This document shows positions 1 to 64,000 of a stretch of 64,000 nt of DNA, piece by piece. Below the pieces are notes generated by a model. The model saw only the letters and a program-made list of their open reading frames with translations. It had not been told where the DNA came from and made no database searches. A program made the position numbers and the translations under genes. The DNA comes from a virus. Position 1 is the stretch's first letter, and each line of letters opens with the position of its first letter. The stretch lies in IMG/VR virus record IMGVR_UViG_3300046543_000595, positions 1 through 64,000 of that record; one strand, given 5' to 3'.

Positions 1-284
1 CCGCAGCGCTCCGGATCTTTGCCGATACCTGGATGCAATACATGGCCATGATCGAGGCGGACACGTTCGATCCACGCACGCTCGACTTCATCATGGACGT
101 CGAGCAACAGATGCGCCGGCTCCTGCCGACGCCCGATGATTTCAAGTATATCCACGGCCGGCTGCTCCACAGTCCGGCCTGCCCGCGGCTGAAGGCGACG
201 CGCCTGGCGCTGGGCGAGGCCTTTCTCGATAACGGGATGTGGCCGATCAAAAACTATTTCACGACAGGGAGGAATGGAAAATGA
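1..284 (+). CDS. hypothetical protein, 5' partial
   Basis: The frame (codons starting at base 3) is open to the left edge, so the true start lies outside the window. The visible 93 residues are mostly helical and charged, with no recognised domain. The stop overlaps the next start as ATGA (281-284), which shows translational coupling and supports a real gene. Function unknown. Confidence 0.7.
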   Translation, partial: AALRIFADTWMQYMAMIEADTFDPRTLDFIMDVEQQMRRLLPTPDDFKYIHGRLLHSPACPRLKATRLALGEAFLDNGMWPIKNYFTTGRNGK

Positions 285-517
285 GTAACACCAATCTACG
301 ATTCAGCGAACGGAAATGCGAGAACTGCGGGAATAAATTCACCATCGACCGCTCGAATTCGGTCCAATCGCGGGACCGCTGGAAGTGTGACGCTTGCGTG
401 GCGAAGCCTGATGAGGATCAGACTCCGCTCGATATTTACAGGATCGGCAAACTCGCAACCACGAACCAGGTCGGAGCCCGCGGGATACGGTCGATGGTGC
501 GCCGAGGTGGCTCTTGA
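281..517 (+). CDS. small zinc-ribbon protein
   Basis: 78 residues. The start at 281 was chosen because it overlaps the previous stop (ATGA) and follows a GGGAGG-like Shine-Dalgarno. Two CxxC pairs, CENC near residue 13 and CDAC near residue 36, make a treble-clef or zinc-ribbon fold likely. The role is unknown. Several similar small metal-binding proteins are encoded across the window. Confidence 0.7.
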   Translation: MSNTNLRFSERKCENCGNKFTIDRSNSVQSRDRWKCDACVAKPDEDQTPLDIYRIGKLATTNQVGARGIRSMVRRGGS

Positions 518-518
518 C

Positions 519-674
519 ATGATGCCCATCCGGCAGAGGAGAGAATTGTGGGCGATGGACCTACTGCATTGGTCACTCAAGATCTGCCCGAAAGGGTTCC
601 GCCGCGACTTTCTTGAATACATGAAGCAGTACGCTGAGATGCATCAGAGGTGCGATGGGAATTCGGGGACGTAG
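519..674 (+). CDS. small hypothetical protein
   Basis: 51 residues starting MMPIRQ, directly after the stop at 517. The next gene starts 20 bases before this one ends. It is amphipathic, with no known motif. Support comes from position in a tightly packed run and lack of gaps. A later ATG at 552 is possible. Confidence 0.5.
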   Translation: MMPIRQRRELWAMDLLHWSLKICPKGFRRDFLEYMKQYAEMHQRCDGNSGT

Positions 675-849
675 CGGCCGTCGCCCGCAACGTTTCTGCG
701 GAAATGGCCACGACAAGCACGCCGCGCACGGTGTTTACGAGGACGGCCGCTGTGCCAACTGCCGGCGGGTTCAAAACGCAAAAGACTACCTGAAACGAAA
801 AAGGCGCGGTAAAAACCGCGCCAGAATCGTCCCAGGCAAACGTTCATAG
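655..849 (+). CDS. basic small zinc-binding protein, HNH-associated type
   Basis: 64 residues, very basic. It has a Cys-x-x-x-His then CxxC arrangement (FCGNGH near residue 14, CANC near residue 33) followed by a Lys/Arg-rich helix. This pattern is common in short phage proteins related to HNH/zinc-ribbon nucleic-acid binders. No catalytic HNH core is visible. It is the last rightward gene before the convergent recombinase. Confidence 0.6.
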   Translation: MGIRGRSGRRPQRFCGNGHDKHAAHGVYEDGRCANCRRVQNAKDYLKRKRRGKNRARIVPGKRS

Positions 850-878
850 GTCCGCCCGACCCATAACACCCCTCCTTT

Positions 879-1760
879 TTAGTTTACCGCCTCGTGCAGT
901 TCGGCACATGCCGCAACCTGCCCTTGATGATTGATGCAATAGGGAATTCCGGACTCCTGATCGTAGCGAACCACAATCGGTCCACCCTGCCGCTCGATGA
1001 ACGTCCCGTCCTCGATCACTCCCCAGATCGGATCGCTCCACGTCACGTCCGGGAGTTTCGGCGCCGGCCGTCCCTTGAGCGCGTACTTGATCGCGTTCGG
1101 ACTGACACCTAAAGCTTTCGCCGTCGCCCGGTAGCTCTTCGTCTTCGAGTAGACCGACTGCGCCCGCTTGATGTCGATGATGTTGGGCCGACCAATCGGT
1201 TTCCCGCTCCGGGTTCCCATGACGGCTGCCCGCTGCAGACCGGCCCTGGTGTTCTCGGAGATGCGGAGCCGCTGCTGCTTTGCCAGCGCCGCCATGATCG
1301 CGATAATCGCATCCTTGAAGAGGCCAGTGGAATCCAGGTACTGTTCGGTGTACGACTTCCAGTCCGCTCTGGCGTTGGTAATGTTGCGCAAATGCTGCAG
1401 CGTCTCGAAGACGCCCTCACGGCTCAGTCGATCGAGCGCCCAGAACCCGATTAGCACCCGCGGCGCTGTCTTCGGTCGCGCCCGCAGGTCGGTCATCATC
1501 TTGTTGAATTGCTCCCGGTCGCTGGTCTTGCCGCTCGCCCGGTCAACGTACTCGGCCACCACCTCGTGACCTAACCCGTGCATCCATTGCCGCAGGATGC
1601 GGATCTGATTCTGCGGGTCTTGCGACCGCTCAACCTTTTTACCGGTTTCGCCGCAGGCCGGGCACTCCGCTACATCGTCGGCGCTCAGGAACTTCTTCCC
1701 GCAGGCCGTGCATCCACACTTGGCCGTCGAAACTCGGGCATAAAGCCATGCCTTACTCAT
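879..1760 (-). CDS. serine recombinase (resolvase/invertase) with zinc-ribbon insertion
   Basis: 293 residues. The N-terminal catalytic motif YARVST places the nucleophile at Ser11. Downstream come the QDPQNQ-type segment, the FWALDRLSREG segment near residues 106-116 and a C-terminal helix-turn-helix (SYRATAKALGVSPNAIKYAL), as in resolvase-family enzymes. Between Ser11 and QDPQNQ about 34 residues are inserted with Cys15, Cys17, Cys20, Cys33 and Cys36, a likely zinc ribbon that is not normal in the family. The start is preceded by GGAGG. A 7-bp inverted repeat lies just upstream (1780-1800). It is convergent with the rightward genes at 1-849. It may act in integration, resolution or inversion. 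Confidence 0.9.
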   Translation of the reverse strand: MSKAWLYARVSTAKCGCTACGKKFLSADDVAECPACGETGKKVERSQDPQNQIRILRQWMHGLGHEVVAEYVDRASGKTSDREQFNKMMTDLRARPKTAPRVLIGFWALDRLSREGVFETLQHLRNITNARADWKSYTEQYLDSTGLFKDAIIAIMAALAKQQRLRISENTRAGLQRAAVMGTRSGKPIGRPNIIDIKRAQSVYSKTKSYRATAKALGVSPNAIKYALKGRPAPKLPDVTWSDPIWGVIEDGTFIERQGGPIVVRYDQESGIPYCINHQGQVAACAELHEAVN

Positions 1761-1779
1761 CTTCGGGTACCTCCAGAGT

Positions 1780-1800
1780 CGGCAGGGACAGTACCTGCCG
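1780..1800. promoter_or_regulatory. inverted repeat upstream of recombinase
   Basis: A perfect 7-bp inverted repeat, CGGCAGG and CCTGCCG around a 7-base spacer, lies about 20 bases before the recombinase start. It could be an operator, a recombinase recognition site or an mRNA hairpin. No U-tract follows, so it is not an intrinsic terminator. Confidence 0.5.
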
Positions 1801-1820
1801 CTTTCTGCCTTCCGGCGTCG

Positions 1821-2147
1821 TCAGTGGAGGGTCGGGTTCAACCGCACGTTGTGCCGGGCGAGGATCTCGTCGAACTCCGGTCCCATCCGGTGACGGATCT
1901 CGTCCAGAGCTCCGTCCGTCCGCATCAGCCCGTCGTTCGCCATCGCCCCGGCCGCAATCTGGGAAGCCGTCCAGAAATCGTTGCCGGCCGCTATCGCTCG
2001 CGACCGTGTCGCGTAGAAGACGTTGTAATCGTTCTGGAAGATCAGCCGCACGGTCGCGTAATCCCAGCCGACCGGCAAAGACGGCGCCTGCGCTTCCAGA
2101 CTGCCGGCGACCATCAACAATGCGTAGAGTGCCAGTTTCCGCTTCAT
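1821..2147 (-). CDS. small exported protein, function unknown
   Basis: 108 residues. The N-terminus (MKRK, hydrophobic run LALYALLMVAGS, then EAQA) is a typical signal peptide with a likely cleavage site near residue 20. The rest is soluble, with no recognised domain. The start overlaps the stop of the 39-residue gene upstream (ATGA). A secreted phage protein could act in the periplasm or envelope; this is inferred from the signal only. A longer ORF on the same strand in another frame (1753-2241) looks like a shadow. Confidence 0.65.
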   Translation of the reverse strand: MKRKLALYALLMVAGSLEAQAPSLPVGWDYATVRLIFQNDYNVFYATRSRAIAAGNDFWTASQIAAGAMANDGLMRTDGALDEIRHRMGPEFDEILARHNVRLNPTLH

Positions 2148-2263
2148 GCTCGTACCTCCACTTTCCTTCCGACAATCGTTGGTGTTCTGGTGTCCGGCCC
2201 CACGGTCTCGATGATCCGGTTCGCTGCGTTGTGAAACTCAAACAAGTAATCCGCGATTCCCAT
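2144..2263 (-). CDS. 39-residue hypothetical protein
   Basis: The ORF begins MGIADYLFEF and ends VEVRA. A strong Shine-Dalgarno (AAGGAG and AAAGGA) lies just upstream of ATG 2263, and the stop overlaps the next start (ATGA). Its coupling to the exported protein suggests co-translation. No motif. Confidence 0.6.
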   Translation of the reverse strand: MGIADYLFEFHNAANRIIETVGPDTRTPTIVGRKVEVRA

Positions 2264-2335
2264 TTTCCTTTTCTCCTTCTGCTGGTCTAAAGCCCCGCGC
2301 CGACTCTGACATCGGATCGCTTCGCGGGGTGCGGG

Positions 2336-2557
2336 CTATTCGTCCTCGGTCGGCTCCTCTCCTTCCGCCAGAAAATAGCCGTCTTCGCTCATGTCGTCCT
2401 GAAATAAATCCTGAATTGCGTCGCTGTCCATTTCTGGCGAGCGGGCGAGGGTTAGCGCGAAGTCCCGAAGCACTTCCGGGTCGTTTGTTTCGTTGAGCCG
2501 CTCCTCGAGCCACTCGAGCGGATATTCCCATTTGTACTTTTTCTCTGTGGTCGTCAT
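2336..2557 (-). CDS. small acidic hypothetical protein
   Basis: 73 residues starting MTTTEKKY. The start at 2557 is supported by AGGAG 7 bases upstream. The protein is strongly acidic at the C-terminus (EGEEPTEDE). No known domain. A degraded copy of the two-hairpin element lies between this gene and its upstream neighbour. Confidence 0.65.
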   Translation of the reverse strand: MTTTEKKYKWEYPLEWLEERLNETNDPEVLRDFALTLARSPEMDSDAIQDLFQDDMSEDGYFLAEGEEPTEDE

Positions 2558-2567
2558 GGTCTCTACT

Positions 2568-2640
2568 CCTGTCGTTTGAATTGAGCGACTAATTGAAACT
2601 CCACCGCAATACCGCAAGGTACTGGCCTGTCTGTTGTTTC
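2568..2640 (-). repeat. two-hairpin leader element, degraded copy
   Basis: It occupies the same intergenic position as the six good copies. It keeps traces of the consensus (CAACAGACAGG in place of ACGCAGA, TTGCGG in place of TAATGCGG, AATTCAAACGAC before the SD). Hairpin 1 is a short TACC-TTGC-GGTA. Hairpin 2 is not clear. It is probably a diverged relative. Confidence 0.4.
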
Positions 2641-2644
2641 GCCA

Positions 2645-2899
2645 TTACGCACCCCCGATCATGCCGTGCAGTTCCATCAGTTCCATCGCGGCCGGCACGA
2701 CCGCAAGGAACTCCTCCGCGCTCATGCGCCCAAGTTTCGCGAACGCCCAGCCGTTTTTCGTACGGGTCTCGCGCTTCAGTTGCAACTTGTTCGGGCCGCC
2801 GTTATAGGCGGCAATCTGAACCAGCACCCGGGTACTCTCACCGGCGAGGACCTCACGGCTCTCCACGACCTTATCTTTGGACTCATCGAAAACTGACAT
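2645..2899 (-). CDS. small protein, possible PC4-like ssDNA-binding fold
   Basis: 84 residues. The core (AAYNGGPNKLQLKRE, then FAKLGRMSAEE and a C-terminal helix) has the strand-strand-helix pattern of small PC4-like nucleic-acid-binding proteins that phages often carry. This assignment is by eye and moderate. The SD AGGAG precedes the ATG at 2899. A two-hairpin element lies directly upstream. Confidence 0.6.
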   Translation of the reverse strand: MSVFDESKDKVVESREVLAGESTRVLVQIAAYNGGPNKLQLKRETRTKNGWAFAKLGRMSAEEFLAVVPAAMELMELHGMIGGA

Positions 2900-2913
2900 A
2901 TGCTTTCCACTCC

Positions 2914-2986
2914 TGCGGTTGGATTAGAACGGGCTTAGGACCGCTCTGCCGCATTAGGTGGCGAGGATCGCCACCCCTTCTGCGTT
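2914..2986 (-). repeat. two-hairpin leader element, copy A
   Basis: Minus-strand order: ACGCAGA, hairpin 1 (GGTGGCGA/TCGCCACC), TAATGCGG, hairpin 2 (AGAGCGG, loop TCCTAAGC, CCGTTCT), then AATCCAACCGC and the SD GGAG. CGCA can pair with TGCG around hairpin 1, or GCGG with CCGC around hairpin 2, but not both. Confidence 0.75.
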
Positions 2987-3038
2987 AATTCCCGCAAACC
3001 CCCCAGAAAGCTCCCAAGATTTCTAATTCAGGTTTCAT
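2985..3038 (-). CDS. 17-residue micropeptide ORF
   Basis: MKPELEILGAFWGVCGN. Its TAA stop abuts the ACGCAGA box of the two-hairpin element, as the stops of full-size genes do at other copies. The SD is weak (GGAAACG). It could be a leader peptide or chance. Confidence 0.3.
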   Translation of the reverse strand: MKPELEILGAFWGVCGN

Positions 3039-3049
3039 CGTTTCCAACC

Positions 3050-3184
3050 CTAATTCTCGTAGTCGAAAAACATGAAATCGCAGTTGGTGAAGAAGTCGCG
3101 GTAATCCAACTCCTGACAAATCTGAAGCGCGGTTTCAGGGAAAAGTGTGATGTGATTGTATTTCTCGTTTTCAGTCATTTCCAT
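3050..3184 (-). CDS. 44-residue acidic hypothetical protein
   Basis: Starts MEMTENEKYN; AGGA lies 6 bases upstream of ATG 3184. It is aromatic-rich near the C-terminus (FFTNCDFMFFDYEN) and acidic. No known family. It is the only gene between element copies A and B, so it is an independent unit in the block. Confidence 0.55.
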   Translation of the reverse strand: MEMTENEKYNHITLFPETALQICQELDYRDFFTNCDFMFFDYEN

Positions 3185-3196
3185 TCTGTCCTTTCG

Positions 3197-3274
3197 AGCG
3201 GTTGAGTTTGCCCCCGGGCTACCGACCGGGCTGCCGCATTAACGGGAGGACCGCCCTCCCGCCGGTCTGCGTGG
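3197..3274 (-). repeat. two-hairpin leader element, copy B
   Basis: ACGCAGA, hairpin 1 (CGGGAGG/CCTCCCG), TAATGCGG, hairpin 2 (CCCGG, loop TCGGTAGC, CCGGG), then ACTCAACCGC. The stems differ in sequence from the other copies but keep pairing. Loop 2 is the most divergent. Confidence 0.75.
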
Positions 3275-3679
3275 TTACTCGCTGCCGTCCACGAAACATG
3301 GCACCGGCTCACGAAGGTCGGAGAGCCTCCGTATCGCGCCGGTAGCCACGAACACCTTCAGCGCCTCGCGGCACGCCTCACGGCCCTCCAGCCGGTAAAT
3401 TTCGGCAAACGTCGCCACGTGCGCGTCAAGCCGCGCCGCCTGGTCCGCTAACGGTCTGGGCGCGGACCATTTCAGCGGCAATGTGAGCGCCGCTGCGTGC
3501 GTCATCAGCACGCACGACTCGATCCCGTCTTCGATCTCCCACGGTTGCACCGTCACATAGATCCCCCGCTGACTCTCCGTCAACGTCTTCATGTAATGCA
3601 CGGTGACGCGTATCACCTTGCCGGCCGCTGCCGTCTGCCAGCGGAACTCGTCCCGCGTCTTCTGTTTGAGATTGTCCAT
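3275..3679 (-). CDS. hypothetical protein, paralogue of 4231-4704
   Basis: 134 residues starting MDNLKQKTRDEFRW. It shares its N-terminal half with the protein at 4231-4704 (pattern GK-x-x-RVTV-x-YMKT then RGIYV-x-V-x-PWEIE), so the two are paralogues in one block. It ends in a different C-terminal region (ACREALKVFVATGAI). No known domain. The upstream in-frame extension is the leader element, not coding sequence. AGGAG lies 10 bases before the chosen ATG. Confidence 0.7.
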   Translation of the reverse strand: MDNLKQKTRDEFRWQTAAAGKVIRVTVHYMKTLTESQRGIYVTVQPWEIEDGIESCVLMTHAAALTLPLKWSAPRPLADQAARLDAHVATFAEIYRLEGREACREALKVFVATGAIRRLSDLREPVPCFVDGSE

Positions 3680-3695
3680 AGTCCATTCACTCCTA

Positions 3696-3774
3696 AGCGG
3701 TTTGATTTTGGCATCGGGTTTCGGACCGACCGCCGACCGCATTAGCGGGCATCGCTGCCCGCCCGTCTGCGTTT
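3696..3774 (-). repeat. two-hairpin leader element, copy C
   Basis: ACGCAGA, hairpin 1 (GCGGGCA/TGCCCGC), TAATGCGG, hairpin 2 (GGC..TCGG, loop TCCGAAAC, CCGA.GCC), then AAATCAAACCGC and AGGAG. The upstream gene's TAA stop merges with the ACGCAGA box. Confidence 0.8.
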
Positions 3775-4234
3775 AACACCTCCGGCGTTTTGAAGTCTTC
3801 GGCCGAACCGTTTCAGCGGCAATGTGACCAACAATAGCTCGCTCAATGACCTCTAACCTCAGTTCAGCACTCTCAATCCGGCAGTCACAGTGTTTGGGAT
3901 AGCAGGTAAACCGTACACCCGTGTCCGTCACCTCGACGCGATCACATTCGGTTCGTTGTGGTTCCCCGAACACAAAGCTATCCGGAACCTCGAAGACATT
4001 CTCTTTGTCTGGATCGGCAACTTCTTCGATTTCCTCCGTCCATCCCAGCATGTCCGCCGAAGCATCCCAATACACCATCGTGTCCAGGCTCGTTTCGGCC
4101 TGTTTTAAGATCTTGAACTGTGTAATCCTGCGTTCCAGGATCGTCGCCAGTTCTGGCGTTAGATCCACGGCAGCATAGTCACAGTCCCCGTTGAAGTTCT
4201 CGTTGGTGGACCACGTTTTCAGTAGGAGTTTCAT
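3773..4234 (-). CDS. hypothetical protein
   Basis: 153 residues starting MKLLLKTWST. ATG 4234 overlaps the upstream stop (ATGA). It contains a CYPKHCDC cluster near residue 110 that may bind metal, and acidic stretches. No recognised family. It is coupled to the paralogue gene upstream and followed by element copy C. Confidence 0.7.
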   Translation of the reverse strand: MKLLLKTWSTNENFNGDCDYAAVDLTPELATILERRITQFKILKQAETSLDTMVYWDASADMLGWTEEIEEVADPDKENVFEVPDSFVFGEPQRTECDRVEVTDTGVRFTCYPKHCDCRIESAELRLEVIERAIVGHIAAETVRPKTSKRRRC

Positions 4235-4704
4235 AAGGACACCTGCGCTTCGATATCTTCCGGCGTGCACGTGCATTCGGTCGTCAAGTGGATGGTGCAG
4301 CGCAAAACGGCCGGTAGAACGGTCGGCATGACTCCCAATTCAAAGAGCGATACCAGCGCCGCCTGCGTCACATCCTTCCCGTGCGTCAAGAACATGGCGG
4401 CCAAGGCCGGCGCGTGAAGATCGACCTTCTGCGCGATCTCCTGCATTTTCCTGGGCGTCGCGCGTGCCAGGTGCTCGACAAACAATCCTTTCGTGCCGCT
4501 GCACAGCACCGTCGATTCGCCCGACCAGCCCCGTCCGTTGTCCGGCTCGATCTCCCACGGGTCCACGTTTACGTAGATACCTCGGCGTGACAGACTCATC
4601 GTCTTCATGTACTTCACCGTCACCCGGGCTATTTTGCCCACGGTTCCGCTGTCGTAGCGGTATTCGTCGTTCGATCTCAGTTTCAGGTTCACTAAATTAG
4701 CCAT
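4231..4704 (-). CDS. hypothetical protein, paralogue of 3275-3679
   Basis: 157 residues starting MANLVNLKLR. GGAGG lies 6 bases upstream. The N-terminal half matches the neighbour at 3275-3679 (KIARVTVKYMKT, then RGIYVNVDPWEIE). The C-terminus carries CTIHLTTECTC, possibly metal-binding. The duplication within the leftward block suggests a family with a shared interaction domain. Function unknown. Confidence 0.7.
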   Translation of the reverse strand: MANLVNLKLRSNDEYRYDSGTVGKIARVTVKYMKTMSLSRRGIYVNVDPWEIEPDNGRGWSGESTVLCSGTKGLFVEHLARATPRKMQEIAQKVDLHAPALAAMFLTHGKDVTQAALVSLFELGVMPTVLPAVLRCTIHLTTECTCTPEDIEAQVSL

Positions 4705-4718
4705 CAGGTCCTCCAAAG

Positions 4719-4805
4719 AGCGGTTTGATTTGGTGCGCGATTTGGGACGCGCCACCGACCGCATTCCGGACCGTCCTCGCCGAGAAACGGTCCGCCCTCT
4801 GCGTT
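4719..4805 (-). repeat. two-hairpin leader element, copy E
   Basis: ACGCAGA, long hairpin 1 (CGGACCGT/ACGGTCCG), GAATGCGG, hairpin 2 (GGTG.CGCG, loop TCCCAAAT, CGCG.CACC), then AAATCAAACCGC and GGAGG. It is the longest copy. Confidence 0.8.
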
Positions 4806-5297
4806 TTATCCCTCGGTACCACCTCCTTCGTCCGTCGTTTCAGCATCGTAGTGCATCTGCGCCCGCGACAACGCCGTTTCGAAACTCCCGTATTCCTCCG
4901 ATTCCCTGTCGCATAGGTGCATCAGATCGGCCAGAAGATCGCAGATCGCGTCTCCGGCATCCACTCCCGTGGAGTCCATGAACACCTTCAAGGATTGCTC
5001 TGCCCATTCGGCCCGCTCCGGATTCATGTCGTCCGGGTCCGGCGGCAGCCCGGTTTCATCGTCAACTTCCCGGGTTTCCGGTCCTTCAACGGTCGTCGGT
5101 TCGTTTAGAAGACCGTAGCCTTCACTGATCCATTGCCCCATCGCGCCCACTCGATCCACGTACTCAGGCGCATCCGTGTAAACGTCCTGTGAGCCAAGGT
5201 TGACGATCTCTGCCAGGATCTCCCGCATTGAATACTTACGATTGGCTTCCGGGCGTGTCGGTGGAATGTAGTCGTCGTCATCCATTTCCTTATCCAC
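4806..5297 (-). CDS. acidic hypothetical protein
   Basis: 163 residues with a GTG start at 5297 overlapping the preceding stop. ATG 5285 is an alternative. It is very acidic throughout (DDDDY near the N-terminus, ETREVDDETG in the middle). Two helical segments surround residues 24-60 and 95-130. No known domain. Highly acidic small phage proteins sometimes mimic DNA; there is no direct evidence of that here. Confidence 0.7.
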   Translation of the reverse strand: MDKEMDDDDYIPPTRPEANRKYSMREILAEIVNLGSQDVYTDAPEYVDRVGAMGQWISEGYGLLNEPTTVEGPETREVDDETGLPPDPDDMNPERAEWAEQSLKVFMDSTGVDAGDAICDLLADLMHLCDRESEEYGSFETALSRAQMHYDAETTDEGGGTEG

Positions 5298-5538
5298 GAG
5301 GCACCCCCAGCGCGTTCAGCGCGTCGCAGACCGCCTGCGCCTGCACCACATGCTTCGATTTGGTATCCGATCCCGCACCTTCCCATCCGTCCTCGTTGTA
5401 CCAGACGGTCGCCATGACCTTGTTTGACGTCTCCGCCGATCCATCTTCCGGCAGCACCCGCACGATCTCGTACGCCGCCTGCACCCCATTGCCGTTTCGC
5501 GCTCCCCGACCGATGCGTACCACGTAGCGGCTATCCAC
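5290..5538 (-). CDS. small hypothetical protein
   Basis: 82 residues from a GTG at 5538 that overlaps the end of the upstream gene and follows AGGTGG. The sequence starts with the pattern DSRYVVRIGRG and ends ALNALGVPRG. The longer in-frame N-terminus looks like a shadow of the upstream gene. No known domain. Confidence 0.6.
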   Translation of the reverse strand: MDSRYVVRIGRGARNGNGVQAAYEIVRVLPEDGSAETSNKVMATVWYNEDGWEGAGSDTKSKHVVQAQAVCDALNALGVPRG

Positions 5539-5836
5539 GGTCCACCTCGATCTCCTTCCGGCTCGCCCAATCGCCGCGACGTGGATCTCCCTCCCACACC
5601 CGCCCGTTGTACGACACGTAGGCGATACGCTTCCCCGCATCATCCAGGAGGACTCCCGCGTCGCCCGTCCAATTTCCCATCCCTAAATGATTGGTCGCGA
5701 TGTACTGCCGGACGATCCGGCTCGCATCTGCGTATGTCCGCACGTCCAGGCGCGTCTCGCGCCCGCTATGCACCGGCTTCTGCCAGTACCCACCCACGAT
5801 GTCCGGATTCTTTCGATGTCTCAATATGAGCTTCAT
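5531..5836 (-). CDS. hypothetical protein
   Basis: 101 residues starting MKLILRHRKN with GGGAG upstream. It is a mixed alpha/beta protein with AYVSYNGRVWEGD near residue 72. It overlaps the next gene by 8 bases. No known domain. Confidence 0.7.
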   Translation of the reverse strand: MKLILRHRKNPDIVGGYWQKPVHSGRETRLDVRTYADASRIVRQYIATNHLGMGNWTGDAGVLLDDAGKRIAYVSYNGRVWEGDPRRGDWASRKEIEVDRG

Positions 5837-5847
5837 TGCGAACTCCC

Positions 5848-5919
5848 AGCGGTATGATTGGACTCGGCTTTGGACGAGTCTGCCGCATTACGGGGCATCG
5901 CTGCCCCGCCATCTGCGTT
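5848..5919 (-). repeat. two-hairpin leader element, copy F
   Basis: ACGCAGA, hairpin 1 (CGGGGCA/TGCCCCG), TAATGCGG, hairpin 2 (GACTCG, loop TCCAAAGC, CGAGTC), then AATCATACCGC and GGGAG. This is the cleanest example of both stems. Confidence 0.8.
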
Positions 5920-6009
5920 ATGCGAGATACCCACCGCTAGATCGTGCTTGCGCCACTTCTCGCCCCGCGCCGCGGGTGAGCGCGGTTGCGTGGTGCCGCG
6001 GGGTTGGGG

Positions 6010-6195
6010 TTAATCGTCAAGCGTCCTGATATCTGCAAACCAGTTCAACCCCTGCGATGCAAAAGTTGAGTTGAGCTCGTTTGAAATAGTCTCAGCCTGC
6101 TCCTTACTCAGTTTCGCGCGGATCTTTGTCACGACTCGCTGAGTCCGATCGTTTACACGTACTAAAACGGCGTGCTCGTTCTGCTTCGTCTTCAT
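6010..6195 (-). CDS. 61-residue hypothetical protein
   Basis: Starts MKTKQNEHAV. A near-perfect SD (GGAGGG) lies 7 bases upstream of ATG 6195. The N-terminal half is basic (RVNDRTQRVVTKIR), followed by an alpha-helix (KLSKEQAETISNELN). The small beta-alpha arrangement could bind nucleic acid, but there is no match I recognise. The roughly 90 bases after its stop contain only GC-rich inverted repeats. Confidence 0.7.
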   Translation of the reverse strand: MKTKQNEHAVLVRVNDRTQRVVTKIRAKLSKEQAETISNELNSTFASQGLNWFADIRTLDD

Positions 6196-6205
6196 ATCGT
6201 CCCTC

Positions 6206-6853
6206 CTACTTCTTCTTGAATAGAATCGTTTGGTTCATCCTGTACAGCTGCTGGTCATCCCAGCACAACCGGCAATTCACGCACGGTATCCCCTTTGTAT
6301 CGTGCGGACACTCCACAAACTTCGGTGCCCCCGGCAATCCGATCACCGACCGCACCAACTCACCATGCGACACCATCTCACTGTCGTACGTATACGCTGT
6401 CGCGTACCCACGAGCGCGAGCTTGCGCCATCTGGCCAACCGTATCGCACGAGGCCAGCACGCTCACCCCGGCCCACGACGACCGCTCCACCCGATCCCAC
6501 GAGTGTGTATACGTCCACGCTGGTGACCCAGCACGCTTCCTGTACGCCCTCGCCGCCGCCGATACAATCCGCGCCGCGCCATTCGTCCGGCAATCCCCCG
6601 ACACGTGCAGTCTCAACGGTCGCCAGCCGCTCAATCGTCGTATCCCTGCCGCCTCCGCCCGGGCAATCTCCACCGGGTTCCCGCCATCCAACCGCGCTGT
6701 CTGCGCCGCCACCATGCCTCGTTCCGCATAGCACCCATTCCCCATCAACGGGCAATCCATCGGACACGATTCCAGGTTGACGTACGTCGCGGATACCGGA
6801 CCAGTCTTCCGGTTATCCGAATTCTCGACCGCTATCGCCCGCTTCCGGATCAT
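6206..6853 (-). CDS. phage Cys-rich protein with CxxxCPLxGxGCYA motif
   Basis: 215 residues starting MIRKRAIAVE; ATG 6853 overlaps the previous stop (ATGA). The N-terminal motif ESCPMDCPLMGNGCYAE, followed by LRLHVSGDC and late cysteines (CPHDTKG, CVNCRLC), matches a widespread phage family of unknown function, sometimes compared to radical-SAM-like Gp37/Gp68 proteins. The cysteines probably bind a metal or Fe-S cluster. A longer N-terminal extension in this frame is a shadow. Confidence 0.75.
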   Translation of the reverse strand: MIRKRAIAVENSDNRKTGPVSATYVNLESCPMDCPLMGNGCYAERGMVAAQTARLDGGNPVEIARAEAAGIRRLSGWRPLRLHVSGDCRTNGAARIVSAAARAYRKRAGSPAWTYTHSWDRVERSSWAGVSVLASCDTVGQMAQARARGYATAYTYDSEMVSHGELVRSVIGLPGAPKFVECPHDTKGIPCVNCRLCWDDQQLYRMNQTILFKKK

Positions 6854-7245
6854 CGGCTTCTCCCGCCTTCGACCAATCCGCAATGCGCCAATAACCGCGC
6901 CCGCAGCGGTTTCAACTCTTCCACCAAGTACCCATAATCCACGTCTGCCGCGCCGACAATCGCCGACACGTCGTCTCGCGACAAACCCAGCATCATGCCC
7001 TCGTAGGCGAAACTGCCGGAACCTTCCACTCCCGCCACACAATTGATCGGGCAGGCATCGCCTTTCGTGTTTCGGATGAACCTGCCGAGTTTCAACGTCC
7101 AGCCCGTTTGGGGCAATCGGGCAAAGAAGTCATCCAGCGTCATCGCCCCTCGTTCTTTCCGCGTATGGCACGTGCACGCGCAATCGGGATCGACACAGCG
7201 GTCGTGATGGTAGGCTTCGCAGACGGTCGTGATGTTGAGTCTCAT
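6850..7245 (-). CDS. Cys/His-rich hypothetical protein
   Basis: 131 residues. The N-terminus carries a Cys/His cluster (VCEAYHHDRC then PDCACTCH) that probably binds zinc. The middle has CPINC. The CxCxCH motif reappears in the 17-residue micropeptide at 7974-8027. The start shares TAATG with the previous stop. No family recognised. Confidence 0.7.
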   Translation of the reverse strand: MRLNITTVCEAYHHDRCVDPDCACTCHTRKERGAMTLDDFFARLPQTGWTLKLGRFIRNTKGDACPINCVAGVEGSGSFAYEGMMLGLSRDDVSAIVGAADVDYGYLVEELKPLRARLLAHCGLVEGGRSR

Positions 7246-7886
7246 TAGAATGCCTCCACTTCTTCGTGCCGTTTCACGTCGATGACCAGCCCATGCGCCC
7301 GACCGACCGTGAAGTCGTTACGGTAGTCCGCGTCGGGCACGAGGAAGTACCTGTGCGCGACGTCTCCACGTTTTCCACCAAGGGTGCACGTTGAACCGAC
7401 AAACCCGGGAGGCACGTTCTTGTGCCAATCGCCAACATTCGCGATCGCCACCCATTTATCGGCAGTCTGCTCCTCAAATGCCTTTCGATCACGGATGTAC
7501 GATTCGCCGATCTGGATCGTCTCGCCCGTGAACCGCTCGTATTCGTCCGGGTTCCAGTTCTTCACCGTGCCCGCCACCGTTTCCAGGTTTACCGTCTCTT
7601 TGGTCTGAAACTCCGGCCAGAACACCAGATACGGCATGGCCCAATGACAATCTTCCTCGTACCAGCCACCCGCCTGCCGCATGTACGGCGGCATCTGCGC
7701 ATTCCGCTCTCTCGATAACTTCACGCCACCATGTGACGGCGTACCGACAAACCACGCGCCTGGAATTAACTCCTTTACGTGATCCGCGCGGCCCCACGGC
7801 GTGCTCATACCCTCCCGTGGTTCAGCCGATCTTTCCGCCTTTTCCGGACGAACAAACATGAACGGGACCATCTTGATTTCACTCAT
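7245..7886 (-). CDS. DUF7007-like protein
   Basis: 213 residues. The N-terminal half has the pattern TPWGRADHVKEL, FVGTPSHGGVKLS and GGWYEEDCHWA, which I recognise as the DUF7007-type domain of phages and plasmids. The C-terminal half is unassigned. The SD GGGAG precedes ATG 7886, with element copy G immediately upstream. Its biochemical role is not known. Confidence 0.7.
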   Translation of the reverse strand: MSEIKMVPFMFVRPEKAERSAEPREGMSTPWGRADHVKELIPGAWFVGTPSHGGVKLSRERNAQMPPYMRQAGGWYEEDCHWAMPYLVFWPEFQTKETVNLETVAGTVKNWNPDEYERFTGETIQIGESYIRDRKAFEEQTADKWVAIANVGDWHKNVPPGFVGSTCTLGGKRGDVAHRYFLVPDADYRNDFTVGRAHGLVIDVKRHEEVEAF

Positions 7887-7897
7887 CGAATACTCCC

Positions 7898-7974
7898 AGC
7901 GGTTGAATTTGGCGCAGGTTGTGGACTGCCGCCGACCGCATTAACGCACCCCATCGGGTGCGCCCATCTGCGTC
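7898..7974 (-). repeat. two-hairpin leader element, copy G
   Basis: ACGCAGA, hairpin 1 (CGCACCC/GGGTGCG with loop GATG), TAATGCGG, hairpin 2 (GGCG.CAG, loop TCCACAAC, CTG.CGCC), then AAATTCAACCGC and GGGAG. Confidence 0.8.
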
Positions 7975-8027
7975 TACGCGTTATCCGTCCAATTCGTGAC
8001 GTGACACGCACACTCGCAATTCTTCAT
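7974..8027 (-). CDS. 17-residue Cys-rich micropeptide
   Basis: MKNCECACHVTNWTDNA. A full AAGGAG Shine-Dalgarno stands 6 bases before ATG 8027 (an in-frame ATG at 8045 would give 23 residues). The TAG stop abuts element copy G. The CxCxCH pattern resembles the motif in the protein at 6850-7245. It may be a leader peptide or a tiny metal binder. Confidence 0.45.
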   Translation of the reverse strand: MKNCECACHVTNWTDNA

Positions 8028-8062
8028 CTTGATCTCCTTAGTCATGTTTGTTTGCCTCTGTC

Positions 8063-8092
8063 TAGACACAGGGAATTTTTCCCCCGTGTCTA
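8063..8092. other. strong hairpin at the end of the membrane-protein gene
   Basis: TAGACACAGGG and CCCCCGTGTCTA flank an AT-rich loop. The hairpin contains the stop codon of the gene at 8090-8317. No U-tract follows on either strand, so it may stabilise or process mRNA rather than terminate. Confidence 0.5.
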
Positions 8093-8317
8093 CCTGCTCT
8101 TCGCCGCGTCAAGCGACAGCAACGCCGTCACCGCCATCGCGACCGCCAATACAAGAAACGCCGTCTCCCCCTCGAATTGGCACCACACCAATGCCAAGCA
8201 CAGCGCACTCGTTAATGTCCCTATCCCTACTATCGTCAATCCCACGGCGCGTAACCGAAGCGCGGCATGCTCCCGGCGGGAGAGCACGATGAAAGTTTTC
8301 TGTGTTCTGTCCTTCAT
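8090..8317 (-). CDS. small two-helix membrane protein
   Basis: 75 residues starting MKDRTQKTF with GGAGG 8 bases upstream. Two hydrophobic helices (about residues 23-47 and 50-70) with a short loop and basic N-terminus predict an inner-membrane hairpin. The size fits holin-like or superinfection-exclusion proteins, but nothing specific supports either. It is the first gene of the leftward block. Confidence 0.65.
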   Translation of the reverse strand: MKDRTQKTFIVLSRREHAALRLRAVGLTIVGIGTLTSALCLALVWCQFEGETAFLVLAVAMAVTALLSLDAAKSR

Positions 8318-8628
8318 AAGAGAGTCCTCCGATTGAGAACTATATACCCACTTTAAGAACTTAAACGATTCGTGAGTTAGTGCGCGCATGGAAATGTGGA
8401 TAGGCTCATGTAATCATTGCATTTACATTGCTTCACTTTTTTTCTTCTCCCCCCTTGACAACGGTTTAAGCACACTGCGAAGCCGTTTCTAGGGTTTTCA
8501 ATGGGTTACGAGGTTTGTCGGAGAGGGATACAAAACGGTCGTTTTGTGCGCATGTTTGATTCGATCTAAGCCGGACGGTAGATCAACTAGTTAGGACGCG
8601 GGTTTGAGGCATATCGGCAGGTAGGTTT

Positions 8629-8934
8629 GTGCGCATGCCGGATTCGTCCCCGGGATCTCCTTCTTTACTTCCCGCCGACCAGCTGCCCGGGTTTCTGGAT
8701 CGGAAGCTCGCCGACCCGTGGCCTGGATCGCTGGATCTTCCTTCCTTCACGACTCCGGTTCCGATCCGCCGATCGGCCCCAGTGCTCGAAACCGCCGGCA
8801 CTCACCTGGCGATGCGACGGCCGCTGGATTCCTCAGCCGGAGCCGGAGTCCCCTCCCGAGGATTCAATCGCATCCTCATAGCCGTTGGGGATAAAAAAAA
8901 AATGGAAATACAGGCAGAGGGAGACGAGGCATAG
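8629..8934 (+). CDS. questionable ORF
   Basis: 101 residues, Pro/Ser-rich at the N-terminus, no motif, and only a weak upstream AGG. It sits in a region otherwise without genes and ends in a poly-A run coding KKK. It could be chance. Confidence 0.25.
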   Translation: MRMPDSSPGSPSLLPADQLPGFLDRKLADPWPGSLDLPSFTTPVPIRRSAPVLETAGTHLAMRRPLDSSAGAGVPSRGFNRILIAVGDKKKMEIQAEGDEA

Positions 8935-9080
8935 GGAGTCTGGGATACAAAGGGAACGGTAAGTGCGCGGACAGGTGGAAAGTATTGGGGTTATCGGCAG
9001 GGAGTACAGGAAATTGGGAAAAACGCCCCTAGGTGTACAATGAGGATTTTCAGCGATGTGGCCGACCCTACTATCTTCTT

Positions 9081-9120
9081 TATATATATATATTATATAT
9101 AAGTATATATATATCATATA
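9081..9120. repeat. TA-rich tract
   Basis: Forty bases of almost pure TA dinucleotide in an otherwise GC-rich genome. Easily melted DNA like this is typical of origins and strong promoters. Confidence 0.7.
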
Positions 9121-9304
9121 GGTGTAGGTAGGCCTACCCGGAATGGGCGTTTGCCCAAAAGAAATACGAAGTACGTATTAGGACGGAGGCTACGTAGGCT
9201 GGCACAGGAGGGGGGTGGAGGGTGGGGGCAGACGTAGGCCCGTATATGGAAGTATAGGAAACGGGGGTATTACCGCTCATGTTGGTTTTGTACTGGTGTT
9301 ATAA

Positions 9305-9979
9305 ATGGCATTGACTGAGTGGGGATATGATGATACGGTGCGTTTGGTGTTACAAGGAATCGAGTATAGACGGGCACAGGAGGCGAAAATGGGTCGACGG
9401 ACGCTGGAGCAGAAGCAGAATGAGATGCATGGTCGATTGAGTGTGAAGATCAGGAACCAGAAGGCGCGGATGATGAGGAAACTGGAGGAGGGGCGCCGGG
9501 TGTTGGCGGAGTTGGATGCGCTGAGGGATCGGGTCCGGGAGCATATGAGGGAGACGCAGATCGATATTGGGGAGTACCGGGAGAGGCCGGAGTTGTTCTT
9601 TCCAGGGCCAGACGATCGGGAGGTGGTGAGGCGGCATCTGGAGGATTGGAAGATCGCGCCGAGCCGGTTCGCGCGGGAGATTGGGGTGTTGAGGCAGCAG
9701 GTGGTGAGGGTGATCTCGGAGCGGGAGTCGGTGCAGGTGTCGAAGCAGGCGTTTCTGAAGATGTTGAATGAGGCGCGGGTGGGGTTGCCGCCGAAGTCGC
9801 TGCGGGAGTTGCGGCGGGAAGGGAAGGGGCGGGTCGGTCGGTACGTGGCGGAGAAGGACCCTGGCGCGGTGGGCGTCGGGCAGTTTACGGTCGTCAACAC
9901 GGGATATCGAACACGGGAGGACGGAGTAAAGATGCATGGAGATCACACGGTGCGGGAATGCACGGGGGCATGCCGATGA
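9305..9979 (+). CDS. coiled-coil hypothetical protein with possible HTH
   Basis: 224 residues. A long charged helix spans about residues 28-90 (KMGRRTLEQKQNEM onward). Residues 115-150 (DWKIAPSRFAREIGVLRQQV) look like a helix-turn-helix. The coding strand is strikingly purine-rich (GAG, GGG and CGG codons), unlike the structural genes. The SD is weak. It is the first rightward gene after the control region and may be a regulator or DNA-binding protein. Confidence 0.65.
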   Translation: MALTEWGYDDTVRLVLQGIEYRRAQEAKMGRRTLEQKQNEMHGRLSVKIRNQKARMMRKLEEGRRVLAELDALRDRVREHMRETQIDIGEYRERPELFFPGPDDREVVRRHLEDWKIAPSRFAREIGVLRQQVVRVISERESVQVSKQAFLKMLNEARVGLPPKSLRELRREGKGRVGRYVAEKDPGAVGVGQFTVVNTGYRTREDGVKMHGDHTVRECTGACR

Positions 9980-10440
9980 ACGGCGGGGTGGAAGAGCACG
10001 AGCACGAATTTGCCCCGTTCGGGGTGACGCAGGAGATATGCAGGTGCGGGGTCACGAGGACGCGGGTGGCGCCTGCGGTCCTGGGGGTGCGGCCGATCTC
10101 GGTCACCTCGGCGGATATCCAAGAGCTCCGGATGAAGACGATGGGGAAGAACGTCCGGGCGTTGCCGACCGGGGAGGGACTCGAGATCACAAACGAGCGG
10201 ATGCTGGCGGTCCGGGACGATTTGATGCAGTTCGTCAATAACCAGTTCCGGAATTTGGCGGTCGGCTTCCAGAACGAGATGAACCGGATGATTGGGGGAT
10301 TCCAGAAGGTCTTCGAGGAACAGGAGAAGCGGGCCGAGCGGACGGCGAAGTTGATGGAGGACCTCAGGGAGGAGGTGGCGGGGAAGCGGAGACCCCGCTG
10401 CGCGACGTGCCGCCGGCAGATCGCCCGGAAGAAGAAGTGA
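9958..10440 (+). CDS. hypothetical protein with terminal Cys motifs and coiled coil
   Basis: 160 residues (in-frame ATGs also at 9970 and 9976). It overlaps the previous gene. A CRCG motif lies near residue 28 and CATC near the C-terminus. Residues 80-140 are a long amphipathic helix. Metal binding and oligomerisation are likely. No family recognised. Confidence 0.65.
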   Translation: MHGGMPMNGGVEEHEHEFAPFGVTQEICRCGVTRTRVAPAVLGVRPISVTSADIQELRMKTMGKNVRALPTGEGLEITNERMLAVRDDLMQFVNNQFRNLAVGFQNEMNRMIGGFQKVFEEQEKRAERTAKLMEDLREEVAGKRRPRCATCRRQIARKKK

Positions 10441-10898
10441 GGCAGTTGTCGTTTCCAGGTCCGGTCTGGGTGCCGGTCAAGGACGGTGATGCGACGGCGC
10501 GCGCGATCTTCGATCGGCATTACTCCCGGATCCGGTATCGGGACGGCCGGGATCCGGTCCTGTTCGTCGGGCCGGGTGAGAAACTCGTCCTGCTGACGCC
10601 GGATGCCCTGGCACTCTTTGTGTGGCGGAAGTTCATCGACGACTCCGGACAGAAGGGGGTCAACTGCGCCGTCTTCCGGAACGAAGGGCCGGCGCTGTCG
10701 AGCGGATTGATCCTAGAGGCCGAGCGCTGGGCGGACGAGCGGTGGCCCGGGGAACGGTTGTATACGTACGTCAACCCGCGGAAGGTGCGGTCGTCGAACC
10801 CGGGGTATTGCTTCACCATGGCCGGGTGGCGGCCGTGCGGATATACGAAGAGGCGGGGCTACCGTATCCTCGAGAAGTGGCTTAAGAAATTAAATTGA
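10437..10898 (+). CDS. conserved phage protein, possible GNAT-like fold
   Basis: 153 residues from a GTG overlapping the previous stop (GTGA). It carries the patterns FDRHYSR, ALFVWRKF, LYTYVNPRKVRSSNPGYCF and AGWRPCGYTKRRG, which I recall from a widespread phage family with an acetyltransferase-like fold. Function unproven. Its last codons (KKLN, stop) overlap the A/T tract and -35 of the next promoter. Confidence 0.65.
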   Translation: MRQLSFPGPVWVPVKDGDATARAIFDRHYSRIRYRDGRDPVLFVGPGEKLVLLTPDALALFVWRKFIDDSGQKGVNCAVFRNEGPALSSGLILEAERWADERWPGERLYTYVNPRKVRSSNPGYCFTMAGWRPCGYTKRRGYRILEKWLKKLN

Positions 10899-10923
10899 CG
10901 TGGGGCGTGTTCGGATTTAGGAT
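10883..10923 (+). promoter_or_regulatory. sigma70-type promoter with A/T-rich UP element
   Basis: A/T tract TAAGAAATTAAA, -35 TTGACG (10895-10900), 17-base spacer, -10 TAGGAT (10918-10923). The same A/T-plus-TTGAC block recurs at 13979, 38860 (minus) and 41965. It drives the ACP operon. Confidence 0.75.
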
Positions 10924-10941
10924 GCCTGCACGGAGGTCACT

Positions 10942-11040
10942 ATGGAAGATTTGATTGCGATCGAAGAGTTGGAAACGAAGCGGGTCCCGAACGTTCCAGT
11001 CGTCACGCCTCAGAATTCGAGCGCGGGGTTCCTGGATTAA
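10942..11040 (+). CDS. 32-residue hypothetical protein
   Basis: Starts MEDLIAIEEL. GGAGG lies 6 bases upstream and the promoter stands about 20 bases earlier, so this is the first gene of the ACP transcript. It ends two bases before the ACP start. Acidic N-terminal helix, no motif. Confidence 0.6.
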   Translation: MEDLIAIEELETKRVPNVPVVTPQNSSAGFLD

Positions 11041-11042
11041 CC

Positions 11043-11291
11043 ATGAACGGCACCACCGTCGAGCGGGTGCAGGGTGTGGCGAGGGATCAATTGCGCATAG
11101 GGGACGTGCCGGCGCCGGCGTCCAGGGTTTATGCGGATCTCGCGGCGGACTCACTGGACGGCGTCGAGTTGCTGCTCGCGCTCGAGGAAGAATTCAGGGT
11201 GGAGATCTCGGACGTGGAGTGGGAGTCGCTCGGGAAAGACCCGACGCTGACGGATATCGCCGCTCTGATCGATCGGTGTTTAACGGTTTAA
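11043..11291 (+). CDS. acpP: acyl carrier protein
   Basis: 82 residues, the usual ACP size. The phosphopantetheine site is present as ADSLDGVELL with Ser37, followed by the acidic helix (ALEEEF) typical of bacterial ACPs. The protein would carry acyl chains on 4'-phosphopantetheine added by a host transferase. No fatty-acid or polyketide enzymes are visible nearby, so the partner is unknown: host lipid synthesis, lipoylation or another acyl transfer. Downstream come two tiny membrane peptides. Confidence 0.85.
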   Translation: MNGTTVERVQGVARDQLRIGDVPAPASRVYADLAADSLDGVELLLALEEEFRVEISDVEWESLGKDPTLTDIAALIDRCLTV

Positions 11292-11304
11292 CGGAGGGGC
11301 GTAT

Positions 11305-11406
11305 ATGTGGGATGCGATCGCAACGGTGGGATGGATCGGATTGGCGGCGGCCGGCGTCACGGTGGTCGGGCTGGTGCTGCTGTACCGGTGGAGGGACCGG
11401 TCGTGA
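11305..11406 (+). CDS. 33-residue single-helix membrane peptide
   Basis: Starts MWDAIATVGW. GGAGG lies about 8 bases upstream. One hydrophobic helix (GLAAAGVTVVGLVLLY) is followed by a basic tail (RWRDRS). The stop overlaps the next GTG start (GTGA). Role unknown. Confidence 0.6.
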   Translation: MWDAIATVGWIGLAAAGVTVVGLVLLYRWRDRS

Positions 11407-11504
11407 GCGAGGCGGAGATACAAACAGTTATGGTAGCCGCCAACTGGATCGCCCTGATCGTGGCGTTCATCGCGCTCGTGGTTGAACTGAGGAAGCGCAA
11501 ATGA
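11403..11504 (+). CDS. 33-residue single-helix membrane peptide
   Basis: GTG start overlapping the upstream stop. An N-terminal acidic segment is followed by one membrane helix (WIALIVAFIALVV) and a basic tail (ELRKRK). It has the same length as its neighbour and is coupled to genes on both sides. The pair may act together in the membrane; this is inference only. Confidence 0.6.
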   Translation: MSEAEIQTVMVAANWIALIVAFIALVVELRKRK

Positions 11505-11833
11505 CCCCATCCGAGATTCGCGCCCTTGAAGAGTGGATATCGACGGCGTTGGATGTCGCCCGTAACCTTCACTGGGCCACCGACGAAGTACAAAACGCGG
11601 AACTGCTGGAGATGATGCGGAGGCCTCTGCTCGTTTCAGATTGGCCGGGATGTGAAGGCTGGCGCGTCGATATCGGCGTTGAGCCGTTGACGCCATTGAA
11701 AGGATTTCCGAATGCCGTTGGCGGAAGACCGCTCGGTCCAACAAATCTTGACCGTAAATTAGCCGTCTGTCTCGCCTGGCGTGTCTGGTGGGAGAGCCTG
11801 TCGGAGGAGAAGAGAGCATCGTGTCTGAAATGA
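11501..11833 (+). CDS. hypothetical protein
   Basis: 110 residues starting MTPSEIRALE, with ATGA overlaps at both ends. It is mostly helical, Trp-rich near the C-terminus (LAWRVWWESL). No known domain. Confidence 0.65.
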   Translation: MTPSEIRALEEWISTALDVARNLHWATDEVQNAELLEMMRRPLLVSDWPGCEGWRVDIGVEPLTPLKGFPNAVGGRPLGPTNLDRKLAVCLAWRVWWESLSEEKRASCLK

Positions 11834-11991
11834 CAGACGAGAAGAAGAAGCCGCTACGACAATGTAACCGACACCAGGATTGCGACGCTGCTGAAGAGGA
11901 AGTAATGAAACGTCGAGGCATCCAGCGCCACGAGATTAGCTACTCTTTTCACTGCCACGACGAAGACTGTGAGGACTGCTTTGGCTGCTGA
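11830..11991 (+). CDS. Cys/His-rich small protein
   Basis: 53 residues starting MTDEKKKPLR. It contains CNRHQDC and a C-terminal FHCHDEDCEDCFGC cluster, so it probably binds zinc. ATGA overlap with the gene before. The first residues (MTDE) are repeated at the start of the 22-residue ORF that follows. Confidence 0.6.
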   Translation: MTDEKKKPLRQCNRHQDCDAAEEEVMKRRGIQRHEISYSFHCHDEDCEDCFGC

Positions 11992-11992
11992 A

Positions 11993-12061
11993 ATGACAGA
12001 CGAGAGGGCGGCGAAGTGCCGGGTACGGCTTGCCAAGGAAGCCCTGAAGGGCCAGGGCTGA
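11993..12061 (+). CDS. 22-residue ORF linking two genes
   Basis: MTDERAAKCRVRLAKEALKG then QG. It starts two bases after the previous stop and its TGA overlaps the next ATG (TGATG). The position suggests translational coupling; it may be a real peptide or only a bridge. Confidence 0.4.
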   Translation: MTDERAAKCRVRLAKEALKGQG

Positions 12062-12504
12062 TGACACCGGTATTCCAAACACGATACGGAATAGGTCGAG
12101 GCAACTGCCTGACAGCCTGCGTCGCTAGCGTCCTCGACCTGCCTATCGATGCACTCCCTGAGTTCTGCGACGCTGAGGGCGGTGGTTGGTTCGATCGACT
12201 CTATGACTATTGTCGCCGCAACGGACTGTTTCTGATTTACTGGAATCATTCCGAGGACGTGCCGATGATTGCGGTCGAGGCGTATCTGATCATGGAGCTT
12301 AAACTTGAGGGCGTCGAATCGGAACATCATTCAGTTGTCGGGCGATGTTACCGGACATCGACATATCTACAGCCGGACGGCAGTAAGCGATGGGAGTGGG
12401 CGACCGAAGTCGTTCACGATCCAAATGAGCACGGTCGCCCGGACACAGAGTCCGTACTTTCGTACATACTGATCGGGAAGCGAGGAGTGGAACTTAATGC
12501 CTGA
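12061..12504 (+). CDS. papain-like (C39-type) cysteine peptidase fold protein
   Basis: 147 residues. The N-terminal pattern GNCLTACVASVLDLPIDALP matches the catalytic-Cys helix of C39-like and BtrH-type proteins common in phages. HHSVVGR (His) and VVHDPNEHG (Asp/Asn) complete a Cys-His-Asp triad. It may be a peptidase, acyl- or amide-transferase, or a pseudo-enzyme. The start at 12061 is set by the TGATG overlap. Confidence 0.7.
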   Translation: MTPVFQTRYGIGRGNCLTACVASVLDLPIDALPEFCDAEGGGWFDRLYDYCRRNGLFLIYWNHSEDVPMIAVEAYLIMELKLEGVESEHHSVVGRCYRTSTYLQPDGSKRWEWATEVVHDPNEHGRPDTESVLSYILIGKRGVELNA

Positions 12505-13417
12505 GAACAAACCGAAGCCGGACATCCTGAAGGCGATCCTCGCGGACGCACTCGATATCTACCGCGCTATCCATACCGATACGATCCGCTACGACCGGGA
12601 ATTTAGCGAGGAGTGGGAAAAGAAGTTCGGCGTCTCGGTCGAAGCCGGCCTGATGCTGATCAACGGGCTGATCGAACAGCACCACGAAGATGGCCGACCA
12701 CAAGGTCCGTCATTGCTCGATGGGCTGGTGGACCAGATCTGCGATCGGGTGGAAGAGGCGATGATGGCGCGCACGGACATGCGGCTCGTGAGCGTATCCG
12801 ACGTCGGCTTCTGGCCGCGTTCCAGTTCTCCGCCTCCGCCCAACTGGCCACTCCCTGTGCCGCCGCCTGGTCCGCCGCCTGAAATGACCGCCGGTCCGGA
12901 GTCGACCGTCGATGAAGTCGTCGAAGAGTTTGCCCCGGCGATACAACTCGAGCCGGTAAAGATCGAACTACTGGCTGAGGCCATCATGGCCCAAGCCCCT
13001 CCGAAAGGTGAGCGCTCTGTTCCTCGCGGATCGCCGCGCTCGTTCTCGAGCCTTGCTAAGGAGATCCTGCGGGACAAGGGAACCCCGATGTCGGTCCAGG
13101 AGGTGGACGCGATCGTCCGGACGAAGTACAAGCGGACTCCGGCGCCGGCCACGATCGGGGTGGAGCTTTGCGCGATGGCGCGCAAGGATCCGTCGATTGT
13201 CCGGGTGCGTGAAGGCACGTTCGTGTACGTGTATCAGCCGCCGGAGCCAATGCCCCACGTCCCGACCGTGGAGTGCAATCATTGCCAGGAGCAGGTACCG
13301 ACGGCGCAGTTGTCACAACACAAGCGGGAGCAGCATCCGGTGACGGACAATCCGAACGGCCGCCGCGAAGAGCAGAGCGCTGGACTTGGGGGTACGCTCG
13401 GGCGTATTAATTTCTAA
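12497..13417 (+). CDS. HARE-HTH winged-helix protein with C2H2 zinc finger
   Basis: 306 residues. An N-terminal helical domain (1-100) is followed by a proline-rich linker (about 110-130). A HARE-HTH-like winged helix spans about 180-250 (SFSSLAKEILRDKGTPMSVQ, then GTFVYVY). A C2H2 finger lies near 262-283 (CNHC and HKREQH). HARE-HTH domains are known in chromatin and restriction-linked proteins and bind DNA. This is therefore probably a DNA-binding regulator or nuclease partner. It overlaps the gene upstream by 8 bases. Confidence 0.7.
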   Translation: MPENKPKPDILKAILADALDIYRAIHTDTIRYDREFSEEWEKKFGVSVEAGLMLINGLIEQHHEDGRPQGPSLLDGLVDQICDRVEEAMMARTDMRLVSVSDVGFWPRSSSPPPPNWPLPVPPPGPPPEMTAGPESTVDEVVEEFAPAIQLEPVKIELLAEAIMAQAPPKGERSVPRGSPRSFSSLAKEILRDKGTPMSVQEVDAIVRTKYKRTPAPATIGVELCAMARKDPSIVRVREGTFVYVYQPPEPMPHVPTVECNHCQEQVPTAQLSQHKREQHPVTDNPNGRREEQSAGLGGTLGRINF

Positions 13418-13623
13418 TGAAAGCGCGCGCCTGGTGGGGTGGACTCACCGATGAAGACTTTACATGCATGCCCGTGATCACGGATCCGACAATACCCATC
13501 GATCAGTTGGCTGTCGTGCCGACGGTGCTACCGGCGGACTGGGCGCAGATGTCCGAGCAAGAGCAGCACGAGTGGCTGGGCCGCCACGCCATCCTCGTGA
13601 AAAACATCAAGAGGGTCGAATGA
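13417..13623 (+). CDS. small hypothetical protein
   Basis: 68 residues starting MKARAWWGGL, sharing TAATG with the previous stop and ATGA with the next start. Acidic, no motif. Confidence 0.6.
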   Translation: MKARAWWGGLTDEDFTCMPVITDPTIPIDQLAVVPTVLPADWAQMSEQEQHEWLGRHAILVKNIKRVE

Positions 13624-13973
13624 AGCGTTGGTTCCAGGGCGATGAATCCGAACGTAACGAAGTTATTCTCGAGTGTAAGCTCTGCCCGCCGTACAAGCCG
13701 GCAAAGTGGAGCGGCATGCTCACGAACGGACGGATCCTCGAGCAGCCGGCGGTCGGGCATCACACGTACAGCCTGCGGGTGCTGATCGCGCATTACGCGC
13801 ACTACCATCCGAGCACCATGGAAAACTTCGTCTCGATGCATCAGTTCCGCGAGCAGACCATCACATGGCTCTACGACTACTACAGGTTCCACGGCACAGA
13901 ACCATTCATCGTGTTGGGCGACGTCCACCGTAATGTGTATACCGGCGCTTTCGGCGCAAACATCACCTCGTAA
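13620..13973 (+). CDS. hypothetical protein with CxxC
   Basis: 117 residues starting MKRWFQGDES. One CKLCPPY motif near residue 19 and several histidines (HHTYSLRVLIAHYAHYH) may form a zinc site. No recognised family. It is the last gene before a strong promoter. Confidence 0.65.
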   Translation: MKRWFQGDESERNEVILECKLCPPYKPAKWSGMLTNGRILEQPAVGHHTYSLRVLIAHYAHYHPSTMENFVSMHQFREQTITWLYDYYRFHGTEPFIVLGDVHRNVYTGAFGANITS

Positions 13974-13975
13974 CC

Positions 13976-14019
13976 GTTTAAAAAATTAAATTGACAGGCG
14001 TTTCGCCGGGTGCCAATAT
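13976..14019 (+). promoter_or_regulatory. promoter with UP element
   Basis: TTTAAAAAATTAAA, then -35 TTGACA (13991-13996), 17-base spacer, -10 CAATAT (14014-14019). It shares its upstream block with the promoters at 10883 and 41965. Confidence 0.75.
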
Positions 14020-14039
14020 GCCTCGCGGAGGCAATGAAT

Positions 14040-14390
14040 ATGGGCGACGTCGATAAGATGCTGGAAGAGACCAACCGGCAAATGGAGCAGTCCAAGAAAC
14101 TACTGCAGGATCTCGCGAACGAGGTTGTCAATCTTGGCGAAGTGATACAGCCGGCGCTGGAACGGCAGATCGGAGTGCTGCGATCGGCGAGGATGTCCAC
14201 GATCTCGGAGATCTCGCAGAGCCTGACCGCCTTTCGAGACCTGCGTCAGTTCTTCCTCGCCGATGAACATGAACACGAGATGGCGCGGCTGAAAGAATTC
14301 GTGGATGTTTGCGAACGACTGCTTACGCTGAAAAACAGCGGGATGCTTGATGCGCTGGCCGACACGATCTTGAAACTCGGTGGGCTGTGA
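14040..14390 (+). CDS. coiled-coil hypothetical protein
   Basis: 116 residues starting MGDVDKMLEE. ATG 14040 is preferred because GGAGG lies 8 bases upstream; ATG 14034 is too close. It is nearly all helical, with heptad-like patterns at residues 5-45 and 75-105. It is the first gene of a new transcript. Function unknown. Confidence 0.65.
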   Translation: MGDVDKMLEETNRQMEQSKKLLQDLANEVVNLGEVIQPALERQIGVLRSARMSTISEISQSLTAFRDLRQFFLADEHEHEMARLKEFVDVCERLLTLKNSGMLDALADTILKLGGL

Positions 14391-14659
14391 CAAAGAAGTA
14401 CGCGCGGGACTATGAAATGGACGAGAAATTCGAAGAGTTCATGGAGGCGTATGGCGTAGGGTCCCCGAGGGCGGCCGCCGAGGCCTATGGCCGGCTACTG
14501 AGGGCGCAGCGGACGCTCGTGCATCTTCAGGTGCTGATGGGTCGCGTGAAGTTGTCGCTGATTTCACACATCGTGAACCAGACGAGGATCGCCTCCATTC
14601 TCGGCCTCGAGACACACAGGACGGACGCGCTGATGCGGAGGATTTCCAATGCGGACTAA
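14387..14659 (+). CDS. helical hypothetical protein
   Basis: 90 residues from a GTG overlapping the previous stop. Helical and moderately basic, related in style to its two neighbours. It may be one of several small co-expressed interacting proteins. No domain. Confidence 0.6.
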   Translation: MTKKYARDYEMDEKFEEFMEAYGVGSPRAAAEAYGRLLRAQRTLVHLQVLMGRVKLSLISHIVNQTRIASILGLETHRTDALMRRISNAD

Positions 14660-14903
14660 GTGGACGAAAGAGCTCGTAGCGCTCGAGGCCACCCGCCAGA
14701 TGTGGGGCGACGCGACGGTCCGGGCAGTTGCGGAGGCGGCTCGTACCGTGACGCACACACGGATGCTCGTGTACTCGCTGCATCAGGCCATGGCGGTCCA
14801 CCTGGCGATTACTGGCCATATCGGCTACGTCATGGATCCAACCTTCGGCGGCTTGCCGGCCGTTAAGGCGATAGTCGAACGATTCAAGGGAATGACGCCA
14901 TGA
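14649..14903 (+). CDS. helical hypothetical protein
   Basis: 84 residues starting MRTKWTKELV, overlapping the previous gene by 11 bases and the next by ATGA. Helical, no motif. Confidence 0.6.
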   Translation: MRTKWTKELVALEATRQMWGDATVRAVAEAARTVTHTRMLVYSLHQAMAVHLAITGHIGYVMDPTFGGLPAVKAIVERFKGMTP

Positions 14904-15238
14904 AAAAAGTTCTAAATAAAGAGCAGGCAGAATGGAATGACGCTCTCCGTGAGGCGTTGACTCGGCTTGGGCGGGATGTAGACATGGAGTCCGCTAAGGC
15001 GTTTTTCCGGGCCGGTCGGACGCTTAGCAAACTCCGGGAACTAATGGACGTGCTCGCACGCCAATTGATCTGCGCCGCGTTCGACGAAACTGGAATTGGG
15101 GCCGCAGTTCATCCGTTGGAGTCTGAGGTCGGTCGTCAGATACGGAGGCGACATAGTGAGCATGTGGACAGTCTGCATGCTCGATGGAAGAGTTACATGG
15201 CCGAATCGGATACAGCAAGAAACGGAAACTGGAGGTAA
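14900..15238 (+). CDS. helical hypothetical protein
   Basis: 112 residues starting MKKVLNKEQA. It shares a helical layout with the preceding two genes, with residues 30-60 FRAGRTLSKLRELMDVL. Basic C-terminus. Function unknown. Confidence 0.6.
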   Translation: MKKVLNKEQAEWNDALREALTRLGRDVDMESAKAFFRAGRTLSKLRELMDVLARQLICAAFDETGIGAAVHPLESEVGRQIRRRHSEHVDSLHARWKSYMAESDTARNGNWR

Positions 15239-15241
15239 TCG

Positions 15242-16000
15242 ATGTCTGGAAACAAAGCAATGCGTCGCGCGCTGGAAACCGGCGACGCCATCCGAGTGAA
15301 CGCCGATCTTCCGCTGATCACCGACCGGACGGAGATGATCACGCCGGAGATCGCGCAGGAGATGTTGAAGCATAATCGAAAGAACCGCCCGATCAACTGG
15401 CGGAAAGTGGAGGAATACGCGGAGATCATGCGCGCGGGCCACTGGAAGCTCCACGCGCAGGGTATCGTGCTGGATCGAGACGGGAACATCCTGACCGGAC
15501 AGAAACGCCTCTGGGCGGTCATCAAGTCGGGAATAGCGGTCTATTTCCGGGTGAGCCGCGGCAACCTTCCGGAGACGGCCACGCTGCTGGACAGAGGCAC
15601 GCCACAGACTGCCCGTGATCTGGCTGCCCGTGAGACCGAACGCCGGCACTCGCCGACGGAATCGAGCATTGCCCGGGCGATCTCCGTGATGACCGGAGTA
15701 CCGCGCCCCTCGGTCGACGATCTGGCGTTGATCATGACGACATACGCCAGCGTCGTGCAGGAATTACTGAACCAGGCGCACCGGACGAAGAAATCGCGCG
15801 GCGTATTGATGATCCTCGCCGCCATCGCTTACGATCACGGTGACCTCGACCGCAGCAAACTCCTGCCGCAGGTAGCCGATCTCGCCGTACGATTGGACGA
15901 GCAGTTGGCGCCGCATACGGCGGAACAGTGTTGGGGCCGCGGCGCGGCGTTCGGTCTGGCGATGGCCCGCGCGCGGGAGATCGTGAAGGCGGTGAAGTAA
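15242..16000 (+). CDS. ParB/DndB-like nuclease-domain protein
   Basis: 252 residues. Residues 30-100 carry the pattern NRPINWRKVEEYAEIMRAG, then ILTGQKRLWAVIKSG. These resemble the ParB-like domain in which a D/GQ-x-R motif follows a 'what I control' helix. GQKR replaces the usual GQHR. The helical C-terminus (150-250) is common in the phage version. It could bind or hydrolyse a nucleotide and act on DNA. It stands before HNH and possible PD-(D/E)XK genes. Confidence 0.7.
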   Translation: MSGNKAMRRALETGDAIRVNADLPLITDRTEMITPEIAQEMLKHNRKNRPINWRKVEEYAEIMRAGHWKLHAQGIVLDRDGNILTGQKRLWAVIKSGIAVYFRVSRGNLPETATLLDRGTPQTARDLAARETERRHSPTESSIARAISVMTGVPRPSVDDLALIMTTYASVVQELLNQAHRTKKSRGVLMILAAIAYDHGDLDRSKLLPQVADLAVRLDEQLAPHTAEQCWGRGAAFGLAMARAREIVKAVK

Positions 16001-16001
16001 G

Positions 16002-16379
16002 ATGGACAAGACAACTTTTATTAGAATTCCAAACGTGCCGCGCCGTGTCCGGTATATCCGCGACCATCCGGACTTCAATGTCCATTCGATCGCGAGTTTC
16101 TGGTGCGGTGTTGCTTCGGCGGACGAGGAGATCCATCTTTCGACGGTCATGGCGCTGGTTGGGGCTACGAAGGAAAATCCTCTCGCATTTACAACTCGGC
16201 ACAATGGTATCGAGGTCGAGTTCGCTCGATATCCGAACTGTCTTCCGCTCTCGATCGCTAAAGCCGTCATGCAGACGGTAGAGATCGCGTCCGGAGTGAG
16301 CAATCTATTTGCGATGATGCGCGGCCACATGGATGCCATGGTGTCGATCTCGGAGACCGTGTCAAGAGGGAGACTTTGA
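16002..16379 (+). CDS. hypothetical protein
   Basis: 125 residues starting MDKTTFIRIP, one base after the preceding stop. Mixed alpha/beta, no motif. Co-transcribed with the ParB-like and HNH genes. Confidence 0.65.
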   Translation: MDKTTFIRIPNVPRRVRYIRDHPDFNVHSIASFWCGVASADEEIHLSTVMALVGATKENPLAFTTRHNGIEVEFARYPNCLPLSIAKAVMQTVEIASGVSNLFAMMRGHMDAMVSISETVSRGRL

Positions 16380-16380
16380 A

Positions 16381-16755
16381 ATGTTTGGTTGGTTCACGCA
16401 TGCGGTGTTGGAGCTCTGGGCGTTCGAGCGGAAGCGCCCGCGCGCCCGGCAACCCCGCGTCTCGCAGCGCCGGCTGAAGCAGCGGCTCTACTGGCGCGAC
16501 AACGGCATGTGCCGCTACTGCGGTGACAAGGTCTCGTTTGAGAAGGCGACGATCGACGAGGTTGTACCGCGGGTCCATGGTGGGCAGCGCAGGCTTCAGA
16601 ACTGTGTGCTGGCATGCTGGTTCTGCAATCAGGCCAAGGGACCACTCCTGCTCGAGGATCCCGACGATCTGACTGTCGATGGGTTGCGTGCGCGCTGGGC
16701 GTCGCTGGATCGCGTCCGCCAGGCCGAGAGGGATCCGGAAAGGTTGCCACGATGA
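16381..16755 (+). CDS. HNH endonuclease
   Basis: 124 residues starting MFGWFTHAVL. A classical HNH core: CRYCGDKV, then ATIDEVVPRVHGGQ, then NCVLACWFCNQAKG, with the paired CxxC motifs that hold structural zinc. The first catalytic histidine position reads E-V (DEVVP rather than DHVVP), so activity may be reduced or altered. Likely a DNA nicking or cutting enzyme. ATGA overlap with the next gene. Confidence 0.85.
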   Translation: MFGWFTHAVLELWAFERKRPRARQPRVSQRRLKQRLYWRDNGMCRYCGDKVSFEKATIDEVVPRVHGGQRRLQNCVLACWFCNQAKGPLLLEDPDDLTVDGLRARWASLDRVRQAERDPERLPR

Positions 16756-17192
16756 TTCAATTGGGAAACAGAGGAACGGTCGTCCGTGAGGTCGTCGTCA
16801 ACGGCGGCGAGGGTAAGTTCGCGTACTACATCGGGTTCACCTCGAACGGCCTGCCGGAGGTTGGCCTCGAGGAGGAACTAAGAGTAGGGAGCCCACGATT
16901 GGCTGGATACCACTTCAATCACGCCGATCGCGACTGGGTTATCGTTTATGGCGTACCGGCCGCGCCGGCCGCAGAGGAGTTGGCTGCACTCGACACGTTC
17001 TTATATGTCGATCAGTTGAAGGACTTCTTTTGTCCGGAGTGCGGTATCCGATATCAGATGCATTCCAAGGAGATCTTCTATCGCGAGGCCGACGGACAGA
17101 AGACCTATGAACTCTGGTGTCGTGTATGCCAAGAACAGAATGACGGCACCGCCGCCGACAAGTTCAGGCTCAGGCGATTGAGAAAGCCGTGA
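16752..17192 (+). CDS. zinc-ribbon hypothetical protein
   Basis: 146 residues starting MIQLGNRGTV. The beta-rich N-terminal half is followed by a C-terminal zinc ribbon (FCPECG near 96, CRVCQ near 127). It overlaps the next GTG start. No family recognised. Confidence 0.65.
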   Translation: MIQLGNRGTVVREVVVNGGEGKFAYYIGFTSNGLPEVGLEEELRVGSPRLAGYHFNHADRDWVIVYGVPAAPAAEELAALDTFLYVDQLKDFFCPECGIRYQMHSKEIFYREADGQKTYELWCRVCQEQNDGTAADKFRLRRLRKP

Positions 17193-17728
17193 TCTTCTAC
17201 TTCACCGACGACGAGATGCGATGGGTTCGCCGATGGGCCGAGGAGCGCCACGGCAGCCACCGCCCGGAGGATGAACGTAAGTTCACCAAGAAATACACAG
17301 GCATCCAAATCCACACTCTTGGCATCAAGGCGGAGTTTGCGATCTATCAGACGATCGGCGGCAAATGGCTACGCTACGATGAGTCAAAGACAGATCCTGG
17401 CTGGGAAATTGTCGATCCGTTCGGGCTGAAGATCCAGGTGAAGGGGAGCTTCACGCCACGCGCCGATTTCTATCCGCGCAACGGGGAAGCTAAAAAGTGG
17501 GATATTGGCGTCGGTGTGTCGGCCATCCGGGACGTCGAGCACATGACGATCAATGGATTCATCAGGCTTGATAAGTTCAAAAAACTGGCGAGGGATAAGA
17601 GGTTCGGCAAGGAATCGGACGGATATAACGTCGTCAAGACCGTCGGCGCCGAGCATCTAACGCCGATTCAGGAGTTGCATCCCGGCGAGTCGAGATTACC
17701 ACCAAACATTTGGGAATTACATACTTAA
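17189..17728 (+). CDS. possible PD-(D/E)XK nuclease-like protein
   Basis: 179 residues, GTG start. The order GIKAEFAIYQ (Glu), IVDPFGL (Asp), IQVKGSF (Lys) fits the E-D-xK catalytic spacing of restriction-like nucleases. Downstream KWDIGVGVS and a strand-helix pair fit the fold. This is by-eye inference. The neighbouring HNH and ParB-like genes support a DNA-processing role. Confidence 0.55.
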   Translation: MIFYFTDDEMRWVRRWAEERHGSHRPEDERKFTKKYTGIQIHTLGIKAEFAIYQTIGGKWLRYDESKTDPGWEIVDPFGLKIQVKGSFTPRADFYPRNGEAKKWDIGVGVSAIRDVEHMTINGFIRLDKFKKLARDKRFGKESDGYNVVKTVGAEHLTPIQELHPGESRLPPNIWELHT

Positions 17729-17746
17729 CTCCTGAGGAGAAAACAA

Positions 17747-18190
17747 ATGAACGAAGTTGATGCAGTTCCGGATCTTTATCGATTGGCCTATATGCCGGGC
17801 CAGTTTCGTTGCCCCATTTGCAAGTTCCAGCTTTCAAAACAGACGATGTTTGTTCAATCCGGATCGATTGGTGTCAGTGAGACTGATCTGGAATCTGAGG
17901 AATGCCCGAATGACGGAACGCCAATGATTCACGTCACCTACAGAGAGCAAATATCGGCCTATGATGATCGACTCAAGGAAGAATTCGACCGCGTTGACCG
18001 GATAAAAGCCGCAGCTGAAGCGCTTCTACTGGCAATGGAAACCTGTCACATCTGTAAGGGTATTCTCTTGTTTCCCGAAGTAGCTCCACACTGCGAGGAC
18101 TGTTCTTGGGACTGCGAAGATCACGAGGAACCAAGCTGTAATCCCATCCAGTCTCTGAGTCAGGCACTTAGAAATGCAATCGGGAATTAA
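17747..18190 (+). CDS. double zinc-finger hypothetical protein
   Basis: 147 residues starting MNEVDAVPDL, with GAGGAG 7 bases upstream. A first Cys set (CPIC at about 22, ECPNDG at about 52) and a second (CHIC near 99, CEDCSWDCEDH near 115) flank a helix (100-residue region KAAAEALLLAM). Probably a metal-dependent nucleic-acid or protein binder. Confidence 0.65.
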   Translation: MNEVDAVPDLYRLAYMPGQFRCPICKFQLSKQTMFVQSGSIGVSETDLESEECPNDGTPMIHVTYREQISAYDDRLKEEFDRVDRIKAAAEALLLAMETCHICKGILLFPEVAPHCEDCSWDCEDHEEPSCNPIQSLSQALRNAIGN

Positions 18191-18262
18191 GTATATAAAT
18201 CCCAAACATTTACCTGCACGATTATCTGATGCCGTGTAGTGTCCCATTTCGAGAGGAGCCTT

Positions 18263-18589
18263 ATGTGGAAAGTGGACCCATCCGACAAGTATCCGGAACC
18301 GAGCAAAGAGCACTTAATCAACCGCCGCCAGATCAAGTTCGCGACGATCCCGAATGAATACGCCTGTGGCATCCTCTCTGGTCGCACGCGAATCATCAAC
18401 CTGCCGGAGGACGCGGAGATCGCCGGCTACTTCCATGACTGGCTCCGTGACGGCCTTGGTGTCTATATCTACTCGTCGACATATCCCCGTGTCGAACCAT
18501 GCCTCGAGATCGGCCGGGTGGAACTCATTTACCAGCGCGTTGACAACCCGGCGCCGGCAGTGGTAGATTCTGGGTCGGCGGGTGGGTGA
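18263..18589 (+). CDS. hypothetical protein
   Basis: 108 residues starting MWKVDPSDKY, GAGGAG 5 bases upstream. Mixed alpha/beta, with no recognised motif. Its last 13 bases overlap the 5' end of tRNA-Met. Confidence 0.6.
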   Translation: MWKVDPSDKYPEPSKEHLINRRQIKFATIPNEYACGILSGRTRIINLPEDAEIAGYFHDWLRDGLGVYIYSSTYPRVEPCLEIGRVELIYQRVDNPAPAVVDSGSAGG

Positions 18590-18651
18590 AGCGGTTTCCA
18601 CGATGGTCTCATAAGCCATAGATACTGAGGTTCGATTCCTCAGATCCGCCA
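18577..18651 (+). tRNA. tRNA-Met (CAT)
   Basis: Acceptor GGCGGGT/ATCCGCC, anticodon loop CTCATAA, T arm CTGAG/CTCAG with loop GTTCGATT-like. Discriminator A; no encoded CCA. CAT could also be Ile2 if modified to lysidine. It overlaps the end of the preceding gene. Confidence 0.85.
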
Positions 18652-18717
18652 TATAGACTTACCCTATACAACGACGAAGGCGCACCAGACCGACAGTTCT
18701 CGAGAGTCGGTAAGCAG

Positions 18718-18758
18718 ACCCCCCGGAGCACCATGGAATTCCGGGGGTTTCGCTTTTT
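18718..18758. terminator. intrinsic terminator between convergent units
   Basis: CCCCCGGA and TTCCGGGGG stem followed by TTTCGCTTTTT on the plus strand. It closes the rightward tRNA-Met transcript and overlaps the end of the leftward gene. Confidence 0.8.
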
Positions 18759-19581
18759 ATAGCCAGTTGCGCGCGGCACCGCAATTGCCACAGAACTTCG
18801 ATCGTGACTTGTTGACGTGGCCGCAGACCGTACATTTCGGTTTGTACTTCACGGTCACGGCCTTCGCCGCCAGCACCCGGCCAACCTGCCCGCGCAATCG
18901 CAACACGATCACTCGAGACTGGAACTCAAGCGGGAAGCCGGACACCGTATGGAATGTTTGACTACTCTCACTGCCGGGCACGGTGATACCGGCATCACAA
19001 CTATCCTGACTGATCTGTGCGCCGACGTTAAAATTGGCCGATCGTAGGACTCCGGTTTTGCCGCTATTGCCGGTATGTGCGCCATACGATGCTGTGTTAT
19101 TGCACCACGGCTGCGTATCCCACGGCCACTGCTGTACCGGGATGAACTGGATGACCGGAGGCTGACCATGCCAGTACGGGATCGGCCGCTCGTAATAGCG
19201 AATGATCGGTACATCGAGCACCGGTTGAACGCGTTCCGCCCATGCCTCAACGCGAATCAGCCCATCATCGACCTTAGCGCCGCGGTGAGTTTCGATCTGA
19301 TCGGTCCGCTCAATAAACTTGAAGCGATTGCCGGCGAGCAGATTCCCGTTGCGGATGAACCGCTCGAGTTCAATGTCGGAGTTCGGCGCGATCACGAGGT
19401 GCGTGCTCTCGGTCGCGTCTATACCGTCGACCGACACTTTCACTTGCGCGCGGACGGAATTCAGATTCTTGATCAGGATGGAATATTCGGAACCGAAGGG
19501 AAGGGTGACCGTGCTGTCGATCTCGCGAAGCACCTTGCCGCCGCATTTGACGACGACGACGAAATTTTCCTTAAACGTCAT
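18757..19581 (-). CDS. hypothetical protein with C-terminal zinc ribbon
   Basis: 274 residues, AAAGGAA upstream of ATG 19581. A beta-rich N-terminal domain (1-110) is followed by an aromatic/proline-rich middle (YWHGQPPVIQFIPVQQWPW). The C-terminal zinc ribbon has CTVCGHVNKS and FCGNCG. It stands alone on the minus strand between rightward units. No family recognised. It could be a virion or host-interaction protein. Confidence 0.65.
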   Translation of the reverse strand: MTFKENFVVVVKCGGKVLREIDSTVTLPFGSEYSILIKNLNSVRAQVKVSVDGIDATESTHLVIAPNSDIELERFIRNGNLLAGNRFKFIERTDQIETHRGAKVDDGLIRVEAWAERVQPVLDVPIIRYYERPIPYWHGQPPVIQFIPVQQWPWDTQPWCNNTASYGAHTGNSGKTGVLRSANFNVGAQISQDSCDAGITVPGSESSQTFHTVSGFPLEFQSRVIVLRLRGQVGRVLAAKAVTVKYKPKCTVCGHVNKSRSKFCGNCGAARNWL

Positions 19582-19677
19582 ACTTTTCCTTTCAACAGCG
19601 CACCGGCTAAGCGCTCGAGTGTTTAAAGCCGGTTGAATTTGCAGACGCCATGAACTATAACGTGTACGGAGGTTGAA

Positions 19678-20335
19678 ATGATAGTTGAAATCCGAGCCGC
19701 CGAGGGCGGCGATGACGCCAAATTACTCGTCCTGGATCAGTGCCGCATCTACGCGAAACGATGTCTCAGGAACGGTCTTTGACTTTGCGATCGTCGATCA
19801 ACGGCCAGGTATTATCGTTACGATTATTCGTGGCGCGAAAGAACACATCTTCCAATCTGAATCCGGTGGCCATCGCTGGCAGCGGATCCCACCGACCGAA
19901 AAGCGCGGCCGCGTTCAAACCAGCACCATCACGGTAGCCGTCTTACCCGAACCCACTGCCGTCGAAGATCCATTGAAATTACACGATCTGGACTGGATGA
20001 CTTGTCGCTCTGGCGGTAAGGGCGGCCAGAACGTGAACAAAGTCGAATCGGCGGTGCAGATCCGTCATCGTCCCACCGGTCTGATTGTGCGGTGTGAATC
20101 GGAACGCTCGCAGCTGCTGAACAAACAGTCGGCGCTGGAGATCATGCGGGCAAAGCTCTGGGATGCGGCACGTACGCAGCAGAGTAACGCGATAGCCAGT
20201 GATCGTAAACAGCAGGTCGGCGCCGGCATGCGTGGCGACAAGCGACGGACGATCCGGGTGAGGGATGGGGCGGTCGTCGACCACGTGACGGGACAGCGCT
20301 GGAAATTCGATGACTACATTGCGGGACGATGGTAA
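19678..20335 (+). CDS. RF1-type peptide chain release factor, expressed by +1 frameshift
   Basis: Joined product 218 residues (19678-19779 plus 19781-20335). The frame-0 part starts MIVEIRAAEGGDDAK, the conserved release-factor domain-2 motif, behind a strong GGAGG. It stops at CTT TGA C (19777-19783), the exact RF2 frameshift signal. An AGG (19768-19770) stands 6 bases before CTT, as in E. coli prfB. The +1 frame continues with SESGGHRWQRIPPTE (PxT motif PPT, residues 71-73, RF1-like) and SGGKGGQNVNKVES (GGQ at 115-117), which catalyses peptide release on the ribosome. The N-terminal domain 1 is absent. The neighbouring tRNA array fits a translation role. A simple mutation or sequencing error is the alternative. 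Confidence 0.85.
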
Positions 20336-20364
20336 TTGACATCGTCCACAGAACGTGGATAATC
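20336..20364 (+). promoter_or_regulatory. tRNA-array promoter 1
   Basis: -35 TTGACA (20336-20341), 17-base spacer, -10 ATAATC (20359-20364). An inverted repeat TCCAC/GTGGA lies in the spacer and may be an operator. It begins right after the release-factor stop. Confidence 0.75.
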
Positions 20365-20370
20365 GAACCG

Positions 20371-20506
20371 TGAACATCACGTACATCATGGACGCACGAG
20401 CCGCCGCGAGACCGTGGCCACCCGTGTGTCTGGGAGGCGGTATGTAGCGCGCGAACTACAAATTCCACTCCTCTCAGGCTGACAGCAATGTCAGCCTTTT
20501 TTGTTT
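20371..20506 (+). ncRNA. promoter-to-terminator leader or small RNA
   Basis: About 135 nt between promoter 1 and a perfect terminator, upstream of the first tRNA. No convincing coding region (a 19-codon ORF starts near 20389). It may be an attenuator for the tRNA operon or an independent small RNA. Confidence 0.5.
20476..20506 (+). terminator. intrinsic terminator before tRNA-Pro
   Basis: AGGCTGACA, loop GCAA, TGTCAGCCT followed by TTTTTTG. Perfect stem plus U-tract, 3 bases before the first tRNA. Confidence 0.85.
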
Positions 20507-20508
20507 TC

Positions 20509-20580
20509 CGGGATGTAGGAAAGTGGGTATCCACTCCGTTTGGGGCGGAGGAATCGCCAGTTCGAATCTGGTCATCCCGA
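20509..20580 (+). tRNA. tRNA-Pro (TGG)
   Basis: Acceptor CGGGATG/CATCCCG, anticodon arm CTCCG-TTTGGGG-CGGAG, T loop TTCGAAT. Discriminator A, no encoded CCA. Confidence 0.9.
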
Positions 20581-20589
20581 CTTGTTTAT

Positions 20590-20660
20590 GGGCCGGTAGC
20601 TCAACGGGAGAGCGTCTCACTTGCAATGAGAAAGATGGGGTTCGATTCCCCCCGTGTCCA
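20590..20660 (+). tRNA. tRNA-Ala (TGC), poor acceptor stem
   Basis: D arm GCTC/GAGC, anticodon arm TCTCA-CTTGCAA-TGAGA, T loop TTCGATT. Acceptor GGGCCGG/CGTGTCC keeps the G3-U70 alanine identity pair but has mismatches at 5-68 and 6-67. It may be decaying or edited. Confidence 0.7.
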
Positions 20661-20664
20661 CTTT

Positions 20665-20753
20665 ACGGACGTGGCCGAGTGGTTGAAGGCTCCGGATTCC
20701 AGACCCGGATGACCGTAATGGTCGCATCGTTGGTTCGAATCCAACCGTCCGTG
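20665..20753 (+). tRNA. tRNA-Trp (CCA) with class II long variable arm
   Basis: Acceptor ACGGACG/CGTCCGT (A1-U72), discriminator G73, anticodon loop TTCCAGA reading CCA. All are bacterial Trp identity features. Yet the variable region is a long hairpin (GACC-GTAAT-GGTC), as in Ser/Leu/Tyr tRNAs, and the D arm (GCCGAGTGG..GAAGGC) is Ser/Leu-like. A31-C39 is mismatched. It could instead be a Ser-type tRNA with an altered anticodon. Confidence 0.75.
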
Positions 20754-20760
20754 CTTCAGA

Positions 20761-20860
20761 TTGGCGGTCCCTGTGCAACCAAGCACGAGGCGCTCCTCTG
20801 GTCGAGGGTGGGGCTGGGTTTCGAATCTCCGGCCCGGCGCTGTTGGGACGGGGCCGCCAA
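20761..20860 (+). ncRNA. tRNA-like structured element 1
   Basis: Terminal 7-bp stem TTGGCGG/CCGCCAA encloses 86 bases with internal hairpins (CCTC/GAGG; GGGCTGG/CCGGCCC with a TTCGAAT-containing loop). No normal cloverleaf. It lies between canonical tRNAs. Confidence 0.45.
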
Positions 20861-20867
20861 TGTCTTT

Positions 20868-20941
20868 CGGGATGTAGGAAAGCCTGGAAATCCGTCTGCC
20901 TCGGGCGCAGAAGATCGCCGGTTCAAATCCGGCCATCCCGA
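20868..20941 (+). tRNA. tRNA-Pro (CGG)
   Basis: Acceptor CGGGATG/CATCCCG identical to tRNA-Pro(TGG). Anticodon arm TCTGC-CTCGGGC-GCAGA; T loop TTCAAAT. Discriminator A. Confidence 0.9.
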
Positions 20942-20945
20942 CTTT

Positions 20946-21020
20946 GCCCGCGTAGCTCAGCCTGGATAGAGCGACGAGCTTCTAACTCGAGGGCCGCAGG
21001 TCCGAATCCTGCCGCGGGTA
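20946..21020 (+). tRNA. tRNA-Arg (TCT)
   Basis: Acceptor GCCCGCG/CGCGGGT, D arm GCTC/GAGC, anticodon loop CTTCTAA, T arm GCAGG/CCTGC. Discriminator A. The acceptor and T arm match tRNA-Arg(ACG). Confidence 0.9.
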
Positions 21021-21035
21021 CTATATACTGGCCGC

Positions 21036-21191
21036 ATGTGGCTAATCATCGAAACCGATTCCACGGTCGAGATCGTCCCCGACTTCGGTCGGCAGCATGT
21101 GCTGGTCGGAGATAACGATGGACCGTGCTGGTGCGTGCCTCGAATCGAAGAGAACGATCGCGATCTCGTCATCCACGAAGCGGACAACTGA
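21036..21191 (+). CDS. 51-residue hypothetical protein inside the tRNA array
   Basis: Starts MWLIIETDST. A beta-rich small protein with DNDGPCWCVPRIEEN. No clear SD; a TATACT-like sequence lies upstream. Its stop is directly followed by promoter 2. It may be a real gene in the array; function unknown. Confidence 0.55.
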   Translation: MWLIIETDSTVEIVPDFGRQHVLVGDNDGPCWCVPRIEENDRDLVIHEADN

Positions 21192-21192
21192 C

Positions 21193-21221
21193 TTGACAAC
21201 CGATCGGCAGTGTGCATAATC
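21193..21221 (+). promoter_or_regulatory. tRNA-array promoter 2
   Basis: -35 TTGACA (21193-21198), 17-base spacer, -10 ATAATC (21216-21221), extended by GTGC. It matches promoter 1 at -35, -10 and the G after it. Confidence 0.75.
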
Positions 21222-21227
21222 GGATCT

Positions 21228-21471
21228 GAACTTGATAGGGTTTGCGAATCGTCCAGTTTCACTCATTACCTCTCTGGGAACGGCAGTCGAGCAATCGCTG
21301 CCGACCCGGCACTTATAAAATGCGATTTATAAAACAACACGAACACATCCAGACACGCGGTAGGAATACCGTCGGAATGGATACGTTCGTGCCGGAGGTC
21401 ACCGGGTAAAGAACCAAAACCCGAATGACCGACCGGCCGGAGACACAAGGTTCTCCGGCCTTTCTGTTTTC
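21228..21471 (+). ncRNA. promoter-to-terminator leader 2
   Basis: About 240 nt from promoter 2 to a strong terminator just before tRNA-Met. It contains inverted repeats TTATAAA/TTTATAA and CGGTA/TACCG and only tiny ORFs. It repeats the promoter-leader-terminator-tRNA layout seen at 20336. Confidence 0.45.
21435..21471 (+). terminator. intrinsic terminator before tRNA-Met
   Basis: GGCCGGAG and CTCCGGCC stem followed by TTTCTGTTTTCT, ending one base before the tRNA. Confidence 0.8.
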
Positions 21472-21543
21472 TGCCCCGTGGCGCAGTGGTAGCGCGGCGC
21501 TCTCATAAGGCGACGGTCGGGAGTCCGAATCTCCCCGGGGCGA
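21472..21543 (+). tRNA. tRNA-Met (CAT)
   Basis: Acceptor TGCCCCG/CGGGGCG with a weak T1-G72 end pair, D arm GCGC/GCGC, anticodon loop CTCATAA, T arm GGGAG/CTCCC. The weak 1-72 pair recalls initiator tRNAs but the three G-C pairs of the anticodon stem are absent. Ile2 is also possible. Confidence 0.8.
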
Positions 21544-21545
21544 TG

Positions 21546-21608
21546 GGATGGTGGGACAATAGGAAAATGCCTTGTTTCCCGAGGAAAATGCCTAACGTGC
21601 AGCCATCC
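21546..21608 (+). ncRNA. tRNA-like structured element 2
   Basis: Terminal stem GGATGGT/GCCATCC around 49 bases that contain the 12-base direct repeat AGGAAAATGCCT twice. No D, anticodon or T arm is recognisable. It fits exactly between two tRNAs. Confidence 0.4.
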
Positions 21609-21616
21609 TAGCTTTT

Positions 21617-21689
21617 GCCGCGGTAGCACAGTTGGTAGTGCAGCTGACCCGTAATCAGCAGGTCGTGAGTCCGAATCTCACCCGTGGCT
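21617..21689 (+). tRNA. tRNA-Thr (CGT)
   Basis: Acceptor GCCGCGG/CCGTGGC, anticodon arm GCTGA-CCCGTAA-TCAGC, T arm GTGAG/CTCAC with loop TCCGAAT. Discriminator T. Confidence 0.9.
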
Positions 21690-21690
21690 T

Positions 21691-21764
21691 AGGTCTGTCG
21701 TTAAGCGGGGCGGTAACGTTCCGGGTTGACCGGCTCGCACACACTTCCGTAAAGCGATAGACCT
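21691..21764 (+). ncRNA. tRNA-like structured element 3
   Basis: 74 bases, tRNA length. Acceptor-like AGGTCTG/TAGACCT; D-like arm GTTA/TAAC with GG in the loop; middle hairpin CCGG-GTTGA-CCGG; TCGC/GCGA stem with a long loop. The anticodon and T loop are not canonical. A degenerate tRNA or a tRNA mimic. Confidence 0.45.
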
Positions 21765-21767
21765 TTC

Positions 21768-21839
21768 GCCGCAGTAGCCGAGGGGTAAGGCGCCGAGTTG
21801 GTATCTCGGAGATCGTGGGATCATTCCCCACCTGTGGCT
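21768..21839 (+). tRNA. tRNA-Thr (GGT)
   Basis: Acceptor GCCGCAG/CTGTGGC, anticodon arm CCGAG-TTGGTAT-CTCGG, T stem GTGGG/CCCAC with unusual T loop ATCATTC. Discriminator T. Confidence 0.85.
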
Positions 21840-21841
21840 TT

Positions 21842-21902
21842 GGCCCGGCACCATGTACTGATGGAGCGCCCGTTCCGGGTAGTCATCGGAGACGGCTGGG
21901 CC
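21842..21902 (+). ncRNA. tRNA-like structured element 4
   Basis: Terminal stem GGCCCGG/CTGGGCC around hairpins CCAT-GTACTG-ATGG and CCC-GTTCC-GGG. At 61 bases it is shorter than a tRNA, with no anticodon arm I can assign. Confidence 0.4.
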
Positions 21903-21905
21903 TTC

Positions 21906-21978
21906 GCTCGCGTAGCACAATTGGCGGTGCGCCACCCTTGTAGCGTGGAGGTTGCCGGATCGTTGCCGGCCGCGAGCT
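21906..21978 (+). tRNA. tRNA-Thr (TGT)
   Basis: Acceptor GCTCGCG/CGCGAGC, anticodon loop CTTGTAG with a C31-C39 mismatch, T stem GCCGG/CCGGC with loop ATCGTTG. Discriminator T as in the other two Thr tRNAs. Confidence 0.85.
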
Positions 21979-21985
21979 TTTGTTT

Positions 21986-22059
21986 GGGCGGTTAGTTCAG
22001 CCTGGAAGAACGCGGAGCTTACATCTCCGATGCCGCGGGTTCAAATCCTGCACCGCCTA
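21986..22059 (+). tRNA. tRNA-Val (TAC)
   Basis: Acceptor GGGCGGT/ACCGCCT, anticodon arm CGGAG-CTTACAT-CTCCG, T arm GCGGG/CCTGC. Discriminator A. Confidence 0.9.
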
Positions 22060-22061
22060 TC

Positions 22062-22135
22062 GCTGTCGTAGCTCAACTGGCAGAAGCATCCGGCTCTTAA
22101 CCGGAAGGTTGTGGGATCGTTGCCCACCGACAGCA
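22062..22135 (+). tRNA. tRNA-Lys (CTT)
   Basis: Acceptor GCTGTCG/CGACAGC, anticodon arm TCCGG-CTCTTAA-CCGGA, T stem GTGGG/CCCAC with loop ATCGTTG. Discriminator A. Confidence 0.9.
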
Positions 22136-22208
22136 TGGGGCATAGCTCAACTGGCAGAGCGCTGGATTCTGAATCCAGAGGTTTAAGGTTCGAAGCCTTA
22201 TGCCCTAG
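22136..22208 (+). tRNA. tRNA-Gln (CTG)
   Basis: Acceptor TGGGGCA/TGCCCTA (U1-A72), discriminator G73, anticodon arm CTGGA-TTCTGAA-TCCAG. U1-A72 and G73 are Gln identity features. Confidence 0.9.
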
Positions 22209-22212
22209 TCGT

Positions 22213-22288
22213 AGCTCGGTAGCACAACTGGCGGTGCGCGCGCCTTTGGAGCGCGAGGCTGCAGGTTCGAAGCCTGCCCGGGCTGCCA
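22213..22288 (+). tRNA. tRNA-Gln (TTG), encoded CCA
   Basis: Acceptor AGCTCGG/CCGGGCT, discriminator G, followed by encoded CCA. Anticodon arm CGCGC-CTTTGGA-GCGCG; T arm GCAGG/CCTGC. One of only two tRNAs here with genomic CCA. Confidence 0.85.
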
Positions 22289-22290
22289 TT

Positions 22291-22364
22291 CGGCTCGTAG
22301 TTCAGCGGACTAGAACATCGGTCTCCGAAACCGAAAGTCAGGAGTTCGAATCTCCTCGAGTCGA
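22291..22364 (+). tRNA. tRNA-Arg (CCG)
   Basis: Acceptor CGGCTCG/CGAGTCG, anticodon arm T-CGGT-CTCCGAA-ACCG-A, T arm AGGAG/CTCCT. Discriminator A. Confidence 0.9.
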
Positions 22365-22369
22365 CTTGT

Positions 22370-22448
22370 TGACAGGTGGCAGACATTTGGTAATGCGCGC
22401 GGCTGTTAACCGCGGTCGATTTGGGTTCGAAACCCAACCTGTCAGCCA
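22370..22448 (+). tRNA. tRNA-Asn (GTT), encoded CCA
   Basis: Acceptor TGACAGG/CCTGTCA, discriminator G plus encoded CCA, anticodon arm CGCGG-CTGTTAA-CCGCG, T arm TTGGG/CCCAA. The TTGACA at its start is part of the acceptor, not a promoter. Confidence 0.9.
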
Positions 22449-22452
22449 AAAT

Positions 22453-22525
22453 GCCCGCGTGGTCTAATGGAAGGGCCCTTGACTACGAATCAAGTGACAT
22501 GCAGGTCCGAGTCCTGCCGCGGGTA
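22453..22525 (+). tRNA. tRNA-Arg (ACG)
   Basis: Acceptor GCCCGCG/CGCGGGT, anticodon arm CTTGA-CTACGAA-TCAAG, T arm GCAGG/CCTGC. Shares acceptor and T arm with tRNA-Arg(TCT), so a duplicate with a changed anticodon arm is possible. Confidence 0.9.
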
Positions 22526-22529
22526 CTCT

Positions 22530-22600
22530 GCCTCGGTCGGTTAGTGGTAAACCATCTGGCTTCCAACCAGAAACTGCGGGTCCGATTCCCGCTCGGGGCA
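22530..22600 (+). tRNA. tRNA-Gly (TCC)
   Basis: Acceptor GCCTCGG/TCGGGGC, anticodon arm TCTGG-CTTCCAA-CCAGA, T arm GCGGG/CCCGC. Discriminator A. Confidence 0.9.
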
Positions 22601-22602
22601 TT

Positions 22603-22687
22603 GGGCGCGAAGGAGCTAAAGCAGGGTATAGGTTTGACTCGACCCACGATGAGTGATGAATCGGGTACCTGCCAGGCGTCGCGTCCA
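22603..22687 (+). ncRNA. tRNA-like structured element 5
   Basis: 8-bp terminal stem GGGCGCGA/TCGCGTCC around a long internal helix (GCAGG-TA/TACCTGC with one bulge) and inner hairpin GGT/ACC. No cloverleaf. It lies between the two tRNA-Gly genes. Confidence 0.45.
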
Positions 22688-22691
22688 CTTT

Positions 22692-22763
22692 GTGGTCGTC
22701 GTCCAATTGGCAGGATGGGACGTTGCCAACGTCCAGACGCCGGATCATTCCCGGTCGACCACT
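22692..22763 (+). tRNA. tRNA-Gly (GCC)
   Basis: Acceptor GTGGTCG/CGACCAC, anticodon arm GGACG-TTGCCAA-CGTCC, T stem CCGG/CCGG with loop ATCATTC-like. Discriminator T, typical of Gly. Confidence 0.9.
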
Positions 22764-22766
22764 CTT

Positions 22767-22840
22767 GGGACCGGCGCATAACGGCTGGTGCGCTCCGCTG
22801 TCTACGGATGCTTTAGGGGGTTCAACTCCCCTCGGTCCCG
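22767..22840 (+). tRNA. tRNA-Asp (GTC)
   Basis: Acceptor GGGACCG/CGGTCCC, anticodon loop CTGTCTA with TCCG/CGGA stem, T loop TTCAACT. Discriminator G as expected for Asp. Confidence 0.9.
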
Positions 22841-22843
22841 TCT

Positions 22844-22914
22844 GGCCCCGTCTTCCAAGGGTAGGAACGCGGATTTTCACTCCGCGAATTGGAGCTCGAC
22901 TCTCCACGGGGCTA
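22844..22914 (+). tRNA. tRNA-Glu (TTC)
   Basis: Acceptor GGCCCCG/CGGGGCT, anticodon arm GCGGA-TTTTCAC-TCCGC, T loop CTCGACT. Discriminator A. Confidence 0.85.
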
Positions 22915-22917
22915 TCT

Positions 22918-22989
22918 GTCGCGTTCGGCTAGAGGCTAGGCCGTCGCCCTCTCGAGACGAAGACGCCGGTTCGACTCCGGCACGCGACG
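22918..22989 (+). tRNA. tRNA-Glu (CTC)
   Basis: Acceptor GTCGCGT/ACGCGAC, D region TCGGCTAGAGGCTAGG as in tRNA-Glu, anticodon loop CTCTCGA with one C-A mismatch in the stem, T arm GCCGG/CCGGC. Discriminator G. Confidence 0.85.
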
Positions 22990-22991
22990 TC

Positions 22992-23066
22992 GCTCGAGTA
23001 ACTCAGTGGTTTCAGAGATCGCGTCTGATAAGCGCGAGGTCGGGAGTTCGATTCTCCCCTCGAGCA
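22992..23066 (+). tRNA. tRNA-Ile (GAT)
   Basis: Acceptor GCTCGAG/CTCGAGC, anticodon arm CGCGT-CTGATAA-GCGCG, T arm GGGAG/CTCCC. Discriminator A. Confidence 0.9.
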
Positions 23067-23070
23067 CTTT

Positions 23071-23143
23071 GCCGCGGTAGCTCAGACGGTAGAGCGCGGC
23101 CCTGAAAAGGCCGGCGTCGGGAGTCCGACTCTCCCCCGTGGCA
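23071..23143 (+). tRNA. tRNA-Phe (GAA)
   Basis: Acceptor GCCGCGG/CCGTGGC, anticodon arm CGGCC-CTGAAAA-GGCCG, T arm GGGAG/CTCCC. Discriminator A. Confidence 0.9.
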
Positions 23144-23178
23144 CTATGGAAACACATAAACGTCTGGTGATTCACTTC

Positions 23179-23252
23179 GCCAGCCTAACTCAAACGGATA
23201 GAGTATCGGTCTTTTAAACCGAAGGTTGTGGGATCATACCCCACGGCTGGCA
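23179..23252 (+). tRNA. tRNA-Lys (TTT)
   Basis: Acceptor GCCAGCC/GGCTGGC, anticodon arm TCGGT-CTTTTAA-ACCGA, T stem GTGGG/CCCAC with loop ATCATAC. Discriminator A. Confidence 0.9.
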
Positions 23253-23255
23253 TAC

Positions 23256-23326
23256 GCCGAGTTCGTCCAGCGGAAGGACGTCTGATTGTGGATCAGAAGA
23301 CTGGGGTTCGAGCCCCCAACTCGGTA
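23256..23326 (+). tRNA. tRNA-His (GTG)
   Basis: Acceptor GCCGAGT/ACTCGGT, anticodon arm TCTGA-TTGTGGA-TCAGA, T arm TGGGG/CCCCA. The first G may serve as the extra G-1 required by HisRS. Confidence 0.85.
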
Positions 23327-23328
23327 TC

Positions 23329-23403
23329 GGACCTGTAGCTCAGATGGACAGAGCGCTTGTTTCCTAAACAAGGCTGCCGCGAGTTCGAATCTCGCCAGGT
23401 CCA
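23329..23403 (+). tRNA. tRNA-Arg (CCT)
   Basis: Acceptor GGACCTG/CAGGTCC, anticodon arm CTTGT-TTCCTAA-ACAAG, T arm GCGAG/CTCGC. Discriminator A. Fourth Arg tRNA. Confidence 0.9.
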
Positions 23404-23404
23404 C

Positions 23405-23434
23405 TTGACAGAACCAAACCCGATCGTCTAGGAT
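23405..23434 (+). promoter_or_regulatory. tRNA-array promoter 3
   Basis: -35 TTGACA (23405-23410), 18-base spacer, -10 TAGGAT (23429-23434). Upstream of the last tRNA group. The 120-base leader after it holds only a weak 32-codon ORF. Confidence 0.65.
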
Positions 23435-23442
23435 GACCCATC

Positions 23443-23541
23443 ATGAAAGTGCAAATCTTTCGCCACGTGATCGCTGCTTTAGCCAGTTCTTCCCGCTTGC
23501 GCCTCTCCTCGTTACGACTCAGTTATTGTTCATCTCTGTAA
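23443..23541 (+). CDS. questionable 32-residue ORF in the leader of the last tRNA group
   Basis: Starts MKVQIFRHVI, Ser/Leu/Arg-rich, without a Shine-Dalgarno. It lies just after promoter 3 and could be a leader peptide or chance. Confidence 0.25.
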   Translation: MKVQIFRHVIAALASSSRLRLSSLRLSYCSSL

Positions 23542-23556
23542 ACCAAAACTAAACTC

Positions 23557-23630
23557 GCCCCTGTACGCAAACTGGCAAAGCGATCCCGCTCAAAACGGGC
23601 TGTTTGTGGGTCCGACTCCCACCGGGGGTA
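23557..23630 (+). tRNA. tRNA with anticodon CAA (Leu) but short variable loop
   Basis: Acceptor GCCCCTG/CGGGGGT, anticodon arm CCCG-CTCAAAA-CGGG, T arm GTGGG/CCCAC. CAA reads UUG (Leu), yet the variable region is class I sized. Bacterial tRNA-Leu normally has a long variable arm. Confidence 0.75.
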
Positions 23631-23632
23631 TT

Positions 23633-23717
23633 GGCGATGTAGACGTGTACGGCGCACGGGCGCTCTGTAAAAGCGTTTTGGGCAACTGACCACTGAGTTC
23701 GATTCTCAGCATCGCCA
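23633..23717 (+). tRNA. tRNA-Tyr (GTA)
   Basis: Acceptor GGCGATG/CATCGCC, anticodon arm GCGCT-CTGTAAA-AGCGT, long variable region as normal for bacterial Tyr, T arm CTGAG/CTCAG. Discriminator A. Confidence 0.9.
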
Positions 23718-23720
23718 CTT

Positions 23721-23811
23721 GGAAGCGTGGTCGAGCGGTTTATGACACCGGCCCCGAAACCCGGCGGGTAGTTGAAAGGCTATCTCGTGAGTTCGAATCT
23801 CACCGCTTCCT
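23721..23811 (+). tRNA. tRNA-Ser (CGA) with C33
   Basis: Acceptor GGAAGCG/CGCTTCC, long variable arm GGTAG/CTATC, anticodon loop CCCGAAA in which the near-universal U33 is C. C31-C39 is mismatched and the discriminator is T rather than G. A decoding defect or special role is possible. Confidence 0.75.
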
Positions 23812-23814
23812 CTT

Positions 23815-23895
23815 GGCCCCTTGGTGAAACGGCATACACGCCGGTCTTAGGAACCGGTTCCTTCGGGAGTGAGAGTTCAAGTCTCTCAGGGGCTA
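23815..23895 (+). tRNA. tRNA-Leu (TAG)
   Basis: Acceptor GGCCCCT/AGGGGCT, anticodon arm CCGGT-CTTAGGA-ACCGG, long variable arm TTCC-TTCG-GGAG, T arm GAGAG/CTCTC. Discriminator A; a regular class II Leu tRNA. Confidence 0.9.
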
Positions 23896-23898
23896 TTC

Positions 23899-23971
23899 GG
23901 ACGTCTGCCGGAATGGTTAACGGGCTGGGCTGCAAACCCAGTTTTTAGGAGTTCGATCCTCCTGGCGTCCT
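23899..23971 (+). tRNA. tRNA-Cys (GCA)
   Basis: Acceptor GGACGTC/GGCGTCC, anticodon arm CTGGG-CTGCAAA-CCCAG, T arm AGGAG/CTCCT. Discriminator T, the Cys identity base. Confidence 0.9.
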
Positions 23972-23974
23972 CTT

Positions 23975-24061
23975 GGAGAGATGGCCGAGTCTGGCTGAAG
24001 GCACCGGTTTGCTAAACCGGCAGGCAGTGATGTCTCGCGGGTTCAAATCCCGCTCTCTCCG
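23975..24061 (+). tRNA. tRNA-Ser (GCT)
   Basis: Acceptor GGAGAGA/TCTCTCC, anticodon arm CCGGT-TTGCTAA-ACCGG, long variable arm, T arm GCGGG/CCCGC. Discriminator G. Last gene of the array; convergent with the leftward genes. Confidence 0.9.
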
Positions 24062-24062
24062 C

Positions 24063-24395
24063 TTATTTGGGCCGCGGTGGCATCGGATCGCCGGTGCGCG
24101 TGGCGACAAGGCAGTCGCCTACCCATGCGGTCAGTTCGGTGTTTTTGCACATGTCGTGCTTGAGGTCGGCAAAGCGGGTGTCGTCTTTCAAATCGTGCTG
24201 CACCACGCGCTGATCGAGCAGCGCCACGGATTGGCCAAGCGCGGCATTCTTCGCGATTTGCGCGTCGTAGGTCTTCATCCTATCCCTTATAAAAAAACCT
24301 ACGATCGTTCCGAGCGTCATCATAATGCTCACCAGAACCGTAAGAACGATATCGATTTCACTATAGTGACTAACGGCTGCGGTGTCCAGTTGCAC
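24063..24395 (-). CDS. membrane-anchored coiled-coil protein
   Basis: 110 residues from a GTG behind AGGAGG. One membrane helix (IVLTVLVSIMMTLGTIVGFF, about residues 17-36) is followed by a basic RDRMK and a long charged helix. The layout resembles phage lysis accessory or Rz-like proteins, but no lysis gene is seen nearby. Last gene of the leftward 26622-24063 unit. Confidence 0.65.
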   Translation of the reverse strand: MQLDTAAVSHYSEIDIVLTVLVSIMMTLGTIVGFFIRDRMKTYDAQIAKNAALGQSVALLDQRVVQHDLKDDTRFADLKHDMCKNTELTAWVGDCLVATRTGDPMPPRPK

Positions 24396-24456
24396 ATGCT
24401 CCTCCTGATCACAGGTCTCAGACCTCTGCGTGTGGACGGACATTCATCTGTTGGGT

Positions 24457-24624
24457 TTATTGTAGGTTAGACGTCAACGCTGCTCGAATGGAGCGGAGAT
24501 TCGGCCGGCGCGCCCGGCAGACCGCGCAATACATCATGCGGACGGCGCCAGCGATGAATTCATAGATCGTGCGGCGGAGATCGCAGCCGGGGCAGACTTC
24601 TGTCTTAACGGACGCTTCGTTCAT
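24457..24624 (-). CDS. small zinc-ribbon protein
   Basis: 55 residues starting MNEASVKTEV, GGAGG 5 bases upstream. CPGC near residue 12 and CAVC near residue 35 form a zinc ribbon, followed by a basic tail. It overlaps the end of the epimerase gene by 20 bases. Confidence 0.65.
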   Translation of the reverse strand: MNEASVKTEVCPGCDLRRTIYEFIAGAVRMMYCAVCRARRPNLRSIRAALTSNLQ

Positions 24625-25567
24625 GGATCCTCCAGGTGGCGACGATTTCGTCAAGCATCTCCCGGATGTCGTATCGCGGGCGCCACCCGATCAGCCGGTC
24701 GATTTTAGCGAGATCGGGTTGCCGGCGCTCGATATCGTGGAACTTCGCGCCGAGCGCGGTAGCGCGCGGGACGTATTCAATACTGGACGTGGACTGCGTG
24801 ATTTCCTTGATCAGATCAGCAAGATCGCGGATCTCGATGAAATTCGGAGCTCCGATGTTCACGATCTCACCGAAGGCTTCTGGTGTTCGGGAGAGACGCT
24901 CGAGGGCGTCGACGGTATCGCCGACCCATGTGAACGCGCGCTCCTGCCGGCCGTCCCCGTAGACCGTGATCGGATGTCCGGCGAGCGCCTGGCTGAGCAT
25001 CGTGGGCACGACGGATCCGAGTTCTGGCCGCTGGCGCGGACCGATCGTATTGAACAGCCGGGTAATCACGACCGGGACTTCTTTTGTGGCGAAGCGGGCG
25101 AGTGCGATGAACTCCTCGACGAGCTTGGCCGCCGCATAACCCCAGCGTCCGTTCGGCGAGATTCGGAGATCGTCGGACTCGGAGAGCAGGATCTCTTCGG
25201 AGCGCCCGTAGACTTCGGAACTCGACGTGAGGACCGTCGGTACGCCGCGACTGGCCGCGCAGTGTAGCACGCAGGCCGTGGCCTGCACGTTCTGCTCAAC
25301 GGTCTCGAGCGGCATCTCGAGCACCCGCTTCACTCCGACGATGGCGGCGAGGTGGAAGATGACATCGGCTCGCTTGACCAGAGGCGTTAGGATCGGCGGA
25401 TACTGGGCGGAGCCGAAATGCAGGAGGACGCGCGGAGATTCCTGCAGGTTTACCCGTAGTCCGGTTGATAGGTTGTCGAGGATGTCGACGTCGTAGCCGA
25501 GGCTGACGAGATGGTCGACGAGTGTTGAACCGATAAAGCCGGCACCGCCGGTAACGAGCGCTCTCAT
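24605..25567 (-). CDS. NAD-dependent sugar epimerase/dehydratase (extended SDR)
   Basis: 320 residues, full family length. The N-terminal GGAGFIGS binds NAD. The catalytic Tyr144-x3-Lys148 (GYAAAK) and TSSSEVYG are present. The C-terminal NIGAPN and GWRPRYDI segments match nucleotide-sugar epimerases and UDP-glucuronate decarboxylase relatives. The exact substrate cannot be read. It probably feeds the phage glycosylation module. Confidence 0.85.
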   Translation of the reverse strand: MRALVTGGAGFIGSTLVDHLVSLGYDVDILDNLSTGLRVNLQESPRVLLHFGSAQYPPILTPLVKRADVIFHLAAIVGVKRVLEMPLETVEQNVQATACVLHCAASRGVPTVLTSSSEVYGRSEEILLSESDDLRISPNGRWGYAAAKLVEEFIALARFATKEVPVVITRLFNTIGPRQRPELGSVVPTMLSQALAGHPITVYGDGRQERAFTWVGDTVDALERLSRTPEAFGEIVNIGAPNFIEIRDLADLIKEITQSTSSIEYVPRATALGAKFHDIERRQPDLAKIDRLIGWRPRYDIREMLDEIVATWRIHERSVR

Positions 25568-25571
25568 ATGG

Positions 25572-26114
25572 TTAACCTACCAGACCGGTCAATTTTTTCA
25601 GCGCCACGTACTTGCCGGGCAGTCCGCAGCTTTTCAAGAGCAGCGCATTATACGCGCCATAGGCGATCAGAACGGACGGACCGCCGGCATTATGGATGGG
25701 CCGTTGTCCGTCAGGACGGATAAACGCCAGTCGGCCTTTAAAGAAAAATAGAGCATGAGCGATCGGGAAAACGTACGTCTGAAACCAGACGGTGTCGCTC
25801 CGTAGATAGACCAGCGCTATGCCGTTCCCGTGCTCGGAAAGCCGGCGCATCCATTCAGAGGTGTGTTTACCATAGGGTGGATTCAGCCAGACGCGGCCAA
25901 ACCACTGTCGTAGAAAACCCTGATCGGTGATCGTCCACATCGTTCTGGCGGTCCGATGGATCTGATGGAGCGAGGCACTGGGATCCAGGTCAAACCGACC
26001 AAGCGGTTCAATGATCTCCGGGGGTGTCTGCCAGTCGTCCGTCCAGTCGGAATTACGTGGTGCTGGCCCGCGCTGCCGGTAGTTGGTGGCGATACTTGTC
26101 ATTTCAATCGGCAT
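25572..26114 (-). CDS. dam: phage Dam-type DNA N6-adenine methyltransferase
   Basis: 180 residues (ATG 26102 is an alternative start). The pattern DWQTPPEIIEPLGRFDLDPS, then WLNPPYGKH with the NPPY catalytic motif, then FKGRLAFI and GGPSVLIAYG matches the phage DNA_N-6-adenine methylase family. It would methylate adenine in phage DNA, protecting it from restriction. It overlaps the DUF1643 gene. Confidence 0.85.
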   Translation of the reverse strand: MPIEMTSIATNYRQRGPAPRNSDWTDDWQTPPEIIEPLGRFDLDPSASLHQIHRTARTMWTITDQGFLRQWFGRVWLNPPYGKHTSEWMRRLSEHGNGIALVYLRSDTVWFQTYVFPIAHALFFFKGRLAFIRPDGQRPIHNAGGPSVLIAYGAYNALLLKSCGLPGKYVALKKLTGLVG

Positions 26115-26622
26115 ACGCAAACGGCACGGGCCGCAGTAGGGAACTGAGATATAGGGGATGGCTGGGGTGGCCAGACTTCGTGACCTGCAACGCGTGCAGA
26201 TCAGGAATCTCTTTCGCGATGTCTCGCCCGCGGTAGATATGCCGCCAGCCACGCTCGGTGATGTGCGCGCCCCAGCAGGCGATAACGAACGTGCCGTCGC
26301 ACATATCGTGCAGGAACTCGAGCGTATTCTCCGGGCCGACCGGATCCTCGGCGCGGAAGAGCGCCTTGTAGTCGGTCGATCGGAGCGCGAAGCAGTTCAG
26401 CATTTGGAAGCTCCCGCACTCGAAACTGCGGGCAAACGCTTTGCACCGCTTGAGTGTCGCATCGTCTTTGAGGTGATCAGCGGTGGAAGGGTTGAGGCCA
26501 ATGGCGGTAAGCGTGGGTTGGCTTGGGTTCCAGCAAATCGTCAGGCTGTACCGGTACTTCAGATCCTCGGAGAAGGCGGCTTCCCGCCGCTCTCCGTCCA
26601 CCTCTGCTTCTTTGTAGATCAC
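26104..26622 (-). CDS. DUF1643 family protein
   Basis: 172 residues from GTG 26622, which lies just downstream of a promoter; an ATG at 26688 would fall upstream of it. The pattern RYSLTICWNPSQPTLTAIGLNPSTAD, ending VTKSGHPSHPLYL, is the DUF1643 signature. The family is common in phages and bacteria, biochemical role unknown. First gene of the leftward operon. Confidence 0.75.
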   Translation of the reverse strand: MIYKEAEVDGERREAAFSEDLKYRYSLTICWNPSQPTLTAIGLNPSTADHLKDDATLKRCKAFARSFECGSFQMLNCFALRSTDYKALFRAEDPVGPENTLEFLHDMCDGTFVIACWGAHITERGWRHIYRGRDIAKEIPDLHALQVTKSGHPSHPLYLSSLLRPVPFAYAD

Positions 26623-26644
26623 TGCCGACCTCGCATGACGCGCT

Positions 26645-26673
26645 ACATTACGCGCCCGATTTAAAAAATTCAA
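26645..26673 (-). promoter_or_regulatory. leftward promoter
   Basis: Minus strand -35 TTGAAT (26668-26673), 17-base spacer beginning with a T/A-rich run, -10 TAATGT (26645-26650). It stands back to back with the rightward genes from 26701. Confidence 0.65.
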
Positions 26674-26700
26674 TAGCAAAAACGGCAAAGTTCATCGATA

Positions 26701-26880
26701 ATGCCGCGCATGGCGTTGACGAATGAGCGAATAGCGGTCGAGGCGCTGATCCGAATCATGCGAGATCCAGGGCTACTGGACGAAATCATGAAGCAGCAGA
26801 AGGAGTGGAACGATCTCCTGAATGCGCGGCTCGACAGCATCCGTCTCCGTCCGACGAAGAAGGAAGACGATGGCAATTGA
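26701..26880 (+). CDS. 59-residue hypothetical protein
   Basis: Starts MPRMALTNER (ATG 26710 also possible). Helical and charged, with EIMKQQKEWNDLL. It overlaps the next gene by 11 bases. First gene of the long rightward operon leading to the terminase. Confidence 0.55.
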   Translation: MPRMALTNERIAVEALIRIMRDPGLLDEIMKQQKEWNDLLNARLDSIRLRPTKKEDDGN

Positions 26881-27139
26881 GAACGACCAGGAGTTTGAGG
26901 AGAAATTCGCGCAACTCGGCAGGTACTATCGCGCGCTCGGCACACTGTGGCAGAAAACCAATCCGCAGTCGCAAGAGCAGATCGCGCAATGGATCATCGA
27001 TGGCGGTAAGATTCTCGAGGCGCTTAGCGTCAATCTTGGAGAAATCGAAGAGTACACCGGCACGGCCGATCTCCGAATCATGATCAACGAGATGGCGACG
27101 ATTCGGGCAGAGCGGCAGGCCAAAGAAAGGAGCATATAG
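26870..27139 (+). CDS. helical hypothetical protein
   Basis: 89 residues starting MAIENDQEFE. Amphipathic helices throughout, no motif. It ends at the base where the RRM gene begins. Confidence 0.6.
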   Translation: MAIENDQEFEEKFAQLGRYYRALGTLWQKTNPQSQEQIAQWIIDGGKILEALSVNLGEIEEYTGTADLRIMINEMATIRAERQAKERSI

Positions 27140-27399
27140 TGCAGCAGGTATTCATTGGTAATTTGCAGTTCGATGCCACGGAGGACGATCTCCGTGAGGC
27201 GTTTGAGAGCGAGGGGCTGGAGGTACAGTCTGCTCGGATCGTCCGCGATGTGAACAATCACAACAAGTCAAAGGGGTTCGGATTTGTCACGCTGGCCGAC
27301 GGCTGTTCAACTGAGGACGCGATCGACCGGATGAACGACTATGCCGTTCTTGGTCGTAAGATCCGCGTGGATAACGTCCGCGCCAAGGCGCGGGCCTAG
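27139..27399 (+). CDS. RRM-type RNA-binding protein
   Basis: 86 residues, a single RNA-recognition motif. RNP2 is VFIGNL (residues 4-9) and RNP1 is KGFGFVTL (residues 45-52), both with the aromatic residues that stack on RNA bases. It resembles the small glycine-poor RNA-binding proteins of cyanobacteria and other bacteria. It may bind phage or host transcripts or the structured RNAs described here. GTG start. Confidence 0.85.
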   Translation: MQQVFIGNLQFDATEDDLREAFESEGLEVQSARIVRDVNNHNKSKGFGFVTLADGCSTEDAIDRMNDYAVLGRKIRVDNVRAKARA

Positions 27400-27408
27400 A
27401 GGTGGGGG

Positions 27409-27945
27409 GTGCGGCAGAAACGGGACGCCTTCAATCCGGAGCATATGGCGGAGGAGACGCTCCTGTCGCCGAACCGGCTGCTAACTTTCCAGCAGGCCGG
27501 CGCGCATTTGGGTGTGGGGGCGGAGTCCGTTAGGATACTGGCGAGGAATGGCGCCATCCCGTACGTCGAGGTCAAGGCTGATGGACCGAGGACTAAGCGT
27601 ATGATCCGGGTCCGGATCGGCGATATCGATGACTACATCCGGAAACAGACGCGGCGAATTAATGTCTGGCATGAAGACGCTGAGATCTGGCCGGTCCGGG
27701 TGGCGCTCCGCATTCTCAATATCTCCCGGAAAGAGTATTACCGGCTGAGAGATGAAGGGCTGTTCATCCGTTGCACTCCGGACGAGATCCGCCATGCGGC
27801 GGAAGTGCTGTATCATCGTGGCGCGGTGAAGGTTATCATGGCTGAAGTTGCAACGATTATGCGGATGAAGCCGAAATGTCCGGTATGTCGTCGCCCCCGC
27901 ACGTATCCCGGCAAATTTCACCCCACTGAAAAACAATGGCAATGA
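27409..27945 (+). CDS. helix-turn-helix DNA-binding protein
   Basis: 178 residues, GTG start. Residues 24-70 (LTFQQAGAHLGVGAESVRIL, then NGAIPYVEV) form a MerR/excisionase-like HTH. A second HTH-like segment lies near 105-120 (ALRILNISRKEYYRLRDEG). The C-terminus has CPVC. Likely a transcription or packaging-related DNA binder just ahead of the terminase genes. Confidence 0.7.
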   Translation: MRQKRDAFNPEHMAEETLLSPNRLLTFQQAGAHLGVGAESVRILARNGAIPYVEVKADGPRTKRMIRVRIGDIDDYIRKQTRRINVWHEDAEIWPVRVALRILNISRKEYYRLRDEGLFIRCTPDEIRHAAEVLYHRGAVKVIMAEVATIMRMKPKCPVCRRPRTYPGKFHPTEKQWQ

Positions 27946-28562
27946 ACGCAGTTGATCGCGCCGACCGTAAACTCCGCGACCTTGACCGGTATATGCAACT
28001 CCGGTCTGGGGCGACCACCGTCCACCGCCTCGCCGACCTCGAGGGCATCGATCCGATCGAGATCGAACAGAGCGTCCAGCGCGGCGCCCGTCAGTACGAG
28101 GCGCAGCAGCAGATGTTTCTCCGGGACGCGAAGTACCGCGGCGCGATCGAGAACGAACAGATCCGGTCGAGCCTCCGAACGCTCGCGGGCAAAATGCAGG
28201 AGGCGATCTTGCTCCTGCTGAGCGGCAAACGTTCGGTCGTCGAAACCGACAAGGTGACCGGTAAGGTTACGGTCATCGATGTCGTCGATCCGGACGTGAT
28301 CGTCCGTGGCGTCGAGGCCTTCCGCAAGGCGATTTCGCTGGAGGAGAAGGCCGGGCCGAACACGCTCATCAATGTACAGCAGAATAACGCTGAAGGTGGC
28401 GGAGAGATCCGTGTCGGGATGACGTACGAGGAACGCCTCGACGAGATCCAGAAAGCGCAAAGCCGGCAAGCGCTTCCAGCCAGTCGGCAGATTATCGAGG
28501 CGGAGGTTGTCCAGCCCGTGGTTGCCGATGCCGCCGTTGCGGACACGGAGGAATTGTTTTGA
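27936..28562 (+). CDS. putative terminase small subunit
   Basis: 208 residues. The N-terminal helical segment (residues 20-45, TTVHRLADLEGIDPIEIEQS) looks like an HTH for DNA. The centre is helical, and the C-terminus is a flexible Ala/Val-rich tail. Its position four genes before the large terminase suggests the small subunit. This is by context, not by a family signature. It overlaps the preceding gene. Confidence 0.5.
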   Translation: MAMNAVDRADRKLRDLDRYMQLRSGATTVHRLADLEGIDPIEIEQSVQRGARQYEAQQQMFLRDAKYRGAIENEQIRSSLRTLAGKMQEAILLLLSGKRSVVETDKVTGKVTVIDVVDPDVIVRGVEAFRKAISLEEKAGPNTLINVQQNNAEGGGEIRVGMTYEERLDEIQKAQSRQALPASRQIIEAEVVQPVVADAAVADTEELF

Positions 28563-28810
28563 ATAACACGTACCGGTTAGAGGTCCAGTTCGCATGCCCT
28601 GTTCATGACGGGCAGATCGATATCTACGATGTGACGATTACTAGTCCGGTGATGATCCCAGTGGAAGAAATCATGGAGTTCTTCGCCAAATACCGTAAGG
28701 AGAGGATCTATCAGGAAGTACTTGCGATCGGTGCCGCTACCGCACTCGGCGCGCACGTGAAGATCGTCGGTACCCACTCCTGCGTCCTCGTAACAAGCGA
28801 GGCGCCGTGA
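28559..28810 (+). CDS. small hypothetical protein
   Basis: 83 residues from a TTG overlapping the preceding stop. A beta-rich start (TYRLEVQFACPVHDGQIDIY) is followed by a helix. No family recognised. Confidence 0.6.
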   Translation: MNNTYRLEVQFACPVHDGQIDIYDVTITSPVMIPVEEIMEFFAKYRKERIYQEVLAIGAATALGAHVKIVGTHSCVLVTSEAP

Positions 28811-29526
28811 CCGTCCATTACCATGGAACGCCGATCACTCCGCGCCCCGTCCTCCAGTCTCTCGCCGGTCGTCACTTCTGCGTAAGTTTCGCCGCAGACC
28901 AGGACCTGCAGGAATGTCACCGGATTGGGCAGGGTGTCATGCTCGACAATGGGGCGTACAGTCTCTGGCGGTTGAACCCGAAGGCATTCACCTATGTGTG
29001 GGACGCCTTCTACGGCTGGGCGCGTCCGTGGCTGGACTATCGAACGACATGGGTCGTCATCCCCGATGTCATCGGCGGAACTGAACTCGAGAACGATAAA
29101 CTGATTGGGCAATGGTTCCAGCGTTTCGGCTCTTACCGGCAGGCTGCTCCGGTGTGGCATCTTCACGAATCGTTTACAAGACTAGAGCGCCTGGTTACGG
29201 GGTTCGATCAGGTGTGCTTCGGATCTAGTGGCGACTACGCCACGATCGGTAGCGACCGCTGGAACAATCGGATGAACGAGGTCTTCAACTTCATCTGCAA
29301 GGGGTCCGGGGCGCCGCCATGCTGGATCCATATGCTACGCGGGATGTCGCTGGCCGGCTCGATCTACCCGTTCGCCTCAGTCGATTCGACGGACGTCGGA
29401 CGCAATCATAGCCGCCCGCAAAACACGGCTGACGGGATGGTCGCCCGATGGGACGGAATGCAGTGTCCAGCACGCTGGCAGGTTCAGCCCGTGCAACAAG
29501 TACTGGAGGCCGTCCATGCCGGATGA
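28807..29526 (+). CDS. tRNA-guanine transglycosylase/DpdA-like protein
   Basis: 239 residues. The features VMLDNGAYSLWR, VVIPDVIGG, VCFGSSGDY and ASVDSTDVGRNH recall the TIM-barrel core of tRNA-guanine transglycosylases and the phage DpdA proteins that insert 7-deazaguanines into DNA. Size fits short phage DpdA. No 7-deazaguanine synthesis genes lie in the window. A tRNA or DNA substrate is equally possible. Confidence 0.6.
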   Translation: MTVHYHGTPITPRPVLQSLAGRHFCVSFAADQDLQECHRIGQGVMLDNGAYSLWRLNPKAFTYVWDAFYGWARPWLDYRTTWVVIPDVIGGTELENDKLIGQWFQRFGSYRQAAPVWHLHESFTRLERLVTGFDQVCFGSSGDYATIGSDRWNNRMNEVFNFICKGSGAPPCWIHMLRGMSLAGSIYPFASVDSTDVGRNHSRPQNTADGMVARWDGMQCPARWQVQPVQQVLEAVHAG

Positions 29527-30055
29527 GCGCCCGTTTGCCAGAGCGGCCGGCCTCGTGTCCGGGCTGCTCTACCGTGGGATCGCCAGCCTTGGCCGCGCCG
29601 TTGGGCCGTATCTCCGGATCGCACTCATGGTTCTCGCGATTGTGCTGTCTTTGCCGTCGATTGCCGAATACTGGCTCCGGCATGTGCGCTTGCCCGACGT
29701 TCCGGTCAGCGCGATCGTGCTGCTGCTCGTCGCCTCGTTTTTCATCCTCTCATTCGCCGTTTTGCTCTATACCGCCTCGTCGGTGCTGCTGACCATCCAG
29801 AGCGCCGAGACGACGAACCGGACGATCCAGGCGCGCAAGAGGCGGCAGTTCCAGGCTACGGACGGATCGTTCAGTGCAGCCACCGACGAGAAGGCATGGC
29901 AGAGCGAGACCATCGAGGATCTCAGAAAGCAGGGAATCCGGGTGGACGGCATCGACCTGCTGGCCAAGAACGGGGTGTTGAAACCAGAGGACCAAGAGGC
30001 CATCGAGGATATGGCTCGAGCCGCACAGTTGCGGCATCGAGGGAGAACAGAGTAG
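29516..30055 (+). CDS. two-helix membrane protein
   Basis: 179 residues. Two strong membrane helices (about 33-52 and 64-92) lie near the N-terminus, with a soluble acidic C-terminal half (EDLRKQGIRVDGIDLLAK). Position before the terminase suggests a virion or lysis-linked role, unproven. Confidence 0.6.
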   Translation: MPDERPFARAAGLVSGLLYRGIASLGRAVGPYLRIALMVLAIVLSLPSIAEYWLRHVRLPDVPVSAIVLLLVASFFILSFAVLLYTASSVLLTIQSAETTNRTIQARKRRQFQATDGSFSAATDEKAWQSETIEDLRKQGIRVDGIDLLAKNGVLKPEDQEAIEDMARAAQLRHRGRTE

Positions 30056-30156
30056 TAAACGCCCGTTGCCGCGGGCATAACTGGAGCAATCGAACGGATT
30101 AGACAATCCAAAGACTTCCACGGAGAAACGAATACGTTAACGATCTCGTAGAGGCC

Positions 30157-32109
30157 ATGGACGTCCGTCTGGCTGAGGCCAAGGGCGACCAGAAGGCGTG
30201 CTACGCCCGCTTATCGACCACAGAGCAGCGGCTGATCGATGCGGAGATCGCGCGCGTTTTACCGAAGACTCCAGAAGCTCGCCGCGCGTTCCTCGAGGAC
30301 TACTTCGTCATCAACACCAAGGGTGAGGAGTGGCAGGCGCAACGCCTGCAAACCGTCTGGCCGTTCACCGAAACCCAAGAGATCCTCTGGTTGGAATTCT
30401 GCCGTGATTGGATCGCCAATAAGCCGCTCCGCCTGCTGATGCTGAAGGCCCGCCAGATTCGCTGGTCGACGCTCTGCCAGGGCGTCATCTTCCAACTGAT
30501 GATCTCGACGAAGTTGACGAACACGCTAGTCATCGCCGATCAGCAGGACCGGTCGACGCAGATCTTCGGCATGGCCAGTTTGGCCTATCGGTATCTGCCG
30601 TGGTGGATGCGGCCGGAACTGGAACTCGACAACCGCGGCGAGGGTATCTTCAGGTTCGACCGTAAGGATAAACTGGATAAGATCAACAACCCGGGCCTGA
30701 ACTCCACCTACTTCATCGACGCGGCAAATAAACTGAACGGCTCTTCCCGCGGCTTCACGCTCCACAACGTCCACGCAACCGAGTTCGGCCTCTGGCTGCG
30801 TGCGAGGATCCTGACGTCGGACATCATCCCGGCCGTTCCGTACAAGAACCCGAACGTCATGTTCTTTGTCGAAGGTACGGCGAAGGGTGCCGGCGAAATG
30901 AACGCGTTCTTGAAGATGTGGAAACTGGCATCGGACGGCAAGGGACTGTTCCGTCCGGTGTTCGCCGCATGGTGGAGAGAGCGCACGTATTGCAAGCCGT
31001 TCCCGTCGGCCCTCGAGGAGAGTCAGTTCGATTTCACAAAGGAAGAAAAAGAACTGTCCGATAAGGTGGTCGACGAATTCGGATACCAGATCACGAAGGA
31101 ACAGATGTCATGGCGCCGGGAACAGGCCGAGCAGGTAGAGGCTACCGAAGGCGACGCCGAAATGGTGGAGCAGGAGTACCCCTCGTACCCGCGTTCGGCT
31201 TTTCGCTCAGGCGGCCGCTGTCGGTTCAACCTGAAGACGCTGGCAAAGATCGAGGTGCGCGACGTCCGGTTGCCGATCTGGGCCGGCGATATCGAGCACC
31301 GCCGGGATCCTACCGATCCGGAGAAGGACCGCCCGGTGCTGATCCGCTACTTCCAGCATTCGCCGTATTCGACGGTCCCACTGTCGCCGACCGAGAAATC
31401 GATGCTCAATGCGGCGCCGATCTGGGTCTGGGAATGGCCGAACAGTAAGGACCTGTATTACGGCGCATCGGACCCGGGCCGCGGCATGGTCGGCAAGGAC
31501 TGCAGCGCGGCCCAGATCTTCCGGGTTCCCCGCCGGCATGGCCAGCGGATCCGACAATGTTTCGAGTACCGCGGCTATGCTGACGCGAAAGAACTCTCGA
31601 AGATCGTGAACACGGTTGGCCGCATGTACAACACATGCGAGTGGGCACCGGAATGCAACACGCTGACCGAGCACATCGGCAACCTGATCACCATCCATAA
31701 GTATCCTAAGATCTACCGTTGGCGCCGTCGTGATAAGACGCACAACGCGACGACCTGGTTCTTCGGCTGGGAAACCAACAGCAAGAGCCGGGAAGATCTT
31801 CAGACACGATTCGATTCCCATTTGAAGGACGATTCGATCGAGATCAAGTCGGTCCGACTGTTGACCGAGTGTCAGAACTTTATCGAACTCGATGAAGGTG
31901 GCCGATTCGAGGCCGCGCCCGGCGAGAAAGACGACACGCTATTCGCCGGCATGATTTGCGTATTTTGCCTACTGGAACTGGATCCACGCCTGTTCGAACT
32001 CGTCGAGACCGAGCAGGTCCCGGATCCGACAAGGGGGCTACACAACACCGATCACTCGCTGTTTGACGACGCCGAGAGACCGGGAATACCGGATTACAAC
32101 ATGCTTTAG
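30157..32109 (+). CDS. terL: terminase large subunit
   Basis: 650 residues, ATPase-nuclease that packages DNA through the portal. The N-terminal adenine-binding region WPFTETQEILWLEF precedes a deviant Walker A, KARQIRWST (97-105), in place of the usual G-x-GKS/T. A Walker-B-like segment HATEF has Glu209 but no Asp before it. The C-terminal nuclease domain includes YYGASDPGRGMVGKDCSA. The start is preceded by AGAGG. Terminase family assignment is clear from layout and neighbours. Confidence 0.9.
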   Translation: MDVRLAEAKGDQKACYARLSTTEQRLIDAEIARVLPKTPEARRAFLEDYFVINTKGEEWQAQRLQTVWPFTETQEILWLEFCRDWIANKPLRLLMLKARQIRWSTLCQGVIFQLMISTKLTNTLVIADQQDRSTQIFGMASLAYRYLPWWMRPELELDNRGEGIFRFDRKDKLDKINNPGLNSTYFIDAANKLNGSSRGFTLHNVHATEFGLWLRARILTSDIIPAVPYKNPNVMFFVEGTAKGAGEMNAFLKMWKLASDGKGLFRPVFAAWWRERTYCKPFPSALEESQFDFTKEEKELSDKVVDEFGYQITKEQMSWRREQAEQVEATEGDAEMVEQEYPSYPRSAFRSGGRCRFNLKTLAKIEVRDVRLPIWAGDIEHRRDPTDPEKDRPVLIRYFQHSPYSTVPLSPTEKSMLNAAPIWVWEWPNSKDLYYGASDPGRGMVGKDCSAAQIFRVPRRHGQRIRQCFEYRGYADAKELSKIVNTVGRMYNTCEWAPECNTLTEHIGNLITIHKYPKIYRWRRRDKTHNATTWFFGWETNSKSREDLQTRFDSHLKDDSIEIKSVRLLTECQNFIELDEGGRFEAAPGEKDDTLFAGMICVFCLLELDPRLFELVETEQVPDPTRGLHNTDHSLFDDAERPGIPDYNML

Positions 32110-32118
32110 GAGGACCAT

Positions 32119-32715
32119 ATGACCGCAAGAAAAGAGACAAAAGGAACACTGACCGTACCGCCGCTCGAGGAAGAAGGCCTCGCCGGCACACCAAAGACCG
32201 AGGCCGGACCGGACGACATCGGTCTGTTCGCTGCTGGAGATACCGCGTCGGAGCCGAAGGCCGAGATAGTACAAGAGCAGGCCTTCAAGGTTGCAGGCGG
32301 AGAATATCGGGTGGGCGAATCACTTCCGATATACAAGGAAGTCGAACTGTCAGAGGCGAGGATCCAGCGGGAGAATCTCGAGGCCTGGCAAAAAGGCAAG
32401 ATGGCCGAGGAGGAAAACCCAGTAATCCGGCGGCGCGATCTGCAGGATGCGCTTGCCGCGATGCGGGCCGAACTCGCCGGCCAACCGCAAAGGGACGGTG
32501 TCAACGCCTCCGCCCCGGGCGGCATTTTCGCATGCCCGATCTGCGGGTTGCCGATCTCCGGACCGTCGCTGACAAGCCAGAAGGGCGGACTCTACGAACA
32601 CGGGTTCGGCGAGAGCGTCAAACTGCCGGGTGGCCAACGCTGCCAATACCAGGGCCGGAAGTTCCGACCGCCCATGGTGTTTCTTGAAGTCGTGCCATTG
32701 ACAGCGAAGAAATAA
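32119..32715 (+). CDS. hypothetical protein with zinc-binding site
   Basis: 198 residues, GGAGG upstream. Acidic disordered N-terminal half; a CPICGLPI motif near 145 and later Cys/His residues may bind zinc. It sits between terminase and portal genes, so it may be packaging- or head-related. Confidence 0.6.
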   Translation: MTARKETKGTLTVPPLEEEGLAGTPKTEAGPDDIGLFAAGDTASEPKAEIVQEQAFKVAGGEYRVGESLPIYKEVELSEARIQRENLEAWQKGKMAEEENPVIRRRDLQDALAAMRAELAGQPQRDGVNASAPGGIFACPICGLPISGPSLTSQKGGLYEHGFGESVKLPGGQRCQYQGRKFRPPMVFLEVVPLTAKK

Positions 32716-32731
32716 TCGAAGGGAGAACGCG

Positions 32732-33343
32732 ATGCCGAACAATGAAGTCATGTCAGGCGAGCCGTGCCCACTCTGCCTGCTGCAAAAAGGGCAAATCACG
32801 CCGATGGTCAACCGCCCGGGTCAACACTACGCCCAGTGCGGTACCGGGCAGCACAAGTTCGAAGACACCGAAGAACTCCGAACCTATCAGAAGCAGGCGC
32901 GCGCCAAATTTCCGGCGGTCTATACGCCAGCCGCGAAGACCAACGAGCCGGATATGGCGCAGTTCGCCAATCAGGATCTCGTGATTACTGCCGAGATCAA
33001 GAAGACGATGGAAGATGCGGCCGGCGTCGCGTTCACCGGCGCCGCCGATATGAAGGGCGTCTTCCTCGCTTTCGCTCAGGACAACAAGGACCAGGAGACC
33101 GAAATCAAGCGGCTCCGCGCTCAGATCGGAGCGATGAGCCGCCGGAACGGTGGAACGCAGGTGGCAGCCGGCGTGGAGCTCGGACTCGGCCAGTACATCA
33201 TCACCGTGCCGGAATGGGCCATGGAGGGCGGTATCGCTGCGGCTGCCGAGCACGACGGCATGACAGAGCAGGATTGGATCCAGAACGAGATGAATGCCTA
33301 TCTGGAGAATTACTTCAATCCGCAGATGCAGCAGAGGAGATAG
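32732..33343 (+). CDS. zinc-ribbon hypothetical protein
   Basis: 203 residues. The N-terminal zinc ribbon (CPLCLLQKG then YAQCGTGQH) is followed by a helical coiled-coil centre (residues 115-140) and an acidic C-terminus. Co-transcribed with packaging genes. Function unknown. Confidence 0.6.
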   Translation: MPNNEVMSGEPCPLCLLQKGQITPMVNRPGQHYAQCGTGQHKFEDTEELRTYQKQARAKFPAVYTPAAKTNEPDMAQFANQDLVITAEIKKTMEDAAGVAFTGAADMKGVFLAFAQDNKDQETEIKRLRAQIGAMSRRNGGTQVAAGVELGLGQYIITVPEWAMEGGIAAAAEHDGMTEQDWIQNEMNAYLENYFNPQMQQRR

Positions 33344-33345
33344 CC

Positions 33346-33702
33346 ATGGCGGTTACCTACGATTTCGTTTGCGACGACGATGACTGCGGGCACGTTGTCG
33401 TGGACGTGCTCTGTTCGGACGGTCGCCCGGTCGGAGATCACCCGAAGCACTGTGGTCGCCCGATGCAGATGAGCTACAAGAACCTCGTGCAATCGGTTCA
33501 GGAGTTCGTCCCGTTCACGACCCGCAACATCCACCCGGACGGGAAAGAGTTGCTCGTGCGCAATAAGGGCGACCTTCAACGGTACTACAAGGAATACGGG
33601 GTCGTTCACTACGACGACCCGAACCTTGTCGCGCAGGGCGGCGAGATCGTCCGGAAGACGCCAAAGATGGGCAAGGTCTTCGACATGGGACATCGGCGAT
33701 GA
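33346..33702 (+). CDS. FmdB-like zinc-ribbon protein
   Basis: 118 residues starting MAVTYDFVCD, GAGGAG upstream. CDDDDCG then HCGRPM match the short zinc-ribbon (FmdB-like) pattern found in phage head-module proteins. The tail is basic. ATGA overlap with gmd. Confidence 0.65.
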   Translation: MAVTYDFVCDDDDCGHVVVDVLCSDGRPVGDHPKHCGRPMQMSYKNLVQSVQEFVPFTTRNIHPDGKELLVRNKGDLQRYYKEYGVVHYDDPNLVAQGGEIVRKTPKMGKVFDMGHRR

Positions 33703-34694
33703 GAACCGCACTCATTACCGGTGTGACCGGTCAGGACGGCTCCTATCTGAGCGAACGGCTATTGGAGCAGGGGTACCACGTCGGAGGCCTCGTCGTCGGT
33801 ATCGAGGACCGATCGAACATCCGGCACCTCGAGTCGCATCCGAACTTCGATCTGATCGAAGGCGAGTTAATGGATCAGGCTTTCCTGAGTGAGACGCTCA
33901 GGACGATCCGCCCGGCTCGCCTGTTCAACCTTGCTGGACAGTCGTTCGTGCCGCTCTCATGGAAGCAGCCGGTGTTCACTGCAGACTTCAACGGTCTCTC
34001 GGTCGCCAGGCTGCTCGAGGCGATTCGTCTGGAATCGCCAGATACGCACTTCTATCAGGCGTCCTCGAGCGAGATGTTCGGGAACTCGGACGACGTGATG
34101 ATCAGTGAGGATACGATCCTCGCGCCGTGCTCGCCCTACGCGGCCGCCAAAGCGTTCGGCCATCACATCACACAGGTCTACCGGGAGAGCTACGGACTGT
34201 TCGCCTGCTCAGGAATCCTGTTCAATCACGAGAGTCCGCGCCGCGGCGAAGAGTTCGTCACGCAGAAGATTGCCCGATCGGTCGCCAGGATCGCTAGAGG
34301 TGACCGGGAGCACCGGCTGCAGTTGGGCGATCCGGAATCGCGCCGGGATTGGGGATATGCCGGGGATTATGTTCGGGCGATGATCATGATGCTGGATGCG
34401 GACGAGGCGGATGATTACGTGATCGCGACCGGCTGGAATCATTCGGTTCGCGACTTCTGCAGGATGGCTTTTGAGTATGCCGGCATTGCGAGTTGGGAAC
34501 AGTATGTCGAATTCAACTGCCACGGCCTCCAGCGCCCTAAAGACGTGCGGTCTCTCTGTGGAAACGCGACGAAGGCCCGCGTGGCCCTCGGATGGGTCCC
34601 GCTGATGACGTTCAAGATGCTCGTTGAGGTCATGGTCGATGCTGCCATCCGCCGTCTTGCCAACGAGGAATTACCGGAAGCGAGGTTGGTATGA
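33699..34694 (+). CDS. gmd: GDP-mannose 4,6-dehydratase
   Basis: 331 residues. NAD-binding TGVTGQDGSYL (7-17), then catalytic Tyr147-x3-Lys151 (PYAAAKAFGHH), NHESPRRGEEFVT and QLGDPESRRDWGYAGDYVRA are hallmarks of Gmd. It converts GDP-mannose to GDP-4-dehydro-6-deoxy-mannose, the precursor of GDP-fucose, rhamnose and perosamine. It sits between packaging genes with ATGA overlaps on both sides. The aminotransferase at 51817 could use its product. Confidence 0.95.
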   Translation: MRTALITGVTGQDGSYLSERLLEQGYHVGGLVVGIEDRSNIRHLESHPNFDLIEGELMDQAFLSETLRTIRPARLFNLAGQSFVPLSWKQPVFTADFNGLSVARLLEAIRLESPDTHFYQASSSEMFGNSDDVMISEDTILAPCSPYAAAKAFGHHITQVYRESYGLFACSGILFNHESPRRGEEFVTQKIARSVARIARGDREHRLQLGDPESRRDWGYAGDYVRAMIMMLDADEADDYVIATGWNHSVRDFCRMAFEYAGIASWEQYVEFNCHGLQRPKDVRSLCGNATKARVALGWVPLMTFKMLVEVMVDAAIRRLANEELPEARLV

Positions 34695-35053
34695 GTGCGA
34701 TCGTCCTGCAGACCACGGCCATCAAAGTCACGAACAAGGGCGGCGGTATTAAGCAGACCGTCGACAAGAGCAATAACGTCTTCTGGTCCGACGATACAGG
34801 ATCGGATTACGTGACGTTCGTCTGTCCCCACCCGAAATGCGGCCATCGCAACAAGCAGTCGATGTACGAGGCCGAGAACTACCACGACCCGGCGAACGAT
34901 CGCATCCCGTTCAAATGCCGGAAGTGTCGTAGCGTCATTGAAGTTACGCGGCCAGCCTCCGTGCGTCCGCTGATCATTGTCCCGGGAGCCGAAGTGCGCC
35001 GGTCCCAGCCAGGAGGCATCATTGTCAACGGTACAGAGTTGGGACGGACCTAG
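34691..35053 (+). CDS. zinc-ribbon hypothetical protein
   Basis: 120 residues. CPHPKCGHRN near residue 45 and CRKC near 75 form a zinc ribbon. It overlaps the portal start by 32 bases. Probably a small head-module protein. Confidence 0.6.
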   Translation: MSAIVLQTTAIKVTNKGGGIKQTVDKSNNVFWSDDTGSDYVTFVCPHPKCGHRNKQSMYEAENYHDPANDRIPFKCRKCRSVIEVTRPASVRPLIIVPGAEVRRSQPGGIIVNGTELGRT

Positions 35054-36926
35054 CCCTTCAGGCCATCCGTACGAGTTCCTCGATTACAAGCCAGAATTGA
35101 GTCCGGAGCAGTTGAGCAAGCGCCGGCGCGACTGGCTCGGTGCCGCGCTCGACGAAGCCGATTCATTCCAGAGGGACAGCCGGGAACTGCAGGATCTGCC
35201 GCGGGACATCCTCTACCTCATGGGAGACCAGTGGCCGACGCGCCGTCCGAGCTACAAGGCGTCTCCGGTCAACAACCGGTTGCTCCGATCGATGGAGGCG
35301 ACGGTCGCGATTCTGACTGACATCAGCCCGGATTACGAGGTCAAGGCCAACGACGATACGTTCGACGATCAGGCCAAACTCCTCACGAAGACGATCAAAT
35401 ACTGGTGGAAAAAAAACGACGTCGACTTCCAGCTGGCCATGGCCGTGATCTACGCCTACCTGACGACCGGGTTCCTGCGGATCGTCTGGAACCGTCTGGC
35501 CGCGAACGGCAAAGGCGATTTCCAGGTCTTTCCGCTCAGCCCGTACGACCTGAAACCGATCGGGCCGGCGCACAATTTCCAGGACTGGGAGGGCTGTATC
35601 TACGAAGCCATACGCCCGGTCGCCTGGTTTCGCCGGAACTTCCCTGGGCCCGGCAGCCTCGTTACGCCAGATCTCAATCTGACCCGTTACGCGAAGCCCC
35701 TGCAGCGTCCGCGCGCCAACATGGGAATGTCGCAGTTCGAGATGCTCAGCCCGCAGGCTCAGCGCTGGATCGGTCAGCCGCGGGAATTCGGAGAGAGCGC
35801 TCTGGCGCAGTCCTGGTACCGGGAATTCTGGGTTCGCGATTACTCGATTAACACGTCTGGCAACATCGTTAAGATGGGCACGCCCGGTTCGAACTGGTAC
35901 TACGAGGTCAAGCCGAACGGGCCGCTCTATCCGCGCGGGCGCCTGATCATTACCGGCGGCGCGGACCTGACGGTCATGTACGACGGCCCGAATTACTTCT
36001 GGCACGGCCGCTTCCCGTTTATCCCGATCCGCCTGAAGCCAGTCCCGTGGCAGTTCTACGGGCTATCCGAGCTTCGGACCAAGATCCCACTCCAGGACAT
36101 CGTGAACACGATTCTGGCTGGCGTTCTCGACATGATCAAAAAGGCGGTGAATCCGCCCTTGCTCTTCCCGGACAACGCATTCTCGGACGCGGTTAAGAAC
36201 CAGTTGGATCCGAGCATGCCGAACGCGAAGATCGGTTACAACCCGATGGCGGCAAGCCCGCCGGAATACGGCAACCCGCCGATCGTGCCAAGCTACGTGC
36301 AGAATACCCTGATGTACACGCAGAACGAGCAAGACGACGATTCCGGCCTGCTGGACCTTGGTGGCCTTGCGCGCAAGAAAGTGACGCCGGCTGGCGATAC
36401 CCTGCAGGGACTGAAGGAAAGCCAGCAGACGATCATGCGGCTGCGCGGTCGCTACATCACGTTGGCTATCCGCGATCTCGGCGAACAGATGACGCCGAAC
36501 ATTATCCAGTTCTATCCGCTCGGGCGCCGCATGTGGCTGTTCGGCCGTCACGGTGTCACCTATCAGGACGTCTGGGATTCGTCGAAGGCGACGATGATCC
36601 CGGTTGGACGGAATCCGTCCGACCACGCGGCGAGCTTCCCATTCGAGATCATGGACAGTTCGCTGTTAAACTTGAACAAGAACGACGATCAGATGCTCGC
36701 CATGGCGCTCCGCCGGCAGGGAGACATGGACCGGGAGACGTTATTCCAGAAACTGGATCTCTCTCAGATTTACGAACAGGTCGAGCGGAATCTCGAGAAA
36801 GAGCACGCGCAGATGGCCAAGGATGCTGCTGCCGCGCAGGCCGGAGCGGCACCTCCAGGAGCGATGCCGGCGCATAGGGGCGTGGGCGGTGACAACCCGT
36901 TACAGAATCTCATAGGACCGTCATAA
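35022..36926 (+). CDS. portal protein
   Basis: 634 residues from a TTG start; AGGAGG lies 5 bases upstream. Large helical protein with LYLMGDQWPTRRPSYKASPV near the N-terminus and a long middle domain typical of portals of podo- and siphoviruses. The C-terminal tail is Ala/Pro-rich. It forms the dodecameric ring through which the terminase pumps DNA. Position between terminase and scaffold/capsid supports the call. Confidence 0.8.
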   Translation: MSTVQSWDGPSPSGHPYEFLDYKPELSPEQLSKRRRDWLGAALDEADSFQRDSRELQDLPRDILYLMGDQWPTRRPSYKASPVNNRLLRSMEATVAILTDISPDYEVKANDDTFDDQAKLLTKTIKYWWKKNDVDFQLAMAVIYAYLTTGFLRIVWNRLAANGKGDFQVFPLSPYDLKPIGPAHNFQDWEGCIYEAIRPVAWFRRNFPGPGSLVTPDLNLTRYAKPLQRPRANMGMSQFEMLSPQAQRWIGQPREFGESALAQSWYREFWVRDYSINTSGNIVKMGTPGSNWYYEVKPNGPLYPRGRLIITGGADLTVMYDGPNYFWHGRFPFIPIRLKPVPWQFYGLSELRTKIPLQDIVNTILAGVLDMIKKAVNPPLLFPDNAFSDAVKNQLDPSMPNAKIGYNPMAASPPEYGNPPIVPSYVQNTLMYTQNEQDDDSGLLDLGGLARKKVTPAGDTLQGLKESQQTIMRLRGRYITLAIRDLGEQMTPNIIQFYPLGRRMWLFGRHGVTYQDVWDSSKATMIPVGRNPSDHAASFPFEIMDSSLLNLNKNDDQMLAMALRRQGDMDRETLFQKLDLSQIYEQVERNLEKEHAQMAKDAAAAQAGAAPPGAMPAHRGVGGDNPLQNLIGPS

Positions 36927-36927
36927 T

Positions 36928-37278
36928 ATGGAGATACACGAGACCTACCGTGGTTACAAGATCTACTGGACTGGGTTTAAAGAGCACGTCGACATTACGC
37001 GGGAGAATTTCCCGCGTATCGGCGACAGCCTCATCGGGCAATGGATCGGCATCATGGTGGATGCTGCCGGGAAAGCGCAGCACAATCTGTACGTATCGGT
37101 CCCTGGTAAAGAGGGAGAATTCCAGCGTGGGGCATCGTTCGACGTCGATCCCCAACCCGGACAGGTCGAGATTACGGACAGTACTCACCTCAACATCAAG
37201 ATCCAGGAGTGCCTGAAAGGTCTGACCCGCATGCACGTCCTGATCGATCAAATCGGTAAATACGATAAGGCGGCATAG
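36928..37278 (+). CDS. hypothetical head-module protein
   Basis: 116 residues starting MEIHETYRGY. Beta-rich then one helix. It directly follows the portal with a one-base gap. No family recognised. Confidence 0.6.
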   Translation: MEIHETYRGYKIYWTGFKEHVDITRENFPRIGDSLIGQWIGIMVDAAGKAQHNLYVSVPGKEGEFQRGASFDVDPQPGQVEITDSTHLNIKIQECLKGLTRMHVLIDQIGKYDKAA

Positions 37279-37503
37279 ATGGCCCTCAACTTGAAAGACC
37301 TCAACCTCGTGACGCTCAATCACGTGCTCCACGACGAGGAATCGATCCAGCAGGCCGTCCGCGCCACCGGTGGTCACCCCGCCTCACTGCGGATGATCAT
37401 CGAGCGTTGCCAGGAACTCGGCCTCGAGCCGGCTGAGCAACTCCAAAAGGCGATCGATTACGAAGGTCCGATCTTCAAACGCTTGACGCACAGGATAGTC
37501 TAG
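37279..37503 (+). CDS. small helical hypothetical protein
   Basis: 74 residues starting MALNLKDLNL, adjoining the previous stop. Helical, no motif. Confidence 0.6.
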   Translation: MALNLKDLNLVTLNHVLHDEESIQQAVRATGGHPASLRMIIERCQELGLEPAEQLQKAIDYEGPIFKRLTHRIV

Positions 37504-37522
37504 TGGCTGATAGGAGATACGC

Positions 37523-37744
37523 ATGGCAAAGTCGAAAGAGGTAGCCAGTCCGATGATGGACCCAGACCACGACGAGTATCAGACGCGTGATGACGTCAAC
37601 ACGTTAATGCGCGCCGATGAAGTCCATGCGGATCCCAAACGCCACAAGCGAGCGCTCAGTCGACTGTCCGGAACCCTGCAGCGAATGACCGGCAAGAAGC
37701 CCGGTCGCTCCAGCGGTCGCTCCAGCGGTCGGTCCGGGCGATAG
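37523..37744 (+). CDS. basic protein with SSGR repeats
   Basis: 73 residues. The C-terminal tail is GRSSGRSSGRSGR after a lysine-rich stretch. Likely unstructured and nucleic-acid binding, perhaps co-packaged with DNA. GGAG upstream. Confidence 0.6.
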   Translation: MAKSKEVASPMMDPDHDEYQTRDDVNTLMRADEVHADPKRHKRALSRLSGTLQRMTGKKPGRSSGRSSGRSGR

Positions 37745-37752
37745 GAGTCACG

Positions 37753-37884
37753 ATGGCCAAAATTGATATGCCGCCGATGAAGGACGCGAAATCCGTCAAG
37801 ATCAAGGTGAAATTTGACGGGAAGAAAAGCGACAAGAACGCCCGCAAGGCGGAAAAGAAATCGGACCGCTCCGGCGGCCGGTAG
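37753..37884 (+). CDS. 43-residue lysine-rich protein
   Basis: Starts MAKIDMPPMK; GGAG 7 bases upstream. About one third is Lys/Arg, and it ends SGGR like the previous protein. Probably a small DNA-binding or condensing peptide. Confidence 0.6.
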   Translation: MAKIDMPPMKDAKSVKIKVKFDGKKSDKNARKAEKKSDRSGGR

Positions 37885-37926
37885 TTCTGGTTCACTGAAG
37901 CAGATTTCATTTTAAGGAGAATGATC

Positions 37927-38109
37927 ATGGCACTGGCAAAAGACACAGGCGGATTTCCCGGTCACGATGAAGGATCCAACGGATCGCCGGTGAAGGACGT
38001 TTTCATCAGTTCCGGCGGAACATACGCCCCGATGGATCAGGGCGTGGCCGGCGGCACGACGAACAAGAACAGTCTGGGTTCGACCGGTAAGGCCGAAGGC
38101 CAGGACTAA
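37927..38109 (+). CDS. small Gly-rich hypothetical protein
   Basis: 60 residues starting MALAKDTGGF; AAGGAG precedes it. ATG 37921 is too close to the SD. Gly/Ser-rich with no motif. It may be a head decoration or internal protein. Confidence 0.55.
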   Translation: MALAKDTGGFPGHDEGSNGSPVKDVFISSGGTYAPMDQGVAGGTTNKNSLGSTGKAEGQD

Positions 38110-38112
38110 TCG

Positions 38113-38748
38113 ATGGCGATGCCAGATATCGGCGTCGGTCCTCCGCCGCCCCCTGACGTCTCCGCTCAAATGCGGCCGACGTCATCGGTTTCCAGCAACG
38201 GAGGTCCGGATCTGGGTGCCCTGATGGCCCAGTTGGCCGGCGGTCAAATGCCGACCGGTCCCGATATCACGCCGAAGGTTCTGGACGTCCAGCCCCTCTT
38301 ATCCCAGATCGCCCGACAGGTGCCGAGTCTGGGACCGGACGTCGATCGGTTGAACGTCGAGTTGAAAGCACATATGGCCGGTCTCCCGAACGCGATTGCG
38401 CAAATGGGAGCCGGCTCCGGTGGTCCAGCGCCAGGTGCCAGCGGCGCCCCGGGTCCTCCAGCCCAAGCCGCGGCCCCGCAGGGGGCGGCTTCCACTCCGG
38501 CCGCCCAGCCTGCCCCTCCTGCCCTTACCAGTCAGATGGGGGCCATGGACACCGCTATGCAACTCGAAGTGAAGCTCCCGTCGATCGGTAAAGACGATCC
38601 GACGTTGATGCCGTACATCCAGGGTTTTATCGCGAGGATGCGCGATGAGGTTCCGAAGGTTGTACAGGGAGATACCGAGGCAATCAGTCCGCCGCCACAA
38701 CCGGCGCCAACGGACGCGATGCTCTCGAAGATTCCTGTCTCCTTCTGA
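38113..38748 (+). CDS. Pro/Ala-rich head-module protein
   Basis: 211 residues. Low-complexity Pro/Gly/Ala stretches (residues 10-16 and 105-145) surround short helical parts. Last gene before a bidirectional terminator. Likely a structural or assembly protein; no family recognised. Confidence 0.6.
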   Translation: MAMPDIGVGPPPPPDVSAQMRPTSSVSSNGGPDLGALMAQLAGGQMPTGPDITPKVLDVQPLLSQIARQVPSLGPDVDRLNVELKAHMAGLPNAIAQMGAGSGGPAPGASGAPGPPAQAAAPQGAASTPAAQPAPPALTSQMGAMDTAMQLEVKLPSIGKDDPTLMPYIQGFIARMRDEVPKVVQGDTEAISPPPQPAPTDAMLSKIPVSF

Positions 38749-38785
38749 AAAAAAACGGCCAGCCTTGCCGGGCCAGCCGTTTTAG
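38749..38785. terminator. bidirectional intrinsic terminator
   Basis: AAAACGGC/GCCGTTTT stem with inner GGCC/GGCC pairing. On the minus strand it ends in eight U; on the plus strand in four. It closes the portal operon and a minus-strand small transcript. Confidence 0.8.
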
Positions 38786-38826
38786 TTGGAGTACCGCTCG
38801 GGGAGAGCGGTTGAAGGACTAGACAC
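38749..38826 (-). ncRNA. candidate small RNA on the minus strand
   Basis: About 75 nt between a minus-strand promoter (-35 at 38855-38860) and a strong terminator. It contains a perfect hairpin ACCGCTC-TCCCC-GAGCGGT (38793-38811) and no ORF. Promoter, hairpin and terminator together are the layout of a bacterial small RNA. Confidence 0.55.
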
Positions 38827-38830
38827 TTTC

Positions 38831-38873
38831 AGCCTATCTCATTTTATCCCGATCGGTCAATTTAATTTCTTAA
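38831..38873 (-). promoter_or_regulatory. minus-strand promoter with UP element
   Basis: Minus strand TTAAGAAATTAAA followed by TTGACC (38855-38860), 18-base spacer, -10 TAGGCT (38831-38836). The upstream block matches those at 10883, 13976 and 41965. Confidence 0.6.
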
Positions 38874-38947
38874 ACCAAGCGTAGCCGCTAGCCCGTAGCG
38901 CTTAGCCCCACTGGGGCCGCGAAGGGCCCGGAAGCAAGGAGAACAAG

Positions 38948-39835
38948 ATGCCGATCAATCCGAAATTGAAAGCAATCATCGAGGCTGACGCCACGATGAC
39001 GAACGACTACAAGCAGCGCCTCATCGAGACGATGGACAATGCGCCGGCGGATTTCCAGAACAACTGGATGGCGCGCGAGGACTACACGCGGCAGGCGAAT
39101 CAACTGAAACTCGATCGCGAGGCCATGGAGACGAAGAACCGCGACTTCTACCGGCAGTCGGAGACGAATATCGGGCTGTGGAAAGATGAGATCAAGCGGG
39201 CGAACGACATGGTTGCCGAGAGAGAGGCGCGGATCGCCGAATTGACCGCTGCCCGTGGCGGCACCGGTCTTGAAGGCAACGACGCGATCACAAAAGAGAT
39301 CAACCGCCTCAACGCCACGATCACCGCACTACAGACCGGTATCGACGAGAAGATCAAGGGCGTCGTCACGGCGCAGGACCTCGAGAAGACCGGTGCCCAG
39401 TGGGCTGGCTACATCGGCGCGCAGGTCCTTGAACTGAACGAACTGTCCTGGAAGCACCAGCAGACGTTCGGCACCCGCCTTGGTAAGGCGGATAACGAAG
39501 CACTCATCACGTACGCCAACGAACAGAGTGCGAAGTTGAAGCGCTCGATCGGCCTCGAAGAGGCCTACAACATGAAATACGGTACCGAGATCGCCACGAA
39601 GCACGACGAGGAAGTCGCCCGTGCGGCGGTCGAGAAGTACAAGACACAGTCCGAAGTCCCCGGCGGAGGACCTGTCGGTCCAGGCGCCGGCGCCCCAGAA
39701 CGGGGACCGCTGCAGATTCGCATGCAACAAGAGCAACTGCTGCGCGACGGTAAAGGAACCGAAGGCGTGCCACGCAACCTGGAAGAAGCGATCCGCATGG
39801 CCGCCGACGAACTTGTCAAGGAAGGCAAGGGCTAG
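38948..39835 (+). CDS. capsid scaffolding protein
   Basis: 295 residues, mostly coiled coil (residues 45-130 and 170-225), with a Gly/Pro-rich linker near 238-252 and a basic C-terminal helix. Length, helical make-up and position directly before the major capsid gene are typical of scaffolds. AAGGAG upstream. Confidence 0.7.
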   Translation: MPINPKLKAIIEADATMTNDYKQRLIETMDNAPADFQNNWMAREDYTRQANQLKLDREAMETKNRDFYRQSETNIGLWKDEIKRANDMVAEREARIAELTAARGGTGLEGNDAITKEINRLNATITALQTGIDEKIKGVVTAQDLEKTGAQWAGYIGAQVLELNELSWKHQQTFGTRLGKADNEALITYANEQSAKLKRSIGLEEAYNMKYGTEIATKHDEEVARAAVEKYKTQSEVPGGGPVGPGAGAPERGPLQIRMQQEQLLRDGKGTEGVPRNLEEAIRMAADELVKEGKG

Positions 39836-39950
39836 ATTTTACGAGGGCCACGACGGCCCGCCCAGATCCCACAGAATCCGACTTAGCTTCAGCCGTAGCC
39901 GCAGCCGGCCAGCCGCGGAAGGTACGAGCCGTCGAATGACCTGTCCGGAG

Positions 39951-40004
39951 ATGGTTTGTTGCAGTAGCGACGCGCTGAGCGCGTCAGACCGAAAACCATT
40001 TTCT
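39951..40004 (+). terminator. hairpin between scaffold and capsid genes
   Basis: Outer stem ATGGTTT/AAACCAT, inner stem GACGCGC-TGA-GCGCGTC, followed by TTTTCTAG. Possible partial terminator or processing site that sets the scaffold to capsid ratio. Confidence 0.45.
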
Positions 40005-40021
40005 AGTTAAGGAGAAATTCA

Positions 40022-41008
40022 ATGGCATTGACGTGGGGAGACCTGAACGGCAAAGTTCACGATAAGATCATTCCCACGGTCGCAGACGTTATCTACAAGA
40101 GCTCTCCTGTCTTCATCCGGATCCGGACGCAGAACGCGCAGCAGTTCGATGGTGGCGTGAAAATTCGCCAGAACATCGGCTATGCCGAACTGAACGGCGG
40201 ACCGTTTGGACGCGGGCAGAGCTTCGATACAGCATATGTTCCGACGGATACGGCCTTCGAGGTCAATCCGAAGTTCTACTACGTGAACATTTCGCTGTAT
40301 GGCACGGATGATGTTCTCGCCCGTGGCGCACAACAGGCAGTTCCGTTCGTTGGCTCGAAGATCGCGAACGCGGCCGGCAAGATGGCCAAGTTGATCGCGA
40401 CCGACCTGTACCTCGACGGACTCGGCACCGGCAGTTCGACGCTGTCGATCGATGGATTCAATCAGTGGTTCGATAACGGGAACACGTTTACGTCGGTCGG
40501 CGGCATCACGCGCACGGACGTTGGCGTGTCGAACGGCACGAACTCGCAGGGAGTCAACGGCTACGTCGCATCCTTGTCCTCGGGCTTCACGCTCAAGGCC
40601 GTGGAAATCGCGATGGGGTCAGCCTGGTTCGGTCGCGAGCACGTGGACCTGCTCGTTTCCGATCAGAACTCCTGGAACTGGTTCTTCAACAAACTGCAGC
40701 CAATGCAGCGCTTCAACGAGGAGAGTTCGGACGTTGCCAAGTCCGGGTTCCGCTCGTTCCAGTTCGTCGGCGCGCAGGTGGTCGTGGATCAGTACGCACC
40801 GACCGGTTCCATGTACGGAATCAACTCGAAGTCGGAGAACCTGGCGTTCTACTCGAGCACGCTGAAGCGGTACCAGTTCGGCTTCACGGGGTTCAAGGAA
40901 ATCTACAATTCGGATGACCGAAGTGGTCAGTATCTCTGGGCTGGCAATATGATTGTGTCGAATCCTCGATACAACTTCCGGCTGACCAACATCCCAACGC
41001 TGAGCTAA
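40022..41008 (+). CDS. major capsid protein
   Basis: 328 residues, AAGGAG upstream. The order of segments (N-terminal arm, KIRQNIGYAELNGGPFGRG, VNPKFYYVNISLYGTDDVLA, C-terminal YLWAGNMIVSNPRYNFRLTN) is that of HK97-fold major capsid proteins of phages. It forms the icosahedral shell. Flanked by the scaffold and two small head proteins. Confidence 0.85.
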   Translation: MALTWGDLNGKVHDKIIPTVADVIYKSSPVFIRIRTQNAQQFDGGVKIRQNIGYAELNGGPFGRGQSFDTAYVPTDTAFEVNPKFYYVNISLYGTDDVLARGAQQAVPFVGSKIANAAGKMAKLIATDLYLDGLGTGSSTLSIDGFNQWFDNGNTFTSVGGITRTDVGVSNGTNSQGVNGYVASLSSGFTLKAVEIAMGSAWFGREHVDLLVSDQNSWNWFFNKLQPMQRFNEESSDVAKSGFRSFQFVGAQVVVDQYAPTGSMYGINSKSENLAFYSSTLKRYQFGFTGFKEIYNSDDRSGQYLWAGNMIVSNPRYNFRLTNIPTLS

Positions 41009-41019
41009 GGAGGAGAGAC

Positions 41020-41577
41020 ATGGTAGCACAAGTTTTGAATCCTGGCACAGGCTACGGGTTCATCCAGATCGCGCAGCCGCAGATCTCGCCGAACGGGTGG
41101 TTCAACCAGTTCGACACGGTGGCGCAGAACCCGATCGGCGGAAAGACGCGATGGGGCAACGTTGTTCTTCGTTATGTGAAGATCGACGTCACCGTCGTTC
41201 CCGTGATCGGAGCGCCGCTGTACGCCTTGGCCTTCACGCCTGGCGGTACGTCGACGGCCGTCCCGGCCTTGACGGTCGGTGCGGACTACGACGGTTCCGG
41301 CGCCACGCTGGGACTGCAGGTCATGGGCGTTCTCGGTCCGTTCACGTTGACGCTGCCGACCGCGGCGTACTTCGGGTGGATCCAGATCGGTGGCGTGGCG
41401 CAGGTGGTGTCAACCGGCATCACGGCAACCAGCAACGTCCTGATCGGGTCGACGACGGACAACCAGTTCGCCGTCATCGCGGATGGTTCGAACCTCACGA
41501 ACATCCCGGCGGCCCGTGTCATGGGCGCGTCGGTCGCCGGTCTCGCGCCGGCGCTGTTGATGAACATGGATTGGTAG
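41020..41577 (+). CDS. putative capsid decoration or head protein
   Basis: 185 residues, beta-rich, Gly/Thr/Val-rich (pattern GFIQIAQPQISPNGWF). GGAGG upstream. Position right after the capsid gene suggests a decoration protein or head-fibre base. Confidence 0.6.
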   Translation: MVAQVLNPGTGYGFIQIAQPQISPNGWFNQFDTVAQNPIGGKTRWGNVVLRYVKIDVTVVPVIGAPLYALAFTPGGTSTAVPALTVGADYDGSGATLGLQVMGVLGPFTLTLPTAAYFGWIQIGGVAQVVSTGITATSNVLIGSTTDNQFAVIADGSNLTNIPAARVMGASVAGLAPALLMNMDW

Positions 41578-41637
41578 AGTCCACGGCCGGCCTTCGGGCC
41601 GGTCGCCTCTAACTCTCAAAGGAAAGGAGAACAATTC

Positions 41638-41883
41638 ATGCCAGCAGCAGTAGAGAATGCAACACGGTATACGGACTATTGGGGCCGGACCGCCACGGAG
41701 ATCTGCAACATCACGTGGAACAACAACGATACGTTCGTGAGCCAGTTCGCGGCGATCATTGCCGCGGATTTCACTCCGACAACGAATGCGAGCTTCGGAT
41801 TAACGGTTTCGGGCAAGACGGTAACACTCGTCAGCGGAGGATCGCTGACGGGGATCATCCAGATCGCCGCGGACAACTCGTAA
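41638..41883 (+). CDS. small beta-rich head protein
   Basis: 81 residues starting MPAAVENATR, GGAG upstream. Beta-rich with alternating Thr/Val. Likely second decoration protein. It is followed by the operon terminator. Confidence 0.6.
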   Translation: MPAAVENATRYTDYWGRTATEICNITWNNNDTFVSQFAAIIAADFTPTTNASFGLTVSGKTVTLVSGGSLTGIIQIAADNS

Positions 41884-41906
41884 GACGGATCGTTCGATAA
41901 CCATCG

Positions 41907-41946
41907 AACCTCACGGTGACGGTATACGCCGCCGTGAGGTTTTCTT
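41907..41946 (+). terminator. capsid operon terminator
   Basis: AACCTCACGG and CCGTGAGGTT stem followed by TTCTTC. Good intrinsic terminator. Confidence 0.8.
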
Positions 41947-41963
41947 CGTCCGTCAATACTCAC

Positions 41964-42006
41964 CTTAAAAAATTAAATTGACATGCTCGTCCGGTTCACG
42001 TAAAAC
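41964..42006 (+). promoter_or_regulatory. promoter of the glycosylation operon
   Basis: CTTAAAAAATTAAA, then -35 TTGACA (41978-41983), 17-base spacer, -10 TAAAAC (42001-42006). Near-identical upstream block to 13976. Confidence 0.75.
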
Positions 42007-42040
42007 GGGACGGCATGACGCGGAGTTGGCAGTCACTCTA

Positions 42041-42964
42041 ATGGCGATTTTCCTCTACTACGGCGAATTCGCGCACTACGGCTATTGCGAGAACTGGATT
42101 GCCGCAGCGCTCGACCGGAACGGGCACAACTGCCTCCGGATTTCCAGGGCAAAATGGTTCGATCCCGAGCGGCTAATCCAGATCATCGAAACTAACCGCG
42201 TTCAAATCCTACTGATCTCGAAAGCCCCGGAGATCGCGCCGTCCGATCTGGAACTCGTCAGGCGCCGGACGAACGTGCGGATCATCTGGTGGACGTTCGA
42301 CTGGATGCGCCATCCTGAGAACTGGGCATGGTACAAGCCGCTGGCTCAAGTATCGGATCTGTGCTTCCAGACTGACGGCACGGACGAGGAGGGCTTCTAC
42401 GCCAGCCACAACATCGCGCGCATCGAATTGCATCAGGGCTGTGTGCCGCAACTCCATGACGTACCGCGAGAATCCAATATCTATCTCGGATCGGCAAATG
42501 GGCTAGAGGTCGTCTTTATCGGATCGAACTATACGGACCGCCGGCATCGGTTGATGGCTGAGTTGAGCCAGTACGACTTTCAAAAGTGGGGAGAGCCGGC
42601 AAAGCAGGTCTGGGGAAATCAGTTCGCCCAGGCCTGCTATTTCTCAAAGATCGTGATCGGCGACAACTTCGTCAACGACGTGCCGGGCTACTGGTCCGAC
42701 CGGGTATACCTCGCGCTCGCCTGCGGGGCATTCTTCCTGACGGCCTACGTGCCGGGAATCGAGAAGGTCTTCCGGAACGAATGGAACCTCGTCTGGTACC
42801 ACGATTTTGACGAGATGCACGAGTTGATCAGACGCTTCCTGCCGATGGAGGCCGTGCGCCGGTCGATCGCGCTGAACGGGTACCGGTTGGTCCATGCGCA
42901 ACACACGTACGATCGCCGGATCCAGGCGATATCACACGAAATCGAAAGGAGGCTGCAATGGTAA
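42041..42964 (+). CDS. CgeB-like GT-B glycosyltransferase
   Basis: 307 residues starting MAIFLYYGEF. The C-terminal segment WSDRVYLALACGAFFLTAYV then GIEKVF is the nucleotide-sugar-binding pattern of Glycos_transf_1_2/CgeB proteins. First gene of the glycosylation operon. Acceptor unknown. Confidence 0.75.
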   Translation: MAIFLYYGEFAHYGYCENWIAAALDRNGHNCLRISRAKWFDPERLIQIIETNRVQILLISKAPEIAPSDLELVRRRTNVRIIWWTFDWMRHPENWAWYKPLAQVSDLCFQTDGTDEEGFYASHNIARIELHQGCVPQLHDVPRESNIYLGSANGLEVVFIGSNYTDRRHRLMAELSQYDFQKWGEPAKQVWGNQFAQACYFSKIVIGDNFVNDVPGYWSDRVYLALACGAFFLTAYVPGIEKVFRNEWNLVWYHDFDEMHELIRRFLPMEAVRRSIALNGYRLVHAQHTYDRRIQAISHEIERRLQW

Positions 42965-43188
42965 TCAAACCGAGTGAGCCGCTGCCGACATTGGTCGCCC
43001 TCCATGAATGGCTATCCAAGCAGGGGTGGCCGGAAGAGATATTGGTATCAGGAGACGACTACACGCGGCTCTTGAACAAGTTCTCCGGTCTGGCGCGTAA
43101 TCCACGATTTATGCATATCGGGCCGACGATCATCCGTCCGAAGATGACGCCAAAAATAGATCTCAGCGGAGTGAGGGTATTGGAATGA
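42958..43188 (+). CDS. small hypothetical protein
   Basis: 76 residues starting MVIKPSEPLP, coupled to the glycosyltransferase (7-base overlap) and to the next gene (ATGA). No motif. Confidence 0.6.
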   Translation: MVIKPSEPLPTLVALHEWLSKQGWPEEILVSGDDYTRLLNKFSGLARNPRFMHIGPTIIRPKMTPKIDLSGVRVLE

Positions 43189-43484
43189 GAACAGGATTTC
43201 TACAGGGCCAGTACTGCAATGTCCGGCATCCGGGGACGCGGGAGACGCACGTCGACACGATTAAGAAACTTCGGCGCGAGGTTGAATCTCTGACAGGTAA
43301 GTCTGAGTCTCGAGAGCGCCGGTTCGAGAGGATTGCGCAGATCATTCGCGATGTCGAACAGCGCGCCGCCGCCAACCCAGATCACCCCACCATCGCCGAC
43401 GAAGTCACGCTCGAGGAGATGCTAGCGATCTACAGCGCGGCCACGCGTACCGGGCAAGGTCGCCCTCCTAAGAAAAGGGCATGA
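43185..43484 (+). CDS. basic helical hypothetical protein
   Basis: 99 residues starting MRTGFLQGQY. Long charged helix (residues 25-65) and basic tail (RPPKKRA). No motif. Confidence 0.6.
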   Translation: MRTGFLQGQYCNVRHPGTRETHVDTIKKLRREVESLTGKSESRERRFERIAQIIRDVEQRAAANPDHPTIADEVTLEEMLAIYSAATRTGQGRPPKKRA

Positions 43485-43912
43485 TCTTCACCGAGCAGCA
43501 GATCGGTCGGGCGATGGAGCGGGCGATGGACGTGTTTCACGGCCACGCGCAGAAGTTCGGAGCCGCGCCTGAACAGATCATCTCCGGCACAATGATGGCC
43601 GCCCTGCTGCTGACCGAACTTGGACTCAAGAATGGCGAGGAGGGTATCCGCCCGGCGCTGGACCGCCTTCACGGCGAACCTAAACCGTACGACTTCCTCA
43701 ACGAGACGCACCGGCAGGCCGTGGCGCTCATGCTGCAGCAAATGTTCGAACCGCTCGGCGTCTTCCGGATCTTTCTGATTGCCCTGACGCCCGAGCATAA
43801 AACGTTCATCACGGACATCGCGAGGGATGGCGTGGAGAATCTGTCGATCGAGCAGATGCGCGGATTACTGCTGGCTGTGGCCGAAGATGACGATGCGGAG
43901 TGGATGTTATGA
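43481..43912 (+). CDS. helical hypothetical protein
   Basis: 143 residues starting MIFTEQQIGR. Helical, with Met-rich segments and an acidic tail (EDDDAEWML). ATGA overlaps at both ends. Function unknown. Confidence 0.6.
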   Translation: MIFTEQQIGRAMERAMDVFHGHAQKFGAAPEQIISGTMMAALLLTELGLKNGEEGIRPALDRLHGEPKPYDFLNETHRQAVALMLQQMFEPLGVFRIFLIALTPEHKTFITDIARDGVENLSIEQMRGLLLAVAEDDDAEWML

Positions 43913-44898
43913 GGTGGGTAGCGACAAGTGTCCGGTTGACGAACGCCAGTATCGATCAGATGTGTGCGCCAAACTGCAACGATCAGATCGCCGCCCGGGC
44001 GTTCGGCGCGATCTGTCACTATTCCCCGCTGGAGATCGCGAAGTACGCTGACGAGTGCGATGCCGTGTTCGCCACGATGTGGAAGGTGCGCGCCGACTTT
44101 GAGCCGCGCTGGATGGACGCGCTGCATACGCTGGCGGGTCTCGGCAAGAAAGTGGTGCTCTTTCAGGAGGCCGAGACGGGATGGCCGCTGACGCGCTCGT
44201 GGGAGGAAATGAAGAGCTTTATCGAACTGCTCGGCAAGGTCGATCTCTTCCTGACGCACAATACCCGCGATACCCACTACTGGGGGCGACTGGCCAGCAA
44301 GTCTTATCGCTGGAGGACATGCCTCGATCTATCGCCGATCTGGAGATATACCATGGATCCGGACCGGAAGGCAGATCGGCCGATCCTCTTCGGATCGAGC
44401 TACGACGACCGGGCAAATGGGCTTGCCGGTCTGCTTGCGGTGAAAGATCTCGGCCATCCGCTCTGGCATCAGAACCGATCGACGGGCTACATGGATCGCA
44501 ATAAGGAACTACCGGAGGTACTCGGTGTCAAGATCGACAAGGAGATTCCGCACGATAGTTGGTCGGATTGGCTGCGGGAAGTCTCCGGGGCGTATCTTGC
44601 GGTCCACCCGATGCCAGCGGCGGCTGCCGGCCGCGACCAGATCGCATTCGCGGCGCTAGGAATCCCATGTATCGGGAATGGGGAACTCGAGATACAGCGA
44701 GAACTCTTCGGCAACCTACAGATTAGCGACATCTACAATCCGAAACAGATCGAGGATGCCGTCCATTGGATACTGAACGCGCCCAGGGATTACGCGACGA
44801 TCCGAGAGTACGCGATACATAAAGTCAGGCAGGAGTATGGGCTAGCGGCGGCTGACTATCAGGCCGCAGAGATCAAGCGAAAGATGGGGTGGCTATGA
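43909..44898 (+). CDS. putative glycosyltransferase (GT-B like)
   Basis: 329 residues starting MRWVATSVRL. C-terminal AFAALGIPCIGNGELEIQ then YNPKQIEDAVHWIL has the arrangement of GT-B C-terminal domains. The N-terminal half includes KKVVLFQEAETGWPL. It is in a run of sugar genes. Specificity unknown. Confidence 0.6.
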   Translation: MRWVATSVRLTNASIDQMCAPNCNDQIAARAFGAICHYSPLEIAKYADECDAVFATMWKVRADFEPRWMDALHTLAGLGKKVVLFQEAETGWPLTRSWEEMKSFIELLGKVDLFLTHNTRDTHYWGRLASKSYRWRTCLDLSPIWRYTMDPDRKADRPILFGSSYDDRANGLAGLLAVKDLGHPLWHQNRSTGYMDRNKELPEVLGVKIDKEIPHDSWSDWLREVSGAYLAVHPMPAAAAGRDQIAFAALGIPCIGNGELEIQRELFGNLQISDIYNPKQIEDAVHWILNAPRDYATIREYAIHKVRQEYGLAAADYQAAEIKRKMGWL

Positions 44899-45482
44899 AA
44901 CGATTCGAATTTCCAGTGCAGATGCTGCGGTATACCGAGGATGCGAACGATGGCGTCTGGACCGACAAGTCGCACTATCTGATCCTTTACGCGATGACGC
45001 ACCTTGTGCGGCCGGAGAATGCGATAGAAATCGGATCGCGCCGCGGCGGATCAGCCATGTGGATTGCGAAGGCGATGGAAGAGATCGGCTTCGGGAAGCT
45101 CTACTGCATCGATCCGTTCATTGCGGCCCATGGCGGTGCTCCAGGATTCCTTGCGCATTTCGCGCACAACCTTGAAGAACTCGGATTGGACAATAGGGTC
45201 GAATTGCTCGAGATGCGTTCGGACGACCCGGACGTCTCGCCGATACTGCCTGACGAAATCGAACTGCTGTTCATCGACGGTGACCATTCTTATCAAGGCG
45301 CAAAGGAAGATTTGGAACGGTATGTCCCACACGTGAAGTCCGGCGGGTGCGTCATGATCCACGATAGCCTCTGCGAGGTCGGGGTCAAGGCCGCCATCGA
45401 GACGTCGCAGGAACTGCTGTCACCGTACGTCCATTTCACGATGGAGAACCGGAACGGGATGTGGATCGGGGTCAAGATATGA
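44895..45482 (+). CDS. class I SAM-dependent methyltransferase
   Basis: 195 residues. SAM motif I AIEIGSRRGGS (near 44-54), motif II LYCIDPF, and LLFIDGDHSYQGAKED match Methyltransf_24-type enzymes, often linked to sugar or surface modification. ATGA overlaps on both sides. Confidence 0.8.
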   Translation: MKRFEFPVQMLRYTEDANDGVWTDKSHYLILYAMTHLVRPENAIEIGSRRGGSAMWIAKAMEEIGFGKLYCIDPFIAAHGGAPGFLAHFAHNLEELGLDNRVELLEMRSDDPDVSPILPDEIELLFIDGDHSYQGAKEDLERYVPHVKSGGCVMIHDSLCEVGVKAAIETSQELLSPYVHFTMENRNGMWIGVKI

Positions 45483-45943
45483 AGCGACGAGACCTGTACA
45501 TGGGCACGACTAATATCGATCCTGTCCGGACGATTTCCGAGATCCAGGCCTACCTCGTCCGGATGGGCGCCACGCGAATTATGAATACGTACGAACACGG
45601 GGAAGCGGTCGCCCTGCATTTCGTGTTGAAGGTCAACAACGAAGAAATTCCGTTCGAACTGCCGGCGCGCGTCGATCCGATCTATCGGATTATCCGCGGC
45701 GATGGACGCGGACGTACACCGCAGCGCGATCTGGAGCAGGCGAAACGGACGGCGTGGCGGCAGATCTACCGATGGATTCAAGCGCAGTTGGCGCTCGTGG
45801 AGACCGGTATGGCGAAGGCGGATGAAGTCTTCATGCCGTATATGCAGGTCGCGGACGCCCAAGGTAAACCGACAACGCTCTACCAGCGAGCGGTAACTGG
45901 AGGTCTCGGGCGGCTGGCGCTGGCCGAGCGGAGTGAAGCATGA
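45479..45943 (+). CDS. hypothetical protein
   Basis: 154 residues starting MKRRDLYMGT. Beta-rich N-terminal half (VALHFVLKVNNEEIPFELP) then helical. This resembles small phage proteins of unknown function. Coupled to its neighbours. Confidence 0.6.
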   Translation: MKRRDLYMGTTNIDPVRTISEIQAYLVRMGATRIMNTYEHGEAVALHFVLKVNNEEIPFELPARVDPIYRIIRGDGRGRTPQRDLEQAKRTAWRQIYRWIQAQLALVETGMAKADEVFMPYMQVADAQGKPTTLYQRAVTGGLGRLALAERSEA

Positions 45944-46173
45944 AGCACACGATGGTCATCAACGGGACGGTTACCTACGAGTTGGAACCGGAGAAGGAGA
46001 ACGAGGACGACCGCCACATTATCGAGATCATGAAGACCAAGGGCAAGGTCACGATGCGGCAGAGTTCCAAGGGTGGCGTCATCTTCGAACTGGAGCGTGT
46101 AGTGCCGGAGAAGGTAGAGCAGGAATCGCCGAAGGACCTGAGCGCGATCCCGGCAAAGAAGGTGGAGAAATGA
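45940..46173 (+). CDS. small charged hypothetical protein
   Basis: 77 residues starting MKHTMVINGT. Beta strands then Lys/Glu-rich tail. Coupled (ATGA) to the large fusion gene. Confidence 0.6.
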   Translation: MKHTMVINGTVTYELEPEKENEDDRHIIEIMKTKGKVTMRQSSKGGVIFELERVVPEKVEQESPKDLSAIPAKKVEK

Positions 46174-47567
46174 GGCCGATCCCGGTTCTCCTCGTCACGT
46201 ACAACCGTCTGGGATACACCAAGCAGGCTTTGGAGTCGATCTGCCTGAGCCCGGGGTTACCGATCGAACTCTACGTCTGGGATAACGGTTCTACCGATGG
46301 GACAGCGGAGTGGCTATCCGGCCAACGACAGCGCCAGCATCGGAACACGGCGAACTTCAACGTCTTTTTTTCGGAACGTAATGTCGGTCTTGCTCCAGCG
46401 ATGAACTGGTTTTTCCGAATGAATTCTGCTTGGCCGTTTGTCGCGAAGGTCGACAACGACACCGTACTGCCGGACAACTGGCTTGCTGACTTGCACGGCG
46501 TGCTCACGGAGAATGCTAAATTCAAGCGGCCAAGGCTAGGTGCCGTTAGCGGCACGTGCCTGCGGCCTCCGGGGCTAACCGCTGCGGACTGGTACGGCAA
46601 CATGCCAAACTTTCCGTTCCAGGACGGGCGTCTTTATATAAATCCTGCCTGCCTCGGCACCGGCGTTCTGATCAATATGGACATGATCCGCGAGCGCGGA
46701 CTGTTATTCGAGAAGTTCCCGCGCGCTCCCGGCGCCGGGCCGGACGACCCGTGTCTGATCTCCGGATGGGGCGCGTACATTCAGGAAGCCAGTGCGTACT
46801 CAAACTGGCGGTTCGCGATGTACTCCAAGGTACCGGTCCAACTGCTGAACCTGAAGGAGGACCAGGTTCTCTCGAACGACTACCCGGAATACGACGCCGA
46901 GATCGCCGAGGTGCGCAACCAGGGCAACGCGTGGTGGGAGTCGGTCGGCGGCATCGAAGGCGTGCGGAAATATGTTCAGGAGCACGGCGGTCTAGAGCCG
47001 TTGCCGGGCTACAAGCCGATCCGCGACCCGGTCGGATACAAGCGGGACAACGAACCGACAGTACTGCTGACCGGCGCCGACGATCTCGAGTATAGATCGA
47101 CATCGGAATTCTGGACTGAGCGGATCGCCGCCTACGGCACGACGCGCTCGACGTTCCTGCAGACCCCGCAAGCCCGGATCAACGAATTCACGGCCCAGCA
47201 TATGCAGGTGCTGAAGCGGTATGCGGTCGGCAAGGACGTGCTCGATGTCGGCTGCGGTTGGGGGCGGATGAGTCAGTCCGTCGCGCAGTTGGCGAAAAGT
47301 TATATCGGCGTCGACTTCATGCCGGCGCTAATCGATAAGGCCCGCGAATCGCTGCCAGATCTCGACTTCAGGGTAGCCAGTGCGACGGCGCTTCCGTTCG
47401 AGGACGCGTCGTTCGATCTTGTGATTGCCGTGACGTGCCTGTCGAGTTTCGCGGCCATTTTCAATCAGGTCCAGAAGGAACTCGGGCGGGTAGTGCGGCC
47501 CGGTAGCTACATCATCTACCTCGAGGAAGACTTTGTGCGTGTCGGATGGAAACTGGAGAACTTATGA
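46170..47567 (+). CDS. GT2 glycosyltransferase fused to SAM methyltransferase
   Basis: 465 residues. N-terminal GT-A domain (about 1-230): VLLVTYNRLGYTKQAL, DNGSTDGT, and VDNDTVLPDNW with the metal-binding acidic motif. C-terminal methyltransferase (about 310-465): VLDVGCGWGRMSQSV, IGVDFMP and LPFEDASFDLVIAV. A single reading frame joins both. It may add and then methylate a sugar in one polypeptide. Confidence 0.85.
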   Translation: MRPIPVLLVTYNRLGYTKQALESICLSPGLPIELYVWDNGSTDGTAEWLSGQRQRQHRNTANFNVFFSERNVGLAPAMNWFFRMNSAWPFVAKVDNDTVLPDNWLADLHGVLTENAKFKRPRLGAVSGTCLRPPGLTAADWYGNMPNFPFQDGRLYINPACLGTGVLINMDMIRERGLLFEKFPRAPGAGPDDPCLISGWGAYIQEASAYSNWRFAMYSKVPVQLLNLKEDQVLSNDYPEYDAEIAEVRNQGNAWWESVGGIEGVRKYVQEHGGLEPLPGYKPIRDPVGYKRDNEPTVLLTGADDLEYRSTSEFWTERIAAYGTTRSTFLQTPQARINEFTAQHMQVLKRYAVGKDVLDVGCGWGRMSQSVAQLAKSYIGVDFMPALIDKARESLPDLDFRVASATALPFEDASFDLVIAVTCLSSFAAIFNQVQKELGRVVRPGSYIIYLEEDFVRVGWKLENL

Positions 47568-47604
47568 ACGATCAGGCGAACACAACATCGAGGATGGTGC
47601 AACC

Positions 47605-48105
47605 GTGAAGACTGGACTGAACATTGGTTGCGGGACTAAGTACCTCAAGAGCACGCCAGAAATGCGCTGGATCAACGTCGATATGGATCCGCATCACGCT
47701 GCGGATACCCACGTGGACGTGGTGGCGCTCGGCCCGTGGTCGCTCGACACGCTGGTTGACGAGATCCTCGCCGAGGACATCCTTGAGCACATTCCCTGCA
47801 CCCAGAACAATCCGACAGAGTGGAAGATCGTGCTGGGACAGTGGGCCAAATGCCTGCGGCCCGGTGGCCGGATCCGGATTCAGGTTCCGTCGCTCGATGC
47901 GATCTATCGGGCGCTGTCCGATGGCGACATCGATGAAGATACGGCGAATCGCGTGATTTACGGAGAATGCACGACAGCGCTCGACCGGCACTATCAACTC
48001 TTTTCGAAAGATAAGCTCGGACTCGCGCTGGCAGCGATGGGCATGCAGGTCGTCGAAACGTTCTACCTGCACGTCAATATTGTCGTGATTGCGGAGCGGC
48101 CATGA
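47605..48105 (+). CDS. SAM-dependent methyltransferase
   Basis: 166 residues, GTG start. LNIGCGTKYL (motif I), INVDMDP, EDILEHIP and LRPGGRIRIQVPS match class I methyltransferases of the PF13489 type used in sugar or lipid modification. A 14-codon ORF (47564-47608) bridges it to the fusion gene. Confidence 0.75.
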   Translation: MKTGLNIGCGTKYLKSTPEMRWINVDMDPHHAADTHVDVVALGPWSLDTLVDEILAEDILEHIPCTQNNPTEWKIVLGQWAKCLRPGGRIRIQVPSLDAIYRALSDGDIDEDTANRVIYGECTTALDRHYQLFSKDKLGLALAAMGMQVVETFYLHVNIVVIAERP

Positions 48106-48584
48106 TCGGGCGCGAACTCGGCTCGATGATGATCGAAGATCGCGTGATCCAGGTGATCGAAACCGAGGCGACCAAGACGGTCGATAACCGGGCGGATTTC
48201 TTAGCGACGGTCGCCGGGGCCGATTTCAGTGCGTTTATCGGATCAGTGATTGTGACGGAATGGTGGGCGCTCGTCGGGGCTGAGAAACAGCCGATCGCAT
48301 ACGCCAGCCTAGTGGCGGCCGACGCGGATTCTCCGGAGGTTTCCCTCCTCGTGATCGTCCATCCCGATTTTCGCGGACGCGGGGTTGGTAAATTCATGAC
48401 GCGCTTCGCCACGGACCAGGCGATCCGATTCCGCAAGCGCAGCATCGTCTGCAAAGTCGAACCTAGTTCACCGATCGTCAGAACGCTCATGGACGAGGAA
48501 TTCGATCCTGATCCTAGCCGGCGCGCGTTCCGTAAAGTTCTCAAATGGAGGGAAGAGCATGGAAGAGTCACAGGCGACCTTTAA
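48102..48584 (+). CDS. GNAT N-acetyltransferase
   Basis: 160 residues. The acetyl-CoA loop VHPDFRGRGVGKFM (near residues 87-100) is the R/Q-x-x-G-x-G/A motif, preceded by strand SLLVIV. In a sugar operon it could acetylate the amino sugar; other substrates cannot be excluded. Confidence 0.8.
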   Translation: MIGRELGSMMIEDRVIQVIETEATKTVDNRADFLATVAGADFSAFIGSVIVTEWWALVGAEKQPIAYASLVAADADSPEVSLLVIVHPDFRGRGVGKFMTRFATDQAIRFRKRSIVCKVEPSSPIVRTLMDEEFDPDPSRRAFRKVLKWREEHGRVTGDL

Positions 48585-49101
48585 AGGCTGGGCGCTCGTT
48601 GAAGTCTACGGACATTCTCGAGCCGCCGGCTACGTCACAACCGAATATTTCGGCAATGCCTGCATGTTCCGTGTCGATACGCCATCACTGCCGGAGCGTG
48701 AATGGGTGCTGGCCGAGCCGGAATATACAGACCATGGCTGGACTCAGGCCGGCGCGACGGTGAAGCGCGATGAATCGCCAGCACGGTCCACACTGCTCGG
48801 TCCGGGTGCGATCTTCCGGATGACGCCGTGCGACGAGGCGGCGGCGCGCCGTGCCATCGACGAGATCTATAAGCGTCCGGTAATCGTGCTCAAGATGCCT
48901 GACCGCCCGGCAATTGCGCAGAAGGCGGAGGCACTGCCGATCGATCCGGTATGCGGCAGCGAAGTCGGAGCGGAGTCGGCGTACAAGGCTGAACACGCAG
49001 GGACGGTATTCTTTTTTTGCAGTAGCGACTGCCGCAGTGAATTTGGCAGTGATCCAGAAGCGTATCTCCCGGAGCCGCAAACGCCGGAGTTGGAACTCTA
49101 A
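48559..49101 (+). CDS. YHS-domain protein
   Basis: 180 residues, overlapping the GNAT gene by 26 bases. The N-terminal half is the small 'GWALVEVYGHSRAAGYV' type found in phages. The C-terminal half (about 130-170) is a YHS/TRASH metal-binding domain: DPVCGSEVG, then FFFCSSDCRSEF. Likely a metal-binding accessory. Confidence 0.7.
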   Translation: MEESQATFKGWALVEVYGHSRAAGYVTTEYFGNACMFRVDTPSLPEREWVLAEPEYTDHGWTQAGATVKRDESPARSTLLGPGAIFRMTPCDEAAARRAIDEIYKRPVIVLKMPDRPAIAQKAEALPIDPVCGSEVGAESAYKAEHAGTVFFFCSSDCRSEFGSDPEAYLPEPQTPELEL

Positions 49102-50153
49102 TGGCCGAAACCGATATCGAATGGGCCGATCGTGTCTGGAACTTCCTCCGCGGCTGTACGATGATTTCGCCCGGGTGTCAGCATTGCTATGCGATGCAGC
49201 AGGCGCACCGGTTCAATTACGCTGGCGGCGCCTATGAAGGCCTGACCGAGATGGGGCCGGAGGGTCCGCGATGGAACGGAACTGTTCGATTCATCAAGGA
49301 TAAACTAAGGGAACCGCTCACGGTTAAAGCACCGAAACGTTGGTTCGTCAACTCGATGTCGGATCTCTTTCATAAAGATGTTGAATTCGACCAGATCGAT
49401 CAGGCGTTCGCGATCATGGCGCAGACACCTCACCACACGTACCAGATTCTGACGAAGCGTTCGGAGACGATGCGGATTTATTCGAATTCGGTCGAAGCGC
49501 TGAGTCCGGTGGAACGGTCCATGCGCATGCTACGCGCTCAATACAAGGGGCACCCGGCGGAGCATGTCGTGCTGTCCGGCATCGATCCGGCTAATGTCGG
49601 ACCGTTTCCGTGGCCACTACCGAATGTATGGCTAGGGGTCTCTGTTGAAGATCAGGTGCAGGCGAATAGGCGGGTACAGGCCCTGCTGGACACTCCAGCC
49701 GCAGTTCGGTGGGTCAGTTACGAGCCAGCACTCGAACTGGTCGATCTGACGAATCTGTCAGTGATAGGGCACTCGCTCGATGCGCTGGAAGGCGAGTGGT
49801 ATTCGAGTAACACCGGCTGCGCAGTTTCAGATAAGACGGATAACCGGCTGGACTGGATCGTGGTTGGAGGAGAATCCGGCCCTCACGCCAGACCGTTCAA
49901 TATCAACTGGGCGCGCTTCGTCGTCAGGCAGTGCAAGACCGCCGGAGTCGCATGTTTTGTGAAGCAGGTTGGCGCGAAGCCATACGCCTGCCGCGAATCG
50001 ACAAAAGGAAGATTCCGTGATCATGTCACCTGCATCGACGAAGGGTTTGAAGATATCCGAGATCCGAAGGGCGGCGACATGTCCGAATGGCCAGAGGATC
50101 TCAGAGTTAGGGAATTCCCACGACATCCGCCTTCGGGCGAATCCGTAGCGTAG
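49101..50153 (+). CDS. phage Gp37/Gp68 (DUF5131) family protein
   Basis: 350 residues. Starts with IEWADRVWNFLRGCTMISPG, then CQHCYAMQQAHRF; WFVNSMSDLFH, QILTKR, PNVWLGVSVEDQ and WIVVGGESG follow in family order. The Cys motif suggests an Fe-S cluster as in radical-SAM proteins. Biochemical function is not established. Confidence 0.85.
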   Translation: MAETDIEWADRVWNFLRGCTMISPGCQHCYAMQQAHRFNYAGGAYEGLTEMGPEGPRWNGTVRFIKDKLREPLTVKAPKRWFVNSMSDLFHKDVEFDQIDQAFAIMAQTPHHTYQILTKRSETMRIYSNSVEALSPVERSMRMLRAQYKGHPAEHVVLSGIDPANVGPFPWPLPNVWLGVSVEDQVQANRRVQALLDTPAAVRWVSYEPALELVDLTNLSVIGHSLDALEGEWYSSNTGCAVSDKTDNRLDWIVVGGESGPHARPFNINWARFVVRQCKTAGVACFVKQVGAKPYACRESTKGRFRDHVTCIDEGFEDIRDPKGGDMSEWPEDLRVREFPRHPPSGESVA

Positions 50154-50188
50154 AACGGTGCTCTGCGCATGTGTAGCACAACTCGTTC

Positions 50189-50225
50189 AGCGGCTCGTTC
50201 TTAGTCAGTTCGAGCCGCCTTTTTA
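50189..50225 (+). terminator. intrinsic terminator
   Basis: GCGGCTCG/CGAGCCGC stem followed by CTTTTT, ending just before the SD of the next gene. Confidence 0.8.
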
Positions 50226-50235
50226 AGGAGTGGAT

Positions 50236-50457
50236 ATGGAGCAGAAACCAAGCGTCGGAAGAATCGTGATCTACCATCATCCCGGCAGCGCGGATGGCAA
50301 GTATCCGCCGCAGATCTCACCCGCGATTATTCGAGCAGTGGATCCGAGCGCGGAAAATCGGTGCCAGATTTTTGTTTTCGGTCCTCTTGGCCAACATCAA
50401 GACTGGGCAGAATACGGCACGGGCCCGTCACAGTGGTCGTGGCCTGAGCGCGTATGA
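50236..50457 (+). CDS. small hypothetical protein
   Basis: 73 residues starting MEQKPSVGRI, AAGGAG upstream. It resembles small phage proteins with an SH3-like start (GRIVIYHHPG). ATGA overlap with the next gene. Confidence 0.6.
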   Translation: MEQKPSVGRIVIYHHPGSADGKYPPQISPAIIRAVDPSAENRCQIFVFGPLGQHQDWAEYGTGPSQWSWPERV

Positions 50458-50792
50458 CCCACACGTACGCGCTGCTGGAGGTCTCGCCGTGGGCATACGA
50501 TGAGATTAAGGGGAAACTGCTCGATGCGGGATACCAGCACGCGATCCATGAGATCGGTAAGATCGGTGAGATCGGTGAGATCGGTGAGATCGACATGCAC
50601 GGTATCGCTCTCGTTAAGCGCACCGAGACCATGTGTCCTTTCTACGCTCAGAGTCCTAGCCAGGAAGAGAAGTATTTCTGTTCTGAGCCTTACGGGCACA
50701 CCACGATCCATCTTGACCATCGCCGCGATCCTCACAAGCCGAAGCACTGGACTCGGATGACAGACGGTGAACTATTAGACCTGGAGGGTTAA
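50454..50792 (+). CDS. hypothetical protein with KIGEIGEI repeat
   Basis: 112 residues. The N-terminal half contains an in-frame 9-base tandem repeat giving GKIGEIGEIGEI (about residues 35-46), prone to length change. The C-terminal half has CPFY and CSEPYGHTTIHLDH that may bind zinc. ATG shared with the next start region. Confidence 0.6.
   Translation: MTHTYALLEVSPWAYDEIKGKLLDAGYQHAIHEIGKIGEIGEIGEIDMHGIALVKRTETMCPFYAQSPSQEEKYFCSEPYGHTTIHLDHRRDPHKPKHWTRMTDGELLDLEG
50550..50593 (+). repeat. 9-bp tandem repeat inside a gene
   Basis: GAGATCGGT/GAGATCGGT units (one GTAAGATCGGT variant) in about four to five copies, in frame. Likely to vary by slippage. Confidence 0.7.
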
Positions 50793-51820
50793 TGACCACT
50801 GGAATCATTTCGTATCTATCGCAGCGCGGCCTCGGCACGATGTGCCACGACCTGCGGGAACATCTCGGAATCACTCGGCAGTTGGTCATCCCCGACATCG
50901 GGTGGCCGATGCACCTCGAGTGGGCCAACGGCGAGGAGTTCTACCTGCACCAGTGGGAGGTTCAGAAAGATGATCTCTCCGCCTGGCAATCGACCGACGG
51001 CATCGATACCGTGATCTCGATCGAGACCGGCTTCGGGGATCACACGTTCCGCTACGCGAAAGAACTCGGGATGCGCACGATCCTGATCGTGATGTGGGAG
51101 TCGTTCAACCCGCACCTGCCGGCCTATCAGAGCGTCGACCTCTACATCTGCCCGAGCTTCAAGGCGTATCAGGAGGTTCCGTTCGACAACAAGGTCTTCC
51201 TGCCGTATCCGGTCGACACCAATCTGTTCAAGTTTCGGCAACGGTCCGGGCCGGCGCGCCAATTCATTCACAACGCCGGGTCTGGAGGCATGAACGGACG
51301 TAAGGGCACGCGTGAGACTGTCGAGGCCTTTCTGAAGGCCGATCCTGGAACATGGGACGCGACATTGCGGATTAATTCGCAGGTCGATCAGCCGTGGTTT
51401 GGCGAGATCCGTTCGCCGTACGTTACGTTCAACATCGGCGGGTTCATGAACCGCGAGGATCTCTATACTCAAGGCGACGTGCTGATCTACCCGTCGAAGT
51501 ACGACGGCCACGCGCTCGTGACGCTCGAGGCGATGGCTTCCGGGATGCCCGTCCTGACGACCGACGCCGAGCCGATGAACGAATACTGGCCGGCGGGACA
51601 CAAAATGCTGACCGGGGTCAGAAAGCAGGAGCCGGCCGGCATGATCAACCCTCACTGTCTGGCCAGCCACGTCGATACATACCATCTGGCCGAGCAGATC
51701 CGCTGGGCCGGAGGGACCGATATGGAGCGCTACTCGACGGAAAATCGCCAGATTGCGGAAGTCCGGCATTCCTGGTCCGCCCTCCGGGACCGGTGGATGT
51801 ACAGATTGGAGAAGCGATGA
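50792..51820 (+). CDS. GT4-type glycosyltransferase
   Basis: 342 residues. GT-B fold: N-terminal GLGTMCHDLREHLG; linker FLPYPVDTNLFKFR; C-terminal GDVLIYPSKYDGHALVTLEA with the E-x7-E-like nucleotide-sugar site (LEAMASGMPVLTTDAEP). Directly coupled to the aminotransferase. Confidence 0.85.
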   Translation: MTTGIISYLSQRGLGTMCHDLREHLGITRQLVIPDIGWPMHLEWANGEEFYLHQWEVQKDDLSAWQSTDGIDTVISIETGFGDHTFRYAKELGMRTILIVMWESFNPHLPAYQSVDLYICPSFKAYQEVPFDNKVFLPYPVDTNLFKFRQRSGPARQFIHNAGSGGMNGRKGTRETVEAFLKADPGTWDATLRINSQVDQPWFGEIRSPYVTFNIGGFMNREDLYTQGDVLIYPSKYDGHALVTLEAMASGMPVLTTDAEPMNEYWPAGHKMLTGVRKQEPAGMINPHCLASHVDTYHLAEQIRWAGGTDMERYSTENRQIAEVRHSWSALRDRWMYRLEKR

Positions 51821-52866
51821 AGACGCGAATACCGATCGCCAGCCCGGACCTCCGGCTCGAGGAAATGGATAATCTGCGGATTGCAATGGCGGACAGTTGG
51901 ATCTCGCAGGGACAGTTCGTGGAGCGGGCGCAGGTGTTGCTCTGTAAAATAACCGGTCGCCGGTACGCGCTCTGCTGTTCGTCCGGCACGACGGCCCTCG
52001 TTGTCGCGCTGATGGCGACAAGCGGCGGTGGCCCGGTCCGCACCATTGCGACTCCTGCGCTAACGTTCGCAGCCGTCCATAATGCTGTCCGGCTGGCGGG
52101 TGCGAGACTGCAATGCCTCGATGCTGACATGCTGACGTGGCAGCCGCTCAACCACGATTATCGTGGCGTGACATGGGACACCGTTATATCTGCGCCATGC
52201 TACGGATCCGTTCACCTGCCGGAGTCGCTACCGCACGCGACGAGGACGTTCATCGAGGACGCCAGTGAGTCGTTCGGTGGCCATGTTGGCGACGTCTGGG
52301 CAGGCGGCGACAAACGGGCGCGGATCTCGACCTTATCCTTCTACGCAAACAAGATCGTGACGGCAGGCGAGGGCGGCGCGATCCTGACCGACGACGAGGA
52401 GTTGTACAAGGAATGCCGGCTGATCATCAACCATGGGATCGCCGACAAGAGTTACGTGCCGCTCCGGACTGGGATCAACGGGCGGATGACCGACCTGCAG
52501 GCGGCGGTGCTCTGCGCGCAACTCTCCCGGTTTAGCGAGATGCTGGCCCGCCGGTACGAGATCATGCAGTATTACGAGGCTGCAAGCCGTGTGGAGGAGT
52601 GGAACCTGCCTGGCATCGCCAGTGACGAGATGCCAGCGCCTTGGGTATTTGCGGGTGTCGTTAAGGGTGGCGTTCCAGCACGGCAGCGGATCATTCAGGA
52701 CTGCGAGCAGGAGAATATCGAGTGGCGTCCGTTTTTCCCGATCCCGCCGGAGGGCGAGCACTGCGGGAGCGCCAGATTCTTGAGCGGCATGGGCCTCTGC
52801 CTGCCGCTCTCGAGCGCGATGACGGACGCGGAAGTCGAGCGAGTTGCGGAGGTGATCCGTGGATAA
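51817..52866 (+). CDS. DegT/DnrJ/EryC1/StrS aminotransferase, perosamine-synthase-like
   Basis: 349 residues, PLP enzyme. SSGTTAL (56-61) binds phosphate, DASESFGG (149-156) the cofactor ring, and Lys179 in STLSFYANKIVTAGEGG forms the Schiff base. NHGI and GINGRMTDLQAAV are standard. With Gmd it could convert GDP-4-dehydro-6-deoxy-mannose to GDP-perosamine. ATGA overlap with the glycosyltransferase gene. Confidence 0.85.
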   Translation: MKTRIPIASPDLRLEEMDNLRIAMADSWISQGQFVERAQVLLCKITGRRYALCCSSGTTALVVALMATSGGGPVRTIATPALTFAAVHNAVRLAGARLQCLDADMLTWQPLNHDYRGVTWDTVISAPCYGSVHLPESLPHATRTFIEDASESFGGHVGDVWAGGDKRARISTLSFYANKIVTAGEGGAILTDDEELYKECRLIINHGIADKSYVPLRTGINGRMTDLQAAVLCAQLSRFSEMLARRYEIMQYYEAASRVEEWNLPGIASDEMPAPWVFAGVVKGGVPARQRIIQDCEQENIEWRPFFPIPPEGEHCGSARFLSGMGLCLPLSSAMTDAEVERVAEVIRG

Positions 52867-53185
52867 GATTGATGACTTAATCAAACAGCCGGGTTGGCAT
52901 TGGCTGAAACTGTTAGGACCTGGCGTCGACGAATATGGCCATACCATGGAGGACGGAACTTACTATCCTCCGACGTTCAAGCGCTCTTTTCAGATATGCG
53001 CGCTGCGTTCTGACGGCACGTATTTCTCAATCAATGTCATCTTTGAGCCAGACGTAGACCGTGATCTTCTCAAGAAAATAGGTACTCAGTTCAAGAACAG
53101 CCTAGAGACTCTTGAAACATTCAGGACCTGCGAATGCCTCCTCGGCAAGACCTGTGAAAAACATGGAGGATCCGCTGATGTATAG
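52859..53185 (+). CDS. hypothetical protein
   Basis: 108 residues, GTG start overlapping the aminotransferase end. C-terminal CECLLGKTCEKH may bind metal. No family recognised. Confidence 0.6.
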   Translation: MDKIDDLIKQPGWHWLKLLGPGVDEYGHTMEDGTYYPPTFKRSFQICALRSDGTYFSINVIFEPDVDRDLLKKIGTQFKNSLETLETFRTCECLLGKTCEKHGGSADV

Positions 53186-53879
53186 AGTCCTTGTTGCCGA
53201 GCCGGTCTACCACGGGCTACCGCCAATCGTCTACCACAACCGAATCCGATTCTGGATGGAGGCGACGACGGTCGGCCTGACACTCCTTCCGCCGAAAGAG
53301 AACGGCCCGCCGCTGGACATCATGGCAATGGCTCGTATCCAGGCGCCATTGTACAAGGCCCGCCCGTACACGATCGGACCGCGGGAGAACATTCGCATGG
53401 GGCGCGATCGGGCAATTTGCGAGGCCATGGGGGAAGGCGCAACTCACGTCCTGTTCATGGACGACGACATGCTCGTGCCGCCGGATATTCTTCAGCGGCT
53501 CCTCGAGGTCGACAAACCGATCGTCGGAGGTCTCACCCACCGTGATAACGGAGATCCGCTGGTCTGGCGGGCGATAACCGAAGGCGACGACTCTGCGGCC
53601 CTCAGTATCTACGCCGGCTATGATGTCGAGGAGGTATCGTGGAAGGATCATCCGAAGACCGAAGCGTTTGAATGCGCAGCGATTGCGGCCGGCTGCATGC
53701 TGATCCAGGTCGACGTTTTTAAGGAGTTGAAGAAGGCTGAGCCTCTCCGCTGGCTCTTCAACTACGATGAAACCAGTCGCTCGATGGACGTCAATTTCTG
53801 CCGATCCGCGCGTGCTGCTGGATTTACCGTTTGGTGCTGGCCGGGCCGCCCGTGTATCCAAATTAAACACTATGACTGA
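53178..53879 (+). CDS. GT-A type glycosyltransferase
   Basis: 233 residues starting MYRVLVAEPV (GGAGG 8 bases upstream). RMGRDRAICEAM, HVLFMDDDMLVPPDIL with the DxD-type metal motif (near 93-97), and GCMLIQVDVFK match GT-A enzymes of the family 2-like type in phages. Specificity unknown. Confidence 0.75.
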   Translation: MYRVLVAEPVYHGLPPIVYHNRIRFWMEATTVGLTLLPPKENGPPLDIMAMARIQAPLYKARPYTIGPRENIRMGRDRAICEAMGEGATHVLFMDDDMLVPPDILQRLLEVDKPIVGGLTHRDNGDPLVWRAITEGDDSAALSIYAGYDVEEVSWKDHPKTEAFECAAIAAGCMLIQVDVFKELKKAEPLRWLFNYDETSRSMDVNFCRSARAAGFTVWCWPGRPCIQIKHYD

Positions 53880-54522
53880 CAAAGAGCGCATCCTGATGCA
53901 CGTCGTCCGTGGATTATCATCGGCATCCGTCCTATGCCGGGCGACGAACTCCGATGGCTACAGGAGCGGGTCTGAGGCCTTCCGAGACCGCAACGGTGGG
54001 TTCTATGTCCATTTCGCGCCATGGGACAAGCCGAAGCCTGGCGACCTCGTTATGGGGGAGAGCGGCAGAGTCTGCGATTGGCTAATCGCATGGTATGTCG
54101 AGCCTCCAAAAGAAGAGTACGGGTATCACGTTGTCCGCGAAATCGGAACCGGGCAACTCTGCAACTACGGAAACGAGCGATTCTCTCCCATCCGAGGTCT
54201 GACGGAGACACAACTGCTGGAAGGCGAGCAGTACAAATTCTACATCAAGGTACTTCGGGCGTTCGGCGGGGGCGACGAATATCTTTATCGGTTCGGCGGT
54301 CTACGCTTCGATGGGCAGACTGCGTATGTTGCCGTCCGGGAGGCCTTCGGTGGCTTTGCCGCCAAGTCTATCCCGTTCGAAGTCGAAGTGCCTTTCAACA
54401 AAAAGATCTCAGTCAAAGCCATCCTTGCGGCGATGCGCGCGCAAGGATACGGGACGAGGAAGTTCGAACACGAGCCGCAAGCAGGCCCTCCGAAACCCAC
54501 TACCGTCATCGCATTCCTTTAA
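53872..54522 (+). CDS. hypothetical protein
   Basis: 216 residues starting MTDKERILMH. Beta-rich centre (WLIAWYVEPPKEEYGYHVV) and C-terminal helix. It overlaps the glycosyltransferase end. No family recognised. Confidence 0.6.
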   Translation: MTDKERILMHVVRGLSSASVLCRATNSDGYRSGSEAFRDRNGGFYVHFAPWDKPKPGDLVMGESGRVCDWLIAWYVEPPKEEYGYHVVREIGTGQLCNYGNERFSPIRGLTETQLLEGEQYKFYIKVLRAFGGGDEYLYRFGGLRFDGQTAYVAVREAFGGFAAKSIPFEVEVPFNKKISVKAILAAMRAQGYGTRKFEHEPQAGPPKPTTVIAFL

Positions 54523-54557
54523 GCCGCTCTTTACAGGCATCTTAGAATCATCGTGAG

Positions 54558-55718
54558 ATGCCGACTCCACAACAACAGAACTTCAGGGGTATGGTCGATG
54601 CCGTCCTGAAGAAGTTTCCGAGCTACGATAAGACGCTCTGCGAGCAGGACATAAACGACAGCATCCGCATGCTGATGGGGCGCCGTAACTGGAGCGGATT
54701 GGTCGTTTATGGGATCCTCAGCGTCCCCGCCCAATACGCGACAGGGACCGTCACGGTCACCCAGAATTCGAACGTCGTGACCGGAGTGGGAACCGTCTGG
54801 CCATTCAACGACGTGGTCAATACGACGCTGCTCACGGCAACGATCGAGGCCGGCATTATCGACTTCCAGCCGACGGCGCTGACCGGAATCGTGCCAGGGA
54901 TCTGGGTCACGATCGATGGCGGAAACGCTGGCGAGGAAGCCGTCTTCGTCATGTCCGTCAACGCTGCGGCCGCCACGTTCCAGGCGGCTTGCACCAAGAC
55001 CCATACTTCTGGCGTCACGATCACCAGCGGATCCATGGCGGGCCGGCAGTTCCGGATCAACTCCAATTCGCCATTCGTCACAGCGGTCGGATTCACGAGC
55101 GCGACCCGCATGCTGATCAACCAAGGCTGGCCGTACCTGAGCCTGGCGACCCAAAGTTACGAGATCACGATGGTCTACGCCAGTCTCGGACAGGATGTCA
55201 AAGAGGTCCTGACGATGGTGAACCCGGACCGGCAGTACCAGTTCATCGTCAATGCCGCCAAGGTGCAGTTGGACGCCGACGACCCCCGCCGCGCCATCAG
55301 CCAGATGCCGTACAAACTGGCATTCCATACGACCGATCCAGCTGGAGCTCCACTCTGGGAAATGTGGCCGCGCCCGACCTCGGTGGCGGCATACCCGTTT
55401 TTCTACATCAAGGCCACCACGCCGCTGATCTCGGAGAACGACATCCTGCCGAACGGGATCCGGTCCGACGTGGTCGTGAAGCTCGCCAAGGCCGAGGCCG
55501 CGCGTTGGCCCGGACACAAGGTGATTGACGGCGGGATCTATTACGACCCGCGGCTTGCCGATTCGCTGGTGGCCGAGGCCGAACGGGACATCGGCTACAT
55601 GAAGAACGAGGACGATTCGACGGCCATCATGCAACTGGTTTATCAGTACCGGAAGTGGAGGTATGGTGGCCCCGGCCCGGATTACTTCCAGAACGATTAC
55701 GAGAGCAACTTCGTATGA
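54558..55718 (+). CDS. virion structural protein, adaptor-like with beta insertion
   Basis: 386 residues starting MPTPQQQNFR. Helical N-terminus (LMGRRNWSGL), a Thr/Val-rich beta insertion (about 60-165) and a C-terminal helical part (PLISENDILP, then LAKAEAARWPG) like head-tail connector proteins. First gene of the tail module. Confidence 0.65.
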   Translation: MPTPQQQNFRGMVDAVLKKFPSYDKTLCEQDINDSIRMLMGRRNWSGLVVYGILSVPAQYATGTVTVTQNSNVVTGVGTVWPFNDVVNTTLLTATIEAGIIDFQPTALTGIVPGIWVTIDGGNAGEEAVFVMSVNAAAATFQAACTKTHTSGVTITSGSMAGRQFRINSNSPFVTAVGFTSATRMLINQGWPYLSLATQSYEITMVYASLGQDVKEVLTMVNPDRQYQFIVNAAKVQLDADDPRRAISQMPYKLAFHTTDPAGAPLWEMWPRPTSVAAYPFFYIKATTPLISENDILPNGIRSDVVVKLAKAEAARWPGHKVIDGGIYYDPRLADSLVAEAERDIGYMKNEDDSTAIMQLVYQYRKWRYGGPGPDYFQNDYESNFV

Positions 55719-56374
55719 GCACGACGGCCGGACAGATTCTGGATCAGGTGCTGGACCGCCTCGAGGAGTCGCGCACGAATCCCATATGGGTCAGCCGGGC
55801 CGAGTTGCTGGTCCATCTCAACGATGCGTTCCTCGAGTACACGCTGATTGCCGGACAGATGACCAGCGAGCGGACGTACGCTCTGATCGGCGCGAAACTC
55901 CAGTCGGTCCCGCAGGGCGCCATCGCGATCATCCACGTCTCGTACGCTAACAAGCGGATCCGGAAATCCTCGATTGAAAACTTCGATCGGGAGAATCCGA
56001 AGTGGGACGGGCTGGCGGGGCTACTGACGAAGTGGGGGCCGGCAGGATTAGATCGCTGGGCCATCGATCGACATCCGACTGCGGCAGGCACGAACGTTAC
56101 TTTAGTAACACTTGACGATCCGCCGCAGTTGACCGAAGCGAGCGTGATCGATCTGGCGCAGGAGTACATCGACGGGCTGACCGAGTACACGTTCCACTTT
56201 GGCCGGTTCAAGGAAGGCGGCGCTGAGTTCGTACAAGCGATGCCGAATTACGACCTGTTCCTCGAAAAGTCTGGTCACCAGGCACAGCGCACGTTCTCGC
56301 AGCAGTTCACCAGTTTCTCGCGGGATCCGAACGCGGATACCGGCGAAGGCTATTCCACCATCGATCGGAGTTAG
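55715..56374 (+). CDS. head-tail adaptor-like protein
   Basis: 219 residues starting MSTTAGQILD. Helical start RAELLVHLNDAFLEYTLIAG, then IENFDRENPKWDGL. This matches phage adaptor proteins and shares the D-RENP-x-W segment with the next gene, so the two are probably paralogues. Confidence 0.65.
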   Translation: MSTTAGQILDQVLDRLEESRTNPIWVSRAELLVHLNDAFLEYTLIAGQMTSERTYALIGAKLQSVPQGAIAIIHVSYANKRIRKSSIENFDRENPKWDGLAGLLTKWGPAGLDRWAIDRHPTAAGTNVTLVTLDDPPQLTEASVIDLAQEYIDGLTEYTFHFGRFKEGGAEFVQAMPNYDLFLEKSGHQAQRTFSQQFTSFSRDPNADTGEGYSTIDRS

Positions 56375-57454
56375 ATGAGCACGACGGTAGCGACACTGAT
56401 CTCGCAGTTGTCAGTCCTCGTTCAGGAGAACGGGAGTGTGTCTGGCGGCTACGACTGGTCGACCGGGTTCTGGTCCATCACTGAAATCATCGAGTATATC
56501 AACGTCATCTCCAAGGATTTCGTGCTCAGGTCTCAGATCATGAAACTGATCGGAGCCGTGCAGGCGGTCGCGGGCACCCGTCAGTACAGCGAAATGCCGT
56601 ACACGATGCAGATCGATCGGATTGCGTTCAACAACAATCCGACCTACCGCACGACAAAGGTCAATCTGGACCGCGAGAATCCGAACTGGCGCACGCTATC
56701 CGGAGTCCCCCGGAAGTATCACCAGGACATGCTGCCGACGAAGCAGTTCGAGATGGACCGGGCACCGACGTCCGGCATGGTCGGCAGCGGATACTTTCCC
56801 GTCGGGCTGCTGGGAACGGTCCGGTTCATGTCTTCGGGCGGACGTCAGGTCTCCGATGCCGGGATCGTGGCGACGCAGGCAACGCTGACCTCGGCGACGG
56901 CGGCATTCACGGTTGGCGATGTTGGGACCCTCGTGGCGATTGCTGGCGCCGGTCCGGCCAAAGGGCCGCTGATGACGACGATCGCGACGTTCCTATCGGG
57001 GACGCAGGTCCTGCTGAATCTGAACGCGAGTTTCACGGTGACGAACACAGCGTGCTCGATCGGTGGAACCCCGTACACCCCGACCGGGCTGCTTGGCGTG
57101 CCGCGGTACTTCTTCGGACAGCGCGCGCGGAACGGGATTCTGCCGCACGGTGATCCGTATGCCGGCACGATCCGCCAGTTGCTCAGCGGGAATACGAACT
57201 TCGAGGTGCTCGCGACACGACTGATGGACAACGTCAGCGGGACAACTGACCTGCTCCGCGTGCCCGACTTCTGCGTGCTGTACATCAAGATCGGCGTGCT
57301 CGCCAAGATGCTCCGCAAGGAAGGCGAGGGGCAGGATCTGGACCGCGCCAAGTATTGCGAGATGCGTTACGAGCAGGGCGTGAAACTGTTCCTGCGGCTG
57401 ATGACTGCCGCGAATCTTCCAGTGGCCCAGCCGCAGGGAGCGACGAATGGCTGA
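56375..57454 (+). CDS. adaptor-like protein with inserted beta domain
   Basis: 359 residues starting MSTTVATLIS, one base after the previous stop. It shares MSTT, the ITEIIEYIN helix and VNLDRENPNWRTLSG with its neighbour. A Thr/Ala/Val-rich insertion (about 160-235) resembles that in the 54558 protein. Likely a connector or tail-tube protein. Confidence 0.6.
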   Translation: MSTTVATLISQLSVLVQENGSVSGGYDWSTGFWSITEIIEYINVISKDFVLRSQIMKLIGAVQAVAGTRQYSEMPYTMQIDRIAFNNNPTYRTTKVNLDRENPNWRTLSGVPRKYHQDMLPTKQFEMDRAPTSGMVGSGYFPVGLLGTVRFMSSGGRQVSDAGIVATQATLTSATAAFTVGDVGTLVAIAGAGPAKGPLMTTIATFLSGTQVLLNLNASFTVTNTACSIGGTPYTPTGLLGVPRYFFGQRARNGILPHGDPYAGTIRQLLSGNTNFEVLATRLMDNVSGTTDLLRVPDFCVLYIKIGVLAKMLRKEGEGQDLDRAKYCEMRYEQGVKLFLRLMTAANLPVAQPQGATNG

Positions 57455-59162
57455 CACGATCGTCTTCGGTCCGATCTTTCTGGAAGATCTACAGGTCGGT
57501 AACGGCACGGTGGCCGACATCACGCTGCCGGACAATTCCCAGCAGACGCTCACAAAGATCGGCATCCAGAGTTTCCTCGGAACCGCGTACGTCAACGCGT
57601 CTGATTTTACAGGCTCCGATATCGGGGCGAAAATTAACACGGCCGTAGCGGCCCTCCCAGCAGCGGGCGGCGTGATCGACTGCCGCGGCCTGACCGGCGC
57701 GCAATCGGCCGCTGCGACGATCACACTCAGCAAGCAGATCGCACTTCTACTGCCGATGGGTTCGATCCAACTGCTCGCCAATCCTGGGATACTAATCACG
57801 AGCGGAGGATGTCAGATACTCGGACAGGGGCAGAACGCAACGGTCCTGCAGTACAGCCCGTCCACTACCGCATCGGCTATCAAATGCCAGGCGCTCACTG
57901 CGGTTGCGATCGCCCAGATCAAACTGTCCGGATTCACCATGGATGCGACAGGAAATTCCCAGGTGAAGACGGCCTTCCAGATCATCGACTCAGAAGAGAT
58001 GGAAGTCAGCAACATCGCGATCTCGAATTGGAGCGATGGAACCAAATCGTCGGTCGGCCTTGAAATCAACGGTCGGCAGGCGTTTATCGGTGATCGACTG
58101 ACGTTCAACTGCGATCTCCCGTGCCATATCAAGACGGATCCGAATACCTCCGTCGTGGCCGCCGACCACTTTCATTTCTCGAATATCTACTTCATTGCGG
58201 ACGCGTCCCAACCATGCTGGTTGGTGGATAGTGGCGTCTGGCTGACGAACTGCACATGGGACGGATACCAGGCATGGGTTGGCGGGTCTCACGGGATCCA
58301 GTGGACCGGCTATAACGGCTCGACCCCGGCATACAACATCGCCTTCCATAACGTTCGGGCCGAACAGGGAGCCGGCGCTGGCGGCGGCAACTACGTGTTC
58401 CATCTGAACCCGACGCAGCAGATGTTCTCCGTGCTGATCAGTAACTGCACCAGCGACAGCACCCGCAACTTCATCTTCATGCGGACGGCGCGAAACTACC
58501 TGCTGGAGATAAATTTTTACGATGGGCTTGGCGTCGCGCTCAATCTCGATTCTTCCTGCAGCGGAGACGAGGAAGCGAACTTCTGGAACATTAATGCTGG
58601 CGCTTCCCTGTCGGTTGTTGGCGCGCTGCGGACCGCAATGGGATTCGACGAGACCGGCGTTGGCTATTCCAAACCCGTCCTTGATCTCGTCGATGGTACC
58701 GGCAACATCGCCCAGTACCGGATCAACGGTGGCCAGATCGGCGCGACTACGTCGGCGCATGGATCCGGTACGGCCTACACGATCACGACGACTCCGGCGG
58801 CCGTGGCATTCGGAACGACCAGTCCGAGCATCGTACTGAGCAAAATCGGGACCTACCTACTCTTCAGTCGTGTCGTTGTCGAGTATGTAGGAGCGACGTT
58901 CGCCGGTCATCAAACCGTAACGGTAAAACTGCGCCGGACGAACAACACTGCATCGGACCTCACCAACGGTACGACGTTTCTGGCGCTCGATATCGTGACG
59001 ACGAAGACAGCGGATGCGATGGTCATCGAACTACCGACAGTCCCTTACGGCACGCTCAACACGACCGACGCGATCACCCTGTTCGCATCGGTCGACGTTG
59101 GTCCGTCCGCCGGATCGATTGTGATCCGCGAGGCGGAAATACTGGCACTGAGGATTTCGTAG
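57447..59162 (+). CDS. tailspike 1, beta-helix
   Basis: 571 residues. N-terminal anchor (1-42: VFGPIFLEDLQVGNGTVADI, then QTLTKIGIQSF) shared with the next gene. The centre (about 75-400) has repeated short turns and asparagines typical of a pectate-lyase beta-helix (NIAISNWSDG, NYVFHLNPTQQ). The C-terminal domain is beta-rich. Host binding or polysaccharide cleavage. Confidence 0.7.
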   Translation: MADTIVFGPIFLEDLQVGNGTVADITLPDNSQQTLTKIGIQSFLGTAYVNASDFTGSDIGAKINTAVAALPAAGGVIDCRGLTGAQSAAATITLSKQIALLLPMGSIQLLANPGILITSGGCQILGQGQNATVLQYSPSTTASAIKCQALTAVAIAQIKLSGFTMDATGNSQVKTAFQIIDSEEMEVSNIAISNWSDGTKSSVGLEINGRQAFIGDRLTFNCDLPCHIKTDPNTSVVAADHFHFSNIYFIADASQPCWLVDSGVWLTNCTWDGYQAWVGGSHGIQWTGYNGSTPAYNIAFHNVRAEQGAGAGGGNYVFHLNPTQQMFSVLISNCTSDSTRNFIFMRTARNYLLEINFYDGLGVALNLDSSCSGDEEANFWNINAGASLSVVGALRTAMGFDETGVGYSKPVLDLVDGTGNIAQYRINGGQIGATTSAHGSGTAYTITTTPAAVAFGTTSPSIVLSKIGTYLLFSRVVVEYVGATFAGHQTVTVKLRRTNNTASDLTNGTTFLALDIVTTKTADAMVIELPTVPYGTLNTTDAITLFASVDVGPSAGSIVIREAEILALRIS

Positions 59163-59165
59163 AGC

Positions 59166-60860
59166 ATGGAAAACATCGTATTCGGACCCATCTTCGAAGA
59201 GGACCTAGCGATAGGAGACGGCGCGGTTGCCGTCGGGTTGCCGGACGGCTCGACGCAGACCCTCCACAAGATCGGGATGCATACGTTCACTGGCATCTTA
59301 AACGTCAAAGAGTTTGGTGCCATGGGGGACGGCATCACTGACGACTATGCGGCAATCATCGCCGCCTACAACGCCGTTAGCCCAGGCGGGACACTGTACT
59401 TTCCTGGAAACTCGACATACAGAATCTCGCAGCCTTGGACATTGACACGCAGCAATGTCAAAATTCTCGCCGCAGATCCAACGGCTATCCTGCAGTACGT
59501 CGGCGGCGTCACGACTTACGTGGTAGGGGACGACGGCACTTCAAGCGTTCTCTACTTCAACAACGAGATCTCGAACCTGACCATTCGCGGTAACGCGAAC
59601 GTCCAGAACGGACTGCAGATCACCTCGCAGCACCACTCGAAGTTTCTGAACTTGCGTATCCAGAACGTCGCATCGACCGGCATGCTCGTCAAGTTCGCTG
59701 TCGGCAATCAATATGATGTGCGGGTCTCAAACAACGATTGTCCAGGTAATAACTACACGGTCCAGCCAGCGGTTGGTATAGATTTTGCTGGATTGGATGT
59801 TAACCACGCGGCTACTGGATCTGAAGCCTATCTAATTGTGGAAAGCGTATCTGGTTCTGGAATTAAAATGGGGTTCACGGATTTCATGACGTTGCGCGGG
59901 TTCTCTGAATCTAACAACCGTGGACTGGAAATCTACCAGCAGACATTTAACCTGAGCGTCATCAGCATGGACTTTGAGTCCAACGCGACTGAAGACGTGC
60001 TGTTGAACGGTATTGGCTATTCTCAATTCATTGGGATCAATTCAACCAACAAGTTCAATTTCAATCAGGGTCGAGGCATTGCTCTGATTGGCGGGCAATT
60101 TAAGGATATCGTCATCGGGGTCCTTGGCTTGAATGCGTACCTTACCGGGCAGTTGATCTACATTGGAACGATTACAGATAACCAGCCGGATTTGACGGTT
60201 AGATCACCTCTCATTCGTTTTACTCCTGGACCTGATACCTTTAGTTACGAGAATCGTTTTTACGGAGATTCTGTAGATGTCAACAACCGGCTGAATGCTC
60301 CAACGCTGCTTCGAGTACGAGCGTCGGCCGCACAGGCAGGCGCTGCTGTTTTCAAGGTTACAGATGATATCGCATCGACTGAATTCGCTAAGATCTTTCC
60401 TTCCGGGGCTATTCAATCGGGGCAGGATGCCGTAGCGAGAACGATTCTGCAGCCAGGAAGTCCCGGTTTGATGGGTGCAGTTGACTTCTATCTCGGTGGC
60501 ACGCACTATGCAAGCCTCGGTGGTGGAGCAGCGGGCAATTTTCCTCTCACACTGTTCAATGGCGCTAAGTTTGGTATCGGCCTCGGCCTCACTGGTGAAT
60601 GGTCGAATACGATAGCATACATAGCTTCATGGAATCCGGCTAATGTTGTGAATGGATCTCAAATCACGGCCACGTTTAACGTCCCCAATGTCGTGCTTGG
60701 AGATACTGTTACTCCATCATTCGACCTTGATTTACAGGGGATGCAACTCACTGGATATGTCAGTTCTCCAGGTGTCGTAACGGTCGTGCTGAGAAACGGC
60801 ACTGGAGGCGACATTGATCTAGCTATTGGTAATTTACGCCTCGACATCTGGCAGCATTAA
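59166..60860 (+). CDS. tailspike 2, pectate-lyase fold
   Basis: 564 residues. The same N-terminal anchor (VFGPIFEEDLAIGDGAVA) precedes LNVKEFGAMGDGITDDYAAI, the classical start of a tailspike beta-helix. The C-terminal half (from about base 59700) is clearly more AT-rich than its neighbours, suggesting exchange of the receptor-binding part. Probable depolymerase or receptor binder. Confidence 0.8.
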   Translation: MENIVFGPIFEEDLAIGDGAVAVGLPDGSTQTLHKIGMHTFTGILNVKEFGAMGDGITDDYAAIIAAYNAVSPGGTLYFPGNSTYRISQPWTLTRSNVKILAADPTAILQYVGGVTTYVVGDDGTSSVLYFNNEISNLTIRGNANVQNGLQITSQHHSKFLNLRIQNVASTGMLVKFAVGNQYDVRVSNNDCPGNNYTVQPAVGIDFAGLDVNHAATGSEAYLIVESVSGSGIKMGFTDFMTLRGFSESNNRGLEIYQQTFNLSVISMDFESNATEDVLLNGIGYSQFIGINSTNKFNFNQGRGIALIGGQFKDIVIGVLGLNAYLTGQLIYIGTITDNQPDLTVRSPLIRFTPGPDTFSYENRFYGDSVDVNNRLNAPTLLRVRASAAQAGAAVFKVTDDIASTEFAKIFPSGAIQSGQDAVARTILQPGSPGLMGAVDFYLGGTHYASLGGGAAGNFPLTLFNGAKFGIGLGLTGEWSNTIAYIASWNPANVVNGSQITATFNVPNVVLGDTVTPSFDLDLQGMQLTGYVSSPGVVTVVLRNGTGGDIDLAIGNLRLDIWQH

Positions 60861-60875
60861 TGAGCACTAAAAACA

Positions 60876-63800
60876 ATGGCTGACGTTCAATCACTGACGA
60901 TTAATCTCGAGAACCGTGGGCTGATGATCTCCCGCCCCGGCGACGTGTTGCCGGAAGGCTACCTGACATCGTCCCTGAACCTCACCTCGAATAAGACCGG
61001 ATCGATCCAGTCCCGCGGCGGTAGCGCAAGGGTGAACGTGATCAACCTCGGTGGACCGGTCCACTCGCAGGGCCGCATCATCACAGGCTCCGGGGCCGCT
61101 TATCGATACCAGGGAGCCGGCACCTCGCTCTACCGGGAGTGGACGCAGATCGCGACCGGACTATCCGGTAATCAGTTGACATTCCGCGAGGGCGGCCCCG
61201 ACGAATCGATCCTGCCGCAGGAGATCGTGTTCGATTCGAACGCCAGGTATAAGGACAACGGCGCGCTCACGACCGGCTTCGGCATTGCCGGTCCGATGGC
61301 TGCGGCTTCGGCGGTAGCGGCTGCCGCCACAACGAAGACGATCGATCTGTTTGAGTACGCCACCAACCTCGCGATCCAGAACGCGTGGACCGCCGCGACG
61401 GCCACGGTCACGACATCATCGACAAACCCGGCACAAGGATCGTTCGCCGGCAACATTGCGATTGCCGCCGGAGCGACCGGAACGATCACGGCCAGCGCGG
61501 CCAGCGTCACGCCGTTCGCGCCGATCAACCTGAACCAGTTTGCGATCGCTGGCGACTCGGATGACAACGATTGGATCGTTCTCTACGTTCGCGTCGACAA
61601 GCCGCAGTACATCATCGAGGTCCGGGTGATGTTCGACGTCGACCCGGCCACGAACGACTTCACCCAGAATTTCTACTGGAAGGCCTTCACGGCGAACATC
61701 CTCGCTCCGGCTGCCACCAGCACATCTACGGCGTCGACGGCCACGCAGGACCTCGCCTCGAACGTGCCAGTACGACTGTCCGGCGTCGACAATCAGGACC
61801 CAAGGTTCCAGCAGATTCCACCCGACGAACTTGCGACCGGGGCGAATCAGTGGCTGCAACTCTTCGTCAAGAAGAACGAATTCACTCGCGTCGGCACCCA
61901 CGTCAACAACTGGGGCAACGTCGCTGCGGTACGGATACAGGTCACGGCCGGCGCCGGTAGCGGAGTCAACGTCGGAGTCGACGGATTGATCATGCAGGGG
62001 TCCACGACGGGTCGGCTCGACGGCACGGACTACCTGTGGATCTACCGTTACGAGAACGAGAACACGGGCACGACCAGTCCGTTCTCGCCAGACATGGTGC
62101 CGGCGGCGAACACGACCGGCACGACGATCCAGGCGACGAAGGCGACCGTGACGGTGCGCAATCCGCGTGATACGCAGGCAACGCACATTCAACTCTACCG
62201 GTTCGGCGGCGCGAACACGGCCTACCTGTTGTCGATACGCCAGGCGGTTACCGCGTGGACCGGTACGACGACCATCACCGACGGCGTCCCGGATCAGGAT
62301 CTTGGCGACGTGGCCGACTTCACGCAGATCGAACTGGCGAACTTGCTGCAGACGCCAAGCCAGACCTGCACGTCATGCGGAAAGACAGTCAACAACGGCG
62401 GCGCGTTCACCGATTACACCGCGAACGTCAGCGATGATAACGGTGGAACTTACGCCGATCTTTCGTCGCTCGGCACGCTGAACAACAACTGGCTCGTCAT
62501 CGGGGCCGATCAGCAGTTCCGGCAGATCCTCATCGCGATGGACGGGAACGTCAACACGAACGCCTCCGTGCTCACCGTGCAATATTGGGACGGCGCGGTC
62601 TGGCGCGCGGTGATCAATCAGATCGATGGCACGGCGGTCAGCGGAAAGACGCTAGCGCAGCCCGGAACGATTCAGTTCGAATTGCCGCAGAATTGGGCGA
62701 CGAACACGGCGAACGGCCTGTCGGCATTCTACATTCGGCTGACGTTCGGCTCCGCACTGTCGGGAGCGGTTCATATCACCGAGGTGCGGCTTAGCGCCAA
62801 CGCGTTCAACCCGACAACCTGCGAAGTCCATGCCGGCCGCGTCTGGACCGACGATACGCAGCACACCGATCGGATCTGGTACTCGAACCGGTTTGCGATC
62901 GAGACGTTTGCGGATACGAACTTCATCGTCGCGTCGACCGGCGGCGATCCGGTGGTCAAACCGTACGGCCTCGACGATCAACTGTTCGCGTTCACACGCA
63001 AAACCGTGAACCGGATCATCGGCTCAACGGCGCAGTCGTTCGATCAAATTCCGACAGGCAGCGAAGAAGGGCTGTTCGGCGAGGCCATCTGCCGCGGGCG
63101 TGGCCGAATCTTCTACCGGGCATACGGTGGCATCTATGCCCTGCCGGCCAGCGGATACGCCACAAAGGTCTCGATGCAGATCGATGGACTCTTCCACGGG
63201 TTTGGCAGCGAGGATGGCTCTATGGCGCCGATCGATCAGACGAAGGCGGCGACCGAGACGATGGAGTTCTTCGACGCCAAGGTGTGGTTCAACTACACCG
63301 ATATCAACGGTACCCGTCTGGAAATCACGCTCGATCTCGATACCGAACGATGGGAGCCGACCGACCGTCCCTCGACGTCCTACCTCCGGTTGGACGATGT
63401 CAGCCAGTTCTATTCCGGAGCGAGCGATGGCCTCGTGTACCAGCGCTACACCAGCAATCAGGACCAGGGCGTCAACATCGCGCTCCGGTTGGGTACCTCG
63501 TACGTCGACTTCGGGAACGCGACGGAGACCAAGCAACTCGTGGCAGTCCAAATCGACGGCGACACGCAGGGCGCGGCGATGACGTTCCAGGTCCAGGGGG
63601 ACAACGGGCAGGGCTTCTTCCAGACCAGGCAGTTGAGTAGCGCTGGACGGAACATTATGTCGTTCAACTTCGACGATGAGACCTTCGCTCGAAATGTCAG
63701 GGTATTGCTCAACAGTCAGAACGCCGGTGCTCTCGTCAAGTTTTACAAGATCACGTTCTTCTATATTCCGCTCGTCTCGCCACTGACGAAACTCGTGACG

Positions 63801-64000
63801 GACTGGGACGATCTCGGTTATCCGGGGGATAAGCGGCTCCGGCAGATGCAACTCGAGATCGACACGATCGACACGCCGGCCACCATCCTCGTCCAGACGA
63901 ACGATCCGACTAACAACCAGATCATAACGGCCCAGACACTGACGGTACAGGCGGCGACGCGGCAGATTGTCCCGTTCTCGCTCGCCGCCGATCTACTGGC
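60876..64000 (+). CDS. large tail protein, 3' partial
   Basis: At least 1041 residues, frame open to the right edge, starting MADVQSLTIN. Beta-rich with Ala/Thr-rich stretches, a single CTSC pair near residue 500, and repeated domain patterns (GTTTITDGVPD, TGSEEGLFGEAICRGRGRIF). It resembles large stabilisation or tail-hub proteins downstream of adaptors in podoviruses; this is by context. A role in DNA ejection or host contact is likely. Confidence 0.7.
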   Translation, partial: MADVQSLTINLENRGLMISRPGDVLPEGYLTSSLNLTSNKTGSIQSRGGSARVNVINLGGPVHSQGRIITGSGAAYRYQGAGTSLYREWTQIATGLSGNQLTFREGGPDESILPQEIVFDSNARYKDNGALTTGFGIAGPMAAASAVAAAATTKTIDLFEYATNLAIQNAWTAATATVTTSSTNPAQGSFAGNIAIAAGATGTITASAASVTPFAPINLNQFAIAGDSDDNDWIVLYVRVDKPQYIIEVRVMFDVDPATNDFTQNFYWKAFTANILAPAATSTSTASTATQDLASNVPVRLSGVDNQDPRFQQIPPDELATGANQWLQLFVKKNEFTRVGTHVNNWGNVAAVRIQVTAGAGSGVNVGVDGLIMQGSTTGRLDGTDYLWIYRYENENTGTTSPFSPDMVPAANTTGTTIQATKATVTVRNPRDTQATHIQLYRFGGANTAYLLSIRQAVTAWTGTTTITDGVPDQDLGDVADFTQIELANLLQTPSQTCTSCGKTVNNGGAFTDYTANVSDDNGGTYADLSSLGTLNNNWLVIGADQQFRQILIAMDGNVNTNASVLTVQYWDGAVWRAVINQIDGTAVSGKTLAQPGTIQFELPQNWATNTANGLSAFYIRLTFGSALSGAVHITEVRLSANAFNPTTCEVHAGRVWTDDTQHTDRIWYSNRFAIETFADTNFIVASTGGDPVVKPYGLDDQLFAFTRKTVNRIIGSTAQSFDQIPTGSEEGLFGEAICRGRGRIFYRAYGGIYALPASGYATKVSMQIDGLFHGFGSEDGSMAPIDQTKAATETMEFFDAKVWFNYTDINGTRLEITLDLDTERWEPTDRPSTSYLRLDDVSQFYSGASDGLVYQRYTSNQDQGVNIALRLGTSYVDFGNATETKQLVAVQIDGDTQGAAMTFQVQGDNGQGFFQTRQLSSAGRNIMSFNFDDETFARNVRVLLNSQNAGALVKFYKITFFYIPLVSPLTKLVTDWDDLGYPGDKRLRQMQLEIDTIDTPATILVQTNDPTNNQIITAQTLTVQAATRQIVPFSLAADLL

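Follow-up and report, generated by a model that had tools for sequence, protein, structure and literature searches.

Short RF1-type release factors of phages and bacteria appear to be gated by recoded stop codons

UGA is read by release factor RF2, UAG by RF1 and UAA by both class-I factors. The autoregulatory +1 frameshift of prfB, the RF2 gene, combines a CTT-T slip, a Shine-Dalgarno (SD)-like element in a set register, a C after the stop and a class-I factor as product (PMC12421855), and each of these recurs in the gene described here. Prince et al. (2025) found UAG in none of the prfB motifs and no conserved shift elements in prfA (PMC12421855), and according to a 2016 review no RF2 gene was known to use in-frame UGA readthrough and no RF1 gene its UAG counterpart (PMC5009743). 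The nearest precedent is the eRF1 gene of Mimivirus and Megavirus (R726/mg280), which likewise encodes a viral release factor behind UGA readthrough and a +1 shift, at CUU UAG C or CUU UAA C (PMC3521657).

Two further groups share features with the gene. PrfH (RFH, of RtcB2-PrfH) also lacks domain 1, keeps GGQ and is sporadically distributed (PMC1586002, PMC9223846), and domain 1 has been reported to be dispensable for codon recognition or release (PMC1586002). Release factors RF1 and RF2 are listed among the translation genes of huge phages, and that paper, as searched, reports no gating of them (PMC7162821). Searches of an open-access library yielded no published RF1-type gene gated by a recoded stop.

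The window, i.e. the whole 64-kb stretch that was analysed, belongs to a 107,420-base virus record. On its + strand a gene at 19678-20335 spans two overlapping frames that, when joined, encode a 218-residue product, here called mini-RF1. Its features are as follows.

19668..19672, + strand: Shine-Dalgarno GGAGG of the mini-RF1 gene, read from the sequence, with ATG 19678 lying 5 nt downstream
19678..19782, + strand: zero-frame ORF with 34 codons of RF domain 2 (MIVEIRAAEGG...RNGL), by homology to RF1 domain 2, with stop TGA at 19780-19782
19768..19773, + strand: internal SD-like element AGGAAC at -9 to -4 of the shift codon, in the register of prfB AGGGGG
19777..19783, + strand: shift site CTT TGA C, CTT being present in 80/80 genes at the homologous site
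19781..20335, + strand: +1-frame remainder of mini-RF1, 184 codons plus TAA (20333-20335), by RF1 homology and purifying selection in relatives
19889..19897, + strand: codon-recognition tripeptide PPT (PxT, RF1 type), residues 71-73, read from the sequence
20021..20029, + strand: GGQ catalytic motif, residues 115-117, read from the sequence

The slip codon CTT (19777-19779) is followed by the gate codon TGA (19780-19782) and then by C, and the +1 frame resumes with GAC at 19781. AGGA (19768-19771) occupies -9 to -6 relative to CTT, compared with -9 to -4 for AGGGGG of prfB. The features of a prfB-type frameshift are present, namely the CTT-T slip before the stop, an SD-like element ending 3 nt upstream and C after the stop. 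Upstream of ATG 19678 the frame is interrupted by stops 9 and 18 codons away, and domain 1 is therefore not encoded. Over 17,040 bases the sequence is 100% identical to a second IMG/VR record, which may not be an independent sample.

Searches of the joined protein against NCBIfam matched RF1 (PRK00591) with E=1.8e-60, RF2 with 5.4e-36 and PrfH with 6.6e-21, and the protein also matches Pfam PCRF and RF-1. Alignments to solved RF1 cover residues 2-203 or 3-216, the shift junction included. The score of 204.9 bits misses the curated RF1 equivalog cut-off of 400, and 74.8 bits misses the PrfH cut-off of 166.65. The hallmarks of RF2, the SPF tripeptide and membership of the RF2 clade, are absent from the window gene, which has PPT and falls outside that clade. 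The preliminary description had proposed that the product is of RF1 type (PxT) and lacks domain 1, and the PPT tripeptide, the best profile match to RF1 and the upstream in-frame stops bear this out. Its proposal that an RF2-type +1 site has been relocated to domain 2 likewise agrees with CTT TGA C and the internal SD in prfB register, and motif placement, which it had named as a check against RF2, came out as RF1-type with a separate RF2 clade. Given the PPT tripeptide, the window product probably does not read UGA. Across the family GGQ is found in all 177 members, PPT in 137 of the 177 and a PxT-like loop in most. Near helix alpha-5 there are family-wide departures from cellular RF1 (GGDEA to GGxDA), and recognition loops vary (PPN, SPT, SPL, deletions); at loci L024, L050/L052, L056, L070 and L077 about four recognition-loop residues are lost, with gate and GGQ kept.

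Relatives from IMG/VR and phages at roughly 40-60% identity show the same frame break. The family set was drawn from IMG/VR and phage relatives, Myxococcota, Proteobacteria and plasmid loci and two further viral profile scans, and clustering of the classifier output at 97% gave 193 distinct mini-RF1 genes. An early stop interrupts 188 of these (97%), a figure that comes from gated seeds and uneven sampling, with search patterns made of short peptides outside the gates so that open genes were not disfavoured. The gate described at the window gene exists, and the scope must be widened to a far larger family in which 188/193 are gated. A +1 shift at residue 34 accounts for 85 of the 193, the window gene included, and in every case follows CTT and stands before a stop, TGA in 68, TAG in 15 and TAA in 2. 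An in-frame TGA is found at residue 33 in 74 genes, at 35 in two, at 41/49 (or nearby) in 12 and at 43-45 in eight, and one gene has an in-frame TAG at 45. The remaining gates are +1 shifts at CTT TGA near residue 44 in four genes (Novimethylophilus, Achromobacter and two others) and at CTT TAG near residue 50 in two, and five genes are open.

Isolates with a gate are Minicystis rosea (DSM 24000), Nannocystis exedens (DSM 71), Achromobacter anxifer, Jiella, Gemmobacter caeni and Rhodovibrio sodomensis. Among the huge phages, LR745208 (L024) has a CTT TGA shift and the mini-RF1 gene of LR745206 (L025) contains two in-frame UGA codons. In the annotation of one plasmid copy the gene is split between a 'hypothetical protein' and a truncated 'release factor-like protein', and gated mini-RF1 genes are prone to being overlooked in this way. 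The copy of Nannocystis pusilla Na p29 (L135, 5001-5690) has an extra frame change beside the gate relative to its sister species, possibly a sequencing error or a decaying copy.

Statistics of the residue-34 site were taken over 80 genes (90% clusters), with p values that are nominal as the sequences are related. The slip codon is CTT in 80 of 80, and CTT makes up 11.8% of Leu codons elsewhere in the same genes; an Arg codon at -6 to -4 is AGG in 46 of 49 cases, compared with 8.7% elsewhere. Matches to AGGAGG at -9 to -4 total 325, while 2000 synonymous-codon draws averaged 202 and never exceeded 232, and the match peaks at offset -9, the prfB register. The SD match in that register exceeds what the amino acids require. 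C directly follows the gate stop in 58/80, and UAA serves as gate in 2/80 compared with 46/80 as the final stop of the same genes. This pattern holds among proteins that are about 50% identical.

In a tree built without the gate columns, a branch with an SH-aLRT of 100 sets off the mini-RF1 family, in a set that includes PrfH, next to cellular RF1, and the RF2 sequences group in their own clade with support of 100. PrfH is placed inside the mini-RF clade on a branch of length 5.7, a position that we distrust and attribute to long-branch attraction. Two viral genes without a gate branch off first within the family and another adjoins it, the root within the family not being firm; the basal open genes are consistent with an ungated ancestor. 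Gate position or mechanism requires 13 changes on the tree, and stop identity at the residue-34 site also requires 13, the TAG genes being dispersed. A change from TGA to TAG needs two steps, via TAA or a sense codon, and the rarity of TAA therefore suggests that selection has favoured stops recognised by one factor only. In-frame TGA-33 aligns with the slip codon in a single column, that of the conserved Trp of cellular RF1.

The context of the gene in the window, outside the gate, contains two further groups of features.

20509..24062, + strand: 31 tRNA genes, directly downstream of mini-RF1
2929-2984, 3214-3271, 3714-3771, 5863-5917 and 7914-7972, - strand: Twister-P5 ribozymes (Rfam)

The five ribozymes score above the Rfam gathering score and lie within a 5-kb span of the phage genome, among small minus-strand ORFs. 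The window also encodes a DUF1643 protein (26107-26688, - strand), a GDP-mannose dehydratase (33699-34691) and a DegT aminotransferase (51394-52863), which suggests surface-sugar synthesis by the phage. At least three tRNAs lie within 4 kb of the gene in 60 of 177 representatives and a tmRNA in 7 of 177, and on a Variovorax plasmid and at a Gemmobacter locus the mini-RF1 gene also sits among tRNAs. Phage tmRNA genes, some permuted, adjoin mini-RF1 in L047 (9209-9567), L271 (4669-5020), L293 (4651-5114), L308 (2298-2620) and L352 (4651-5164). Predicted tRNA-Pyl-like genes with the amber anticodon CTA occur in L329 (8031-8105), L340 (7842-7917) and L352 (8130-8206), and in these three loci the tRNA-Pyl-like gene, a tmRNA and a UGA-33 mini-RF1 all fall within a few kilobases.

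Full-length RF1 and RF2 are present in each of the eight bacterial carriers checked, and mini-RF1 is therefore an extra factor. Its distribution in bacteria is sporadic, with one carrier among 141 Myxococcota genomes and one among 150 of the Jiella order, both sets including the seed genome. By-eye inspection of the host gene neighbourhoods of isolates revealed no constant partner, and no RtcB partner of mini-RF1 was seen among the neighbourhoods surveyed, a subset of the loci. Minicystis and Nannocystis have a separate PrfH, with RtcB.

The reading we favour, at a probability of roughly 0.6, is that mini-RF1 would serve as a backup release factor, its synthesis held back until termination slows at a stop that only one class-I factor reads. 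Ribosomes that initiate at 19678 would pause at UGA after 34 codons, and there active RF2 would terminate translation and free a useless 34-residue peptide. When termination at UGA is slow, pairing of the internal SD with the anti-SD would pull the P-site tRNA-Leu from CUU to UUU, and the ribosome, now in the +1 frame, would make the 218-residue factor. In the other branches, +1 shifts at different residues or near-cognate readthrough of an in-frame UGA may have the same outcome. The sequences themselves show the split frame and its conserved gate, RF1 homology, the standard code, purifying selection and the genomic context, and we infer that slippage and readthrough occur and depend on release-factor level, and that the product would release peptides at UAA and UAG and play a role in infection. 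Each gate would act as a sensor of one class-I factor, in most cases RF2 via UGA and in a minority RF1 via UAG, with UAA, readable by both, avoided. At the window gene it is reasonable to regard the UGA gate as responding to RF2 and not to mini-RF1 itself, and UAG gates would report the status of RF1, that of the host and possibly their own. The backup terminator would be produced if termination in the host were overloaded or disabled, and phage copies often travel with tRNA arrays that may supply much of the remaining decoding set. The sensing of host RF2 proposed in the preliminary description survives as the majority case (a UGA gate in 68/85) and not as a rule, because 15/85 gates are UAG and 2/85 are UAA; the other branches also differ. 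Such cross-sensing, in which a UGA gate reports RF2 and a UAG gate RF1, would leave a UAA/UAG-only product without direct feedback from a UGA gate and unable to replace RF2 at UGA, the stop at which many ORFs of the window phage end. It also counts against the backup-terminator reading that only about a third of loci have the three or more nearby tRNAs, that gate identity does not follow the recognition loop, and that members that have lost the loop are still gated, which suits a less codon-specific rescue role.

Direct autoregulation, in which the mini-RF reads its own gate codon, UGA included, despite its PxT motif and so closes a loop like that of prfB, we consider doubtful. The 15/85 UAG gates at the main site would be such closed loops for an RF1-type factor, and the changes at helix alpha-5 together with the variable loops leave room for altered specificity, but the gate is UGA in the large majority. 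Gate identity does not track the PxT recognition loop among the 177 members, PPT being commonest in UGA- and UAG-gated genes alike. A recruited ribosome-rescue factor with a PrfH-like role, its gate sensing stalled or damaged ribosomes generally and its product freeing them, is decidedly unlikely: the absence of domain 1 as in PrfH, the sporadic spread, the tmRNA adjacent in several loci and the loop losses would fit it, but most members are RF1-like in their recognition loop and decoding residues, and Minicystis and Nannocystis already possess PrfH with RtcB.

The in-frame-TGA loci use the standard code, as code-11 ORFs there often end in TGA and the Trp codon is TGG. TGA recoding in the AT-rich huge phages with in-frame TGAs at 41/49 was rejected, as 50 kb of LR745206 has 166 TGG compared with 23 TGA, and the sparse ORF coverage of some UGA-33 loci reflects tRNA and tmRNA arrays instead of recoding. 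A dedicated UGA-suppressor tRNA as general partner was likewise rejected, a TCA anticodon being predicted in only 2/177 loci. Downstream of the gate the median dN/dS is 0.18 for the shift type and 0.10 for the UGA-33 type, upstream of it pN/pS is 0.16 and 0.19 in relatives, and the codons on either side of the gate are under purifying selection. Any lone gene with a frame break invites doubt, and an ATG or GTG lies at most 25 codons past the shift in the new frame in 51/85 shift loci, but sequencing error (which the preliminary description had rightly set aside), a pseudogene, a recoded genome or two proteins made by internal re-initiation is scarcely credible given a break at the identical residue in 85 distinct genes from isolates and metagenomes, the invariant CTT, the SD register, the standard code and the two-sided purifying selection.

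Stop-codon gating has so far been seen as a trait of RF2, plus one group of giant-virus eRF1 genes. The RF1-lineage family broadens it to UGA and UAG gates and to readthrough besides frameshifting, makes it testable why gating evolves (the factor sensed, the avoidance of UAA), points to a backup termination system tied to phage tRNA arrays and offers natural UGA-readthrough and +1-shift cassettes. It looks like a widespread, undescribed mechanism by which a spare release factor is produced only while ordinary termination is failing. The full proposal, that this undescribed phage and bacterial family repeatedly evolved recoded-stop gates at several sites (+1 at UGA, UAG or UAA, or UGA readthrough), and that these sense the activity of one factor and induce a backup terminator when host termination fails, e.g. 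in phage-host conflict, stands for us at even odds.

Compared with prfB, mini-RF1 is of the RF1 lineage and lacks domain 1, and its shift lies inside domain 2 at the position of a conserved RF1 Trp. One gate in five is UAG or UAA, whereas prfB motifs include no UAG among 8,164 (PMC12421855), and the product of mini-RF1 genes probably does not read UGA. Unlike PrfH, it has a PxT loop and a stop gate, and it coexists with a separate PrfH in Minicystis and Nannocystis. The Mimivirus and Megavirus genes encode a eukaryotic-type eRF1 in viruses of amoebae behind two gates in series (PMC3521657), whereas mini-RF1 is a bacterial RF1-type factor of phages and bacteria with several alternative gates.
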